Positions 1 through 64,000 of a DNA stretch of 64,000 nucleotides are shown one piece after another; position 1 is the first letter of the stretch; each line of letters opens with the position of its first letter. Position numbers and translations under genes: made by a program. The stretch covers positions 60,350,406 through 60,414,405 of the forward strand of contig NC_072897.1 in assembly GCF_027943255.1 (NCBI RefSeq), read 5' to 3'. The notes under the pieces are model-generated. The model was not told the DNA's origin. It did no database searches and saw only the letters and a program-made list of their open reading frames with translations. The DNA comes from Anastrepha obliqua (taxonomy: Eukaryota; Arthropoda; Insecta; Diptera; Tephritidae).

Positions 1-600
1 GGCAATTGGAGTAATAAGTTGTACTACTACTAAGTGATACAAAAGTATTAATTATTAAAAATTAATATCATATTAAATATAATTGTTTAATTTACACATC
101 TATGCATGCATGCATGAAAAAGAAAGCAGAGAAGGGACTTAATAATTTAGAATGCGCACATTCTCATTACTTTATTTACATATTTATAAAAAAAATTTGA
201 ATTTAAAGGATCGGGCTTAGTATAATGCCGTATGGGCGATTTTAGGCCAAATATAATGATTTACTTAATGAAACTTGGTTGAGATGTTAGGGAGTGGCTC
301 ATGAACAACTTTTATAACTTTCAATATCTACACACATTATAATACACTTATAAATTGGTACAATATAATACATATATTTTGTTCTTAATTTCACTTCAAT
401 TCATAAAATATATGGTCACAAACGTATTTTTACTGGTTTTTATACTTGCATTCGAAACAACAATATCCTTTCGCTAAATTACACAATTTTAACAATAAAT
501 TACTTGAAAACTATAAATCTCCGGAGGGTGCGGTTTCTAGTTTTATATATGTATATGATTATACTGAATATACCTCAATTTAATTTTTTTAAAAATAAAA
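1..600. other. AT-rich tract, no gene seen
   Basis: No open frame, repeat or element terminus is recognisable here. The sequence is AT-rich with short homopolymer runs. It may be decayed repeat or host intergenic DNA, and nothing in it separates these. Confidence 0.5.
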
Positions 601-620
601 ATAAAAATTTTAATTAGGTT

Positions 621-866
621 ATGATGATGTTCCACCGAAAAAGTGGTCCGAAAAAAAGAAAAAAGGAGCTGCTGTATCGAGAGCTGCCTAGGGACGAAGA
701 GACCCGTAAGAATTGGGCCTTGGCTTGCAACGTGCAAGTGTCAAACACTGACAGGGTTTTTATTTGGCAACGCCATTTTGAACCCACATTGGTTACAAAA
801 TATAAATTTTTGAAAGGGGCTTTTTCTTGCTTCAATTTAGAGCCAGTTAATAGAAGTCGCTCGTAG
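621..866 (+). pseudogene. possible THAP-type zinc-finger fragment
   Basis: An 81-codon frame contains LPRDEETRKNWALAC followed about 20 residues later by RHFEPT. This resembles the middle and end of a THAP domain, where a Pro, an invariant Trp and a closing His-Phe (CxxHF) occur. The N-terminal CxxC pair is absent, and the Cys expected before the final His is Trp here (IWQRHF), so it could not bind zinc. THAP domains occur in host DNA-binding proteins and in P-element-type transposases, so this may be the remnant of either. No other P-element feature is visible nearby. The match rests on a few residues and could be chance. Confidence 0.3.
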
Positions 867-1192
867 TGATGCGCGGATAACGTACAGATATTCACCTTTT
901 TAGTATCGATCGAGTTGCCTGATCTCCCATCGGGCGCGTCCCAGGTTGTGGATAGGGAAGCCCTGGCATCACAAGAGTGGCCTTCTCTGATGGGGTGGGT
1001 TCAACACTCGTGTGATGACTCAAAGTTGGGATAGAATCAGGGTGCCATCCGCGAACCAAACTGGCTAGGGAGGAGTCCTGAAAGGTAATGGTAAACAATG
1101 GTTCTATTACTTCCACAAAAGTGGCAATCCACCCGCTTCGGCGGCAGGGGCATGGATTCTGGAGGCCCCAACCATTACCCAAGTCTCTCAGC

Positions 1193-2298
1193 TCTACAAG
1201 CGAGAGCGCATCCTGGAGGAGACGGGGGTTGCTATCGCAATCTCCTCTCCTTCAGAGTCTGAGAAACGTTTCCGTGCTTCGGAGGGCCTGAGTTGTAAGG
1301 TCTCTTCGGTGGCTGCACGACCTCCCAAAGAAGCAGGGAAATCGAAGAGCGTAGCAAGGAGGAAGAGAAGAAAGCGGCAGGCAAGGCTCATGCGGGAGAA
1401 ATCCCCATGTGGCTCTGCCGGCCCTTCTGCGTCTGTGTCTTCCAAAAGACATCGGTCAGCGGAAGTGACACCCACGGAAGCTACCGAATCCTCGGTGGGC
1501 ACGGGCACTCCCAAGTTGTCTCGCTCTCGAGGTAAGCGGAGAAAGACGGTGGCTGAAAGCAGCACACCTCCCTGCCCTGGTGTTGACGCCAATGGCCGAG
1601 CCACGACCCCCCAAGGTACGAGCGTGGTCTTGGCGACAGTCAATGTGGCGGGAAAAGGTTCTGCTGAGCCACGTCCTTATCGGTCCCTCGACAAAATATC
1701 CAGCACAGTTGTCTGCCCGGCGAAATCTTCGTCAGTGGAGGATCGGGAGCTAGACCTTCGCCTAAGCACATCCAAGGGTGCGGCCAAGCCATCCTATAGC
1801 GAGAAGGCTGCTGGCCCACGACCTGTGGCTGTGATTGGAAAACTGGGGCCTGACCATCAGCTGACGGATGCAGAAATCAAATACTGCAAAAGTCAACTGA
1901 TGCGTCAGGTTATTGCCTCCGGTCCGGAAGCCAACGCGAAGGGCTATGAGACAAAGGACGGCACCATAAAGGTGACGTGCGCGTCTCTGGCCAACTTCGA
2001 GTGGATCAGGACCGTGGTCAATAACGTGCCCCCATGGAGACCACTCGCTTCGCAGTCTACAGCGAGGAGAGTGTACCCCTCAGGAAGGCCGTCTGCTGGA
2101 TTCCGGATCCAGACCTGTCTACGGCGGATGTCTTATCCTGTCTACGTGCCTAGAATCCGGGCATCAACACGAGGCTTTGGCGAGTCGTCTCGTACACCAA
2201 TAGCAAAAACCGGGAAGGGAAGGAAGGGACTGCTCTTGTGGTGCGAGTGGACGAGGCCAGTGTTGATGTCATGGGCTCACGGTACGGGAACCGTCTGA
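1193..2298 (+). pseudogene. ORF1 (gag-like) of the LOA/I-type element
   Basis: The long open frame from 1309 to 2298 is the first ORF of the element. Residues up to about 240 are basic and Ser/Pro-rich (ARRKRRKRQAR near the start; SRSRGKRRKT), as expected for an RNA-binding, chaperone-like ORF1 product. A more conserved block follows at about 1850-2030 (KLGPDHQLTDAEIKYCKSQL), which resembles the C-terminal globular region of insect non-LTR ORF1 proteins. The same frame stays open upstream to about 1193, so the ATG at 1309 is probably internal. After about 2036 the frame stops resembling ORF1, which suggests a frameshift. No CCHC knuckle is visible. Confidence 0.6.
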
Positions 2299-2383
2299 GT
2301 CTCTTCTTTGGGACGGTCAGCTTCCATGTCTTTCCCAAATGATTGGCTCGGACGATTCCTGTAGCTACCGTCCCTTGACGGTG

Positions 2384-3076
2384 ACGCAAATTAACTTGCA
2401 GCATTCCAAAGCCGCTACTGCGCTACTAAGTAGAAGGCTTTCCCAGCTGCACACATAACCCCACATAACAGCACTGCAAGAGCCCTGGGTCTTTAGGGGC
2501 CGTCTCTGTGGCTTAAGTGCGCTGAAAGGGGCCACGTTATTATATGACAGGAGTTCTAGTAGACCTAGGACCGGTCTTATAGTATCATCCCATCTCACTG
2601 TGACGGGTCTTGAGCAATTCTGCTGCCAAGACCTGGTAGCGGCTGAGGTGTGTCACAGAGGTAGACGCGGATGGTCGAAGTTTGTGATTGCATCTGCTTA
2701 TTTTCCTTACGATGCTCTGGAAGGGCCACCACCCGTGAAGGCCACTAGTCTCGTGAGGTTCTGTGAGCGGCGCAGTCTGGGCCTCATCCTATGTTGCGAT
2801 GCTAAGGCCCAGCATACAATCTGGGGCAGCAGCAAGTGCAATGGACGGGGCTCTCGACTATTCGAATTTATCGTGTCCTCCTGCTTAGACATACATAACA
2901 AGGGCTCACAGCCAACGTTTGTACCAGCTAGAAGGCAGGAGGTGATTGATCTAACGCTATCAAACTCAAAACTTGGGTGGTCAATCAAAAACTGGAGAGT
3001 CCTTGCCGAAGATTCGTGCTCGGACCACAGGTACATTGAGTTTCAGTGTGGCGAGGAGGCACAAATGCCCCTCTAG
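2384..3076 (+). pseudogene. endonuclease domain of the LOA/I-type element
   Basis: Translation from about 2384 begins INLQHSKAATALLSRRL and continues with ITALQEPWVF, the N-terminal motif of apurinic-like endonucleases in non-LTR elements. The frame then runs open from 2600 to 3076. It shows CCDAKAQHTIWGS (the GDFNAHH-equivalent motif, with the first Asp replaced) and ends with the conserved SDH of the active site (CSDHRYIEF). A stop at about 2456 separates the first two parts. In the family this enzyme nicks the target DNA to prime reverse transcription. The downstream frame (3117 on) starts after a stop, so the polyprotein is broken here. Confidence 0.75.
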
Positions 3077-3116
3077 AAACCCAAGAAAAACAGACTAGCA
3101 AAAGTTTAGGGAGGCG

Positions 3117-3810
3117 TTGCGGCACCTTGACGTTGCGCCACCAAGACTTCCAAAAGAACAGGCCATTGAGGCGGCTGTTGAGAAACTCAACGCTGCCCTA
3201 ACCGAATTTTTTGAGTCAGCCTGTCCAATTCGACCTCTCCCTAGCCGGACTCCCGTTCCTTGGTGGAATCGAGAGCTCCAGATGTTGAGGCGTGAGTCGA
3301 GAAAATTTCTAAACCGGGCCCTCAAGACTAACCTTGCAGAGGACTGGGAGCGATACCGTGATGTTCAGAAAAACTACAAGAGGCTTATTCGGGAATCGAA
3401 AAGAGCCTCATTTAGGGAATTCTGCAGCGGTATTGAATCTCTGAGTGACACGACGTAATTGGTTAGGATCCTGAAAAGGGACCCAACTGCAAAGCTGGGG
3501 TCACTTAGGAAATCTGATGGCTCCTTCACGGAGCGGAAAAGTGAGACACTCAGCTTGGTGATAGAATCTCACTTTCCTGGTAATCACATAAGCAAAATTA
3601 TACATTAGACATAGATGGGCGTTTGATAATGCCACTTTTGATAGTATGTGTAACTCTGCTAGTAGGCACGGCGTAGACCGGATGCTAGTAAATTGGATTC
3701 GTTCGATGCTGGCCCAAAGAATCGTTTCGGTGCGAGCAGAGGAAGATCTGCTGGTGTCATCTGGGGTTAATAGAGGCTGCCCCCAAGGTGGTGTACTGTC
3801 TCCATTCTGA
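3117..3810 (+). pseudogene. reverse transcriptase remnants, internally deleted
   Basis: 3117-3458 encodes the EN-RT linker typical of this group (TPVPWWNRELQMLRRES), which also occurs in the second LOA-like copy at 26.5 kb. At about 3610-3805 a different frame gives FDNATFDS, then GVDRMLVNWIRSMLAQR and GCPQGGVLSP, which are RT palm motifs. Immediately afterwards the sequence jumps to thumb-region sequence, so the segment with the catalytic YADD box is missing. The loss is at about 3808. Fingers-domain sequence is also missing between 3460 and 3600. The copy therefore cannot encode RT. Confidence 0.75.
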
Positions 3811-3890
3811 CAGCTTTCTGGCAGTGCAAAGGTGTCTTTGGGAAAACGTGGGGTCTCTCTCCTAGCAAGGTCCTATGGCTCTACACGGCT

Positions 3891-5124
3891 ATGATAAGAC
3901 CCATTATCACCTATGCATCACTGGTCTGGATGAGTAGACTCACTCTAGTGGGAGTAAGGGGGACCTTATCGAGACTACAACGCATTGTGGCCATCTGTTT
4001 TACCGGAGCTTTTCCGACTACTTCAGGCCCGGCACTAGATGCTCTGATTGGTTTACCACCACTTGATGCTTTCATCGAAGGAGAGGCCTTCAAGGCCATC
4101 TGCAGACTGAAACATAGTGGGAACTGGTACGGCCCTTGTCCGGCATTGGAACACAGAGAAGGCATGGACATCGATCCAACGCTTCTCTCCATGCCCCTTG
4201 ACACCATGCCATCAAGAGTCGTACTTGAAAAGAGATACAGTGTAGTGCTACCAGAGGCTCAGTTGTGGGGAGACTCAGAAAATGAGCCCGGCAATCACTG
4301 TTTTCGCATTTTTACGGATGGCTCCAGGACCGAGCATGGCTCCGGCTCTGGAGTCTACGTGGAATCCAGCGGGACAAAACTGTACTTTGCTCTTGCAATG
4401 CATGCATCTGTGTTTCAGGCGGAGGTGTATGCAGCTCAAGAAGCGATGAACTTTGTTGTGAAAAAACGATGGAGAGGCAGATCTATATGTGTCTGCAGCG
4501 AAAGCCAAGCTGCGCTTATGGCCTTAGACAGCCCTCCAACCACATCAGGGGTAGTCAAGTCCTGTAAATCCAGGCTGAACTATGTCGGTAGACATAATAG
4601 CCTGATGCTAACATGGGTCCCGAGACGCGTTGGTATCGCGGGTAACGAGAGCTCTGACTCCTTTGCTAAGATGGGCTCTGGGCTAAAGAAGTTGGCCACT
4701 CCCTTCTGCGGCCATCACGGCCACGGTTAGCAAATGGGTAACTACCACCCACAAGCAAGCTTGGTAGACTGAGAGAGGCTGCAGATGGACAAAACTGATG
4801 TTACCTGTCATGTCCGATCGAGTGTCGCAAACCCTTCTGTCATTAAGCAGAGGGGAGTGCAGACGGCTGGTTGGACTGATGGCGGGCCACTTTCTGTGGG
4901 CAAAGCACATGGAAAGGTTGGGCATCTCAGACAGTGTGCTCTGCCCAGCTTGTGAAGAGGAGTATGAGACGGCGGACCACTTCCTGTGTGTCTGTCCCGC
5001 CTTTGCTCGAATCAGGTTTGACGTCTTTGGCACTGATGAGTTAAGAAGCGACCATCTTGGCTCCTTGACACCACAAAATCTACTCAGATTTCTTCGGAGA
5101 TCGGGTAGATTTAAAGAAAATTAA
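3891..5124 (+). pseudogene. RNase H and C-terminal domain of the LOA/I-type element
   Basis: The open frame 3891-4730 starts in RT thumb sequence and contains an RNase H domain: FTDGSR (first Asp), FQAEVYAAQEA (Glu), CSESQAALMALDS and WVPRRVGIAGNESSD. The third catalytic position reads Glu (CSES) where CSDS is usual, and the usual VPGH motif reads VPRR, so activity is doubtful. After a frameshift, 4798-5124 gives RRLVGLMAGHF and then CPACEEEYETADHFLCVC, the C-terminal Cys/His motif seen at the end of such pol proteins. The C-terminal part matches the intact second copy at 24.0-26.1 kb in organisation but not closely in sequence, so these are two families. Confidence 0.8.
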
Positions 5125-5324
5125 AAGCGAATCCAAGTGTAGTACAATGGGCTCAATTAATGTCTGAGTGCTGCACTTGCTAGTTGTCCCGACAAAAAAA
5201 AAATAGTTTCGATTTTTCATATCTCATAAAAATTATAAAATAAAATAAAAAAATGTTACCATAAATTTTTTCATTGATATATAATAATAAATTAATAATA
5301 AACATCTTAAAACAACTGGCATTA

Positions 5325-5849
5325 TTAACAACTTGTCGTCACTAATTATAAATTCGGTAAGGATGATAATGATACAATTGGTTCCATTTTAAATTCTTTA
5401 AGTATCAAATTAATAATTCCCATAGAGAAATGATTCAGGCACACAAAAAGATGACATATCCAAATACGAATATGTGAATTTATATTCATATGCGCATATA
5501 CATATATAATATGCTGTGTGTATGTATATATGTGCACTAATCACAGCAAAAAAAATTTTACGATTCCATAAAACTTCACAAGAAATCCAGCGCACATTCA
5601 TAGGCACAGAATTGTATGTACAGTAACCTTCAAATATGTACAGTAACCTTAAATTCTCTGATTTCAGAATAAGTTTCTAACCTTGCAGATAAATGTATGC
5701 ATATGTTTTTGTGCTTTTTTTATCAATTGAAGAACTACATACATACATACGTAAAGTAATATACTAATTAACTATTTACCTACTATCAGATAACATAAAA
5801 TAATTGTTTCGAAATTCACTCCTAGTATTGAAATGTCCGACACAGCACT
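5325..5849 (+). repeat. fold-back family arm X, copy 1 (first part)
   Basis: This stretch recurs at 11005-11275 (+), 40785-41280 (+), inverted at 27660-28137 plus 36180-36460, and inverted at 43088-43330. Recognisable blocks are CAACTTGTCGTCAC near the start, the CCAGCGCACATTCATAGGC block near 5590, and the AATTGTTTCGAAATT block near 5800. Comparison with 41270-41290 shows that copy 1 is interrupted at about 5849 and resumes at about 7402. No coding capacity is seen. It serves as the empty-site reference for the RTE-like insertion at 27721. Confidence 0.8.
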
Positions 5850-6684
5850 TTTTAACACACTTTTATTAGGTCGGGTTGTATGTATGTATGTATGTATGTA
5901 TGCATGTAACGGAATCTTTGAGCTTAATTTTCACCGGCTTCTAAAAATCTGATCGACTTGAAATTTTGCACACCTATCAAGGACCGATGACAATGCAATA
6001 ATTTGATAAAAGTTTTGCATTATCCTTATTAGGATTGCCAGGATTAATATTTTCTTTTTTTACCTGTGGGCAAAAAGTAAGGTGAGTTTGGTTGTAAAAT
6101 GAAAAATCTTTTTTAAACACACTTTTATTAGGTCGGGTTGTATGTATGTATGTATGTATGCATGTAACGGAATCTTTGAGCTTAATTTTCACTGGCTTCT
6201 AAAAATCTGATCGACTTGAAATTTTGCACACCTATCAAGGACCGATGACAATGCAATAATTTGATAAAAGTTTTCCATTATCCTTATTAGGATTGCCAGG
6301 ATTAATATATTCTTTTTTTACCTGTGGGCAAAATGTAAGGTGAATTTGGTTGTAAAATGAAAAATCTTTTTTAACACACTTTTATTAGGTCGGGTTGTAT
6401 GTATGTATGTATGTATGTATGTATGTATGTATGTATGTATGTATGTATGTATGTGTGTATGTATGTATGCATGTAACGGAATCTTTGAGCTTAATTTTCA
6501 CTGGCTTCTAAAAATCTGATCGACTTGAAATTTTGCACACCTATCAAGGACCGATGACAATGCAATAATTTGATAAAAGTTTTGCATTATCCTTATTAGG
6601 ATTGCCAGGATTAATATATTCTTTTTTTTTTACCTGTGGGCAAAAAGTAAGGTGAATTTGGTTGTAAAATGAAAAATTTTTTTT
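5849..6684 (+). repeat. three-unit tandem array, about 260-bp unit
   Basis: Three near-identical units begin at about 5849, 6111 and 6371. Each holds TTTATTAGGTCGGGTTGTATG, a (TATG)n tract, TAACGGAATCTTTGAGC, AAATTTTGCACACCTATCAA and a closing TTGGTTGTAAAATGAAAAAT. Units 1 and 2 are about 260 bp. Unit 3 is about 314 bp because its TATG tract is expanded (about 6397-6475). The array interrupts fold-back arm X. No coding capacity is visible. Confidence 0.9.
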
Positions 6685-6854
6685 ATTCTTGTAAATCAGT
6701 TTCTCAGGCTCCCTCCACGAAATAAGTTCTTCATCCCGATTAGCATAGCTTTAGACTCACAGTCGATAAGAAAGGAATTAAATATAACACGAATATATCG
6801 AATCATTTATTCACTGACTGCAATGATAACAATAATTTTCATTCATAATAAACA
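6685..6854. other. unassigned spacer
   Basis: This AT-rich segment lies between the tandem array and the hairpin element. It has no repeat partner in the window and no open frame. Confidence 0.4.
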
Positions 6855-7401
6855 AAAAATAGTTTAAAGAAACTAAAAAACACGCTTTTTTGCTAATCGA
6901 ACTAAAAAGTAGAAAATAAAAAATAGTTTAAAAAAACTAAAAAACACGGTTTTATTGCTAATCGAACTAAAAAGTAGAAAATAAATTTTAATGACAAAGA
7001 GACCTATAATGAAGTAATAGCAAATCGAACGATCAGTCATAGTCAACTACCTCAGAACAGAATTATAACAAAAATTAAGATACAAATAGAGTAATTCAAA
7101 TTAGAGTTAAAAGCGTGGGATGCTTGATATAGTAAGTATTACAATCATTCTATTGGCAACTACCTATGTACAGAGGGTTATGAAAGTGAAGCAAAATGCA
7201 TCCCACGCTTTTAACTCTAATTTGAATTACTCTATTTGTATCTTAATTTTTGTTATAATTCTGTTCTGAGGTAGTTGACTATGACTGATCCTTCGATTTG
7301 CTATTACTTCATTATAGGTCTCTTTGTCATTAAAATTTATTTCTTTTTAGTTCGATTAGCAATAAAAGCGTGTTTTTTAGTTTTTTAAACTATTTTTTAT
7401 T
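6855..7401. mobile_element. hairpin (fold-back) element, about 545 bp
   Basis: The arms are inverted copies: the left arm ends at 7123 (AAAGCGTGGGATGC) and the right arm starts at 7198 with its reverse complement. They match outward for about 200 bp to 7401, enclosing a 74-base loop at 7124-7197. The left arm also carries a tandem duplication of its outer 70 bp (about 6855-6905 and 6920-6985). The element ends where fold-back arm X resumes (TTATAAGCTACTT), as judged from the uninterrupted copy at 41275. It is non-coding. Such structures are typical of fold-back elements or palindromic MITEs; the family is unknown. Confidence 0.85.
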
Positions 7402-7740
7402 TATAAGCTACTTATGTAGTTTTCTGCAACTTACTGTATGCTCATACGCGCACTTGACGCACAGCAGCTGCGGCTGTCGCGCACGGGGCCACGGCCACTC
7501 GACTTGACGAAAATTCAAGATTTACCGAATATTGGCAAATAATTCAACGCGAAATATTCCAATATTGAAAGGACTTTGCTCGTAGAAATATGAGCTCGAA
7601 CTTACCAATGAATTTGTTTTTGTTGTGCTTTTTAATATTTGAAACTTCTCAGCGCCGTCGCGGGTAAATAATCATGGCCGCTACAGCTGCGCCTATGAAT
7701 GCATTTTGTTCTTGTAGTAGCTAGGCTTAGAATTTAGTTT
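7402..7740 (+). repeat. fold-back family, shared module M (copy 1)
   Basis: About 330 bp beginning TTATAAGCTACTT and ending with a CTAGGCTTAGAAT block. It recurs at 41281-41710 (+), 52060-52370 (+), 27440-27650 (-) and 56372-56690 (-). All copies share CTCGACTTGAC, AATATTCCAATATTG and an ATGGCCGCTRC block. It links the X-type and B/C-type arms into one modular family. It is non-coding. Confidence 0.8.
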
Positions 7741-7744
7741 ATGA

Positions 7745-8490
7745 TTATACATACATACATACATATGTACATAATAATTTACAAAGGACACATATTGTTA
7801 AATAATAACCCTTGATGCAAATGAATGCTTTACAAAGTCAATTTTTTATGTGGATATTTTGAAATAATTTTGACAATACACTTAATATCAATACAATTTA
7901 GTTAATTAGATACATACTTAAAATTTCACATTCATGCATGCATATACTTAGAATTAATTTATTCATCTCACAAGAAATAATCCATTTGCGCATGCAAAAT
8001 GCCGACGGCAAATAAGCATGAATAAGAAAAGTGATTTTTGCATATACATACATATTGTATGTGCATACATATATTAGAAATATGTTTGCACACGTTTGAC
8101 TATTTGCTTTTGAATTTTTTATGTAGATACATATGAGCTGTGTTATGAGGCAGGTCAAGATTTTTTTCTGCCCACATAAATATGGATAGTAGATGTTTTA
8201 TGTAATAAACACTTTGTAGTATATGAATATACATACACATGTATATAATAATTTAAAAAGTACAACATGTTGACTAATAAACCTTGATGTAAATGAATGG
8301 TTTAGAAAGTTATTTTTTATGTTATGATATTTAAATAATTTTGATAATAGACCTAAATTCAATACAATTTAGTCAATTAGATACTTAAAATTTCACATTC
8401 ATGAATGCATATTTAGAATTAATTTATTCATCTCACAAGAAATAATCCCTTTGCGCATGCAAAATGCCGACGGCAAATAAGCATGAAAGA
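7745..8490 (+). repeat. diverged direct duplication, about 470-bp unit
   Basis: 7745-8020 and 8220-8490 are direct repeats. Both run through CCTTGATGYAAATGAATG, AATACAATTTAGT, ATTAATTTATTCATCTCACA and GCAAAATGCCGACGGCAAAT. The copies differ by many substitutions and short indels, so the duplication is not recent. The unit includes about 200 bp of AT-rich sequence after the first copy that is not duplicated within the window. Confidence 0.85.
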
Positions 8491-8519
8491 AATATGTACA
8501 AGTCTGCTGTTATTTTCTT

Positions 8520-8740
8520 TTGCCTAAAACCAAATCATGGCATTTTACATTTCAATGCAAACGCTATATTTAATTCTGGTGACTACGCTTCGCTATGTTA
8601 ACTGTCTTATGTTAACTTTTCCAAGGCCGTGGTGAATTAATAAATATTTCTTAACCGCGTTTTGTTAGCATTTGACATTTAACCTGCTCATTCGTTCCTT
8701 AACCTACTCTATCAATTTACGTTCTCTGCATTAACGTTCT
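8520..8740 (-). repeat. fold-back loop module (copy 1)
   Basis: This is a reverse-complement match to 45585-45805. Shared blocks are AAACCAAATCATGGCATTTT, ACTGTCTTATGTTAACTTTT and CTGCTCATTCGTTCCTTAAC. At 45.6 kb the same sequence is the loop between two inverted arms. Here it adjoins another inverted repeat (8748-9240) and carries repeated ACGTTCTCTG motifs (8719, 8734). Confidence 0.75.
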
Positions 8741-8747
8741 CTGGTAA

Positions 8748-9240
8748 ATATGCATACAAATCATATGGACATATCAAATGAACAAATCTATTCTGTACGC
8801 AAGCAAATGTAAGCTAATGTAAACCACATTTTTTCACACTAGCGTATCACTCTCTCCCTCTCATTTCTCTTCGGCAGCCATATTAATTAATTTCCTATTG
8901 TTGTTAATTTCTGAGTTGAATTTTTTCCCGTGTTTTGTTAGAGCACACAATGAGGAACGGGCCGGGACTGAACCTTTCTATGAATTTACGTTCTCTGCTA
9001 GAGAAGGTTCACTTATGGCCCGTTCCTCATTTTGGGCGGTAGCAAAACAAGAAATTCACAAATTACTTCACCACAAGTTAACAGTAGGAAATTAATTAAT
9101 ATGGCTGCCAGAGAGAAATTAGAGGGAGAGACTAACACGCAAATATGAAAAAATGTAGTTTACATTAGCTTACATTGCTTGGGTACATAATAGATTTGTT
9201 CATTTGATATGTCCATATGATTTGTATGCATGTTTACGTA
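8748..9240. mobile_element. hairpin element, about 490 bp
   Basis: The outer arms (8748-8905 and 9075-9240) are inverted copies sharing CAAATCATATGGACATATC, AATTAATTTCCTA and the flanking block. An inner inverted pair (TGAGGAACGGGCC near 8950 and its complement near 9020) closes the structure around a short loop at about 8970-9000 that carries ACGTTCTCTG. The whole element could fold into one long hairpin. The short open frame across it is a by-product of the palindrome. Confidence 0.8.
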
Positions 9241-9320
9241 TTAAATTTGTTCTTTTTGGTTTTTTTATGACAATTGGGCGAAATTGTATGTATGCATGTT
9301 TATATTATTATATTATATTA

Positions 9321-10991
9321 CTAGCAAACCCGGCCCCCTTCGCTGGGCACACTAAAATATAATAGATATGGTTTAGAACAGAAAAGATATGGTTTTCATA
9401 TTATTTATTTCTTTATTCTTTATTCAAGGGCTTTGGCATAAACAATATTTTTTGTTTTTCTATTTGTTTTTGAGTAAATATAAAATATAAATTGAAAATC
9501 AGGAAAAAAGAAGATTGTTTTTAAATTTCAAATCAACGCAAATGAATAAACAATCGTCTTTTTTCCTGATCATCCATGAATTTTTCGTTTCAATTAATAT
9601 GTTTTATTGAGCATTGGAGCTTTTTTAACCATTATCCATTTATATTTTTCAAAAAAAAAAAACGAAAAAATTTTTTTTTTCCACGAACACATAATTTCAT
9701 TTGAACATTCGGATTTCACATTAAATTCGCAAATTTCGTAAGAAATTATTCACTGTTCCAAAATCCACGCCAAAAAAATTCACAAAAAATTTTTACACTT
9801 TGCACTTACGTTTTTTCCTTATGGCATCGAAATCAGAAAGAAATATTGACACATTGTAACTCACACTGTCAATTTGACAGTTCAGTTCCGCCCCAAGCGT
9901 TAAAAAAGTAAACGACATTATGGCTGGTTCAAAAGAACGCTGTACGCGTTGCCAGTGTTCCGAATTACAACCAAGCTTTACGAAACCCATTTTCAATACT
10001 TACTTAACAATGTGTGTAAGTTTGGTTTAATTCGGTGCAAAGACACGGCGGGTCCACGTTTTGGCATATATTTCCAGACCCTAGTCATCAATAGGTATGA
10101 AAATTACCCCGTATTAAAACACTTATCAACAGCTTTCATTTGATACCCATATTGTACATACACAACCAAAGGTTACCCGGGTCACCGTTTTGACCTATAT
10201 CTCGAGACCCCAGTCACGGAGCGGCATGAAAAATACTCTGTACTAAAGCATTCACCAACAGCTTCCATTTGATGTCCATATTGTAAAAAAAACACATTCT
10301 AGGGTCCACGTTTTGGTCTCTATCTCGAGACCCTAGTCACGGAGCGGTATGAAAAATACTCTGAACTAAAGCATTCACCAACAGCTTCCATTTGATACCC
10401 ATATTGTACATACACATCCGAAGGTTACCTGGGTCCACGTTTTGACCTATATCTCGAGACCCTATCTACCAATAGGTATCCAAACTATACGGAAACCATC
10501 TTCAATACTTACTTAACAATGTGTGTAAGTTTGGTTTAATTCGGTGCAAATACACGTCTGGTCCACGTTTTGGCATATATTTCGAGACCCTAGTCATCAA
10601 TAGGTATGAACATTACCCCGTATTAAAGCACTTATCAACAGCTTTCATTTGATACCCATATTGTACATACACAACCAAAGGTTACCCGGGTCCACGTTTT
10701 GACCTTTATCTCGAGACCCCAGTCACGGAGCGGCATGAAAAATACTCTGAACTAAAGCACTCACCAACAGCTTCCATTTGATACCCATATTGTACATACA
10801 CATCCGTAGGTTACCCGGGTCCACGGTTTGACCTATATCTCGAGCCCTATCCACCAATAGGTATCCAAACTATACGTAAAGCATCTTCAATACCTTCTTA
10901 ACAATGTGTGTAAGTTTGGTTAAATTCGGTGCAAACACACGGCCGGTTAGCGAACACACACAAAAAAGTGGACTTTATTTTATATATAAGA
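9321..10991 (-). mobile_element. non-autonomous Helitron with minisatellite (H2)
   Basis: On the minus strand the element begins TCTTATATATAAAATAAAG at 10991 and ends in CTAG at 9321, within GGGCCGGGTTTGCTAG. The flanking bases on that strand are A and T, the Helitron target rule. There are no terminal inverted repeats and no target duplication. The interior (about 9960-10960) is a minisatellite of about 125-bp units carrying GGGTCCACGTTTTGACC, TATCTCGAGACCC and GATACCCATATTGTACATA. Close relatives are at 36987-39026 and 62802-64000. No Rep or helicase sequence is present, so it depends on an autonomous partner. Confidence 0.85.
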
Positions 10992-11004
10992 TTATATGTA
11001 TGTA

Positions 11005-11275
11005 TTAGCAACTTGTCGTCACCTATTATGAATTCGGTAAGGATACATTGGTTTTATTATAAATTCTTCAAGCAAATCAAATTAATAATCCTCATAGAGA
11101 AATGATTCATTACCAGGCACACAGGAAGATGGCATATGCAAATAAAAAAATGTGAATTTATACACATATGCGGCCGCGTGGACTTGTCACAGAAAAAAAT
11201 ATTACGTTTCGCAAAATATGTCCAAGGAATCCAGCGCGCATTCATAGGCGCAGCAGCTTTTTGGCAGCTTTTTGT
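11005..11275 (+). repeat. fold-back arm X, copy 2 (partial)
   Basis: It matches 5325-5620 and 36890-36985 through CAACTTGTCGTCAC, AATTCGGTAAGGAT, AGAGAAATGATTCAT and CCAGCGCGCATTCATAGGC. It includes TTACGTTTCGCA near 11210, an uninterrupted version of the site at which Helitron H1 (36987-39026) is inserted. It ends abruptly after 11275. Confidence 0.75.
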
Positions 11276-11663
11276 TTTAAAATTAATTAAAAAAACTTTT
11301 ATTTTCATAAGACTTTATAATTTATTTTCCGATTTAAAATTTACGTGTTCGTGTTTTTGTTATTCTTTTTACCATTAATAAAGTTTACCGGTCCTAGCTG
11401 ATGTCGAAATTCAAGTCTCGAAATATTTGCTTAGCACTGCTTATATATAATATATTAGCTGTTACCCGCGGCTTCGCTCGCGTTGAAGCTCTTAAATAAA
11501 TATCAAAGATCATTACATTTCAATAGGGCTGAATCAATGTGATTTAGTATTTAAAAATTACTGCATACAATGAGTTTCAAAAACTTAAAATATGCTTTAT
11601 TTAATTACAACAACAAGTGTTAAAATATATTTCAGTGTAACAAAAATAAATAATTTTAAATTC

Positions 11664-13755
11664 TTATAATTCAAAAAGATATAAAGGAGAGTAATAATCT
11701 AGGATATTTTTGTAGACTATATTATAAGTTTTTCCGTCTTTTGCAAATATGTGTAAATTCCGGGCATTAGACACTCGCGAACATGCTACATATAGTTGAC
11801 CGTGAGAGAAGCATGGCTTTTCTAAATGCACTCCCGCTACCTGCAATGTCTGCCCTTGTGCTTTGTTTATGGTAACAGCAAAGCTTAGCTTGACGGGAAA
11901 CTGAACCCTTTTGAATTGGAATGGAAGGCCAGTGGGAATAATTGGAATGCGAGGTATGATAACACTTTTTCCCTTGCCCATACCTGTTAAAATAGTAGCA
12001 CCAAGTATATTTTGCCCCAATTTTGTTATCCGAAGCCTTGTTCCATTACAAAGCAGAGGAGCATTTAGATTTCGCATAAGCATCACTGGTACATTCAATT
12101 TTAATTGAATTTTATGTGACGGTACACCCGACAGTTTAAGTGAGTTTAAAAATTCCATAGGAGATGAAGTACTTAGTTCCGTATCCATAATTGTATCCAT
12201 TGACAAATATTCCTTCATTTCTCCTTGCACCTCTTTTAAAATGTCAGTGTTGATCCTAGAAACTACTTCATTTTTTTTGGCGTTAATATTGCTCTTGCGG
12301 ACAACCACTGTTCACAACTCAAATTTTGTTGCAATTCCGGAAAAACATGAGCGATGAGATCCACATCATTTTCTACTAAATTGCAAAATTCTCTTGATAG
12401 TGATATATAACCTTCTTTGTCAACGTCTAAACAACCTTCACCAATTTTCAACAAGATTTCTGCATAAAGTCCCGAGTCCACGTCATTATGAAGACGAACT
12501 CTCATATTCGTTTTCAGGCTGAGTTTTTCAACTTTCGACTATAAGCATGATGATTTAATACATGCTTGAATTTCATCTGCTGGTGTCCCTCTCTGAATGA
12601 CTGGGAGGGTTTGTCGGAAATCTCCAGCCAATAAAACTACCATTCCTCCCATTATATCTGAACTATCTCGCAAGTCCTGGAGAGTCCGGTTTAAAGCTTC
12701 TATAGCCTTCCTGTGAGACATTGTACTTTCATCCCACACTAAAAGCTTACATTCTCGCAGCATCCTACCTCGCGAACTATTTTCACTGAAATTACAGATG
12801 GGTGAATGTTCCTGTGCCAGATTTAATGGTAATTTAAAACAGAATTTGCTGTACGGCCGCCGTTTAATAGCGTCGGGGCAATACCCGAATAAGCTACAGC
12901 AACTGCTATTTGTTTGTCTTTTCTGACGGACATTAATAATAGGTTAAGCAAGAACGTCTTTCCGGTTCCTCCTGGTGCGTCGAGAAAGAAGAGTCCACCA
13001 TTGCCGGAGTCTATTTTACGTAAAACTTGGTGGAAAACATGATTTTGCTCTGGAATTAATTGAGGGACTAATTTTGTTACTTGATGTTGCAGTGCTATAA
13101 AATCATAATCTAGCTCTCGAGCAATTTCATTATTAAAGTCATCTGTATTTTTTCGTCGAGGGCTCTGCATTCCAAAATAATTTAATTTTTTTCCAACCAT
13201 TGTAAAACCCTTATTTTCGGTTATAATTAGCGTTTCGTTGTAGATATTTTCATTGAAAGTCATATCTGTATGTACTCGCTGCAGTTGATGTAAAATATCT
13301 TCGGCCATATATTCTTTGTACTTATCCCAAAGAGTTTGAGGATTAGAAAGACCGCAAGAAGATAAAAGCGTAGCGTAAAGTTCCCTGATTTTATCTGGTG
13401 ATCGACAGTGTACCTCTTCCTCCATAGTTTCGTCCCAATGATTATCATTTTCTAACAATCGCCGAGATTCACATGCTTCTCTGTATGTTTGACATTCCTG
13501 ACCATTGACAATTTTAAGTTCTGTAAAGCTAGTTGGACCTCCAATATGATGCAATAACATACGCAGACAAAAGCATTCGAAATTTGTAACATGTACAGTA
13601 TAGACACGACCAAAAGCATCCGATGCCTTAACCCCAGGTTGATTTTCAACAGGTGTACCTTGAACACGATTATGACACTCTTTTTTTTTTTGACGTGTTA
13701 TATGTATAATAACGAGGAACCTCAGAGTACAATAATGTCCTTGCAAAAGTATCAT
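11664..13755 (-). pseudogene. Helitron PIF1-like helicase domain
   Basis: This is the SF1B helicase half of the Helitron protein. 13755-12823 contains the Walker A motif GGTGKT (within FFLDAPGGTGKTFLLNLLL). 12763-12539 carries the Walker B box (LLVWDESTMSHR) and motif III (LLAGDFRQTLPVI). 12308-11664 holds the C-terminal motifs (NGTRLRI, FAVTINKAQGQTLQ, HGQLYVACSRV). These four segments lie in different frames or are separated by stops, with about 60 bp of unrelated-looking sequence between the first two. The order and spacing agree with other Helitron helicases. The helicase unwinds donor DNA during rolling-circle transposition. Confidence 0.9.
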
Positions 13756-13861
13756 TCTGACAAAGGTGGAAAAAGGCAGTCAGCGTGGTCTAAGGAGGAG
13801 ATAAAATCCTATCTAGAAAGGTATTTTCATCAAAAAAAACACGCTGTCCCTTTTCTAAGTG

Positions 13862-15777
13862 TACTGCAAGATGTATAACAGTGGAATGTCTTCCATGTAA
13901 TGGAAAGCCAAGCAGCCCCCATGCTGCTTCATTGCTACTTACATATCTTCCTGCTTAATAAGTTTGTACTTCATTGAGGGGTTGTACAACACCTTCATTA
14001 CGCAGATTGAAGATCGCCTGATCGCTTCCTTTATTGGTATACTTGCAAATATATTTAATCGCACGCACAGAATTGCAGGTTTCAACATTAATGTGGGCGT
14101 TGAATAATTTACACAAAATCGGCGAATAGGACACAACCCAGCTATTATCAAAACTCTTGATTTCGCCACTGCGAGTCCGAATGTCAACCTGTTTACCACC
14201 ATCAGCAAGCGCCCTTCATCTATATAACGGGTAACCCTCATCACTGTGAACTGTTTCTTTCGGGCAACTATGTCATGTCGATCAGTGGTTTTTTGTCCAG
14301 ACATAAGCTATTGAGTTATATCCTGCCACGAAGGATTACAGGTAAAAGTTACGAAGAGGTCAGGCCTTCCGTAAGTTCGTACATAAGTAAATGCGTCTTG
14401 AGTGTACTCTTGCAAATAACGGGGACTGTTCACGAAAGTCGACGGTAAAATAACCATTTTGCCAATGTCGTAAGGTCTAATATTATCATCTGCGCTAATC
14501 GCATCTTGTAGATGTATATAATTTTCAGCTCGTAATTTTTTCTGGTTTAGGGAAATGTAACGAAGACGTTCGCTCTCTACTTTAATATACATGTCTACCA
14601 AGAATTGATGGAAAAGTTGCCTTGTACGCAGAAGGACATTGAAATCATTCTCTCGAATCATGATGTAATACGCATAGAAGTCCATACAGGAAACTTTTTT
14701 ATTTGAAATTGACTGTTTTGTTGTTGGATTAATGACTGGAATATTAAAATGATATCCTAATTCACCTTTACCGAAAATTAATGGGTACTGCAAAGCATCA
14801 TAAAATTTATGAGTATCGGCAACACGCTGTAGCGTATTATCATGTGCCCGTAACACTATGTCTCGTGGAGAGCACGGGTCACCAGTGACCAAAACAGCAG
14901 CTTCATTGACCATCGGCGCATTATAACGCCTCTCATATTCACCACGTGGAGTTCGATCAGCATGAATGACAACTTTATAATTATCTGAAGGCCAGTTGTC
15001 TATTGTCTGTGTAACATTTGTTGAATTTTCAATACCGTTTCTCTTCCTACTCCTTCAATATATTGGCAACGACGGTTGACTTAATTTTGTTCATCACCCA
15101 TAAAATAAACTTGCAAAAATTTATGCTGATAATTTTCTTCCGGAAATAGTGCCCTTGTACAGTAAAAGTTGGTGAAAATCTGGGCATTTTTATCACTTTA
15201 TCAACTCCAAAGGATGTCATTTGAAAGCAAGAGTTATACTTTCTTATTTTGCTTAAGAATTGCTTTGACTCATTTGTAACATTTAGCAATAAAGTTTTTA
15301 AAGGCTCTTCTGGTTCACCAAGTACTGGAAGTGAAACTGAAACAACAAATTCCAGCAGTTTCATCTTTCCACTTGAAAGCATCGCAATACTGACATTTTT
15401 TATCCATTGTGCCAATAACAATTAAGGGATGTTTATGATATTCAATTCAAGGATCATATTGAAATCCAGTACCATTAAATACAGACCAATCCTTACTTAT
15501 AAAATTTCTACGGCGCGTGCTCTGCATTATGAATTCTTCTCACCTGCGATTGCTCTGGGGTTTCTATTACTCTTCTAGCTGCCTGCAGCTCAGCTTGTCT
15601 TTCAGAGCGAACTTGTGCTTGAAAAGGCGTTTCAGTTGCTCTCAAAATCCTTTGTCGCTGTGCTTGTTGTTGTTTTCTCAGCTCTGCGTGAATCAAAGAC
15701 TCTTGATTTCGTGCAACTTTTGCCGCACGGAGCCGCGACGAATTTTTGGATAGATCAGATTTCCGTTTCCGAGGCAT
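13862..15777 (-). pseudogene. Helitron replicase, N-terminal and Rep region
   Basis: The protein starts at 15777 (MPRKRKSDLSKNSSR), a basic, nuclear-localisation-like start. It is followed by TP(F/E)QxQVR repeats typical of Helitron N-termini. 14913-14308 is the Helitron-like N domain (FHQFLVDMYIKVESERLRY, YGRPDLFVTFTCNPSW). The next segment (14304 on) begins GQKTTDRHDIVAR, so the piece that should hold the HUH metal-binding motif has been deleted near 14300. In another frame at about 14060-14090 the Rep tyrosine motif survives (IKYICKYTNKG), followed by AGRYVSSNEAAWGLLGFPLH and HLAVHLEKGQRVFF. Stops and frameshifts occur throughout, so the nuclease is inactive. Confidence 0.85.
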
Positions 15778-16269
15778 TTTTAAAGAAGAACAGAGTAAGA
15801 ATTAAAATCAGTGGTAAGATTTAAAATAATCAAGTGACATCTAACCACAAAAATGACACCAAACCTTAAAAATCACAATTTTATATATTTTATATAAAAA
15901 TGACAGAAGAATACCAAATATCAGATCAATCTGTCATCAAGAAAAGGGTAAAATTCCAATTACTAAATTTGACCCAAACAAACAAATAAATAAACTGGGC
16001 AAGCTAAATAAAACTGTTTAATAAAAAAACAATAAATATAGAAAAATTTCAAACAGCTGAATTTTTTGACAAACAATTTTTTATCATTCAAAAAAATATT
16101 TTTTTTTAATAAGAAGTATCCTATGTTACTTCTAACACCTCCAAAAATATGTGTACAAAGTTTCATAATAATCGGTTAAGTAGTTTTGGCGTGAAAGCGT
16201 AACAAACAAACTTACATTCACATTTATAATATTAGTAGGGATGACTAAGAAATTGTAAAACACAAAATT

Positions 16270-18600
16270 TAAATAATCAAACGAGAATGACTTGTGAAAA
16301 CAAAAACAAATGTAAAGGCATAATTAATGAAAAATATACCAAAAGAAGTGAAGAACTCAAGAATAACCTAAGTATACTCTCTTATAACGTACATGGTTTA
16401 GAAAACAAATCATTGCAACCTGAATTTTTTCAATATGTCAAGTCTTTTGATATTTTCATATTCCTCGAAACACACATAAGTGCAGATAAAATTGAAAAGT
16501 ATGAAAAATATTTTGGGGGGTTTGAAACATTTTGGAAACCTTCGAGTAGCATTAGTCTTTTTGGAAGAGGTATAGAAGGAGTAGTGTGCGGTGTCAAAAC
16601 ATACTTAAAAACGCTTAACTATCAATGGTTCTTTAAAACCCTGATTGGTGTAGATGTATTAATAATTAAAAACGAACTGAGGAGTTTACACTGATTCCCA
16701 CATATATAAGACAAGCTCAGTGGCGGAAATAAATAATATTATTACACTTTTCCTAGAAGATGATATTATTAATCCCATTTTAATTCGTGATATGAATGCG
16801 CGAATTGGGGAACAACAACAACAACTCCAAGGCTTGGTAGGGGGCGATACATGGTGCGAAAGAAGAAATTCAAGATAGATAGATAAGATAGCGGCCGCCG
16901 TAGCCGAATGGGTTGGTGCGTGATTACCATTCGGAATTCACAGAGAGGTCGTTGGTTCGAATCTCGGTGAAAGCAAAATTAATAAAAACATTTTTCTAAT
17001 AGCGGTCGCCCCTCGGCAGTCAATGGCAAACCTCCGAGTGTATTTATGCCATGAAAAAGCTCCTCATAAAAATATCTGCCGTTCGGAGTCGGCTTGAAAC
17101 TGTAGGTCCCTCCATTTGTGGAACAACATCAAGACGCACACCACAAATAGGAGGAGGAGCTCGGCCAAACACCTAACAGAAGTGTACGCGCCAATTATTT
17201 ATTTTATTTATTTTAGATAAGATAGAGAATGATAGAGAGAAGATCTTGCTTGATTTTTGTAATGACTTCGGATAATTGTTTTAAATGGTAGAACAAAAGG
17301 GGATCTGGAAGGAAATTTCACTTTGATCAGTCAAGTGGGAGAATCGACAATTGATTACTGTATAGTCAGCAAAGATGTATTACAACGAATAATTTTAGAT
17401 TTTGAAGTTGATTTTAAAAGTTGGTCGGACCATTTGCCAATTAAATTAAAGTTAGGTGGAAGAGCCTGCAAAATGTCAAAATGTTGCTTATTACCAAAGT
17501 TGAATTGGAATATCCAAAAAATGGAGAAGTATCAAGAAAACTTAAATAAGAATATAGGAATTATAAGTAGAATAAAAGTTATTATATTAATATTCAAGAT
17601 CTCCAAGAAGCAATAGAATAGTCGTCGATAAGGTACCAAAGGAAATCAAAAAGGTTAGGTAAGAATGAGCGGTTTAAAGAATGTGAAGAAGCAAGAATTT
17701 CGTCATTTCAAAGTTTAACTGCCCTTAGAGAAAGCAATAGTGAAGCATATAATTTGTTATCTTAAAAGCAAATAAATATTTTAAAGAAGTACGTAAAAGG
17801 AATAGAGAAGAATGATATAACAGCCTTGTAGAAAATATTAACAACATTAAAGTAGCGCTATCTTTTGTTAAGAAGATAAAGGGTGAAGCTTTCTAAATAA
17901 GTTCCGCCATATCAACGCATGAATTTAAAGTTTATTTTTGGAAAATTTGCTGAGCCCTACTGCTAATAACAAGAACATTTTGTATGCACATAACTTCCCC
18001 GCTGACGATCTGCTTGAGGCAGTTTTTTCACCAGACGAAGTTAGATCTGTGTTAAACAAAGTTAAATTAAACAAAGCTCCAGGGATTGATAGTTCGAGTT
18101 CTTAAAAAATGCTCCCTTTCATTGCAGCTATGGCAAGTGCTTACACAAATCTTTACGGAAAATGCAAAGTAAACGAGGCTTTTAGAACCAGCGTAGTTTT
18201 TCCAATCTTCAAAAAAGGGGATCCTGCCTGGTAGGAAACTACAGAGAAATTTCATTCATGAACTGCATTGCTAAAGTTATGATGGGCATAATTAACGAAA
18301 GAATAACTTATTGGACTGAAAGGAACAGTATCTTAAACGAGTATCAAGCCGGCTTCAGAAAGAAATACTCCACAGTCAACAATATATTTAATTTAGCCGC
18401 TATGTCCATTTAAAATTCGAAGAAAAGAAGAAAGTTTCGCGTATTTTGTCGACTTTAAAGCGGCGTTTAATAGAGTATCCAGAAACGCCTTGAGTATATG
18501 CACAGAATTTTGTTTATGTACTCAGAAAATCGGCTGCCACATTATCTGTCCAAAATTGTTATAAAGAAAGAAGTCTTCTGGATTAGAGTTTAAAAGAACT
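16270..18600 (+). mobile_element. decayed non-LTR retrotransposon, clade undetermined
   Basis: An apurinic-type endonuclease starts at 16287 (LSILSYNVHGLENKSLQPEF, FLETHIS). It continues at about 16740-16870 (RDMNARIGEQ, the GDFNAR equivalent) and, after the SINE, ends at 17323-17460 with WSDHLPIKLKL. RT sequence follows at about 17930-18600: APGIDSSS, VVFPIFKKGDP, YQAGFRKKYSTVNN and FKAAFNRVSRNA. Multiple stops and shifts are present, and no YADD box or C-terminus is seen, so the element is truncated near 18600 next to the Jockey-like element. RNase H is absent. The RT style is unlike both the LOA and the Jockey copies here. Confidence 0.75.
16891..17213 (+). mobile_element. tRNA-derived SINE, 323 bp
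   Basis: The head resembles a tRNA gene. An A-box-like motif TAGCCGAATGGG lies at 16901 and a B-box GGTTCGAATCTC at 16954, 53 bp apart, fitting a class II (Ser/Leu-like) tRNA origin. The non-tRNA body is GC-richer than the surroundings, and the tail is an ATTTATTTTATTT run. An 11-bp target-site duplication, TAGATAAGATA, flanks it (16880-16890 and 17214-17224). It is inserted in the endonuclease region of the non-LTR element at 16270-18600. Transcription would be by RNA polymerase III, and mobility would depend on a LINE. Confidence 0.92.
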
Positions 18601-18739
18601 TGTTTAGTAAAAACGATGTCATTTGGCGAATAGATAACATACAATTAGAAAGCTGGATAGAAGATGCAAAATTGCTTTTAACAAACCACAACCAGGCTAG
18701 GACGAATATGTACATACAAAAAGCCTTAAGTACTAGTAG

Positions 18740-21000
18740 GCTATAAATATAAGGAATTAGATTGGTTTGGCCAGGAAAGGTAGGCCCAGGAAACATGCTG
18801 TTTCGACGGGATGGGTCCAGAGGGAGAGGTGTGTTTGATGAGTCGGTTTTAGGGGGCATGTAAAAAGGTGGTTAGTGTCGTGCGGGGTGCCTTCACATGC
18901 CGGACATATGTTTAGTATGTCGGGGTGGATACTGGATAAGTAGGAGTTTAACCTGCTACAATAACCAGAATGTAATTGTGCCAGTGTTTGGTCCTGGATT
19001 TCGTCAGCGTAGTTTAAGATGTGTCTCCTGTCCCTTTTACCTTAAGGGACAGTTTGACCTCCTTTGCCCAGGTGGTAAAGATGGTCGCCGTGGATTTAGT
19101 GGGGGAAAGTTGGATATTCCCCGCAGTAAAAAAGCGAGGAAGGTCGGTGAGGTAGTTGTTCACTTTGGAACACAGTCCATCAATGTCATTGCCCGACGCC
19201 ATTATCGTACAACCATCAGCGTATGAGACCAGGGAGACTCCCGCTGGTGGTTGGGGGAGCTTCGAGATGTAGAAGTTGAACAGCAAGGGAGAAATGACAC
19301 CACCCTGCGGTACACCTTGCTTTATCTTCCTATGCTTTGATGTTTGATCTCGAAAAATCACTGATGAATGACGGCCGCTCAGGTAGTTTGCGGACCACCT
19401 CTTCAGCCCTGGCGGGAGTGTTGACTGATAAATATTATCTAGGCAAAAGCCTTCTTCAGCTCCAACGCTACTAGGACAGTCCTCTCGCAGGGGCGGTTTT
19501 GGTTAAGCCCGCGGTTTATCTATGGCGGTGAGTGCAGTGGTGGTGCTATGCACTCGTCGGAAGCCGAGCTGATGTGAAGCTGGGGCCAAGTGTTCCGTGA
19601 AGAGTGGGAGTAGGAGGGCTTCAAGTGTCTTCACTACTGGGGAAAGGAAAGTTATCGGACAACCCTTGGTTGGCGGGTTTCCCAGGTTTCAGTAGTGGGA
19701 CCACTCTCCCTGCTTTCCACTTGTCAGGGATGATGAGAGTGGCGACGGACAGATTGAAGACCCTTGTGAGAAATCCTACTCCCAATGGTCCCAGGTGCTT
19801 CAGCATCAGCGCGTTTAGTCCGTCATGGCCAATGGCTATTGAGGTTTTTGATTTATTGATGGCCCCTTGAATCTCATCACCGGAGAAAGTAAGTGGCGCA
19901 CTGTCGCTTGTCAGTTTGTGCATCCTTCTGGTAGCACGACGCTTGGATCTGTCGGCCGGAGGATGCAGTATAAAAAGCCGGCTAAAATAGCTCGCGCATC
20001 TCTTCGGGTCCGATGAAGTGCAACCGTTGAAGGTGATGGCCACCTTGTCATTGTGCTTCGTCGGGTTCGACAGGGCCCTAACGGTGGACCAGAGCTTACT
20101 CACCCGAAAGGTGAGTTTACCGGTCTTCAAGTGCTCAACCCATTTAATCCGCTTGTGTTGATCTACCAGTTGCCGGATCTCCAAATTGAGATCCCTTATG
20201 CGGGGATCCCCGGGATCGACCTGGCGTAGGTGGTCACGCTCGCTAGCCAAGCTGGCTGCTTCGGCTGGAAAATGAGGACGGATGTCCTTGAAACTTCCGG
20301 CTGGGATGAAGCGGGCCGCAGCAGCTGTGAGCACCTTGCGGGATGCGCGTTCGCCTGCGTGCACATCGGTGGGGATGGGAAGAGTGGCGAAGGTGTCCTC
20401 GGTGAATTCCGTGAAGCCGGCCCAATTAGCTTTTTGAAATTTAAAATAGGACCGGTGGTTCGCGGAAACAAAGTCGGGAGGTCTCTCAATCGAGACGATA
20501 ATGGGCAAGTGGTCTGATGCAAGCGATAGCATAGGTCGCCACGTTATGCTATTTATCAGACCCGCACTAGCTATTGTTAGGTCAGGCGAGCTGCTGCAAT
20601 TGCCCACTACCTTGGTGGGGGCTTCGTCGTTCACAGTGCTGAATGTCGAATCGTCTATTTGCTCTGCCAATTGCTGTCCCCTACGATCGTTTGACAGGCT
20701 TGAATGCCAAAGATCGTGATGCGCATTGAAGTCACCTACAACCAGTCGGTTATCACCTCTGATGAGCGCACCTATATCAGGGTGATATCCTGCCGGGCAG
20801 CAAGTGACAGGGGTATAAAAACATTAAAAATTTCGAGCTCGCAATCGCCTGTCCGGACAGATATGCCTTAACATTCTAAGGTGCTGTCCCTGTGGTCGAT
20901 CCCTTCGTCAATGAGACGATACTGCACTGTGTGGTGGATTATAAACGCTAGGCCACCACCGTTGCCTCAAAGATGGAATTCGTGAGACTATCGAGGACGT
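18740..21000 (-). mobile_element. decayed Jockey-clade non-LTR retrotransposon
   Basis: On the minus strand the order is endonuclease (about 21000-20480), RT (about 20100-19030) and a C-terminal Cys/His motif (about 18960-18760). EN motifs are LVVGDFNAHHDLW and LASDHLPIIVSIERP. The RT palm has QGVPQGGVISPLLFNFYIS. The end gives CPACEGTPHDTNHLFTC and PVETACFLGLP, which is characteristic of Jockey-clade pol C-termini. The 5' part (ORF1 and the EN start) is missing, and sequence between the RT thumb and the C-terminus is deleted near 19020. No RNase H is present. No tail or target duplication was found. Confidence 0.88.
18760..20700 (-). pseudogene. Jockey-type pol (EN-RT) remnant
   Basis: A long open frame, 20670-19621, covers the EN C-terminus and the RT N-terminus (AIGHDGLNALMLKHLGPLG, PDKWKAGRVVPLLKPGKP). 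It ends in a frameshift near 19630. Fragments at 19600-19380 continue into 19361-19014, with SYADGCTIMAS where YADD is expected, so the second catalytic Asp is replaced by Gly. The frame then jumps at 19020 to the C-terminal Cys/His block. Both the substitution and the deletion would abolish reverse transcription. Confidence 0.85.
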
Positions 21001-21004
21001 AGGG

Positions 21005-21409
21005 CAGCCACTTTAAAATTCGATTATGGAAAATTTCAGGAAAAGGATATTGTCCTGTAAGCGTGGGCGTGGTGGTCATTTGCCTGATTTTATTTTCCAC
21101 TATTAACAATGAAAATTAGCAAATCCCTTTATGGTACCAAGACTAAGAGCATTGCTTAACAACAACTTTACAGTGGCGTTCGATAACAATGCATCTCAAT
21201 AACAGTGTCACCGGGCATGCGGGATCAAGGCATATGACAACAACAAAAACATAGACAGACAAAGGGTATTTAAGGTGGCAGCTTAGAATAAGAAGTTAGT
21301 TATTTGATTTATGGATTGACGACGATAAGTCGTGGTCGGGACTAAATAAAGATATGTAATAAAAAATAAAAAAGTGTTTTAAAGTGAAAAACTTATATTA
21401 ACTTATACA
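21005..21409. other. unassigned AT-rich spacer
   Basis: The segment lies between the 5' end of the Jockey-like copy and the Tc3-like element. No open frame or terminus was identified. Confidence 0.4.
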
Positions 21410-22030
21410 TACCTCACAGAAATAAGTATATATGCAAGGGTATTTTCATATGAAAAGCTATAAAGAAGCAGGAGAAAGGTTCAACCAATAATTTAAATAT
21501 ATATTAATATATATTTAGAAAAAAAAAAAAAATTATGCAACAAAAATTCAATATGACCAAACTTATTAAATTAAAAAAGAAATTAAAATAACTTTATATG
21601 AAATAAATATATATGCATTGGCCTTTCTTTACACTTTTTTTCAACGTTTCTATAACTTTCGATTTTCTAATAATTGATATGTTTTCCATTTTGATAAAGG
21701 GCATCATTTATACGTTAAGGCATAGAGTCTGTCAAGTTTTGAAGAGTGAAATCACCTATCTTATCCAACTCGTCCACTAAAGCACTTTCAGGTCTTTGAT
21801 TGTCTCAAACTGCCGACCATTTTTACAAATACGGGCCGACAATATTCCCCAGTGGTCCTCAATTGGGTTTAAATCGGGACTTAGTGCTGGCCAATCAAAA
21901 ACTGAAATTTTTCATGCCGATAGGAAGGCCCTCGTTAAACGAGCCGTATGGATTGAGGCGTTGTCTGGCTGGAAAACCCTGTCGTCTCCGTATATGTTTC
22001 CCGCAAACTCCATGAAAACATCCTCTAATA

Positions 22031-23321
22031 CGAGGGGTGCCTTTTATATGTCGGGATTAGAGAACAAAAACAAATTTTAATCATCGAAAATCACTTTATT
22101 ATTTTTCAAAATATTCTCCATGAAGATCTATACACTTTTGCATGCGTTTGAACCAATTGTCGAAGCATTTTTGCCACTCTGAATGAGGTACCTCCAAAAC
22201 ATGCATTCTGAATGCCGCAACCGCTTCTTCAGGTGTCGAAAAATGTTGAACTCTCAGTTTGTTTTTTACGTACGGGAATAAAAAGAAGTCATTCGGTGTC
22301 AAGTCAGGACTATACGGCGGATGACCCATTAATTCGATGTTTTGGGTGCTCAAAAATGCAGTTGTTTGAGCCGATGTTTGAGAGCTCGCATTGTCCTGGT
22401 GAAGAGTGATCCGTCTTTGGCGATTGGTTTTCCTGATTTCTTGGAAGACAACTGTCAAACAAATGGTTGTGTACCACTCAGAATTTACTGTTCTGCGTTG
22501 TTCTAGTGGTACGGTTGCGACATGTCCAGTTTTTCCGAAAAAACAGGCGACCATTTGCTTGGAAGTGCTTCGTGCGCGAACAACTTTTGTTGGATTTGGC
22601 TCATCTTGAAACACCCAGACAGTCGACTGCTGTTTACTTTCGAGCTCATACGCGTAAATCCATGATTCATCACCTGTCACGATGTCATAGACGTGTTTCG
22701 AAGCCCCGCGATCGCATTTTTTGAGCATTTCCTTCGACCAATCGACACAAGCCTTTTTTGAGCGATTGACAAATTGTGTGGGATCCAAAGCGAACAAATT
22801 TTTTTTACAGTCAAATGTTTATGCAATATTGAATGTATGCTGGTCCCACTAATGCCTAAGATTGTCTCAATCTCACGATAGGTCACATGACGATCTTGCA
22901 ATATCAGTTCGCGCACAGCATCAATGGTTTTCGAAACAACAACTGATTTTGGACGACCTTCACGAAATTCGTCTTGGAGTGAACTACGACCACGATTGAA
23001 TTCACCATACCATCGATAAACACTGGTCCTTGATGGAGCTTCATCGCCAAAAAATTAATTAAGTTCATCAATGCAATGTTGCTGAGTTAATCCACGTCGA
23101 AAGTTGTAAAAAATAATCGCACGAAAATGTTCACGATTTAATTCCATTTTTGGACCGAGATGAATCTTTTAAGTTACTGTAAATAACACAAATAGCGCTG
23201 GTATTTCAAAACGTTCTGAGTACGTAAAAGCCAAAAAATGTGAAACTTTGCGATACAGCTGTCAGTTGCCAGATTGCAACACCAGGGTCGCCAAATCCCG
23301 ACATATAAAAGGCACCCCTCG
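22031..23321 (-). mobile_element. mariner transposon, 1291 bp
   Basis: Inverted termini begin CGAGGGGTGCCTTTTATATG and match for about 28 bp (22031 and 23321). TA duplications lie at 22029-22030 and 23322-23323. It is inserted in the catalytic region of the Tc3-like transposase. Length, terminus style and transposase all fit the mariner family. Confidence 0.95.
22099..23148 (-). pseudogene. mariner transposase, one stop and one frameshift
   Basis: Starting at 23148 (MELNREHFRAIIFYNFRRG) the frame runs through paired helix-turn-helix motifs (SVYRWYGEFNRG; YREIETILGISGTSIHSIL). The catalytic domain has TGDESWIY, HQDNASSQ and SPDLTPNDFFLFP. The last two Asp residues are separated by 34 residues, so it is a DD34D mariner. 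It ends FKRMQKCIDLHGEYFEK at 22099, about 345 residues in all, normal for the family. A TAA interrupts at about 23058, and a single frameshift lies at the T-run near 22800. Only two lesions suggest a moderately young copy. Confidence 0.93.
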
Positions 23322-23938
23322 TATTTCAACACAGAATTCTGCGTTGGTTTTTGTCGGAATAAAACAAATTGGAGACTTTCCACCATGTCCGAAAGCGGCC
23401 CAAATCATCAAAGACCCACCACTGTAGTTCCGCTTATGGCGCGTTTGCCGTGGTTGCCTAAGGTCCCGCCAATATTTTTGGCAACCATCTGAACCATCTA
23501 AGTTGAGCTTTTTTTCGTCCGAAAATACGTTTCGGAATTCGTTAGTCCAAAATTTATATTTTCCGGCAAATGGTAAACAAGCCTTAATGTGGCGTGCTAA
23601 TAGTCTTGGTACCGGCTTCCGCAAACAATATTTAAGTGTTGCGTTCTCGAACAAAATTTGATGTATTCGTCTATCGGTGACCTTACGACTTAAATGGTGT
23701 TTGATTTCCTTGCAAGGCATTTCTTTTTGAGCACCCAGACGACGAATTTCTCATTCATCTGCTATCAATGTTAGCTGGCCTGCCGGTTCGTTTGAGTTGA
23801 CCATATGTTTCTGGATTTTCTGATGGTATTCTTATGCTGATTTACTCTAGCGACATAAATATCTTCCACGTGGCATTCTACAGATTAAACCATCAATAAT
23901 TCTATTATTCTTTGTTCAAAAGAAGTAATCTATTTTAC

Positions 23939-26535
23939 TTAATGGTTAATGGTTAATGGTTGTAAAGGGTTAAGGAGTAGCCCTTTAGCACTGCGACCAT
24001 ATTGATCTATTGTGCACCCTATGCTGTCTATTGACTGTTAAGTATGCTTATGAATTGTACCAGCTCCTTCTGAGGGAGTGATTGACGGTCTTCATCTGTA
24101 AGCATGAACTTGTTTAAAAACCTTTTCCTTCTATGCGTCAACCCCGGACATTCGATAATGAGATGTTCCATAGACTCCTCATCTTCGCAGCAGAATCTGC
24201 AGGTGCTGGTGTTAGTTATGCCTAATTTATGTAAGTGTTTGTTGCAGGTGAAGTGACCCGTGAGGGCGCCTGTGAGAGTGCGAATGCTCTTTTTGTTTAA
24301 CGTGAGGGCCATGTTGGCTCTTTTAGCGTTGAAACTTAGGAACTTTTTGGAGTGTCTAAGACCCTCTACATTGTTCCAATGCTGATTTAATAGAGTTTTG
24401 GCCCAGTATTTTATTTTTTGTTTTAGGTTGTTTTTGTTGAATCCGAACATAGGGCTAGGTCCGATGAAGTTTTCATCTGCCCCTTTTTTGGCTTGAGCGT
24501 CTGCCTTTTTGTTGCCGTCATATCCCTCATGTCCCGGTACCCAAATTAATGAAACATAATTTTTGGATGCCAGATTATTGAGTGCCTTGTGGCATTCTAA
24601 GAGGGTTTTAGAGTTGTATGTATAGCTATCTAGAGCTTTTAGGACTGATTGGCTGTCCGAGAGTATTTTAATCCTTACTCTCTTGTGGTTCCTGCGTTGC
24701 ATGATGTTTACTGCTTCCATTATTGCGTATAGTTCCGCTTGGAATATAGTGGTGTCCCTGGTGAGAGTGTATGATTTGTGGATTCTGGGTCCCACTACAC
24801 CTGCTCCTACACCGTAAGGTGTTTTTGATCCATCAGTGTACCATTTTTGTGAATCATCATTCATCCATTTCGGGTTTGTTTTCCACTCTATCCTCTCTGG
24901 AAAGGTAACTGAGTATCCTTTTGTGAAACAGAGGGTTGGGTCAATGTGGTCTGAAACTTGAGCCATGCTTATGGTGTTTTTGATTTTGTTTAGGATATTT
25001 AGGTGACCGGTGAGGTTGCCCAATTTGAAATTTATTTTCATGTGTAGCATGAGTGCTTGCGTAGCTGCTTCCTCTTGGATTGCTATATGAAGTGGTGGGA
25101 GATTAAGGAGTGCTTCCATGCCAGCTGTTGGGGTAGTTTTCATAGCCCCTGTGATGCATAGGCAAGCAAGCCTTTGTACTTTTCCCAGTTTGGTTATCGC
25201 TGTTTGTTGGATAGATTTGCCCCATATGATTGGTCCAACCATTTCGGTGTATATCCAGAGGGCCATACTAGGGCTGAGGCCACAGGATCTCCCTAGTAAT
25301 TGTTTGGTTGTCCACAAGGATTTCGTAGCTTTTTTTGTTATGTTATTTATATGTGATTCCCAAGTGAGTTTTTTATCTAAGGTTAAACCTAGATATTTGA
25401 CCTCTTCCTTTAGTTCTATCACTGTTTCATTTAGTTCCAATGCAGGAAACTTTAACTTTCTTTTTCTTGTGAAGGGGATTATTGTGGTTTTGTTAGGGTT
25501 GATCGACAGCCCCTCCTTTTTACACCATTCCCATGTTGCAATCAAGGCATTTTGCATTAAGTCCGTTAGTGTCCTTTCATGGTTGCCTTTTATTATAACA
25601 GATATGTCATCTGCATAACCAATGGTTATGAATCCCTTGTTGTTTAGGTGCTGCACCAAGTCATCAACTAGTAGGGACCATAGCAGTGGAGAGAGAACTC
25701 CTCCTTGCGGACATCCCTTTACTGTTGTGACATTGAGTTCAGCTTGGCCTAACGAGGCTTTAATAATCCTCTGATTAAGCATTTGGCTTATCCAGTGTGT
25801 TAATATTGGGTTTGCACCTCTTTTTTCGAGTGCTGTTTCCATGGATTTGTAATTTGCGTTGTCGAAGGCTCCCTCTATGTCCATAAAGGAACATAGGGCT
25901 ATTTCTTTTTGATTTAGGGCCTTTTCTATATTGACAACGAGTGTGTGCAGTGCTGTGACTGTGGATTTCCCTTTTTGGTAAGCAAATTGCAGCTTATGAA
26001 GGGGTTTTTTGAAGATTACTTCTTCTCTTAGATGGTATTCGAGTAGTTTTTCCATTGTCTTTAGCATGAACGATGATAGACTGATTGGTCACTCTACCCT
26101 TTCGAAATTTATGATTTTATTGACAAATGAGACCGTAGATCTCCGTTGATGGTGAGTTACCATGTCTAGACTATTGTCGATTGATGGGTCATGACTTTTA
26201 CAATCTGGGAAGTGAGTCTTTAGAAGAAGCTCTAGTGTTTCTACGAATGTGTTGGTAATAGTTCCGTTTGGACCTTTTAGTGTGCCTATGGGACTTGAGT
26301 CGCCTCTGGAAAGTGATTTTTGGATTCTAGCTGTTGCTGGAGTATCTTTTAGATCCTCGCAGAAGTTTTTCCAAGAGTTTCGTTTGGATTTCCTTAGTTC
26401 TTTGTTATAGTTAGTTAGGGATTTCCTATATTCGTCCCATTTGTTTGTTTTCTTTGCAGTGTTGAATAGTTTTCTCGTTGCTTTCCGAAGTTTGTCAAGT
26501 TCGTTGTTCCACCAGGGGACCCTCTTCGTGGAGGA
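23939..26535 (-). mobile_element. LOA-like non-LTR retrotransposon, 5'-truncated and internally deleted
   Basis: The 2597-bp copy is oriented on the minus strand and inserted in the 5' leader of the Tc3-like element. It ends with a short tandem tail (TTAACCATTAACCATTAA), typical of LOA/I-type 3' ends. A 5-bp duplication (TTTAC on the plus strand) lies at 23934-23938 and 26536-26540. The 5' boundary falls in the EN-RT linker, so ORF1 and EN are lost. An internal deletion near 26085 removes the RT fingers region. Confidence 0.88.
24028..26067 (-). CDS. RT-RNase H polyprotein (C-terminal part), open
   Basis: This 679-codon frame is the longest undamaged one in the window. The RT palm has FMDIEGAFDNANYKSME, GCPQGGVLSPLLWSLLVDD and an intact GYADDIS active site. 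A thumb follows. RNase H has WYTDGSK, FQAELYAIMEA, ILSDSQSVLKALDS and WVPGHEGYDGNKKADAQA, so the catalytic Asp/Glu set looks complete. The C-terminus has the Cys/His motif CRFCCEDEESMEHLIIEC. The ATG at 26067 is internal: the same frame continues upstream across a single TGA to 26535 (linker VPWWNNELDKLRK). That TGA sits at the internal deletion joint, so the domain is probably not translated as a working enzyme. Confidence 0.9.
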   Translation of the reverse strand: MLKTMEKLLEYHLREEVIFKKPLHKLQFAYQKGKSTVTALHTLVVNIEKALNQKEIALCSFMDIEGAFDNANYKSMETALEKRGANPILTHWISQMLNQRIIKASLGQAELNVTTVKGCPQGGVLSPLLWSLLVDDLVQHLNNKGFITIGYADDISVIIKGNHERTLTDLMQNALIATWEWCKKEGLSINPNKTTIIPFTRKRKLKFPALELNETVIELKEEVKYLGLTLDKKLTWESHINNITKKATKSLWTTKQLLGRSCGLSPSMALWIYTEMVGPIIWGKSIQQTAITKLGKVQRLACLCITGAMKTTPTAGMEALLNLPPLHIAIQEEAATQALMLHMKINFKLGNLTGHLNILNKIKNTISMAQVSDHIDPTLCFTKGYSVTFPERIEWKTNPKWMNDDSQKWYTDGSKTPYGVGAGVVGPRIHKSYTLTRDTTIFQAELYAIMEAVNIMQRRNHKRVRIKILSDSQSVLKALDSYTYNSKTLLECHKALNNLASKNYVSLIWVPGHEGYDGNKKADAQAKKGADENFIGPSPMFGFNKNNLKQKIKYWAKTLLNQHWNNVEGLRHSKKFLSFNAKRANMALTLNKKSIRTLTGALTGHFTCNKHLHKLGITNTSTCRFCCEDEESMEHLIIECPGLTHRRKRFLNKFMLTDEDRQSLPQKELVQFISILNSQ

Positions 26536-26843
26536 TTTACTTACATTTTTCTTTATGATACCAATGCAAATAATACACAATTTTTTAAAACCTGCTCTCT
26601 ATGCTTGCCAAATCAATACTGGTCTCTGATTGCACATACATATACTTATTTCATATGAAAACCAAATCTCGCCACCATAATTTGTAATAACGGTACTAAG
26701 AATAACGATTAAACAAGAAATTTGCAAGCCAAAAGTTAAATTGGCCAAAGTCTGTATTGGCATACCAAACAAAAATGTACCGTTACTATCAAGAAAGATA
26801 TCGATATAAAAAACTTTGCAAATTAACTTATTTCTGTGAGGTA

Positions 26844-27720
26844 CATACATATGTACATATATTATGTTAGTTATGTTTGTGCAAAAGTTCAGTTGCATCT
26901 TCAATTCTTATAGTGTTACCTATGTATGTGCATACGCACTGCAGCAACCATGACCTAAATTTTTTTCAATTTACATTTTACTACAGGGAATAATATATGT
27001 ATGTGCATTTTCTAGATAGTATAAATTTAAAATAAATAAGAGAAAACTTCAATGAAACGTATTTGCATCTATGGGACAACTATGTTCCATTGCATCTTTA
27101 ATAAATATAGTGTTGCACGCATATGTATGCGCTGAAGCAACCATGACCTACCTCACGAGCATCGCCTTATCATATTTAATACAATGATTTGGGAGTAAAT
27201 ATTCTAATGATCAAATCCCTACCTCACAAATGCTAAAACAATTCTCTTTGCATATGCATGTACATAAGTATTTGTATGTGCGTATGTACACTTGATGCCC
27301 TAGCCTATGTAAGTATGTATATATTTGTATTCTGAACTTCCAACAAAACAATGCTTATTAATATACACATATGTACGTACATATAACCACACACACAGGG
27401 CACTCAATTTATTCCTCTCAATAGGTACATATGTCGTCCAAAGCTAAAATTCTATGTCTAGCGACTACAAGAACAAAATGCATTAATAGGTCAAGTCGAG
27501 CGCCCGCGGCTCCGTACATATGTATGCATCAATATATGTATGTAAATATGTCTTTCTAAATGCTCGACGACCGCAACTGTTATGCGTCAAGTGCGCGCAT
27601 GAGCATACAGTAAGTTGCAGAAACTACATAAGTAGTTTATAAAAAAGTTCTATGTTGTACATGTGGAATACTAGGAGGAAATTTCGAAATAATTATTTTA
27701 TGTTCTCTGATAGTAGGTAA
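26844..27720 (-). repeat. fold-back arm X with module M, copy 3 (first part)
   Basis: This is the reverse complement of 41210-42290. Matching blocks are AGTTCAGTTGCATCTTCAAT, the GCAGCAACCATGACCTA block and module M at 27440-27650. It continues after the RTE-like insertion at 28084-28137 and again after the Gypsy element at 36180-36480. It is non-coding. Confidence 0.8.
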
Positions 27721-28083
27721 GATTTTTGGACCTTTGCACGTTGGCAACGGCGAATATCGCAGACGATGGAACGATGAGCTGTATGAGCTATACGACGACA
27801 TAGACATAGCGCAGCGAATAAAGATCCAGCGGCTACGTTGGCTGGGTCTTGTCGTCCGAATGGATACAAATGCTCCGGCTTTGAAAGTATTCGATGCGGT
27901 ACCAGCTGGTGGTAGCAGAGGAAGAGGGTGGCCTCCTCTGCGTTGGAAAGATCAGGTGGAGAAGGACTTGGCTTCACTTGGTGTGTCCAACTGGCGCCGG
28001 ATAACACGAGAAAGAAACGATTGGCGCGCTTTGTTAAACTCGGCCAAAATCGCGTAAGCGGTTATCGCGCCAATTAAGAAGAA
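27721..28083 (+). mobile_element. RTE-like non-LTR element, 3' end only
   Basis: The fragment encodes about 100 residues ending at a TAA at 28057: RIKIQRLRWLGLVVRM and then RGWPPLRWKDQVEKDL and NWRRITRERNDWR. This basic tail, with its RW..HV-like and GRP..RW motifs, is the C-terminus of RTE/BovB-type polymerases. It ends in a short AAGAAGAA tail. A perfect 12-bp duplication GATAGTAGGTAA flanks it (27709-27720 and 28084-28095). The empty site is present in fold-back copy 1 near 5786-5800. Severe 5' truncation is normal for this class. Confidence 0.9.
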
Positions 28084-28135
28084 GATAGTAGGTAAATAGT
28101 TAATTAGTATATTACTTTACGTATGTGTGTAGTTA

Positions 28136-28440
28136 GGTTTATTTGCCCATTGCACCAATTCCAGCTAAATAAGAGCTAAGTATGACCATTGTACGTCTGT
28201 GTATATTTTTCTGTGGCGCCATATTTCTGCAAGTATAACTTTATGCACGACGACAGAGGAAAAGAGACGGACTCTGTTGTCGAGTAAGGTCTGGTCGTAA
28301 GGCGCGGAATGCATAAGCGAAACAAAGAGAGCAATGGAATAATGATATGATGAAATTATTCAGACTCCGTTTCGTAAGTCCGTCAGGCGGTCGGTCAGTT
28401 GAGATTGCGCCTTGCAATGAGTGAAAACAACGTTCCGACA
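28136..28440 (+). repeat. 5' LTR of the Gypsy element
   Basis: It aligns with 35819-36179 from TTATTTGCCCATTG to GTTCCGACA, with one indel of about 45 bp near the end. The opening TGTCGCAGAATAGGC found in the other two LTR copies is missing. The internal region starts at 28441. Confidence 0.9.
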
Positions 28441-28803
28441 TCGTAAGTGGGATCTGCTTTGTATACTGAATCAAATATAACAGCGCTAATAGAGCAGAAC
28501 CGCAATCTGATGGACATAAATTAAAATCTGCAGACACCAAGAAATCCAACCACCAATGGCAAGTTAAAACGCGTAACGCTACCAAAATTTAATCCCGACG
28601 GCGCTGGACGCTGTTTATTGGACGGTTTGTTCGAATTGAGACTGGTGCAGCTGTTCTACTAAGCGTATTTAATGGCCGACCAAAAACTGGAGAAGGTCTC
28701 GCTGAGTATGGGACTCGCATCGTAACGCTGCTAATGTCAAAATGGAAAACTCAAAACTTTGAAGAAATAGCAGTTGCCGTAACATTGGCACACATGGCTC
28801 AAC

Positions 28804-29380
28804 TTGATTGTAAATTGTCACGTTGGATTTTTACCAACAATGTTAAAACCCGTAATGAGCTCCAACAACAACTACAACCACACGCTTTTTAGAAGCGTAG
28901 TTCAGATGGCGATGCGAATACTACTTTTGAGAAGAAGAAGCCCAAGTTCTAGAATCAGATGGAGTGCAACTTTTGTGGAAAGGCCGGTCACAAATACGCC
29001 AATTGTCGAGCTAGACTGGAGCAGGGTAGGAACACTGGAAAGAATCGCAACGGAAGCAGCACGTCTGGAGCAAAGGAGTGGCCTGGTGTGAAATGCTGTA
29101 AGTGTGACGAAATCAGACATTTTGCATCAGCTTGACCAAAAGGTCGATCAGGTGGAAACGGCAAAGTCTACGAGAGGCGTGTTGAAATTTGCGCCGCCAT
29201 CAGGAACGTTAAATCTGTCCGGTGAGTGCGTTCTATTCTGTTTTGACTCAGGGGCTGAATGTTCTTTGGTCAAGGAGAGCATCGCTAATAAATTTAAGGG
29301 AAATTTAACGGTATTGGTAATGACTCTATATGTAGTACACAGCAAGTTTTATCTAATATCAATATTGAACAATACTAATA
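28804..29380 (+). pseudogene. Gypsy gag C-terminus and protease remnants
   Basis: At about 28962-29010 the translation is CNFCGKAGHKYANC, a CX2CX4HX4C nucleic-acid-binding knuckle. A second, degenerate knuckle (CCKCDEIRHFASA) ends in a stop near 29135. The frame 29104-29388 contains CFDSGAECSLV, the DSG(A) active-site motif of the aspartic protease. Gag sequence upstream of 28960 is too decayed to delimit. The frames overlap, so at least one shift separates gag from protease. Confidence 0.8.
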
Positions 29381-29868
29381 TATTTTGAGATTTTGTTGCA
29401 TGTTGTTATGGTTAAGTTTTTAAGTTCTGATGTGCTGATTAGCCGTTGATTCTTGGCCAGGACTTCGGTGTTTCAATGGACGCTGCTAAGTTTCAAATTT
29501 ATAGAACAAAAGAGGTGAATTTTTTAAATTCAACAGAATACGAAAATATTATAAGTTCCAAATTAATGATTCTGATAAAGTGGCCCTGGCTCATATTTTA
29601 AATTTATATTCTGATTCGTTTATTGACGGTATCCAGAGTCACGTGTCTCCACTGGACAGTTGGAAATAAGACTAATCGACCCACAAAGACGGTATAACGA
29701 CGCCCATACATGAGAAAAAATTGACGAATTACTGCAATCAAATATAATACGGCCAAGTTGTTCATCTTTTGTCAGTGCGGTGATGTTGGTTAAAAAAAAA
29801 ATGGCACTGATCGTCTTTGTGCTTATCGTATGTTGAACGATAATACAGTGGCAGGCAAATAATATCCG

Positions 29869-30985
29869 TTGCCTCTCATATCGGATCAAATTGCTAAACT
29901 ACGCGGTGTACGACATTTCTCATGTGTAGATATGGCAAGCGGGTTTTACCAAATCCCAGGACATGTGGATCGGATTGAGCGAACTGCATTTGTAACGCCT
30001 GAAGGGCAATATGAGTTTTTGACTATGCCTTTTGGTCTTAAAAATGCACCGTCTGTCTTCCAGCGGGCAATAATAATAAAAGCATTAGCAAATAATTTTG
30101 CCATCGTATACATCGATGATGTTTTGATTACAGCAGAAACCAAAGAAGAAGCATTAGACCGGTTGCAGATCGTGCTAGAAACTTTAAGTAAAGCTGGACT
30201 TTCCTTTAACATAACCAAATGTTCCTTTTATAAAACTATTATCGAGTACCTTGGGTTTGAAATTAGTCACGGAGAAATTAGGCCAAACGCTCGTAAAATT
30301 CAGGCATTAATAGGGTTACCACCGCCGCAATCTGTGACACAGTTAAGGCAATTTATCGGTTTGTCTTCCTTATTCCGGCAATTCGTTCCCGAGATATTCC
30401 CGATTTTCCGAGACATTAAAACCCTTGTACCACCTTACGTCAAAGAAAAATTCAAATTTCGTTTGGAAATCAGAGCATGAGCAAATACGATTAAAAATAA
30501 TATCGATACTAACACAAGCTCCAGTATTACTCATATTCGATCCTATCTTCTCAATAGAGTTGCATACAGATGCGAGACCAATTGGCTATGGAGCAATATT
30601 CCTGCATAAAATTGACAATAAGTCTCATGTAGTTGAATATTTCAGCAAATGTACATCGCCTGCTGAATCTAGATACCATTCGTATGAATTAGACATTAGC
30701 CGTAGTTAACGGTATCAAACATTTCCGTCATTATTTGCAGGCACGTAAATTTGTTGTTTATACGGACTGTAATTCTTTGAAATCAAGTCGTACAAAATTG
30801 GACTTAACTCCGAGAGTACATCACCATCTATGTGCTCTACAATCATTTGACTTTGATTTAGAGTATAGGAAAGGCGAACGAATGGCGCACGTCGACTTTC
30901 TATCACGAAATCCAGTGCCAGGAAAAAATAAAAACGTAAACAAAGTATCAGAAATGCGAATTAATTTGACGGAGGTAACCGATAA
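29869..30985 (+). pseudogene. Gypsy reverse transcriptase and RNase H
   Basis: 29869-30480 encodes RT with DMASGFYQI, TMPFGLKNAPSVFQR and the active-site box YIDD. It starts after upstream sequence that is broken. RNase H follows in shifted frames at 30425-30709 (HTDARPIGYGA, YHSYELD) and 30735-30985 (VYTDCNSLK; RMAHVDFLSRNP). Two frameshifts separate the three pieces. The RNase H/integrase linker is cut at 30985 by the CACTA-ended transposon and resumes at 34305. Confidence 0.88.
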
Positions 30986-31489
30986 CACTACTTTACACCA
31001 AAAATGGTCCTCGACCAAAAGGCGTTTTTTTAACTAATTTGAGGTCGCTGAAACCAAAAATGAATTTAATCTTTTTTTTAAAGAACGGTTTCCGAGATAT
31101 TCCCAAAAAACCTGTTTTTTGGGCAATAGTGCAGTTATTACCTGCAATCTCGAAAACAGTGCGTGCTATTTCTTTGAAGTGCATAAATTTTGAAAGGCAC
31201 ACATATAACCTACATGGCAATATATAATTCGTGTCAATGGAAGTCGTAGTTCTCGCAAAACAGCTGTTGAAAGTTAAAAAAAGGCATTTTTGACGTTTTT
31301 TGCTAAATTATCAAAGTTTATTAACTTTTTTCTGGAACAAAAAATTTTTTTACATCGACATAAGATAAGTTTTCTAAAAGACAATTTTCTCACCTACATT
31401 TGAAGCCTAAGTTTGTCTGAATCGACGAAAAATTGTAGAAGTTATGACCCATAAAGTCAACACGTGTGATTTTGCAGCTTTTGACTTGG

Positions 31490-33253
31490 CTATGTTTGAG
31501 GTCGAAAATACGCTTTTACTCTCGTACTTCTTCTTTTATGTTGCACGGAATCTTCACGAAGTTGCATCCAGCAGTAGTCGCTCATCATTTCTTGATCCCA
31601 AAAGCCCTCATAACGCTTTTCAATCGTAGCAATATCTTGATGAAATCGCTCGCCTTGTTCATCACTTTCAGCCCCCAAATTCGGAGGAAAAAAATCCAAA
31701 TGACTGTGAAGTAGGTGCATTTTTAACGACGTGCGAGCACCTGTTAACAAAAACAAAGTTAATTGTACTTTTTCCAATAATTTTCCAGTCAATTTATATG
31801 ATAAATATATTTTGGAGTATGTACGTTTTACAATACTAACCAATAGTTTTAAAGTATTTCATCATTATATGAATCAATTGACGGTCGTTGTTGCTCCTGT
31901 TGTTTCCCAAGAATCCATGAACAACTTTTTGGAAAGCTTTCCAAGCTTTAGCTTCGTAACTGTCAAGACATTGTTGAAATTCTGTGTCCGTAAACAATTT
32001 CTTTATCTGTGGACCGACGAATATACTCGCTTTGATTTTCTCTGTTGACAATCTTGGGAACTTGGTTTTCAAGTATTTAAGGGCTGTGTTTTCCGGTTTT
32101 TTTGCCAAAGCTTTCACAAAATTCTTCATTAGCCCAAGTTTTATATGCAAAGGGGGGAAAATAACTTTTTTTTCTCAACAAGTGCTTTTTTGGTAACGTT
32201 GTTTTTCCCCACGACATGCTCCACACGCTTCGGCCAAACTTGTTGAGTGAAATATTTGTCATCCGCTCTGCTATCCCAAAGACACAAAAAACAACTGTAT
32301 TTGGTATAGCCACCCTGCAGACCAGTCAGTAGAGCGACAACTTTCAAGTCACAACATATTTTCCAGTTATACGAACTGTAGTCAATTAATTGCAGTAGCT
32401 CTTTCATTGTCTCATAAGTTTCTTTGACATTCGTAGAATGAGCAACGGGGATCGATGGTTTCTTGTTGCCTTTGTGCAGTAAGACATCCTTAACACTATA
32501 CTTGCTACCATCAATGAATAGACGCCACTCATTTGGATCATGAGTTTCTCCAAGTGCCGCAAACAACTTATTAACATTATTGCAGTAGCAAAAATTTTCT
32601 GGTTTTGAGAAATACTGTTCGAAATTTTTATTGCGGTTTCGGTAATACGTTACGTTAGTACCTGATTCCAAATAACCGCGTTCCTGTAGACGTGAAGCTA
32701 GGAGTTCTGATTTTTCTTTCGATAAGTTGAGATCACGACATAAATCGTTTAATGCTCTCTGATTAATTGGCTCTGCCTTCTGACTCGATGTGCTTGGGGA
32801 ACTGCTGATATTCGAAATCGAAGCTGTTATTCATTGAGAACTGAGGGATTCTGCTTTTAGTGTTGGTGGTTCACGTTTTGGATATTGCGTAGAATGTGGT
32901 GCCGTTTTTGTCACTGATGATACGTCGGGATACGTAGCTTTGCTATATTTTCCTCCTCGAAGTTTAGTCAGGCAAAAATAGCAATCACTCACATGATCAA
33001 TAGGATTCCTCCACTCAAATGGCTTACCAAAAGATACGTATGACCGTGAGCCTTTGGCAAATTCGTTAAAACGTGCAAAACATGTAGCGCAGACAGAGTT
33101 TGGAGTCCACGTTTTCTCCATATCTTTTGCTCGTAAACCAAAATATTGCTCGTAAGCTGCTAGTAAATGCGTGGTCAGCTTTTTTCGAGCACTTTCTTTG
33201 AAGATATATAAACCACAAATAAAACAGAATTTATCTGGTGCGTGCTTGCACAT
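31490..33253 (-). pseudogene. putative transposase, zinc-binding N-terminus, one intron
   Basis: It starts at 33253 (MCKHAPDKFCFICG). Three CxxC pairs occur at residues 10/13, 55/58 and 91/94, suggesting a zinc-binding DNA-recognition domain. The later part has WRLFIDGSKYSVKDVLLH, WKICCDLKVVALL, CFLCLWDSRADDKYF and SDEQGERFHQDI, with acidic residues placed as in an RNase H-fold DDE core (inference). A 100-bp GT-AG intron (31741-31840) joins FKTIG to ARTSLKMHLLHSH in phase. Lesions are one in-frame TGA at about 32829 and one frameshift near 32150. Intact length would be about 550 residues. I recall similar unnamed proteins from many arthropod assemblies, but cannot check. Confidence 0.8.
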
Positions 33254-33297
33254 TTCAGTGTATTTTCTTATAACACAGATCTAAACAAAGAAAAACG

Positions 33298-33617
33298 AAG
33301 TAAGTTCTGCTCTAGTGCAAGGCGCAATCTCAACTGCCCGATCGCCTGACGGACTTACGAAAGGAGCCTGTATAATTTCATCATCTCATTATTCTATTGC
33401 TCTCTTTCTTTCACTTATGTATTCCGCGCCTTACGACCGGACCTTACTTGACAACAGAGTCCGTCTCTTTTCCTCTGTCGTCGTGCACAAATTTATACTT
33501 GCAGAAATATGGCGCCACCGAAAATTGTATACAGACGTACAATGGTCATACCTACAAGGCCATACCTTTTATTTAGCTCGAATTGGTACAATGGGCAAAT
33601 AAGCCTATTCTGCGACA
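33298..33617 (-). repeat. solo LTR of the same Gypsy family, nested in the CACTA-ended element
   Basis: This is the reverse complement of the LTR at 35819-36179, from TGTCGCAGAATAGGC (33617 leftwards) to about the AGAACTTACTT block (33298). The last 45 or so LTR bases are missing, and it is followed by a (TA)n tract. It lies upstream of the transposase start at 33253, between it and the right inverted arm. So the LTR family was mobile both before and after the CACTA-ended insertion. Confidence 0.9.
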
Positions 33618-34307
33618 TATATATATATATATATAAATATATATATCTATTTGTATGAAACAAATATTGTTTTTAATTATAGTGAGCCTAAGAACAGTTA
33701 TTTTGCGTGACTCAATACGCAGGCTGGCATGATTTACTTTTGTTCGAAACCGTATTGTATACATCAAAAGGATATATGACAGACGATGAAATTGTCTTCA
33801 TTCAAATAATATGTTATAACTTCTACAATTTTTCGTCGATTCAGACAAACTTAGGCTTCAAATGTAGGTGAGAAAATTGTCTTTTAGAAAACTTATCTTA
33901 TGTCGATGTAAAAAAATTTTTTGTTCCAGAAAAAAGTTAATAAACTTTGATAATTTAGTAAAAAACGTCAAAAATGCCTTTTTTTAACTTTCAACAGCTG
34001 TTTTGCGAAAACTACGACTTCCATTGACACGAATTATATATTGCCATGTAGGTTATATGTGTGCCTTTCAAAATTTATGCACTTCAAAAAATAGCACGCA
34101 CTGTTTTCGAGATTGCAGGTAATAACTGCACTATTGCCCAAAAAACCTGTTTTCTGCAAGTAACAGGTTTTTTGGGCCTATCTCGGAAACCGTTCTTTGA
34201 AAAAAAAATACAATTCATTTTTGGTTTCAGCGACCTCAAATTACTTAAAAAAAACGCTTTTTGGTTGAGGACCATTTTTGAAAGTGAAAAATTGTAAACT
34301 AGTGTAA

Positions 34308-35368
34308 TTGGTTGGTATCAGAACAACAGCGCGACACTGAAATACTAGACATATTAACGAAACTCAAAAATAATGAACTGTCCGAAAATTTAGACAAGAC
34401 CTATGACTCCCGAAAAGGAATATGGCACAGAAAAATACAGCGAAAGGGTAAAACAAAATGCTTACCGGTAAATCCAAGGAGTTTTAGATGGGCAGTCATA
34501 AATCACGTACACGAATCTATTATGCACCTCGGATGGGAGAAAACGTTAGACAAGGTCTATAGTAGCTATTGGTTCGAAAATATGTCAAAATACGTATGAC
34601 GATTTGTAGACAATTGCATCACCTGTGAAGTATCAAAGCCACTTCCTTGAGAAATTCCGTGGCACACCATACATATTGATATAACTGGTAAACTGAGCGG
34701 GAAACACGATGTGAAAGAGTACTTCATAGTACTAATAGATGGTTTTACAAAGTTTGTGTATTTTTACCACACCTTGAATAAAGATACTGAAAGTTGTATC
34801 AAGGCAGTAAAATAAGCTGCGTCAATATTCGGTTTACCCACAAGGATACTCGCGGATCAAGGTCGCTGTTTTGCGAGTGCAGGTTTTCGCGAATTCTGTC
34901 CTTCTCCAAAGATTAATTTGCATTTAATTGCAACAGAGGCCAGTAGAGCCAATGGCCAAGTTGAAAGCGTAATGAGTACACTCAAAAATATGTTGACGGC
35001 CGTAGAAACCAGTCAAAGACCGTGGTAGGATTCGCAAGGATGTTAGACCTTTTCGTTTGCTGCCAATAATCGAAGAAGATGACAATGACTTAGATAGGGA
35101 TAATTTAAGAAAGCAGGTAAAGCGAAATATGGAAGAAAACGCACGATTTGATAAATACAGGTTTGGTAAAAATAAAGCAACAATTATTAAACACAACGTT
35201 GGTGATCATGTATTACTTAAAAACGAAGAGCGTCACCAAACTAAACCAGATCCAAAATTTAAAGGTCCATTTGAAATAATTGAAGTATTAGATGGACCCC
35301 GATACATACTGAAATCTTTAAGTAGTAAGCGAACTTATAAATACTCGCACGAATTTTTAAGAGCATGA
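34308..35368 (+). pseudogene. Gypsy integrase
   Basis: 34312-34599 carries the His-binding part of the zinc domain (HVHESIMHLGWEKT). After a stop the sequence continues at 34600-35040 with CITCEV, HIDITGKL (first Asp), LADQGRCF (second Asp) and ANGQVESV (Glu), the DDE core, with several stops. 35057-35368 is the C-terminal region (HNVGDHVLLKNEE, KFKGPFEIIEVLD). The enzyme would insert the cDNA. Stops at about 34598, 34813 and 35026 inactivate it. Confidence 0.85.
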
Positions 35369-35818
35369 CCAAATGATTGAAGAGTTATGTGAAAATGAAG
35401 ACAGGACGAAGGAAGATGCGTCTAATGTTTAAAAATTAAATAAAACAAATAAAGAGACACCAGACACGTGTCAGACTTTCCACAGGCCAGACTATAACAG
35501 AAGAGACTTGACGTAAGAACTTTATTTTGTTAAAAAAAAAAAAAAAAATTCTATAGTTAAATAGATTTGTAACAGAAACATTGTGTAAAGGGAACTACGC
35601 GATGTCATTAAGTTACTTATCTTGTTGAATTGAATAAACATAAGAAAATGTTTTGATGGAAACAAAGAATAATCGAATTTTGTAAAACTATCTTGTTAAT
35701 TTTTGTAAGCTAAGAGAAAATGAATGTGAAATACAAACATCTTTTAAAGCGGAAAAATGCCACTGTGTTCTAACGTTTCTGGAAAAACACAGGGACGTGT
35801 GATTTGTCAGGATGGCCG

Positions 35819-36179
35819 TGTCGCAGAATAGGCTTATTTGCCCATTGTACCAATTTCAGCTAAATAAGAGCTAAGTATGACCATTGTACGTTTGTGTATA
35901 TGTTTCGGTGGCGCTATATTTCTGCAAGTAAACTTTGTGCACGACGACAGAGGAAAAGAGACGGACTCTGTTGTCGAGTAAGGTCTGGTCGTAAGGCACG
36001 GAATACATAAGTGGAACAAAGAGAGCAATAGAACAATGAGATGATAAAATTATTCAGGCTCCGTTTCGTAAGTCCGTCAGGCGGTCGGTCAGTTGAGATT
36101 ACGACAAGGGCAGAACTTACTTGCATAAAGTGTCAAATTTGCCAAAAAAAGAATAATGAGTGAAAACAACGTTCCGACA
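35819..36179 (+). repeat. 3' LTR of the Gypsy element
   Basis: It begins TGTCGCAGAATAGGC and ends GTTCCGACA, giving the usual TG...CA ends. It is longer than the 5' copy by an internal segment (GACAAGGGCAGAACTTACTT region) also partly present in the solo copy at 33298-33617. Arm X resumes immediately at 36180. Confidence 0.92.
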
Positions 36180-36480
36180 TGCATATATCTGCCAGGTTAG
36201 AAACTTACTCTGAAATTAAAGTATTTTAAGGTTACTGTACAATTTGAAGGTTACTGTTCATATAATGCTGTGCCTATGAATGCGCGCTGGATTTTTTGAG
36301 AAGTTTTAGGGAATTGTAGTATTTTTTGCTGTGGCAAGTGCACACAGCATATATAAGTACACACACACACAGTAGATATATATGGCTATATAAATTCATA
36401 TATGTATTTAAATTTGCATATGAAGCGTTTTCTATAGAGGATTTCGATTTGGTTGAAGGGAATTGAGCAAAGTTTTACAG
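36180..36480 (-). repeat. fold-back arm X, copy 3 (last part)
   Basis: It continues copy 3 after the Gypsy element: CATATATCTGCC, AGGTTACTGT and the CTATGAATGCGCGCTGG block, ending with the CTCTATAGAAAACGCTTC block in reverse. With the inverted copy starting at about 36840 it forms a palindrome centred near 36650. Confidence 0.8.
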
Positions 36481-36839
36481 AGCATTTTCGACAGACATAA
36501 TATATGTACATAATTTAGGATGATTTGGAAAAAACTTAAATATATGTAGGTCATATCAAAAAGCTACCTGAACAATCTTTGCTTCTAATCACCAACACAT
36601 TATTATCGACTGCTGCTAAATTTACATAATTCAGTCCCTTACTGTAAACTTTTGGTGAAATATTATATATATCTGAGGTGATTAGTCTTCGCGAAACGAG
36701 TATCCCTCAAAATTCCATGCGTTCCTGTCGTTGAGACTTCGCTATACATAACGTTCTCTGGTTTCGCATAGTCATATTAAAAAGCTACTAACATTCTTTG
36801 CTTCTAATCACCATATATTACGTCTGTCTAAGGTGCTCT
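36481..36839. repeat. loop between inverted X arms
   Basis: The outer parts are themselves inverted (GCAAAGTTTTACAGAGCA near 36470 and its complement near 36835). AAAAGCTACYW...TTTGCTTCTAATCACCA occurs twice as a direct repeat (36561 and 36781). ACGTTCTCTGG, the loop motif seen at 8734 and 42805, occurs at 36750. No coding capacity. Confidence 0.6.
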
Positions 36840-36986
36840 GTAAAACTTTGCTGGATTCCCTTCAACCAAATCAAAATCCTCTATAGAAAACGCTTCATTA
36901 CCAGTCACACAGGAAGATGGCATATGCAAATTTAAATTTGTGAATTTACACATATGCGGCCGTGTACCACAGAAAATATATTACGA
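36840..36986 (+). repeat. fold-back arm X, copy 4 (first part)
   Basis: It matches 40805-40985 and 11090-11210 (AAACGCTTCATTACCAG, AGGAAGATGGCATATGCAAA). It is interrupted after TTACGA at 36986 by Helitron H1 and resumes with TTCGCA at 39027, continuing to 39115. Confidence 0.8.
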
Positions 36987-39026
36987 CTAGCAAACCCGGC
37001 CCCCTTCGCTGGGCACACTAAAATAGAATAGATATGGTTTAGAACAGAAAATATATGATTTTCATATTATTTATTTCTTTATTCTTTATTCAAGCGCTTT
37101 GGCATAAACAATATTTTTTGTTTTTCTAATTGTTTTTGAGTAAATATAAAATATAAATTGAAAATCAGGAAAAAAGAAGATTGTTTTTAAATTTCAAATC
37201 AACGCATATGAATAAACAATCGTCTTTTTTCCTGATCATCCATGAATTTTTCGTTTCAATTAATATGTTTTATTAAGCATTGGAGCTTTTTTAACCATTA
37301 TCCATTTATATTTTTCAAAAAAAAAAACGAAAAAAAATTTTTTTCCACGAACACATAATTTCATTCGGATTTCACATTAAATTCTCAAATTTCGTAAGAA
37401 ATTATTCACTGTTCCAAAATCCACTCCAAAAAAATTCACAAACAAGTTTTACATGTTGCACTTACGTTTTTTCCTTATGGCATCGAAATCAGAAAGAAAT
37501 ATTGACACATTGTAACTCACACTGTCAATTTGACAGTTCAGTTCCGCCCCAAGCGTTAAAAAAGTAAGCGACATTATGGCTGGCTCAAAAGAACGCTGTA
37601 CCCGTTGCCACTGCTCCGAATTACAACCAAACTTTACGAAACCCATTTTCAATACTTACTTAACAATGTGCGTAAGTTTGGTTTAATTCGGTGCAAAGAC
37701 ACGGCGTGTCCACGTTTTGGCATATATTTCGAGACCCTAGTCATCAATAGGTATGAAAATTACCCCGTATTAAAACACTTATCAACAGCTTTCATTTGAT
37801 ACCCATATTGTACATACACAACCAAAGGTTACCCGGGTCCACGTTTTGACCTATATCTCGAGACCCCAGTCACGGAGCGGCATGAAAAATACTCTGTACT
37901 AAAGCATTCACCAACAGCTTTCATTTGATACCCATATTGTACATACACGTCCGAAGATTACCCGGGTCCACGTTTTGACCTATATCTCGAGACCCTATCT
38001 ACCAATAGGTATTCAAACTATACGGAAATCATCTTCAATACCTACTTAACAATGTGTGTAAGTTTGGTTTAATTCGGTTCAAAGACACGGCGGGTCCACG
38101 TTTTGGCATATATTTCCAGACCCTAGTCATCAATAGGTATGAAAATTGCCCCGTATTAAAGCCCTTATCAACAGCTTTCATTTGATATCCATATTGTACA
38201 AACACATTCTAGGGTCCACGTTTTGGTCTCTATCTCGACACCCTAGTCACGGAGCGGATGGAAATACTCTGAACGAAAGCATTCACCAACAGCTTCCATT
38301 TGATACCCATATTGTACATACACGTCCGAAGGTTACCCGGTTCCACGTTTTGACCTATATCTCGAGACCCTATCTACCAATAGTACCAAACTATACGGAA
38401 ACCATCTTCACTACCTACTTAACAATGTGTGTAAGTTTGGTTTAATTCGGTGCAAAGACACGGCGGGTCCACGTTTTGGCATATTTTTCCAGACCCTAGT
38501 CATCAATAGGTATGAAGATTACCCCGTATTAAAGCACTTATCAACAGCTTTCATTTGATACCCATATTGTACATACACAACCAAAGGTTACCCGGGTCCA
38601 CGTTTTGACCTATATCTCGAGACCCCAGTCACGGAGCGGCATGAAAAATACTCTGAACTAAAGCATTCACCAACAGCTTCAATATGATATCCATATTGTA
38701 CAAACACATTCTAGGGTCCACGTTTGGGTCTCTATCTCGAGACCCTAGTCACGGAGCGGCATGAAAAATACTCTGGACTAAAGCATTCACCAACAGCTTT
38801 CATTTGATACCCATATTGTACATACACATCCGAAGGTTACCCGGGTCCACGTTTTGACCTATATCTCGAGCCCTATTTCGAAAATAAAATATAATCCATG
38901 TTACTCGTGGATGATGTAGCTTTCGAATGGTGAAAGAATTTTTAAAATCGGTCCAGTAGTTTTTGAGCCTATTCATTACAACCAAACAAACAAACAAAGT
39001 TTTCCTCTTTATAATATTAGTATAGA
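36987..39026 (-). mobile_element. non-autonomous Helitron with minisatellite (H1)
   Basis: On the minus strand it begins TCTATACTAATATTATAAAG at 39026 and ends GGGCCGGGTTTGCTAG at 36987. Flanking bases are A (39027) and T (36986) on that strand, and the uninterrupted site TTACGATTCC is present in arm copy 1 near 5558. The interior from about 37680 to 38880 is a minisatellite with units of about 125 bp like those of H2. The 3' half (36987-37670) is more than 90% identical by eye to 9321-9990 of H2, but the 5' terminus differs, so the two copies have exchanged or acquired different 5' ends. Confidence 0.88.
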
Positions 39027-39117
39027 TTCGCAAAAAATGTCCAAGGTATCCAGCGCGCAGTCATAGGCACAGCACTGTGCTGTTGTTATGAACAGGGCTG
39101 AACAGTTCACATACATA

Positions 39118-40768
39118 CAGTTAGTAACATAAATAAGTATACAGGAGCCTGATTTATGGAATTGTTTGACACTAACGCTTTCCTTAATATGTAATCGAAA
39201 TATTTTACACATGGTAATTGTGTACTGGGATAAGCTTTCATATACGCCTTAATTTAGCTGTAAATTTTAGGTACCGTTATCCACGCTTTGCTTTGTCTTT
39301 GATGCCAGCGAAATTTATGTCTCAAAAGTTAGTATACAGCAAACGATTGTTCAGTAAGCATAACATTTATTTTTACGTATTGATTAAAAAAGTTAAAGCT
39401 ATTGAAAGGAAATAATTAAAGTGAGTATAAAAATTTAGGGAAGTACGTTTTGTATTAATTTTTGCGACTTTTTAAGTTATGGCATCAAGATCAAAAGAGC
39501 TTTCTGATGATTTAAAAAAAAATGATTATAAAATATCACAAGAAACATAAATCATTGTGAGAAAACGGTCGTTTGATAGATAGGAGTTTTGCTACAGTTG
39601 AACAGATTATGAATAAATATAAAAGTGTGCGAAGCACCACTAATAAAGAGCGTTGTGGGCGTCCGCCGGTTTTAAGTCCCAGAGAAAAAAGCATAGTGGT
39701 ACGGAAAATCAGGACAAGCCCCAAAATAAGTGCCCGCAAATTGAAACCTAAAGTTCAAAATTAGACTGAAAAACAATTTAGCATATAAACTATTCGCCGG
39801 ATTTTGCATAGTGCTGGTTATCATGGGCGCAATGTTAGGAAAAAGCCCTTCGTGAGTAGTGTTAATCGGAGTAAACGGATTTCATTCGCAAAAGATCATG
39901 AAAAATATGACCAAACGTTTTGGAACCAAGTCATATTTTCTGATGGGTGTGAGTTCAGTATCTGTGGATCTGATGGCCGTGAAAGTGAGTTTGGAAAAAA
40001 GTTAACGCGGAATTGGATCCAAACAATATGACCGACACTGTGAAGCATAGAGGGGGCTCTGTGATGGTTTGGGGATGTATGGCTGCGAACGGGATTGGGA
40101 ACTTGGTATTTATCGAAAATATTATGGATCGATATGGTTACTTAAATATTTAAAAAAAGAATTTAAAAGACAGCGCTATGAACTAGGGCCTTGGAGGAAC
40201 GTTTATCTTCCAGCAGGATAATAATCCCAAGCACACATCCAACATTGTACGAGAGTGGCTGTTATACGATGTGCGAAAACAGCTGAAAACACCGCCACAG
40301 TCCCCGGATACCAACCCAACCGAATATTTATGGGAACATTTAATGCGGCAAATACGTACACATCCGAATAGAAATAAGAAACAACTGAAAAACGTCCTTC
40401 AAGAGGAATGAAATAAAATACCACCAGCTGTAACTGAAAACTTGGTGAAATCAATGCCATCACGACTTAAAGCGGTTGTAAAGTCTAATGGTTATCCTAC
40501 CAAATACTAGGAATTGATTATAATTATGTTTTTGATTTCACAAATTAATAATATGATGAACTGTATATTAACTTTTGAAACATGAATTTTTATAAAGCTA
40601 TAATTTTGTACCTTTTTAAAATTTTGTCATTATTTGGATCAAATATGACTTTTGTATTTCATTCATTTAAATAAAACACAATTTTGTTATAACTTAGGCT
40701 GTTTGAAGGAATCGATTGGGGGAAAATTGAAAACGTGTCCGGTGTATACTTACTTCTGTTACTAACTG
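39118..40768 (+). mobile_element. Tc1-like transposon, 1651 bp
   Basis: Inverted termini are CAGTTAGTAACATAAATAAG (39118) and its near-complement ending at 40768, with TA at 39116-39117 and 40769-40770. Length and terminus style (CAGT) fit Tc1. It lies in fold-back sequence: arm copy 4 to the left and arm copy 5 to the right. Confidence 0.93.
39479..40510 (+). pseudogene. Tc1-like transposase, inactive
   Basis: It starts MASRSKELSDDLKK at 39479, with a frameshift and stops soon after. 39573-39764 holds the linker between the two helix-turn-helix motifs (NKERCGRPPVLSPREKS). 39804-40031 covers HSAGYHGRNVRKKPF and IFSDGCEFSI (first Asp, with the usual following Glu absent). The later part has GGSVMVWGCMAANG, FQQDNNPKHTSN (second Asp) and SPDTNPTEYLWEHL (Glu), with 34 residues between the last two, so DD34E. 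It ends SMPSRLKAVVKSNGYPTKY at 40510. At least four stops or shifts. Confidence 0.92.
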
Positions 40769-40784
40769 TATGTATATTATTATG

Positions 40785-42290
40785 TCGGTCTGTTAAACTT
40801 AGTTGATTGAATTTCCCAAATCAAAATCCTTTATAGAAAACGCTTCATTACCAGGCACACAGGATGATGGCATATGCAAATTTAAATTTGTGATTTTATA
40901 TATGTACATATGAGCATATATATGTATATTCTGTGTGTATTTATGTACACTTGCCACAGCAAAAAATATTACGGTAAAACTTCTCAAGAAATCCAGCGTG
41001 CATTCACAGGCCCGGCGCACCTTCATAGGCCCAGCATTGTACGCACAGTAACCTTCAAATATGTGCAGGAACCTTCAAATATTCTGATTTCCGAGTAAGT
41101 TTCTAACCTTGCAGATATATGCATATGTTTTCGTCCACTTTTTATCAATTGGAGAACTACATACGTAAAGTAATACTTGTACACTAATTAACTATGGTAT
41201 TTACGTACTACCAGAGAACATAAAATAATTGTTTCGAAATTTTCTCTTAGTATTGAAATGTCCGACGCAGAACTTTTTTATAAGCTACTTGTGCTGTTCT
41301 CTGCAACTTACTGCATGCGCATGCGCGCACTTGACGCACAGCAGCTGCGTGCATACATATGTACGGAGCCGCGGGAACTCGACTTGACAAAAATTCAAGA
41401 TTTAACAAATAGTGGCAAATAATTCCAATATTGACTATTTTTGAGTGGTCGCGAAAATTGACAAATGGGCGGCTCGTTTTATGAATGTATGAATGAAAGT
41501 ACTTTGCTCATAGAACTACGAATTTATGAATGAATTTTTTGATGATGAGTTTTTGTTGCATAGCACAATAGTTGAAACCGTTTGGCGCCGCCGCGACTAT
41601 TTCAAACTGTGCACCATGGCAACTAGAATGATGGCCGCTACGGCTGCGCCTATTAATGCATTTTGTTCTTGTAGTCAGTCGCTAGGTATAGAATTTCAGC
41701 TTTGGACGACATAGGCATTTAGAGGAATAAAGTGAGTGCCCTGCGTGTGTGGTTATATGTACGTACATATGTGTATATTAATAAGCATTGTTTTGTTGGA
41801 AGTTCAGAATACAAATATATATTATACATACTTACATAGGCTAGGGCATCAAGTGAACATACGCACATAATATACAAATACTTATGTACATGCATATGCA
41901 AAGATAATTGTTTTAGCATTTATGAGGTAGGGATTTGATCATTAGGATATTTACTCCCAAATTATTGTATTAAATATGATAAGGCGATGCTCGTGAGATA
42001 GGTCATGGTTGCTTCAGTGCATACATATGTGTGCAACACTATATTTATTAAAGATGCAATGGAACTTAGTTGTCCCATAGATGGAAATACGTTTCATTAA
42101 AATTTTCTTTTATTCTAGAAAATGCATACTTAAATTATTTCCTGTAGTAAAATGTAAATTGAAAAAAAAACTAAGTCATGGTTGCTGCAGTGCGTATGCG
42201 CATACATATGTAACACTATAAGAATTGAAGATGCAACTGAACTTTTGCAGAAACATAACTAACATAACATACATACATATGTATGTATAT
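40785..42290 (+). repeat. fold-back arm X with module M, copy 5 (longest uninterrupted)
   Basis: This is the best reference copy. It contains X blocks (40805-41280), module M (41281-41710) and a distal part (41711-42290) whose reverse complement is 26844-27420. It shows where copy 1 (5849/7402) and copy 3 are interrupted. It carries microsatellite tracts but no coding capacity. Confidence 0.8.
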
Positions 42291-43087
42291 GTGCATTGAG
42301 CAACACTTGTATGCCCAATGAATTCTCGTCTAAAATTAATGTCGACTCGAAAAATTAATAAAAATTTTCATAAAATGTGTATCAAATTTTAAATTTACCG
42401 AAACGCATACACAAAATGTGAGGTCGTTTTATAAGTATTTTGTTTAAATTATTCTTTTTAAATTAAATCAACAAACATTAAAGTTACTTTTATACGGAGA
42501 ATTTCAAATCTTTTATTTATTGCATTTGTTTGAAAATATAAATTGAATACATTTTTGGTTTATCAAGGGAACATATAAATACACAAGCAAATTTCTTGTA
42601 AAACGCCGTCGGCAGTCGTCAATTTGATTTCATACAGAAACCAGAAACTGAGCAGAGCCAATGTACTTGTACATAATTCCCTGGAATCAGCTCTGTTAAG
42701 AAGTTCCCGGCTGTCGAGTTGAAGGAGGTGAAAAAGTATGCGCGGTTTCACTTCATTTTTGACAATTCCCAATATTAATAGCTCGTGAGACTTCTCTATA
42801 AATTAACGTTCTCTGGCCAAACGGTCGGGGAACAACCAGAGCAAAGCAGAAAAAAAAACGGTTGCGCGCCGAGCGCGAGCGAGCTTGTTAAAGAACCGTT
42901 GCAATCGGTTGCTCTCTGAATCTTTTCTCAAAGTTCGAGTAAAAAACACTTATTTGCAGACAACGAGAAACGGTCAACAGTTAATTCCGACCTCTACTTC
43001 TAACTCCTCGACAGCCGCAGCTGCTGTGAGTGGAATTTTTGCAAAAGCTACAGCAAGATACATAAAAAAGCAAGAAGTACAATAGTT
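42291..43087. other. unexplained segment with a GC-rich island
   Basis: It lies between arm copy 5 (+) and arm copy 6 (-), so it may be the loop of a fold-back element. About 42590-43080 is clearly less AT-rich than the surroundings and has GAGCGCGAGCGAGCTTG at about 42867 and the loop motif ACGTTCTCTGG at 42804. A 66-codon frame at 42885-43085 (NSSTAAAAVSGIFAKATARY) shows no recognisable domain. It could be the 5' end of another element. Nothing in the window matches it. Confidence 0.4.
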
Positions 43088-43400
43088 ATGAAAAAGTTCT
43101 GTCCCGGACATTTCGATACTGAGGAAAATTTCGAAGCTATTATTTTTTGTTCTCTCGCAGTATATAAATATGAAATTAATACATTCCTTTACGTACATAT
43201 GTTGTTCTCCAATTGATACAAAGTGCGCAAAAGCATATGCATATATGTAGCTGTAAAGTAAGAAACTTGCTCTGAAACACATGTACGATTTATTTGGAGG
43301 CTGTACTGTACACATATTCAGCCTTCGGACAAAGCACAAAGTGCCAAACATTTAATATTAAAGAATTCACTGAAGCTTCTGTAAGTGCAGTATTGTTCAT
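43088..43400 (-). repeat. fold-back arm X, copy 6 (partial)
   Basis: This is the reverse complement of 41050-41290 (CCGGACATTTCGATACT, TGTTCTCTCGCAGTA, CTCCAATTGATA, GCATATATGTAGCTG). It pairs with copy 5 as an inverted repeat around 42291-43087. Confidence 0.75.
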
Positions 43401-43486
43401 AACAACAGGAACCAAAGCCGCAAATTTGTAAACCAAAATTTTTCAGTCAATATTTACTTTTTATTTCAAAGCTTTAATACATACTT

Positions 43487-44231
43487 GACGCTTTCCATTT
43501 CAATTCAACCGGGCCATTCGGGTCATGTTCTTCGATTTCGATGTAACTGAAATATGTTGCTTTCTGGTCAAAATAATGAGACACGTATTTTTTTGTTCGC
43601 CCGAAAAAATTTTTTTTCAAGAGTTATCGGCAATTTTGTTTTTCGGCTCAAACTCGATTTTTTTTTAATTATATAAGAAAATTTTTTTTTTAAATGCCCA
43701 TAACTTAGTCAAAAATGAACCGATTTTAATAATTCTGGGTTCAAAATGATCGTAATTACTTACACGAGCGACTTCATATAGAAACAATTGCAAAAAAGTA
43801 GTTGAACATTTTTTATTTTGCAAAAAAGAAAAAAAATTGAAGTTTTTTCGAAATTCAATATTTCAAAAAGTGTATTTTTGTTTTTTTTATAACTTTTTCC
43901 AAATGAAGAGGACACCTCAAACTTCAATTAAGCTGAATGCCCAGTAGCTAAAATGAGTTGTTTTTGAGTAATGAATTTTTGAGTAAAAACCCTGTTTCGC
44001 ACTTTTTGTTTTTTGCAAAATAAAACATTTTCAACTACTTTTTTGCAATTGTTTCTGCACGAAGTCGCTCGTGTAAGTAATAACGATTATTTTGAACCCA
44101 GAATCATTCAAATCGGCTTTTTTTTGACTAAGTTAGAGCAACATATTTGACCAGAGAGCAACATATTTCAGTTACATCAAAATCGAAGAACATGACCCGA
44201 ATAGTCCGGTTGAATTGAAATGGAAAGCATC
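43487..44231. mobile_element. hairpin element, 745 bp
   Basis: The ends are inverted: GACGCTTTCCATTTCAATTC at 43487 and the complement of GATGCTTTCCATTTCAATTC ending at 44231. ACTT at 43483-43486 and 44232-44235 may be a 4-bp target duplication. The inverted arms match for about 300 bp (for example AGTAGTTGAACATTTTTTAT near 43798 and its complement near 44020) around a T-rich centre at about 43840-43990. It is non-coding and looks like a fold-back element or a long-TIR MITE. Confidence 0.85.
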
Positions 44232-44645
44232 ACTTTTCGTTTTTAATATAATTATTAATATACCAAATAATAACGTTACACTTCATACAAAAGGTTTAAA
44301 AAGGCATTTAAGAATATTATGGGACAATTTTATTTACGCTTCATAATTCATAACTTTCGGCACAATGCTGTGTTTTTAAATGAGCGCGGATTCCTTTTTA
44401 GCATTTTCAGCGAATCGTCTGCGACCAGGTGCGTTAGTGTTTTTTATATTAGAATTATATTTTCTCATCAATGTATGTATGTACATATGTATGGATGTAT
44501 CTAAGTTGTTCAGATTTGACTAAAGAGATAAAACATATGAATGCACATGCATACATATGCATTGCCTTTATGGGAGTTTTACATATAAATCAGTTCAAAA
44601 GCAGTATGAATTATTTTATTTTATATACATACATATGTATATATA
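44232..44645. other. spacer with a distal arm fragment
   Basis: 44232-44460 has no recognised content. About 44460-44640 resembles 57370-57490 (+) and 51230-51390 (-) of the B/C arms (CAGATTTGACTAAAGAGAT, TTTTACATATAAAT), so it is another partial arm end. Confidence 0.5.
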
Positions 44646-45186
44646 GGGTTTTTCAGTAAGAGCGCTTCAACTTTTGAACTTTTTTGAATAAAACACAAAC
44701 GGTTTGACTTTTTTAACTAATTTTTTTTTATTATCGAGTTTGAACATATACATTTAAGTATGAAATTCGATTTCTTTTGCATGACCACCGCGTGCACGTT
44801 TTACGAAGTCCAATCGTTGAACCCAATTTTCGACCACTCTTTTGCATAAATCGGCCGAAATTCCAGCAATTTCGCGTTCAATATTGGCTCTGAGCTCACA
44901 AATCGTCGCCGGTTTGTTACTGTAGACCAATGACTTCACATAACCCCAAAACGGGACGGCTTGTTAAATGGACCGTAAAATGGCCGTAATGCTCTTAAAG
45001 TAGCAGCAACAGAACGATTATTTTCATAAAAAATTTGCACGATTTGCAATCGTTGCTCAAGTGTGTAGCGTTCCATGATGAAATGTATACTAATGAAGTT
45101 TACAAAAGACAAACGAAAAATAAAAAATATTGCGTCGTTCGCCCTCCCTATCGGAAAAAAGTTGAAGCGCACCTATTGAATAACCC
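44646..45186 (-). mobile_element. internally deleted mariner-type transposon, 541 bp
   Basis: The inverted ends share GGGTT.TTCA..A and GCGCTTCAACTTTT, flanked by TA at 44644-44645 and 45187-45188. On the minus strand 45070 onward encodes MERYTLEQRLQIVQIFYENN, an N-terminal helix-turn-helix start. After a deletion joint near 44940, the frame 44939-44754 encodes NKPATICELRANIEREIAGI and VENWVQRLDFVKRARGGH, a transposase C-terminus. The whole catalytic core is lost. It is a MITE in the making, from an IS630-Tc1-mariner family distinct from the other mariners here. Confidence 0.85.
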
Positions 45187-45339
45187 TATACTTGAACTTA
45201 AGTCAAATACGGAAGGTCTAGTGTGTTGACGATGTGTCTTTCATGTTTGTGCAAATGCCTAACTGATTTCCACTTTTCTAAATGGCTCATTATTCGATTT
45301 GCTGTGAACATGTGCTGACTCTGAATTTCTGCTGAAATC

Positions 45340-45515
45340 CTCTACTAGTGTGGTAAAAATAGCGAAAAATCTGAAATTCTCTACGAGTGTGGTAAGTAAA
45401 GATCTGAACTCCTCCTAGAGTGTATTAAAAACAGCAAGAACCCTTAAATCGCCTACAAGCGTGCTAAAAATATAAAATCAACTAGTGTGACAAGTAAAAA
45501 TCTGAAACCCCTCAC
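45340..45515 (+). repeat. degenerate short tandem repeat, about 48-bp unit
   Basis: Four units share CTAC(T/G)AGTGTGGTAA and AAATCTGAAA. The units differ strongly, so the array is old. Related words recur at about 50380-50500. No function is visible. Confidence 0.6.
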
Positions 45516-45552
45516 AACGAATTTTGAATTTAAAACTCGAAAAAACGTATTT

Positions 45553-45842
45553 AACATTTGCGCCTTCTCATTCGATTAACATTCTCTGATGTAAGCAGAG
45601 GACGTAAAAAAATAGAGTAGGTTAAGGTTAAGGAACGAATGAGCAGGTTAAATGTCAAATGCTAACAAAACGCGGCTAAGAAATTTGTATTATTTCACCG
45701 CGGCCTTAGAAAAGTTAACATAAGACAGTTAGCATAGCGGAGCGTAGTCAACAGAATTAAATATAGCATTTGCATTGAAATGTAAAATGCCATGATTTGG
45801 TTTTAGCAGAGAATGTTAATGCAATGAGAAGGTGCAAATGTT
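45553..45842. repeat. fold-back centre: loop with short inverted flanks
   Basis: AACATTTGCGCCTTCTCATT (45553) is inverted at 45823-45842, enclosing 45585-45805. The loop matches 8520-8740 in reverse. This is the only place where loop, inverted flank and the long arm (copy A, 45806 onward) are all contiguous, so it shows the architecture of the family. Confidence 0.75.
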
Positions 45843-46541
45843 ACTGTGAGCTTTTTTTAGTACAACTGAGATTTGAAAGATTTGTAGTAAGGAAATTTAG
45901 CACACCGAGTTTATAGACACCTCACTGACTTTTGCCCATACAAAAATTAGAAACACCACACATCTTTCACCTCAACACATTTCTCACCTCGACATTAAAC
46001 CAATTAAATTTTTATTATTTTCGTATTTTTGAAATAATAAGCGAGTACGTAAAATTTATTACATAATTTTTTTTTTTTACTTCAATTAAAAACAAAAAAC
46101 GAATTAAAAAAAAATTTGCGGCGGGAATTGAAATCGAGTCTAACATGTGGCGAGGAAAAATAGGCGGTGCGTTTATTTCTTCGACTGCTTATTTTTTCCA
46201 TTTTGTTACTTTTGAAATTATAAGCGGATACATAAAATTTATTACAAATTTTTTTACGATTACATAAAAAACAGAGAATTGATGGCGAGTCACGTGGGGA
46301 GGATAAATACGCAGAGCGTTTATTTGTGATGTCTACGTAGATATGTATGCGCGCGACGCGAATACATAAGTTCTAATAAATTCTGAAAGTAATTCATGAA
46401 GTTTTTCATTACATACATTCATAAATAAACGTATACTCTATATGTACATAAATGATGGTATATGACAATATAAGTACATAATATGTATGTATGTACATGT
46501 CAATAGGAGGTATTTGCATTCAGAAAAAAAGAACGGTTTAG
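45806..46541 (+). repeat. fold-back arm, copy A (proximal part)
   Basis: It matches copy C (54936-55735, +) and copy B (53030-53800, -). Blocks include CAATGAGAAGGTGCAAATGT, AGCACACCGAGTTTATAGAC and the CGAGTCACGTGGGGAGGATA type block. Interrupted after position 46541 by the piggyBac element; it continues at 49284-49972. Confidence 0.85.
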
Positions 46542-49283
46542 CCCTAGAACACACACCCGGGTACAAATGTATCCACTTCAACTTTGAAGTGTTGTAACTT
46601 TTGAACCGCTATACCTCTATACCGCTTACTTCAGATCTAGGAAGATTATTTAGTTTTGAGTTCAAGTTCAAAATTTGAACCAGATCGGACCATTGGTTCA
46701 GGAGCTACAGCCTTCCAAACACATTATATACGTAAACACACACCCGGGATACGTTTGTACCCCAATAGTAAAAATCCTCATAATAATCAAAAAAAAAACA
46801 TTTTTTATACTATTTCTTTATTTCAAAAATTAAAAATATTCATTTCACACATTATATTATTGACTTTTATTATAAAAATTATAAAAATGCATCTTATATC
46901 TAAGGAAAATCATGGCAAATAGAGCAATTTGTTGATGTGACCGAATGTTCAAGACACATTGGCTTCTTACATTTGGCGCACAGGTTTCTGGTTTTTCTAC
47001 GGCGTTTTTCCTCTTGTGCGTAACATAAATAGCAAGATCCGGACACTGGTTTTGACGATTTATGGCTCTGGCTTCAATAATGGGCATACACAATGCTTCA
47101 GCCAATCTGCGCAGGATCTGCTTACGCTTGTTGTTTGTTCTCCAAGGCAACATAGGGTTATTCAAATCGTAGACAATGTAGGCTGCAAGAGCTGTAATGT
47201 CCAACATGTTGAAGAACATCGCTAGTGGCCATCGTTTTGTTTGTCTTTGTGTTGGATATTCCGCAAACATTTGGTCCATTCGATCAACACCACCTTTGGT
47301 ACGATTATAATATTCAATTATTTCAGGTTTCCCACTGTCAGCTATTTCAGCATCATTATGCATGGTCGAAAGCAAAATTACTGCTTTATTTTTTTTGGGA
47401 ACATAAAAGCACATTGTCACATTATTTTTGAAGCCAAATGTCGTAGAACCAATTGTCCTGTTTTTGTTCTGCTTCATTTCTTGAGGAATATATGATTTGT
47501 TTTTGCGCAAAGTTCCAACGGTCGTGAGTTTCCAGGTGAGAAGCAGTTCTGCAACTGGCAAGGTCGTAAAAAAATTGTCCATTGTAATGTTTCGGCCACT
47601 TCCTTGGTATTTGGCAGACAAATCCTTCACCACTCGTTCGCCTTGGTTCGTTTCCCTACCAGTTTCTGTTTGGCCAGTATATATTTGTCCATGCAGTGGA
47701 TATGCATTTGTGGCATCGCAAATCCACCAAACCTTGACACCATATTTAGCAGGTTTTGACGGTATGTACTGCGTAAACCGTGTGCGTCCACGGTAAGGAA
47801 ATAATTGTTCATCAATCGTCAAGCATGAGCTGGGCTTGTAATGTGCAGCAAGATTATTGTTCATCATCGTCCACAACTCACTGATCGGTGCTGCTTTATC
47901 AGTTAGTAAGCGTGTTGCACGAGTGTTTTTATCGTCAAATCTTAGGAACCGCAATATCGAACAGAAACGGTTGACTCCCATTGTGGCGCGATATAAAGGA
48001 TAGTTTTTGACGCTCCATAAATCTCGAACATGTTCTCCATTGCTATGGTTCGCACCAGTCATAATAAGTATGCCAAAAAATGCATACAGCTCTGTTATTG
48101 ACACAGGCGTCCATGACTTAGGAGTTGTGTTTGGATGCGCTTGTTGTAAGCATTATAAGTTTTTTTTGCTAACTTTTTTGTGTGGCGCATAATTATATCA
48201 GCCATTTCAACGTTCATGAAACATTTGAATGTTTGCTCTATTGACAACATTTCAGTGCATCTAGCTGGTCCAGAACGTTCTCTTATAATATTTTGTCTGA
48301 GTACCTGACGACTTACATTTGGTTCTTTCATCCACTCAGTACCATCACGTGCAACAAATTTTTCGCCACTAGCAGGTAATTCATTATTTTCTTCTACTTC
48401 TTCTTCTTCATCGTCTTCTTCATCATCCTCATAGTCCGCATAATCAGGTAATACTTCTGCGGCACTTTGCGAAACTTCAGCATCGTCATCAGCAATTTTA
48501 ATGTCATTGAATTGAATTTCTTCTTCATCTTCTGAGTCAAAGTCATAGGGAGCGTCATCGTCACAAATTTCATCAAATAAAGATTGTATATATGATTCTC
48601 GCTGTTCCTCAGTTAGCCTGCATAATAAAAAAAATTAGTATATGTTTACATTGTTGCTTATTTTACATTGTTTACCTTCTATATGCTGCACTTGATAAAT
48701 ATTCGTTTCTTCTTGAAGTCATTTCGTATCCAGTTATTTATAGTTTCAGTTATATTTATTTTCACTTCTTATACTTTTGAGCACCAAAACAATAATGAAA
48801 ACAGGCAGCATTTATAACAACACCTCGTGTGAAAACAACCCTTGCAGCTGCATATAAAACACAAAAACCAGTTATACCAGTGTATTTGCTACCTACGTAC
48901 CCATACCTTGCGCGACCTTTTTGCACATATCTTTTGAACCAGGTAGAATATATCAATGAAATAAAAACCAAAATGTGTATTCGTTGTTACTCTACAAGTA
49001 TATTATTATAAATTATATTATTTTGTTTTGCATTTATCAGGACAACAACAAAAACAAAAATCCACTGTTGCATGTCCTGAATTTATTTGCCCATATCGCT
49101 GGAACCAGTAGGAATATTCGAATGAAACAAAAGACAAAATACTTGTTATATATTAAAATATACATTAAAAAAAAATCTTAGAAATCGGTTGAATAAGCAT
49201 TAAAAAAACCGCAAAATAAGGTCCCGGGTACAAACGTATCCCGGGTGTGTGTTTACATGGTATTTTCTGTGTGTGTTCTAGGG
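46542..49283 (-). mobile_element. piggyBac-type transposon, 2742 bp
   Basis: It begins CCCTAGAACACACAC at 46542 and ends with the complement GTGTGTTCTAGGG at 49283. The right flank is TTAA (49284-49287), and the left flank is TTAG (46538-46541), a TTAA copy with one change. The uninterrupted arms (about 55730 +, about 53000 -) read GGTTTAAGATAAATC, with a single TTAA at this position, proving the insertion. A second internal ACACCCGGG-type repeat lies near both ends (46552, 46740, 49230). Terminus and target agree with the piggyBac superfamily. Confidence 0.96.
46900..48722 (-). pseudogene. piggyBac-type transposase, two exons, two frameshifts
   Basis: The start is the ATG at 48722 (MTSRRNEYLSSAAYR). 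A 58-bp GT-AG intron (48618-48675) joins it to LTEEQRESYIQSLFDE, followed by an acidic stretch (about 48590-48370). The conserved domain includes FVARDGTEWMKEP, TPKSWTPVSITELYAFFG and the three Asp motifs WICDATNAY, NITMDNFFTTLP and GGVDRMDQMF. The C-terminal Cys-rich domain (CAKCKKPMC) is present in another frame, ending at a TAG at 46900. One frameshift lies at about 48110-48170 and one in an A-run near 47012. All other coding sequence looks intact, so the copy is young compared with its neighbours. Confidence 0.93.
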
Positions 49284-49972
49284 TTAAGATAAATCAACGC
49301 TTATTTTATGTTGTATGTCAATTTATAGTTTATGTATTCGACACCATTTACATACATATGTATGTATGTACATTTGTATATGAAAAACAATAATGCACAA
49401 GCGAAAGAACATCATCTTCCTTTCATTCATATGTACATATGCATGTATGCCCAATAACCTTGACTTATGTATGTATGTACACATGTCACAGCACATCACA
49501 TTCTTACAAGAAATCAATTACAAATACATACGCACTAGTGAACGAGTTTCTTCCTAACAAGTACAAAAACAATTCTGCTCTATGTATTATATGTATATAT
49601 ACACACTTTATGTCCTAGCATATGTACATACATATATACCCAGTTGCCTTCTAAACTTCCCACAAAATTATTGTATTCATATGTTACTACATCCATGCAC
49701 GTTCATACATTAATGCATACATATATGCGCGAGCACAGCCCTCCCTTCTTGCTTCCGTGTACTTTTGTCTTTCACCAGTCGATATTCCTAATATTGTACT
49801 TACAAAAACACAATACTTTGATAGACGCAAAAGCAACAGCAAGCGCAACGCGATGGCCGCTTTGCCACCACACATTCTAAAATGTTCTAGAACACAACAA
49901 AAACATATACCTCACATGCGCATGTCGCCCAAAGCTAAAATCTAAGCCTAGCGACTAAAAAAACAAAATAAA
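49284..49972 (+). repeat. fold-back arm, copy A (distal part)
   Basis: It matches 55732-56400 (+) and 52350-52990 (-): CGACACCATTTACATACATA, CAATAACCTTGACTTAT and AGTCGATATTCCTAATATTG blocks. It ends after AGCGACTAAAAAAAC, where module M should follow; a deletion of about 400 bp joins it directly to the mariner derivative at 49973. Confidence 0.85.
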
Positions 49973-50360
49973 ATGTTTAAATAAAACATAACAGAGTTAA
50001 ATTTCAGGCAAATTTATATTATCTCCTTCAAAATATGACCCGTCTGAAGCAACACACATGTGCCAACGTTTAACCCAGTCCTCCAAACAGCCCCGGTAGG
50101 CCTACATGGCCCTTAGCTCCTTCGTCGTATTCTCTTTGATATCTTTGATCGGTGCGATTGCGCGTTATCATCACGCAAAATCCAAGAATTGTTTGTTCAC
50201 ATTTCCGGCCGTTCGCAACATACAGCATCTCACCAAGGCTTCAAAACGGATAAATAATATTCTTTATTAACTGCGTGGCCCGATGGAAGGAAGTCATGGT
50301 AGACTATGCCTTGGCAATCGAAGAAAACAGTCAACATCACTTTCCCGGTTCTTTTTGCAT
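49973..50360 (+). mobile_element. mariner derivative, left end deleted
   Basis: Same 418-bp family as 51515-51932 and 56780-57197, beginning at ATGTTTAAATAAAAC. The left inverted terminus is lost together with arm module M, and the right terminus is degenerate after CCCGGTTC. It holds the same transposase remnants on the minus strand. Confidence 0.85.
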
Positions 50361-50789
50361 TGCAGACATTTACCACGCGAGTGACGCGAGTGGAGGGTTT
50401 CTATATGTACTTACCACGCTAGGACAGGAATTCAGATTTTTTCTGCGTTTACCAAACTACTAAGGAATTTCATAAGATTTTTCGGCACACTACTAAGGAA
50501 ATCGACTTATTTCATGCCCACAGCGAAGCGAATAAATTTGCGATTAAGAAGGCCGCGCGGCAGTTAATTTGTGGTGCAGAAGCTAAAGTCGGCGGAATTA
50601 TTCGTTTTGTTTTTTGGCAGGTTCAGGTCCTGAAGTCATATTTTTTTTCCTTGCACATTTTTGTTTTGACAATTCAAACCAGGAAAGTTTGGTCTAATTT
50701 TTGAGTTTATTTTAATTAAAATTTCTTTAAAGTACTGGTTTTTTTTTGTATTTCATAACAGAAATTTCTTTTCGGTATAAAATAGTTCA
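50361..50789. other. unassigned sequence left of copy B
   Basis: It contains short TACYACACTAGTA-like words related to 45340-45515, and a B-box-like GGTTCAGGTCCTG at 50629. Otherwise nothing recognisable. Confidence 0.4.
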
Positions 50790-51019
50790 TACTGGATATG
50801 ACCTGATTTTTATATAAATCAATCAAAACAGGAAATATGTACATATGTCTTGAATCTCTTTCATCAAATCCAAATTATATTGATGAGAAAATATCATTCT
50901 AATATCCGTCCAGAAAGCCAAACGCGCATACACACATACATGTGCATATAATTACCCATACAAACTTTCAACTAACGCAAATAACGAATAAATGAGTGAT
51001 TAAAAAAGTTAATTAGTAA

Positions 51020-51260
51020 TTATAGTTTAGCGCAATCGTGAAAGACGTGTCGTATACGCGTACATTGTCCCATATTTGACTCAGGTTCAAGTCCTGTACA
51101 GACTTTTCTTTGTTCGATATTTTTACTGAATTTTTTGTATTTGGTTTAATTAATAGAATTGATTTAAAATAGTGCATTCAGCTTTTCTAATACCTGTTAT
51201 TTATAAATTTATTTTCTACATATATAAAATTATTCATACTTCTTTGGATTGATTTATATG
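51020..51260 (+). mobile_element. possible tRNA-like SINE head within the arm
   Basis: TAGCGCAATCG at 51028 resembles an A-box, and GGTTCAAGTCCTG at 51086 a B-box. The spacing is about 58 bp. The same block occurs inverted in the other arm (60430-60510). It could be a tRNA-derived SINE fixed in the arm, or a chance tRNA-like word. No separate target duplication was seen. Confidence 0.4.
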
Positions 51261-51514
51261 TAAAACAGCCATAAAGGCAATGCACATGAATGTGCATTCA
51301 TATATGTATGTACATATGTATTTAATCTTTTCAGTCAAATCTGAACTACTTACATACACATATTGATGAGAAAATGTTCTAATATCCATGGATGCATCCA
51401 GAAAGCCAAACGCGCATACACTCATGTGTATATACGAACGCAAAATGTATGCATATAAAAAACAACAACTGCGACCGTCTTCTTGTCCGTCAGTGAAAAG
51501 ATGGGATATGTATA

Positions 51515-51932
51515 CCCTATGAGCAAAACGAACCGGGAAGGTGATGTTGACTGTTTTCTTCGATTGCCAAGCCATAGTCCACCATGACTACCTTCCATCG
51601 GGCCAGGCAGTCAATAAAGAATATTATTTATCCGTTTTGAAGCCATTGAGAGATGCTGTATGTTGCGAACGGCCGGAAATGTGAACAAAAAATTCTTGGA
51701 TTTTGCGTGATGATAACGCGCAATCGCACCGATCAAAGAGATCAAAGAGAATACGACGAAGGAGCTGAAGGTCATGTAGGCCTACCAGGGCTGTTTGAAG
51801 GACTGGGTTAAACGTTGGCACATGTGTGTTGCTTCAGACGGGTCATATTTTGAAGGAGATAATATAAATTTGCCTGAAATTTAACTCTGTTATGTTGTAT
51901 TTAAACATTCCCGGTACGTTTTGATCATAGGG
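51515..51932 (-). mobile_element. 418-bp mariner derivative in left arm
   Basis: Ends are CCCTATGAGCAAAACG (51515) and the complement of CCCTATGATCAAAACG (51932), with TA at 51513-51514 and 51933-51934. On the plus strand (sense of the transposase) it has IVHHDYLPSGQAVNKEYY, WILRDDNAQSHRSK and, after a deletion, KRWHMCVASDGSYFEGDN. These are mariner transposase pieces around the second catalytic Asp and at the C-terminus. The partner at 56780-57197 is also 418 bp. Confidence 0.9.
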
Positions 51933-53803
51933 TACATATATGCGGCTTTGCGGACAGAAATGTGTGATTCCCTGGATTTGTTCAAGGAATCTAAGTTGCA
52001 TTAACTCGCGACTGTCGAACAGTTAGAAGACATATTTACATACATGTAAGGGTGCATACATACATACGGACCCGCGTCCACTCGACATGACAAAAATTCA
52101 AGATTTATCAAATATTGGCAAATATTATAATTCTACGCGAAATATTCCAATATTGACTATTTTCTAATGGTCGCGAAAATTGGCATATGGGCGGCTCGTT
52201 TTATGAATGAAATTGAAATATGAGCTCGAACTTATGAATGAACTTTTTGTTTTTGTTCTAAATTGTTCAGCGCCATCGCTGATAGAATCATGGCCGCTGC
52301 GACTGCGTCTACGAATGTATTTTGTTTTTTTAGTCGCTAGGCTTAGATTTTAGCTTTGGGCGACATGCGCATGTGAGGTATATGTTTTTGTTGCGTTCTA
52401 GAACATTTTAGAATGTGTGGTGGCAAAGCGGCCATCGCGTTGCGCTTGCTGTTCCTTTTGCGTCTATCAAAGTATTGTGTTTTTGTAAGTACAATATTAG
52501 GAATATCGACTGGTGAAAGACAAAAGTACACGGAAGCAAGAAGGGAGGGCTGTGCTCGCGCATATATGCATGAATGTATGAACATGCATGGATGTAGTAA
52601 CATATGAATACAATTATTTTGTGGGAAGTTTAGAAGGCAAGTAAGTATATACATATGTATGTATATATGCTAGGACATAAAGTGGGTATATATACATACA
52701 TAGAGCAGAATTGTTTTTGCACTTGTTAGGAAGAAACTCATTCACTAGTGGTATGTGTATTTGATTTCTTGTAAGAATGTGATGTGCTGTGACATGTGTA
52801 CATACATAAGTCAAGGTTATTGGGCATACATGCATATGTACATATGTATGAAAGGAAGATGATGTTCTTGCGCTTGTGCATTATTGTTTTTCATATACAA
52901 ATGTACATACATACATATGTACATATGTAAATGCTGTCGAATACATAAACTATAAATTGACATACAATATAAAATAAGTGTTGATTTATCTTAAACCGTT
53001 ATTTTTTTCTGAATGCAAATACCTCCTATTGACATGTACATACATATTATGTACTTATATTGTCATATACCATCATTTATGTACATATAGAGTATACGTT
53101 TATTTATGAATGTATGTAATGAAAAACTTCATGAATTACTTTCAGAATTTATTAAAACTTATTCGCGTTGCGCGCATACCTATCTACGTAGACATCACAA
53201 ACCTTTTGTTCACAACGCAGGCGCAGAAACAAACGCTCTGCGTATTTATCCTCCCCATGTGACTCGCCATCAATTCTCGGCGCCAATTTATTTGTTTTTT
53301 CTTTTTTAAATTTTTTTTTTTCTAATGTAATCGTAAAAAAATTTGTAATAAATTTTATGTATCCGCTTATCATTTCAAAAGTAACAAAATGGAAAAAAAT
53401 AAGCAGACGAAGAAATAAACACACCGCCAATTTTTCCTCGCCACATGTTAGACTCGATATCAATTCCCGGCGCCAACTTTTTTTTTTAATTAGTTTTTTT
53501 TAATGTAATTGAAAAAAAATTTGGTGTAATAAATTTTACGTATTCGCTTATTATTTAAAAATACGAAAATAGTAAAAATTTAATTGGTTTAATGTCGAGG
53601 TGAGAAATGTGTTGTGTGTTGAGGTGAAAGATGTGTGGTGATTTCAATTTTTGTGTGGGCAAAACTCAGTGTGGTGTCTATAAACTCGGTGTGCTAAATT
53701 TCCTTGCTACAAATCTTTCAAATTTCAATTGTACTAAAAAAAGCTCACAGTAACATTTGCACCTTCTCATTGCATTAACATTATCTGCTAAAATGTATGT
53801 GTA

Positions 53804-54935
53804 CAGTGGCTCCCATTTTATTTTATGCAGGCGAACTACTAAAACTTCGAATGCAGTATTTTGAAAGCTAAAACTTCTTTTGAAAAAATTTAAATATCAA
53901 ATAATTTATACGCAATTGCAGTATAAAAAAGGCACTTCATATATTTTTCTAAGCTTTAAAGAAAAAATATAAAAAACAAAAACACAGAACAGTTCAAATT
54001 TTTATGTAATAGCTTATTTCACGAAGTATTCATTTTTTTTTTAAATTTTAGTTAAACTAATGATTTAAAAATGATTCAGTGCTTTGTGTGGTATCCTTTG
54101 GCTTTGTTAACAGCTTTTAACATTTCTGGCATTAACTACACTAGGGTTTTCGTCACTTCCGGCTCGATTTTGTTCCACTCCTCCAAAATTACGGTTTTTA
54201 TCTGATCTCTCTTGCTTATGTGATGTGTGCGGATTTTTGTTTCCAGTAATGACCATAAATTCTCGATGACGTTCATGATTGAGCCGGTAGCTGCATTAAA
54301 TGTGGACACTTCCATATGAGCCATCGTGCAGACATTATGTTTACGGTCATTGTCCTGGTAGAATTCCGTTTATCTTGAGGTATTCCAAGTTTCGCAGCAC
54401 TTTGGAGTAGATTATCTTTTAGAATATTTTGTAGATAATACCCTCGACAAACCATAAATTTTCTACTCCGGCTACTGACATATGTACATGCCCATACCAT
54501 TACACTGCCACCACCATGTTTCACAGTCGGTTTTATATTGCTTTTGTGGAGCTCAGTATTAGGTTTCCGCTAGACGTAAGACATTCCATCTGAGCCGAAT
54601 AGGTTGAATTTGTACCCGTCAGAAAATATTACCGATTTCCAGAAATCAAAATCTTTAATTACAAGCTGTCTGGCGAAGGCAACGAGGCTCAATTGATTTT
54701 TTTTTATTTACGATTTATTTATTCCTTTCGTGCTACGCAACCATTAAAGTCCTTTTCACGTAGTACCCGTCGCACTGTTTCGACGCAACATGATTTGCCC
54801 ACTTCCTGCTGAATTTCCTTTAGCAGTTTTGGAGCCGATATCATTGAGTTTTCTTTTATTTTTCGAACAGTTTAACGCCCATCACATTCGTCAAAAATTT
54901 TATTTGGGGCACATCCGCTTTATTTCGCACCCGAT
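53804..54935 (-). mobile_element. Tc1-like transposon, 5' end lost, at the palindrome centre
   Basis: The 3' terminus is CAGTGGCTCCCATTTTATTT at 53804, preceded by TA. On the minus strand it encodes, from about 54880, KLLKEIQQEVGKSCCVETVRRVL (second helix-turn-helix region), GGGSVMVWACTYV, a QD-like motif, VIENLWSLLETKIRTH and EVTKTLV. The first 40 or so residues and the 5' terminus are absent, because the right palindrome arm begins directly at 54936. Several stops. Confidence 0.85.
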
Positions 54936-57491
54936 TTTCATGAGAAGGTGCAAATGTTACTGTGAGCTTTTTTTAGTACAATTGAGATTTGAAAGATTTG
55001 AAGTAAGGGAATTTAGCACACCGAGTTTATAGACACCTCGCTGACTTTTCCCCACACAAAAATTAGAAACACCACACATCTTTCACCTCAACACACAACA
55101 CATTTCTCACCTCGACATTAAATCAATTAAATTTTTACTATTTTCGTATTTTTTAAATAATAAGCGAATAAATAAAATTTATTACATAATTTATTTTTTC
55201 AATTACATTAAAAAAAACGAATTTAAAAAAAAAAGAATTAATAAAAAAAGTTTTCGCCGGGAATTAAAATCGAGTCTAACATGTGGCGAGGAAAAATTGG
55301 CGGTGCGTTTATTTCTTCGGCTGCTTATTTTTTTACCATTTTGTTTCTTTTGAAATGATAAGTGGATACATAAAATTTATTACAAATTTTTTTACGATTA
55401 CATTAAAAAAAAAAAATTTAAAAACGAAAAAAAAAAAATTTGCGCCGAGATTGATGGCGAGTCACGTGGGGAGGATAAATACGCAGAGCGTTTGTTTCTG
55501 CACCTGCGTTGTGAACAAAAGGTTTGTGATGTCTACGTAGATAGGTATGCGCGCAACGCGAATAAGTTTTAATAAATTCTGAAAGTAATTCATGAAGTTT
55601 TTCATTACATACATTCATAAATAAACGTATACTCTATATGTACATAAATGATGGTATATGACAATATAAATACATAATATGTATGTACATGTCAATAGGA
55701 GGTATTTGCATTCAGAAAAAAATAACGGTTTAAGATAAATCAACACTTATTTTATATTGTATGTCAATTTATAGTTTATGTATTCGACAGCATTTACATA
55801 TGTACATATGTATGTATGTACATTTGTATATGAAAAACAATAATGCACAAGCGCAAGAACCTCATCTTCCTTTCATACATATGTACATATGCATGTATGC
55901 CCAATAACCTTGACTTATAAATATATGTACACATGTCACAGCACATCACATTCTTACAAGAAATCAAATACACATACGTACTAGTGAACGAGTTTCTTCC
56001 TAACAAGTGCAAAAACAATTCTGCTCTATGTATGTATATATACCCACTTTATGTCCTAGCATGTATACATACATATATACCTACTTGCCTTCTAAACTTC
56101 CCACAAAATAATTGTATTTATATGTTACTACATCCATGCACGTTCATACATTCATGCATACATATATGCGCGAGCACAGCCCTCCCTTCTTGCTTCCGTG
56201 TACTTTTGTCTTTCACCAGTCGATATTCCTAATATTGTACTTACAAAAACACAATACTTTGATAGACGCAAAAGCAACAGTAAGCGCAACGCGCCACCAC
56301 ACATTCTAAAATGTTCTAGAACACAACAAAAACACATACCTCACATGCGCATGTCGCCCAAAGCTAAAATCTAAGCCTAGCGACTACAAAAACAAAATAC
56401 ATTCGTAGACGCAGTCGCAGCGGCCATGATTCTATCAGCGATGGCGTTGAACAATTTAGAACAAAAACAAAAAGTTCATTCATAAGTTCGAGCTCATATT
56501 TCAATTTCATTCATAAAACGAGCCGCCCATATGCCAATTTTCGCGACCATTCGAAAATAGTCAATATTGGAATATTTCGCGTGGAATTATTTGCCAATAT
56601 TTGATAAATCTTGAATTTTTGTCAAATCGAGTGGCCGCGGCTCCGTATGTATGTAGGCACACATATATGTATGTAAATATGTCTTCTAACTGTTCGACAG
56701 TCGCGAGTTAATGCGACTTAGATTCCTTGAACAAATCCAGGGAATCACACATTTCTGTCCGCAAAGCCGCATATATGTACCCTATGATCAAAACGTACCG
56801 GGAATGTTTAAATAAAACATAACGGAGTTAAATTTCAGGCAAAGTTATATTATCTCCTTCAAAATATGACCCGTCTGAAGCAACACACATGTGCCATCGT
56901 TTAACCCAGTCCTCCAAACACCCCCGGCAGGCCGACATGGCCTTCAGCTCCTTCGTCGTATTCTCTTTGATCTCTTTGATCGGTGCGATAGCACGTTATC
57001 ATCACGCAAAATCTGAGAATTGTTTGTTCACATTTCCGGCCGTCCGCAACATACAGCATCTCTCAATGGCTTCAAAACGGATAAATAATATTCTTTATTG
57101 ACTGCCTGGCCCGATGGAAGGTAGTCATGGTGGACTATGCCTTGGCAATCGAAGAAAACAGTCAACATCACCTTCCCGGTTCGTTTTGCTCATAGGGTAT
57201 ACATATCCCATATTTTCACTGACGGACAGGAAGACGGTCGCAGTTGTTGTGTTTTGTATGCATACATTTTGCGTTCGTTGAAGGTTTGTAAATATTTATA
57301 TATATTTATATACATATGCGTGTATGCGCGTTTGGCTTTCTGGATGCATCCATGGATATTAGAATATTTTCTCATCAATATGTGTATGTAAGTAGTTCAG
57401 ATTTGACTGAAGAGATTAAATATAGGAATGCATATTCATATGATTGCCTTTATGGCTGTTTTACATATAAATTCAAAAAGAGTATGAATAA
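54936..57491 (+). repeat. large palindrome, right arm (copy C, proximal)
   Basis: It starts ATGAGAAGGTGCAAATGTTA, the same point as the loop-proximal end of copy A (45825). It matches copy B inverted throughout, and copy A up to the deletion. It has no piggyBac, so it gives the empty site for that element. It is interrupted at 57491 by a Helitron; it continues at 60307-60708 and 62354-62384. Confidence 0.9.
56780..57197 (+). mobile_element. 418-bp mariner derivative in right arm
   Basis: Ends CCCTATGATCAAAACG (56780) and the complement of CCCTATGAGCAAAACG (57197), TA at 56778-56779 and 57198-57199. It is nearly identical to 51515-51932 in inverse orientation. The internal deletion joint is the same, so both descend from one insertion or from one MITE subfamily. 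Confidence 0.92.
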
Positions 57492-57797
57492 TCTATATAT
57501 ATAAAAATGAAATGATGTTCGTTTGTACGCATTTTTTTGGGCCGATACGAGGCCAATTTTATTCATTCTTTTTTCATATTATAGGGATCCACTAGGGGAA
57601 GGTTTTTAGCAAAAAAAAATTTCTTTTAAATATTTTCTTCATATAAAAAAAAGAAAAAATCAAAATATTGTACAAAACAAAACTTGCTCGATTCTTAGAT
57701 TAAAGTAAGTTTCGAATCGACATAAATTTTATGTGTACAACTTTTTTTGAATTTTTCGTTATTGTATACAGAAATTTCAAATGATTCGAATGAAATT

Positions 57798-58195
57798 TTT
57801 TTTTTTTTTTTATTTCTTTCATAAAATAATACACCTGTCAATAAGTAATTTGATTTACAAAAAGATGGAATGAGAGTGATATTGAAGGGCCAATGCCCCC
57901 AAGCTCATTTAGAAGAAATATATACATATTATTTAAAAACAAGTGGTTAACAAACAATGACATATACGATTAGTTGACAATTGATTACAAGGATTTTGCA
58001 AGATCTGTTGGTGTTTGACGGTTAAGCCGACTTTGGGTAGATTTTTCTTTATTTGGTAGTCTTCTCATCATAGGATTTGTATGCGTTAATAGTCTATTTA
58101 TGTGTCTTCTGCTAGCGCTTTGTATTGTTTCATCAATAGTATCGATGTCAAGGTCGCGATGAATATCTGCGTTAGGTATGTACCAAGGTGCATTA
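57798..58195 (-). mobile_element. Jockey-like non-LTR element, 3' end with poly(A)
   Basis: On the minus strand from about 58192 the translation is APWYIPNADIHRDLDIDTID, then RRHINRLLTHTNPMMRRLP, ending at a stop near 57985. This is the extreme C-terminus of Jockey-clade pol. About 180 bp of 3' UTR and a poly(A) tract (plus-strand T-run, about 57796-57811) follow. It is 5'-truncated and inside the Helitron. A clear target duplication is not visible. Confidence 0.8.
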
Positions 58196-58660
58196 GTTAA
58201 GGTCCTAAGTATTTATGAAAATAATGTTTCAATTCAATTGAGCAATGCTTTCTTTGACCAATTTTATATGGAAATGAATGCGTTTGCAAACGATGTTTTC
58301 GGCTATGAACAAATGTTGGAATCGAATGAAAAAGGAAAGAAACGCGAAATGATAAAAAAAATTCTTGGAAAATTTAAAATGAATGGTGCTTCATTGGAAA
58401 AATTCAAAGGTAATAAGAACATACACAAGATAAAGTTAGAATTCGAATTTTTAGATTTATTTTGTTTATTTCTCATTTTTTCAAAAGTACACCACACAAC
58501 AACTCATTCCAACTCTGATTTTGAAATCCTGTTGGAATTGGGGATCGATAATTTTGTCACTATAATGGTCAATGGAAATTTGAGTGTATCAGACCTTGCA
58601 TATTATTTACCATATCAACTTTTTATGGAACATATGGACCGAATGAACACAAAAAAATAA
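58178..58660 (+). CDS. open frame of unknown origin inside the Helitron
   Basis: A 160-codon frame ends at a TAA near 58660. Its first dozen codons fall in the inverted Jockey-like fragment, so the real 5' end is lost or lies at the junction. The product has NAFFDQFYMEMNAFANDVFG, a Lys-rich segment (NEKGKKREMIKKILGKFK), an aromatic hydrophobic stretch (FEFLDLFCLFLIF, possibly one membrane segment) and ends LFMEHMDRMNTKK. I recognise no family. Codons are AT-rich like the flanks. Absence of stops over 480 bases of about 70% AT sequence is unusual but not decisive. It may be captured host sequence, a Helitron accessory gene, or another element. Confidence 0.45.
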   Translation: MYQGALVKVLSIYENNVSIQLSNAFFDQFYMEMNAFANDVFGYEQMLESNEKGKKREMIKKILGKFKMNGASLEKFKGNKNIHKIKLEFEFLDLFCLFLIFSKVHHTTTHSNSDFEILLELGIDNFVTIMVNGNLSVSDLAYYLPYQLFMEHMDRMNTKK

Positions 58661-58914
58661 TTTAGTTTTGTTTTGGTTTTTTGCAATATTTTGGTTTTCA
58701 GTTAATACAATAAAAACAATACTGTTTTTTCGTGAACACAAATTTCTAAATTTATTACGTTGTTTGTTTAGAATTTTTTTAGAAAAAAGTAAATTTTTTG
58801 GTTTTGAGGAAATTTTTTTATTGTTGCTATTTGTGAAAGCGTAGATATTTGTAAGTATTTGACTATAATCCTAAAAGTTAATGGAATACCACTATGACAC
58901 ATAGAAAACATTTT

Positions 58915-59470
58915 TCCAAAGGGGTGTTTTTCGAAAATTATAAAAAAAATTGTTTTCAAAAATTTTAAAGAAATAAAGTAAAATGAAAAAATTTCGAAAC
59001 CATGAAATTTTTTCAAAACCAAATTTTCCTCAAAAAGATAAAAGAAATTTCTTCGAAGAGGTGTTTTTCTAAAATTACAAAAAAAAAATTTCAAAAATTT
59101 TAAACAAATAAAATAAAATAAAACTTTTTCAAGGGCATGAAATTTTTTCAAAACAAAATTTTCTGAAAACCAAACAAAATTAAAAAAAAAATGGTGTTTT
59201 CAAAGCATTTCATATTCCACTATTAATAGAGAATACATTTTTTCGAGGGGGTGTTTTTCAAAGCGGAAAAAAATCTTTTTTTACAAATCAATTTAAACTT
59301 TTACAAAAGTATAAAATTTTTTCAAGAACAAAATTTTCTCAAAAACGTTAAATTAAAAAAAAATAGTTTTTTCAAAATATTTAATTTTCAGCAATTAACT
59401 GAGAAGAAATTTGTTAGAGCGAAGTGTTCTTCAAAACTTCAAAAAACACTTTTTAACCAAAAAAAATAAA
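58915..59470 (+). repeat. degenerate tandem repeat, about 140-180 bp unit
   Basis: GGTGTTTTTC-like words followed by (A)AAATT(A/T) tracts recur at about 58918, 59055, 59237 and 59418. Between them AAATTTTTTCAAAAC and TTTTCTCAAAAA blocks recur. Spacing varies (137-182 bp), so the units have drifted. It is non-coding; the small frames in it are by-products of low complexity. Confidence 0.7.
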
Positions 59471-59492
59471 CCTTTTTTCAAAAACAACAGGA

Positions 59493-60240
59493 ATGATAAC
59501 ATTACCTAACAATTTCTGCACTTTTGCACAGTCTAAAGATGCATTGATACAGAGTGTATTTCCAAACATAGTTCAACATTACAAAAACCATGATTGACTC
59601 AGCGAAAGAGCAATTTTAGCTGGGAAAAATAAGGACGTCAATGATATAAATTCAGCTATTTTAGATCAAATACCTGGTGACATAGTTGCGTATAAGTCAA
59701 TGGACACTATTACTGATCAAGATGAGGTCGTAAATTATCCAACTGAATTTTTAAACTCACTCGATTTGCCAGGCTTACCACCTCATAATTTACGATTAAA
59801 AATTGGAGCACCGATTATTATGCTGCGCAATAGTAATGTGCCCCGACTTTGCAACGGTACCAGACTCGCTGTGAAGAAGCTAATGGGTTATCGAAGCAAC
59901 AATTTTGAAAGGGAAGTACAAAGGAGAAGACATTTTGATACCCTGAATTCCACTGATTCCGGCGGATTTACCATTCGATTTCAAACGTTTGCAGTTCCCT
60001 ATTCGCCTTGCCTTCGCTATGATAATTAATAAGGCGCAAAGACAGTCTCTACAAATGTGCGGTATTAATTTAGAATACCCAATTTTTTCTCATGGACAAT
60101 TGTATGTAACTTGCTCACGAGTTGGCAAACCATCGTCATTATTCACGCGAAAGATGAAAATACCAAAATCGTTGTCTACCAAAAAGTGTTACAATAAAGT
60201 TCGAATGAAATTGTATCAAAGAATTTGCTTTGTTTCGTAT
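59493..60240 (+). pseudogene. Helitron helicase C-terminus
   Basis: From 59493 the translation is ITLPNNFCTFAQSKDALIQS, then a stop where Trp is expected (HD*LSERAIL). It continues with AILDQIPGD, 59700-59880 (LKIGAPIIMLRNSN, NGTRLAVKKLM) and, after two frame changes, 59989-60110 ([27 protein letters not shown]). These are the last motifs of the PIF1-like helicase. It shares these motifs with the Helitron at 11664-12308 but is clearly diverged, so it is a different family. Confidence 0.88.
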
Positions 60241-60306
60241 TAATTTTATTCTCTTTCAGCAAATCATTGAATTTATCGTCTAGCGAAGCGGGCGAGGGTA
60301 CGCTAG

Positions 60307-60708
60307 TGTTATATAGAAAATAAATTTCTAAATAACAGGTATTAGAAAAACCTGAATACACTATTTTAAATCAATTCTAATTAAACCAAATACAAAAAAT
60401 TAAATAAAAATATCGAACAAAGAAAAGTCTGTACAGGACTTGAACCTGAGTCAAACATGAGACTATGACCGCACACACAACACGTCTTTCACGATTGCCC
60501 TAATCTATAATTACTAATGAAATTTTCTAAATCACTCATTTATTCGATTCGCAGTTTTACATGCACATATTCTGCGTTAGTTGAAAGTTTGTATGCGTAA
60601 TTATATGCATATGTATGTGTGTATGCGCGTTTGGCTTTCTGGACGGATATTAGAATGATATTTTCTCATCAATATAATTTGGATTTGATGAAATAGATTA
60701 TAGACATA
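60307..60708 (+). repeat. large palindrome, right arm (copy C, distal)
   Basis: It matches 50860-51225 in reverse: AATAACAGGTATTAGAAAA, GAAAAGTCTGTACAGGACTT, CACGTCTTTCACGATTG and TGGCTTTCTGGACGGATATT. It is interrupted at 60708 by a Tc1-like element and resumes at 62354. Confidence 0.9.
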
Positions 60709-62353
60709 CAGTGAGTCACAATCAAAGTGAGCCACACTTCCTAGTCATCAGATTTAGTAGAAATTTGTTTAAAAATACCACAGATTGGAAAAAAGGTTTA
60801 TGTGTTTTTATTGTTTGAATATTAGCTTCAATAATTCATCGCTTACATGAAGAACTTTCTTTGTTTATTATAAAAAAATGAACAAAAACTAAAATAGTTC
60901 ACAAATCTATCTCACAGTGAAAGTGAGCCACCTTAGCTGAACTGAACTTAAATAACAAATTAATACTTTGTTGGGCCACCTTTGGCGGAAATAACGGCTT
61001 TTAGACGTCGGGGCATTGATTTTAATAACTTACAGATATATGTGGAAGGAATTGCATGCCGCTCGTCTTGTAAGGCATCTAAAAGACTTTGTTTTGAAGA
61101 AATGCTATGTTTCCGCAGGTTCTGGTCAAGACGGAACCATAAGTTTTCAATTATATTTATTATATAGAGACTGCGGTGGTACTTCCAATACATGGGGGCA
61201 GTTATATAATAGATATTCCCGCGCAACAAACGACTTGTGCTTAGGATCATTATCCTGGTAAAAATAGAAGTCGCCTTCGATCCCTAGTTGGCTTAAGATT
61301 TTGCTTCAAAACGTCTATATAAACGTATTTATCCATTATGCCTGGAATATGTTGAAGATTTCCAGTTCCACCACCTGCCATGCAATCCCAAACCATGACG
61401 GAGCCACCGCCGTGCTTCATATTGGGAGTTAGGTTTTTCGGCTGAAACTCAGTGTTTTTTTTATCGCCATACCATCTTCTTACCGTCAGAGCCAAATAAG
61501 TTAAATTTACTTTCGTCTGTAAAGAGAACCTACAAAAATATTATTATAGCCTCTACGTTGCATTATACCGTTATGAACCTTTTGCCAGAAACTCATATCC
61601 TTGTAGACATATTTCAGCGCAAACTCCAACCTTTTTTTTCGATTTTTGCTGCTAATAAATGGCTTGTTTCTGGCCGTACGACCATTATAACCATGCTTTC
61701 TGAGAACTCTTCTTACAGTTTCGGGGTTAACGTGGATATTTAGCTGCTCCTCAACCATCTTGGTCAATTTTGGAGCACTAAGATAAGGGTTTTTCTTCAC
61801 TTCCCGCAAAATAAATGCCTCGTCCTTTCTGAAAACGCCTTTTTTTTGCTTTCTTTCTGCTTGTTTCCTACTCTTCCTCCTCTAGTAAAGCGATGTATGG
61901 TGTGCTGGGACGCTGAGTCCCTCGACTTTTATTCACATATTCCGCAATTTTTCTTTGGGATATTCCTTTTTTAAAAAGATCAATTACTAACTGTCTAATT
62001 TCAACACTTGTTTGTCGACCCATCTTTATAACCCGCTTGATAATAAACAACTAAAACACTAAGAATAAGATGCAAGCGAAAATTAATATCCAAAAATACA
62101 TATCCCGTTATTTTAAAAGAAACAAGGTTAGGTGGCTCACTTTGAGTGTGACGTTAGTTTGTGCGTTTGGTTTTGTTCTTCATTATTACTCTTACTTCGG
62201 CAGCAAACAAACAGAAAAAATACAGTTAGATTACACAAGCATGCTCACTTGATAAAGTTGACAAAAAATAATGGGTGTTTGAAAGTATTTACAAAAGTTG
62301 TTTAAACAAATATCTTCAAGGAATTGGTGGCTCACTTTGACTGTGACTCATTG
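60709..62353 (-). mobile_element. Tc1-like transposon with IR/DR termini, 1645 bp
   Basis: Outer ends are CAGTGAGTCACAATCAAAGT (60709) and the near-complement ending at 62353, with TA at 60707-60708 and 62354-62355. A second copy of the AAAGTGAGCCACCT motif sits inside each end (about 60917 and about 62130), so each terminus has two related sites about 200 bp apart. It is inserted in the right arm of the palindrome; the empty site is in arm B near 50850. Confidence 0.93.
60960..62023 (-). pseudogene. Tc1-like transposase, inactive
   Basis: It starts at 62023 (MGRQTSVEIRQLVIDLFKKG), with the first helix-turn-helix (ISQRKIAEYVNKS). The frame shifts near 61880. 61809-61507 continues with APKLTKMVEEQLNIHVNPET and GYNGRTARNKPFISSKN, then 61495-61250 with GGGSVMVWDCMAGGGTGN. 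The second Asp (DNDPKHKS) is near 61250, and NLWFRLDQNLRKHS carries the region after the final acidic residue. The end is SMPRRLKAVISAKGGPTKY, stop at 60960. The helix-turn-helix, GGSVMVW and C-terminal motifs are standard. At least three lesions. Confidence 0.9.
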
Positions 62354-62384
62354 TATGTACATATTTTCTGTTTTGATTGATTTA

Positions 62385-62801
62385 TCTATACTAATATTAT
62401 AAAGAGGAAAACTTTGTTTGTTTGTTTGTTTGTTTGTTTGTAACGAATAGGCTCAAAAACTACTGGACCGATTTTAAAAATTCTTTCAGCATTCGAAACC
62501 TACATTATCCAAGAGTAACATGGATTACATTTTATTTTGGAAAAAAATAGGGTTCCGTAAGATATTTGGATTTTTCGGACACAAACTGAAAAAAATCTTA
62601 GATCTATACTAATATTATAAAGAGGAAAACTTTGTTTGTTTGTTTGTAACGAATAGGCTCAAAAACTACTGGGCCGATTTTAAAAATTCTTTCACCATTC
62701 GAAAACTACACTATCCAAGAGTAACATGGATTACATTTTATTTTGGAAAAAAATAGGGTTCCTTAAGATATTTGGATTTTTCGGACACAAACTGAAAAAA
62801 A
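62385..62801 (+). mobile_element. two stacked Helitron 5' ends
   Basis: TCTATACTAATATTATAAAG starts at 62385 and again at 62603, each preceded by A. Each copy continues through (TTTG)n, TAACGAATAGGCTCAAAAAC and ATTTGGATTTTTCGGACAC for about 200 bp. The second runs into a third, different 5' end at 62802. The same 5' end occurs once in H1 (39026). No matching 3' end is present between the copies. Confidence 0.85.
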
Positions 62802-64000
62802 TCTTATATATAAAATAAAGTCAACTTTTTGTGTGTGTTCGCTAACCGGCCGTGTCTGCACCGAATTAAACCAAACTTACACACATTGTTAAGAAGGGAT
62901 TGAAGATGGTTTCCGTATAGTTTGGATACCTATTGGTGAATAGGGCTCGAGATATAGGTCAAAACGTGGACCCGGGTAACCTTCGGATGTGTATGTACAA
63001 TATGGGTATCAAATGGAAGCTGTTGGTGAATGCTTTAGTTCAGAGTATTTTTCATGCCGCTCCATGACTAGGGTCTCGAGATTGACACCAAAACGTGGAC
63101 CCTAGAATGTGTATGTACAATATGGGTATCAAATGGAAGCTGCTGGTGAATCCTTTAGTACAGAGTATTTTTCATGCTGCTCCGTGATTGGGGTCTCGAG
63201 ATATAGGTCAAAACGGTGACCCGGGTAACCTTTGGTTGTGTATGTACATTATGGGTATCAAATGAAAGCTGTTGATAAGTGTTTTAATACGGGGTAATTT
63301 TCATACCTATTGATGACTAGGGTCTCGAAATATAGGCTAAAACGTGGACCCGCCGTGTCTTTGCACCGAATGAAACCAAACTTACACACATTCTTAAGGA
63401 GGCATTGAAGATGGTTTTCGTATAGTTTAAATACCTATTGGTAGATAGGGTCTCGAGATATAGGTCAAAACGTGGACCCGGGTAACCTTCGGATGTGTAT
63501 GTACAATATGGGTATCAAATGGAAGCTGTTGGTGAATGCTTTAGTTCAGAGTATTTCCATCCGCTCCGTGACTAGGGTCTCGAGATAGAGACCAAAACGT
63601 GGACCTTAGAATGTGTTGGTACAATATGGATATCAAATGAAAGCTGTTGATAAGTGCTTTAATACGGGGTCATTTTCATACCTATTGATGACGAGGGTCT
63701 CGAGATATAGGTCAAAATGTGGACCCGGGTAACCTTCGGACGTGTATGTACAATATGGGTATCAAATGGAAGCTGTTGATAAGTGCTTTAATACGGGGTA
63801 ATTTTCATACCTATTGATGACTAGGGTCTGGAAATATATGCCAAAACATGGACCCGCCGTGTCTTTGCACCGAATTAAACCAAACTTACACACATTGTTA
63901 AGGAGGCATTGAATATGGGTTTCGTATTGTTTGGATACCTATTGGTAGATGGGGTCTCGAGATATAGGTCAAAACGTGGACCCGGGTAACCTTCGGATGT
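62802..64000 (+). mobile_element. minisatellite Helitron (H3), continues past the window
   Basis: It begins TCTTATATATAAAATAAAG at 62802 after A, as in H2 but on the plus strand. From about 62860 it is a minisatellite with units of about 125 bp (GGTCAAAACGTGGACCC, GGGTCTCGAGATATAGG, TATGGGTATCAAATG). It is cut by the window end, so the 3' terminus and total size are unknown. Confidence 0.85.

Follow-up and report, generated by a model that had tools for sequence, protein, structure and literature searches.

A probable Chapaev3-type DNA transposon with paired unequal ends in the genome of Anastrepha obliqua

The 64,000-nucleotide stretch of Anastrepha obliqua DNA analysed here (the window) contains, at positions 30986-34304, a 3,319-bp transposon copy that starts with CACTA and finishes with TAGTG, as read directly and recomputed. 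We consider this element to be a Chapaev3-type (CMC) cut-and-paste DNA transposon, with a probability of about 85% for this assignment of kind and mode of movement. Elements of this kind have already been described. What appears to be new is a fixed pair of unequal ends. In each end, an A-rich block, CAAAAATGG, lies inward of a terminal box, CACTAGTTTAC; the two are separated by 13 bp in one end and by 24 bp in the other. Less firmly new is the ZAD-like character of the transposase N-terminus. A literature search, with subscription papers and Repbase Reports outside its scope, found no paper linking Chapaev with unequal ends.

The element is flanked by two copies of a TAA target-site duplication, at 30983-30985, immediately preceded by A, and at 34305-34307, immediately followed by T. 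Its long arms, 30999-31448 on the plus strand and 33813-34280 on the minus strand, align as inverted repeats with 93% identity over 469 columns (E 0.0), a likeness far above chance level. Direct reading and recomputation bear out the CACTA termini, the TAA duplication and the arms of about 470 bp reported in the initial annotation. The insertion lies within a Gypsy pol gene. The part located 5' of the insertion (29863-30985, plus strand), identified from its ORFs and from Pfam matches to RT and RNase H, stays open as far as the insertion. The part located 3' (34308-35368, plus strand), an observation from ORFs and flank translation only, is open in the frame that would apply if the element and one TAA were taken out. 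Restoration of the host frame upon removal of the element and one TAA, as previously claimed, holds by position arithmetic and by separate translation of each flank. The position had also been called datable, which is correct to the extent that the Gypsy copy was there before the insertion, and no further.

Two other repeats were observed. Window self-comparison revealed a dispersed repeat of about 300 bp inside the element (33298-33617) and twice elsewhere, at 28134-28416 and 35819-36122. Judging from their ORFs, two other copies of the transposon, L011 and L023, contain it as well, so the element had probably acquired it before the family dispersed. An inverted repeat of 2.6 kb with 92% identity (51207-53770 and 54940-57513) is separate from the transposon.

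The transposase gene lies on the minus strand and comprises two predicted exons. The first is found in three pieces: an N-terminal piece (32831-33253) with the three CxxC pairs that had been claimed (CFIC, CATC and CYFC), a middle piece (32141-32830) with two putative catalytic D residues and CFLC, and a last piece (31841-32174) with PPLHIKLG, in a frame different from that of the middle piece. The second exon (31490-31740) holds HLLHSH and DEQGERF. Between the exons, the intron proposed in the initial annotation corresponds to a GT...AG gap of exactly 100 bp (31741-31840, GTTAGT...TTAACAG), and we retain it as a predicted intron; the transposase relatives in alignment A1 align across it with no break in the protein. 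In the ORF list, the gene is broken twice, by an in-frame stop between 33280-32831 and 32830-32141, at the end of the N-terminal piece, and by a change of frame in the overlap of 32830-32141 with 32174-31836. The window element is a defective copy.

The best protein match to the middle piece came from Rhagoletis zephyria, with 80% identity over 89% of the query, and 560 proteins matched this query at E <= 0.001. When a natural relative with its N-terminus (P0080) served as the query, 2,641 proteins matched; many of the 120 listed are 552-565 aa long. The record names among the matches listed are "uncharacterized protein" or "hypothetical protein", in agreement with the earlier remark that such proteins are usually left uncharacterised. 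Across 17 full-length relatives (alignment A2), the residues D254, D308, C327-x2-C330, H376 (in PLH), H484-x4-H489 and E506, in P0122 numbering, are invariant in all 17. Their counterparts in the window are LFIDGSK, CCDLKVV, CFLC (the C(2)C motif), PPLHIKLG (LH), HLLHSH (H(4)H) and DEQGERF. At the level of sequence, the CMC transposase signature is complete, and the D, D and E residues guessed to be catalytic in LFIDGSK, CCDLKVV and DEQGERF had been placed correctly. The structure prediction that had been suggested, carried out for a relative, yielded a model with the RAG1/Transib fold, which supports a DDE transposase. A search of PDB sequences gave no match, and no Pfam domain exceeded its cut-off in the pieces of the transposase or in their relatives. 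The A2 profile returned 46 pattern matches among viral contigs and 40 among prokaryote genome contigs, with no relatives in either case.

The assignment to Chapaev3 was made from published descriptions of ends, duplication and motifs, rather than from direct sequence comparison. In the description of Merrow, Garfield and Conan (PMC4079192), Chapaev3 elements have CAC...GTG ends, duplicate TWA at sites between A and T, and encode a D-D-C(2)C-LH-H(4)H-E arrangement. The window element shares all of these: its termini are CACTA...TAGTG, its TAA lies between A and T, and its gene pieces contain, as do the relatives, the DDE residues together with the C(2)C, LH and H(4)H motifs. According to the same source, the genes of Merrow and Garfield are split into two exons, as is predicted here, and Garfield_BM encodes 556 aa, which is the length of P0122. 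Garfield_BM is 2,289 bp long, whereas the window element, with its arms of about 470 bp, measures 3,319 bp, and the available text (PMC4079192) mentions no unequal spacing for Merrow, Garfield or Conan. The initial annotation was right that CACTA ends and a 3-bp duplication fit the CACTA/Mirage/Chapaev group; its view of an unassigned, under-described family gives way to the match, by published descriptions, with a named superfamily. An element of CACTA/EnSpm proper would fit the ends and the duplication alone, and the CACTA ends, the 3-bp duplication and the motifs are common across the CMC clade; in the accessible part of PMC12730594, C(2)C and H(3-4)H are given as common to the EnSpm-Mirage-Chapaev-Transib clade and RAG1. 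The strict position of TWA between A and T, the LH motif, the size of the relatives and, more tentatively, the putative N-terminal zinc domain fit Chapaev3 instead, which makes CACTA/EnSpm quite improbable. Membership in Transib was rejected since the duplication is a 3-bp TWA instead of 5 bp. Kinship of fold is kept: Transib, RAG1 and RAG-like proteins share with this transposase the predicted catalytic fold, the C(2)C and H(4)H motifs and CAC ends. The distances between boxes are shorter here than in Transib and RAG, and no RAG2 partner gene was seen within the window element.

The N-terminal domain is Cys-rich, and its Cys pairs are invariant in alignment A3 (40 sequences with the window N-terminal piece). 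The initial annotation held that proteins of the CACTA/Mirage/Chapaev group lack such a CxxC-rich N-terminus. This is incorrect, as the available part of PMC4411706 describes a complex zinc finger, the Chapa domain, in the transposases of Chapaev and Chapaev3 and also in the N-terminus of RAG1. From Pfam and the predicted fold, the domain encoded by 32834-33253 (minus strand) weakly resembles the insect ZAD domain: the Pfam zf-AD match reached 22.9 bits, below the curated cut-off of 28, and RAG1_imp_bd matched 1 of 41 sequences, at an E of only 0.092. The portion of PMC9810180 on ZAD that was available mentions transposase in connection with THAP.

Copies elsewhere in the 836-Mb genome support a real mobile family. 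With one arm as the DNA query, at least 44 matching stretches were found at 83-100% identity (40 of 414 candidates scored), and with the coding part at least 49 at 90-100% identity (40 of 238 candidates scored); both counts are lower bounds on stretches, several of which may come from one copy. The examination of other copies for CACTA ends and 3-bp duplications, as had been proposed, showed that CAC is kept at most ends and decayed at some. An identical TWA duplication flanks 16 of 22 two-ended copies (L025 being left out of this tally), and 15 of these 16, the window copy included, lie in A-TWA-T. The tally comprises 13 copies of which nine are identical, all nine in A-TWA-T and the window among them; C1:18291366, with TTA on both sides; and eight copies whose flanks were read by eye, of which C6:66023410, L050, L051, L052, L053 and L063 match and L054 and L060 do not. 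In L053, the duplication matches and the flanking T is absent. These results bear on the reading of the transposase as a host gene or a domesticated transposase. NCBI records do annotate some relatives as genes. Against this stand the dozens of dispersed copies, the target-site duplications, the insertion within a Gypsy gene and the decay of the reading frames, which are broken in the window copy and also in L011, L014 and L023, the three others inspected. This reading, already refuted for the window copy, was rejected, and its likelihood for the family is negligible. Two of the inspected copies also hold or adjoin an additional ORF: an insertion in the intron region of L014 (2314-2961) holds a 215-aa ORF that we take to be part of a Helitron protein, and an ORF with a VTGDEKW motif that adjoins the near full-length L023 (362-739) is presumably mariner-like.

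The two ends of the window element differ in the spacing of their boxes. At the short-spaced end (30986-31016, plus strand), the terminal box is CACTACTTTAC and the inner block CAAAAATGGTCCTCGACC begins after 13 bp; read from the outside in, this left end is CACTACTTTACAC followed by CAAAAATGG. At the long-spaced end (34263-34304, minus strand), the terminal box is CACTAGTTTAC and the inner block CAAAAATGGTCCTCAACC begins after 24 bp; read in the same way, this right end is CACTAGTTTACAATTTTTCACTTT followed by CAAAAATGG. Among 70 ends scored, 68 have a spacing of 13 (35 ends) or 24 (33 ends), one is at 23 (L038) and one at 11 (L061). Box distances of 8-39 bp were scanned, so that a heavily changed or indel-bearing block would be missed, and no end was detected in 9 of 20 small regions examined. 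The three locus sets contributed 18 ends at 13 and 19 at 24; six, four and one at 23; and 11, 10 and one at 11, respectively. In the first set, of 46 rows, the 37 with at most three terminal-box mismatches were counted and the nine with 4-6 left out, and four of its 18 ends at 13 are consecutive copies at one locus, L026. From the last set, of 24 rows, two that are distant from any arm (distances 28 and 21, three mismatches each) were left out. L049 repeats the L047 end and was counted once. The long end of L025 is damaged and unscored in the 70-end count, its type being taken from the arm alignment.

Every one of the 23 two-ended copies has one short and one long end. They comprise 14 copies, seven more (L050-L054, L060 and L063), and C1:18291366 and C6:66023410, the latter with its long end at 23. 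The rule is one end of each type per element, with the side not fixed. A fixed left or right place for each type according to gene direction was refuted by the 24-end of L047/L049, which lies on the left of the gene, and by copies with a flipped interior. Relative to the axis from the 13-end to the 24-end, the interior is oriented as in the window in 16 of the 23 copies and flipped in seven (L013, L016, L017, L020, L021, L050 and L051), with the directions of C1:18291366 and C6:66023410 judged by position; L017 and L021, counted as flipped, also contain a short piece in the same direction. The flips suggest that the arms recombine and turn the interior, while the end types remain paired. At least L017, L020 and L021 have a common internal deletion, so the flips are not all independent.

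This deletion, from about 1149 to about 2487 of the element, defines a shorter non-autonomous subfamily with the interior in either direction, whose members are L015, L017, L019, L020, L021, L024, L025, L055, L060 and L062-L064; one of the copy comparisons used an element one base short at the left. Locus L026 (3061-5870) holds four 13-type ends about 936 bp apart with an identical 12-bp flank. We read it as a tandem array that arose from one insertion, perhaps a satellite at its birth; a tandem-repeat search of L026, with 500 as the longest period tested, detected none.

The difference of 11 bp between the two spacings is the same offset as in 12/23 RSSs, about one helical turn, and, in the available parts of PMC8355894 and PMC8289069, it is the offset of RAG and a few Transibs. 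As in a 12/23 system, there are two boxes per end, spacings about 11 bp apart and one end of each type per element, here in one family of one genome. Taking CAAAAATGG as nonamer-like is our own interpretation, and the absolute distances are unlike those of RSSs.

An accident in a founder is a moderately probable origin of the offset: an 11-bp indel in one arm, copied ever since, with a transposase indifferent to spacing. Every copy belongs to one family in one genome, recombination between arms that flips the interior would keep one end of each type without selection, and the common deletion in at least L017, L020 and L021 ties some of the flips together. The arms themselves point the other way. 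In 11 copies with both arms, the columns that separate the end types are the 11-bp segment and the adjacent base only; beyond the segment, like-type and unlike-type arms are equally alike (0.92-0.94). The absence of an end-type signal in the rest of the arms indicates that arm exchange did not reach the tips. The inner arms of the window copy, 0.994 alike and the highest of the 11, suggest a conversion tract that ended before the tip. Also against an accident, the long spacer varies in sequence, with variants such as TTTACAATTTTTCACTTT, TTTACGAATTTTCACTTT and TTTCCAAATTTTCAGTTT, and its length is constant in 30 of 30 aligned long ends. In these 30 ends, the spacer, arm and inner block carry 7.6%, 5.0% and 2.6% substitutions, respectively; the corresponding values in 26 short ends are 3.8%, 6.6% and 3.4%. 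This comparison covers 57 arms, with L049 added and three L026 ends and the 11 ends of the second set left out. No indel occurs in 666 spacer cells (two if L038 and L061, which are not in the comparison groups, are added), against about six expected at the arm rate of 0.88 per 100, a rough figure because arm indels cluster in T-runs and dead copies decay freely. The terminal heptamer of long ends, with 8.1% substitutions, counts against the reading of the offset as selected. Taken as a whole, the pattern of substitutions and indels leans towards, rather than proves, a constraint on spacer length.

The target site and its duplication are observed; the remainder of a mechanism can be proposed from the predicted fold and by comparison with RAG and Transib. 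A dimer of the RAG1-fold transposase would cut at the CAC of both ends, with the terminal box CACTAGTTTAC as the cutting site, and the element would have been inserted with a 3-bp stagger into A-TWA-T (ATWAT) inside the Gypsy pol gene, duplicating TWA. Much as a 12RSS is matched with a 23RSS by RAG, the dimer may bring together a short-spaced and a long-spaced end, and its N-terminal zinc domain may contribute to dimerisation and to holding the inner A-rich block. That such pairing of unlike ends is required is doubtful, and is suggested by analogy with the 12/23 ends of RAG and the 27/31 ends of ProtoRAG. In the available part of PMC8289069, ProtoRAG of amphioxus shows a functional preference for unlike two-box ends; two-box ends are likewise present here, with spacers of 13/24 instead of 27/31, one gene instead of two, and a duplication of 3 bp instead of 5 bp. 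A broader and rather unlikely reading would combine a Chapaev3-type 12/23-like rule, with 13- and 24-ends paired and older than or apart from the RAG/Transib branch, with an N-terminal zinc domain that is the ancestor or sister of ZAD.

The 13/24 spacing recalls the 12/23 spacing in antibody gene assembly, and the enzyme resembles RAG1 of the immune system. If the N-terminal domain is ZAD-like, it hints at the source of a domain that many transcription factors of insects share. The unequal ends bear on how V(D)J recombination acquired its 12/23 rule. According to one review (PMC8355894), 12/23 asymmetry in transposition is otherwise known only from some Transibs. With a Chapaev3-type family whose ends are offset by exactly 11 bp, a remote branch of this fold would join them, and the origin of the 12/23 rule would become testable in a small element that carries one gene.
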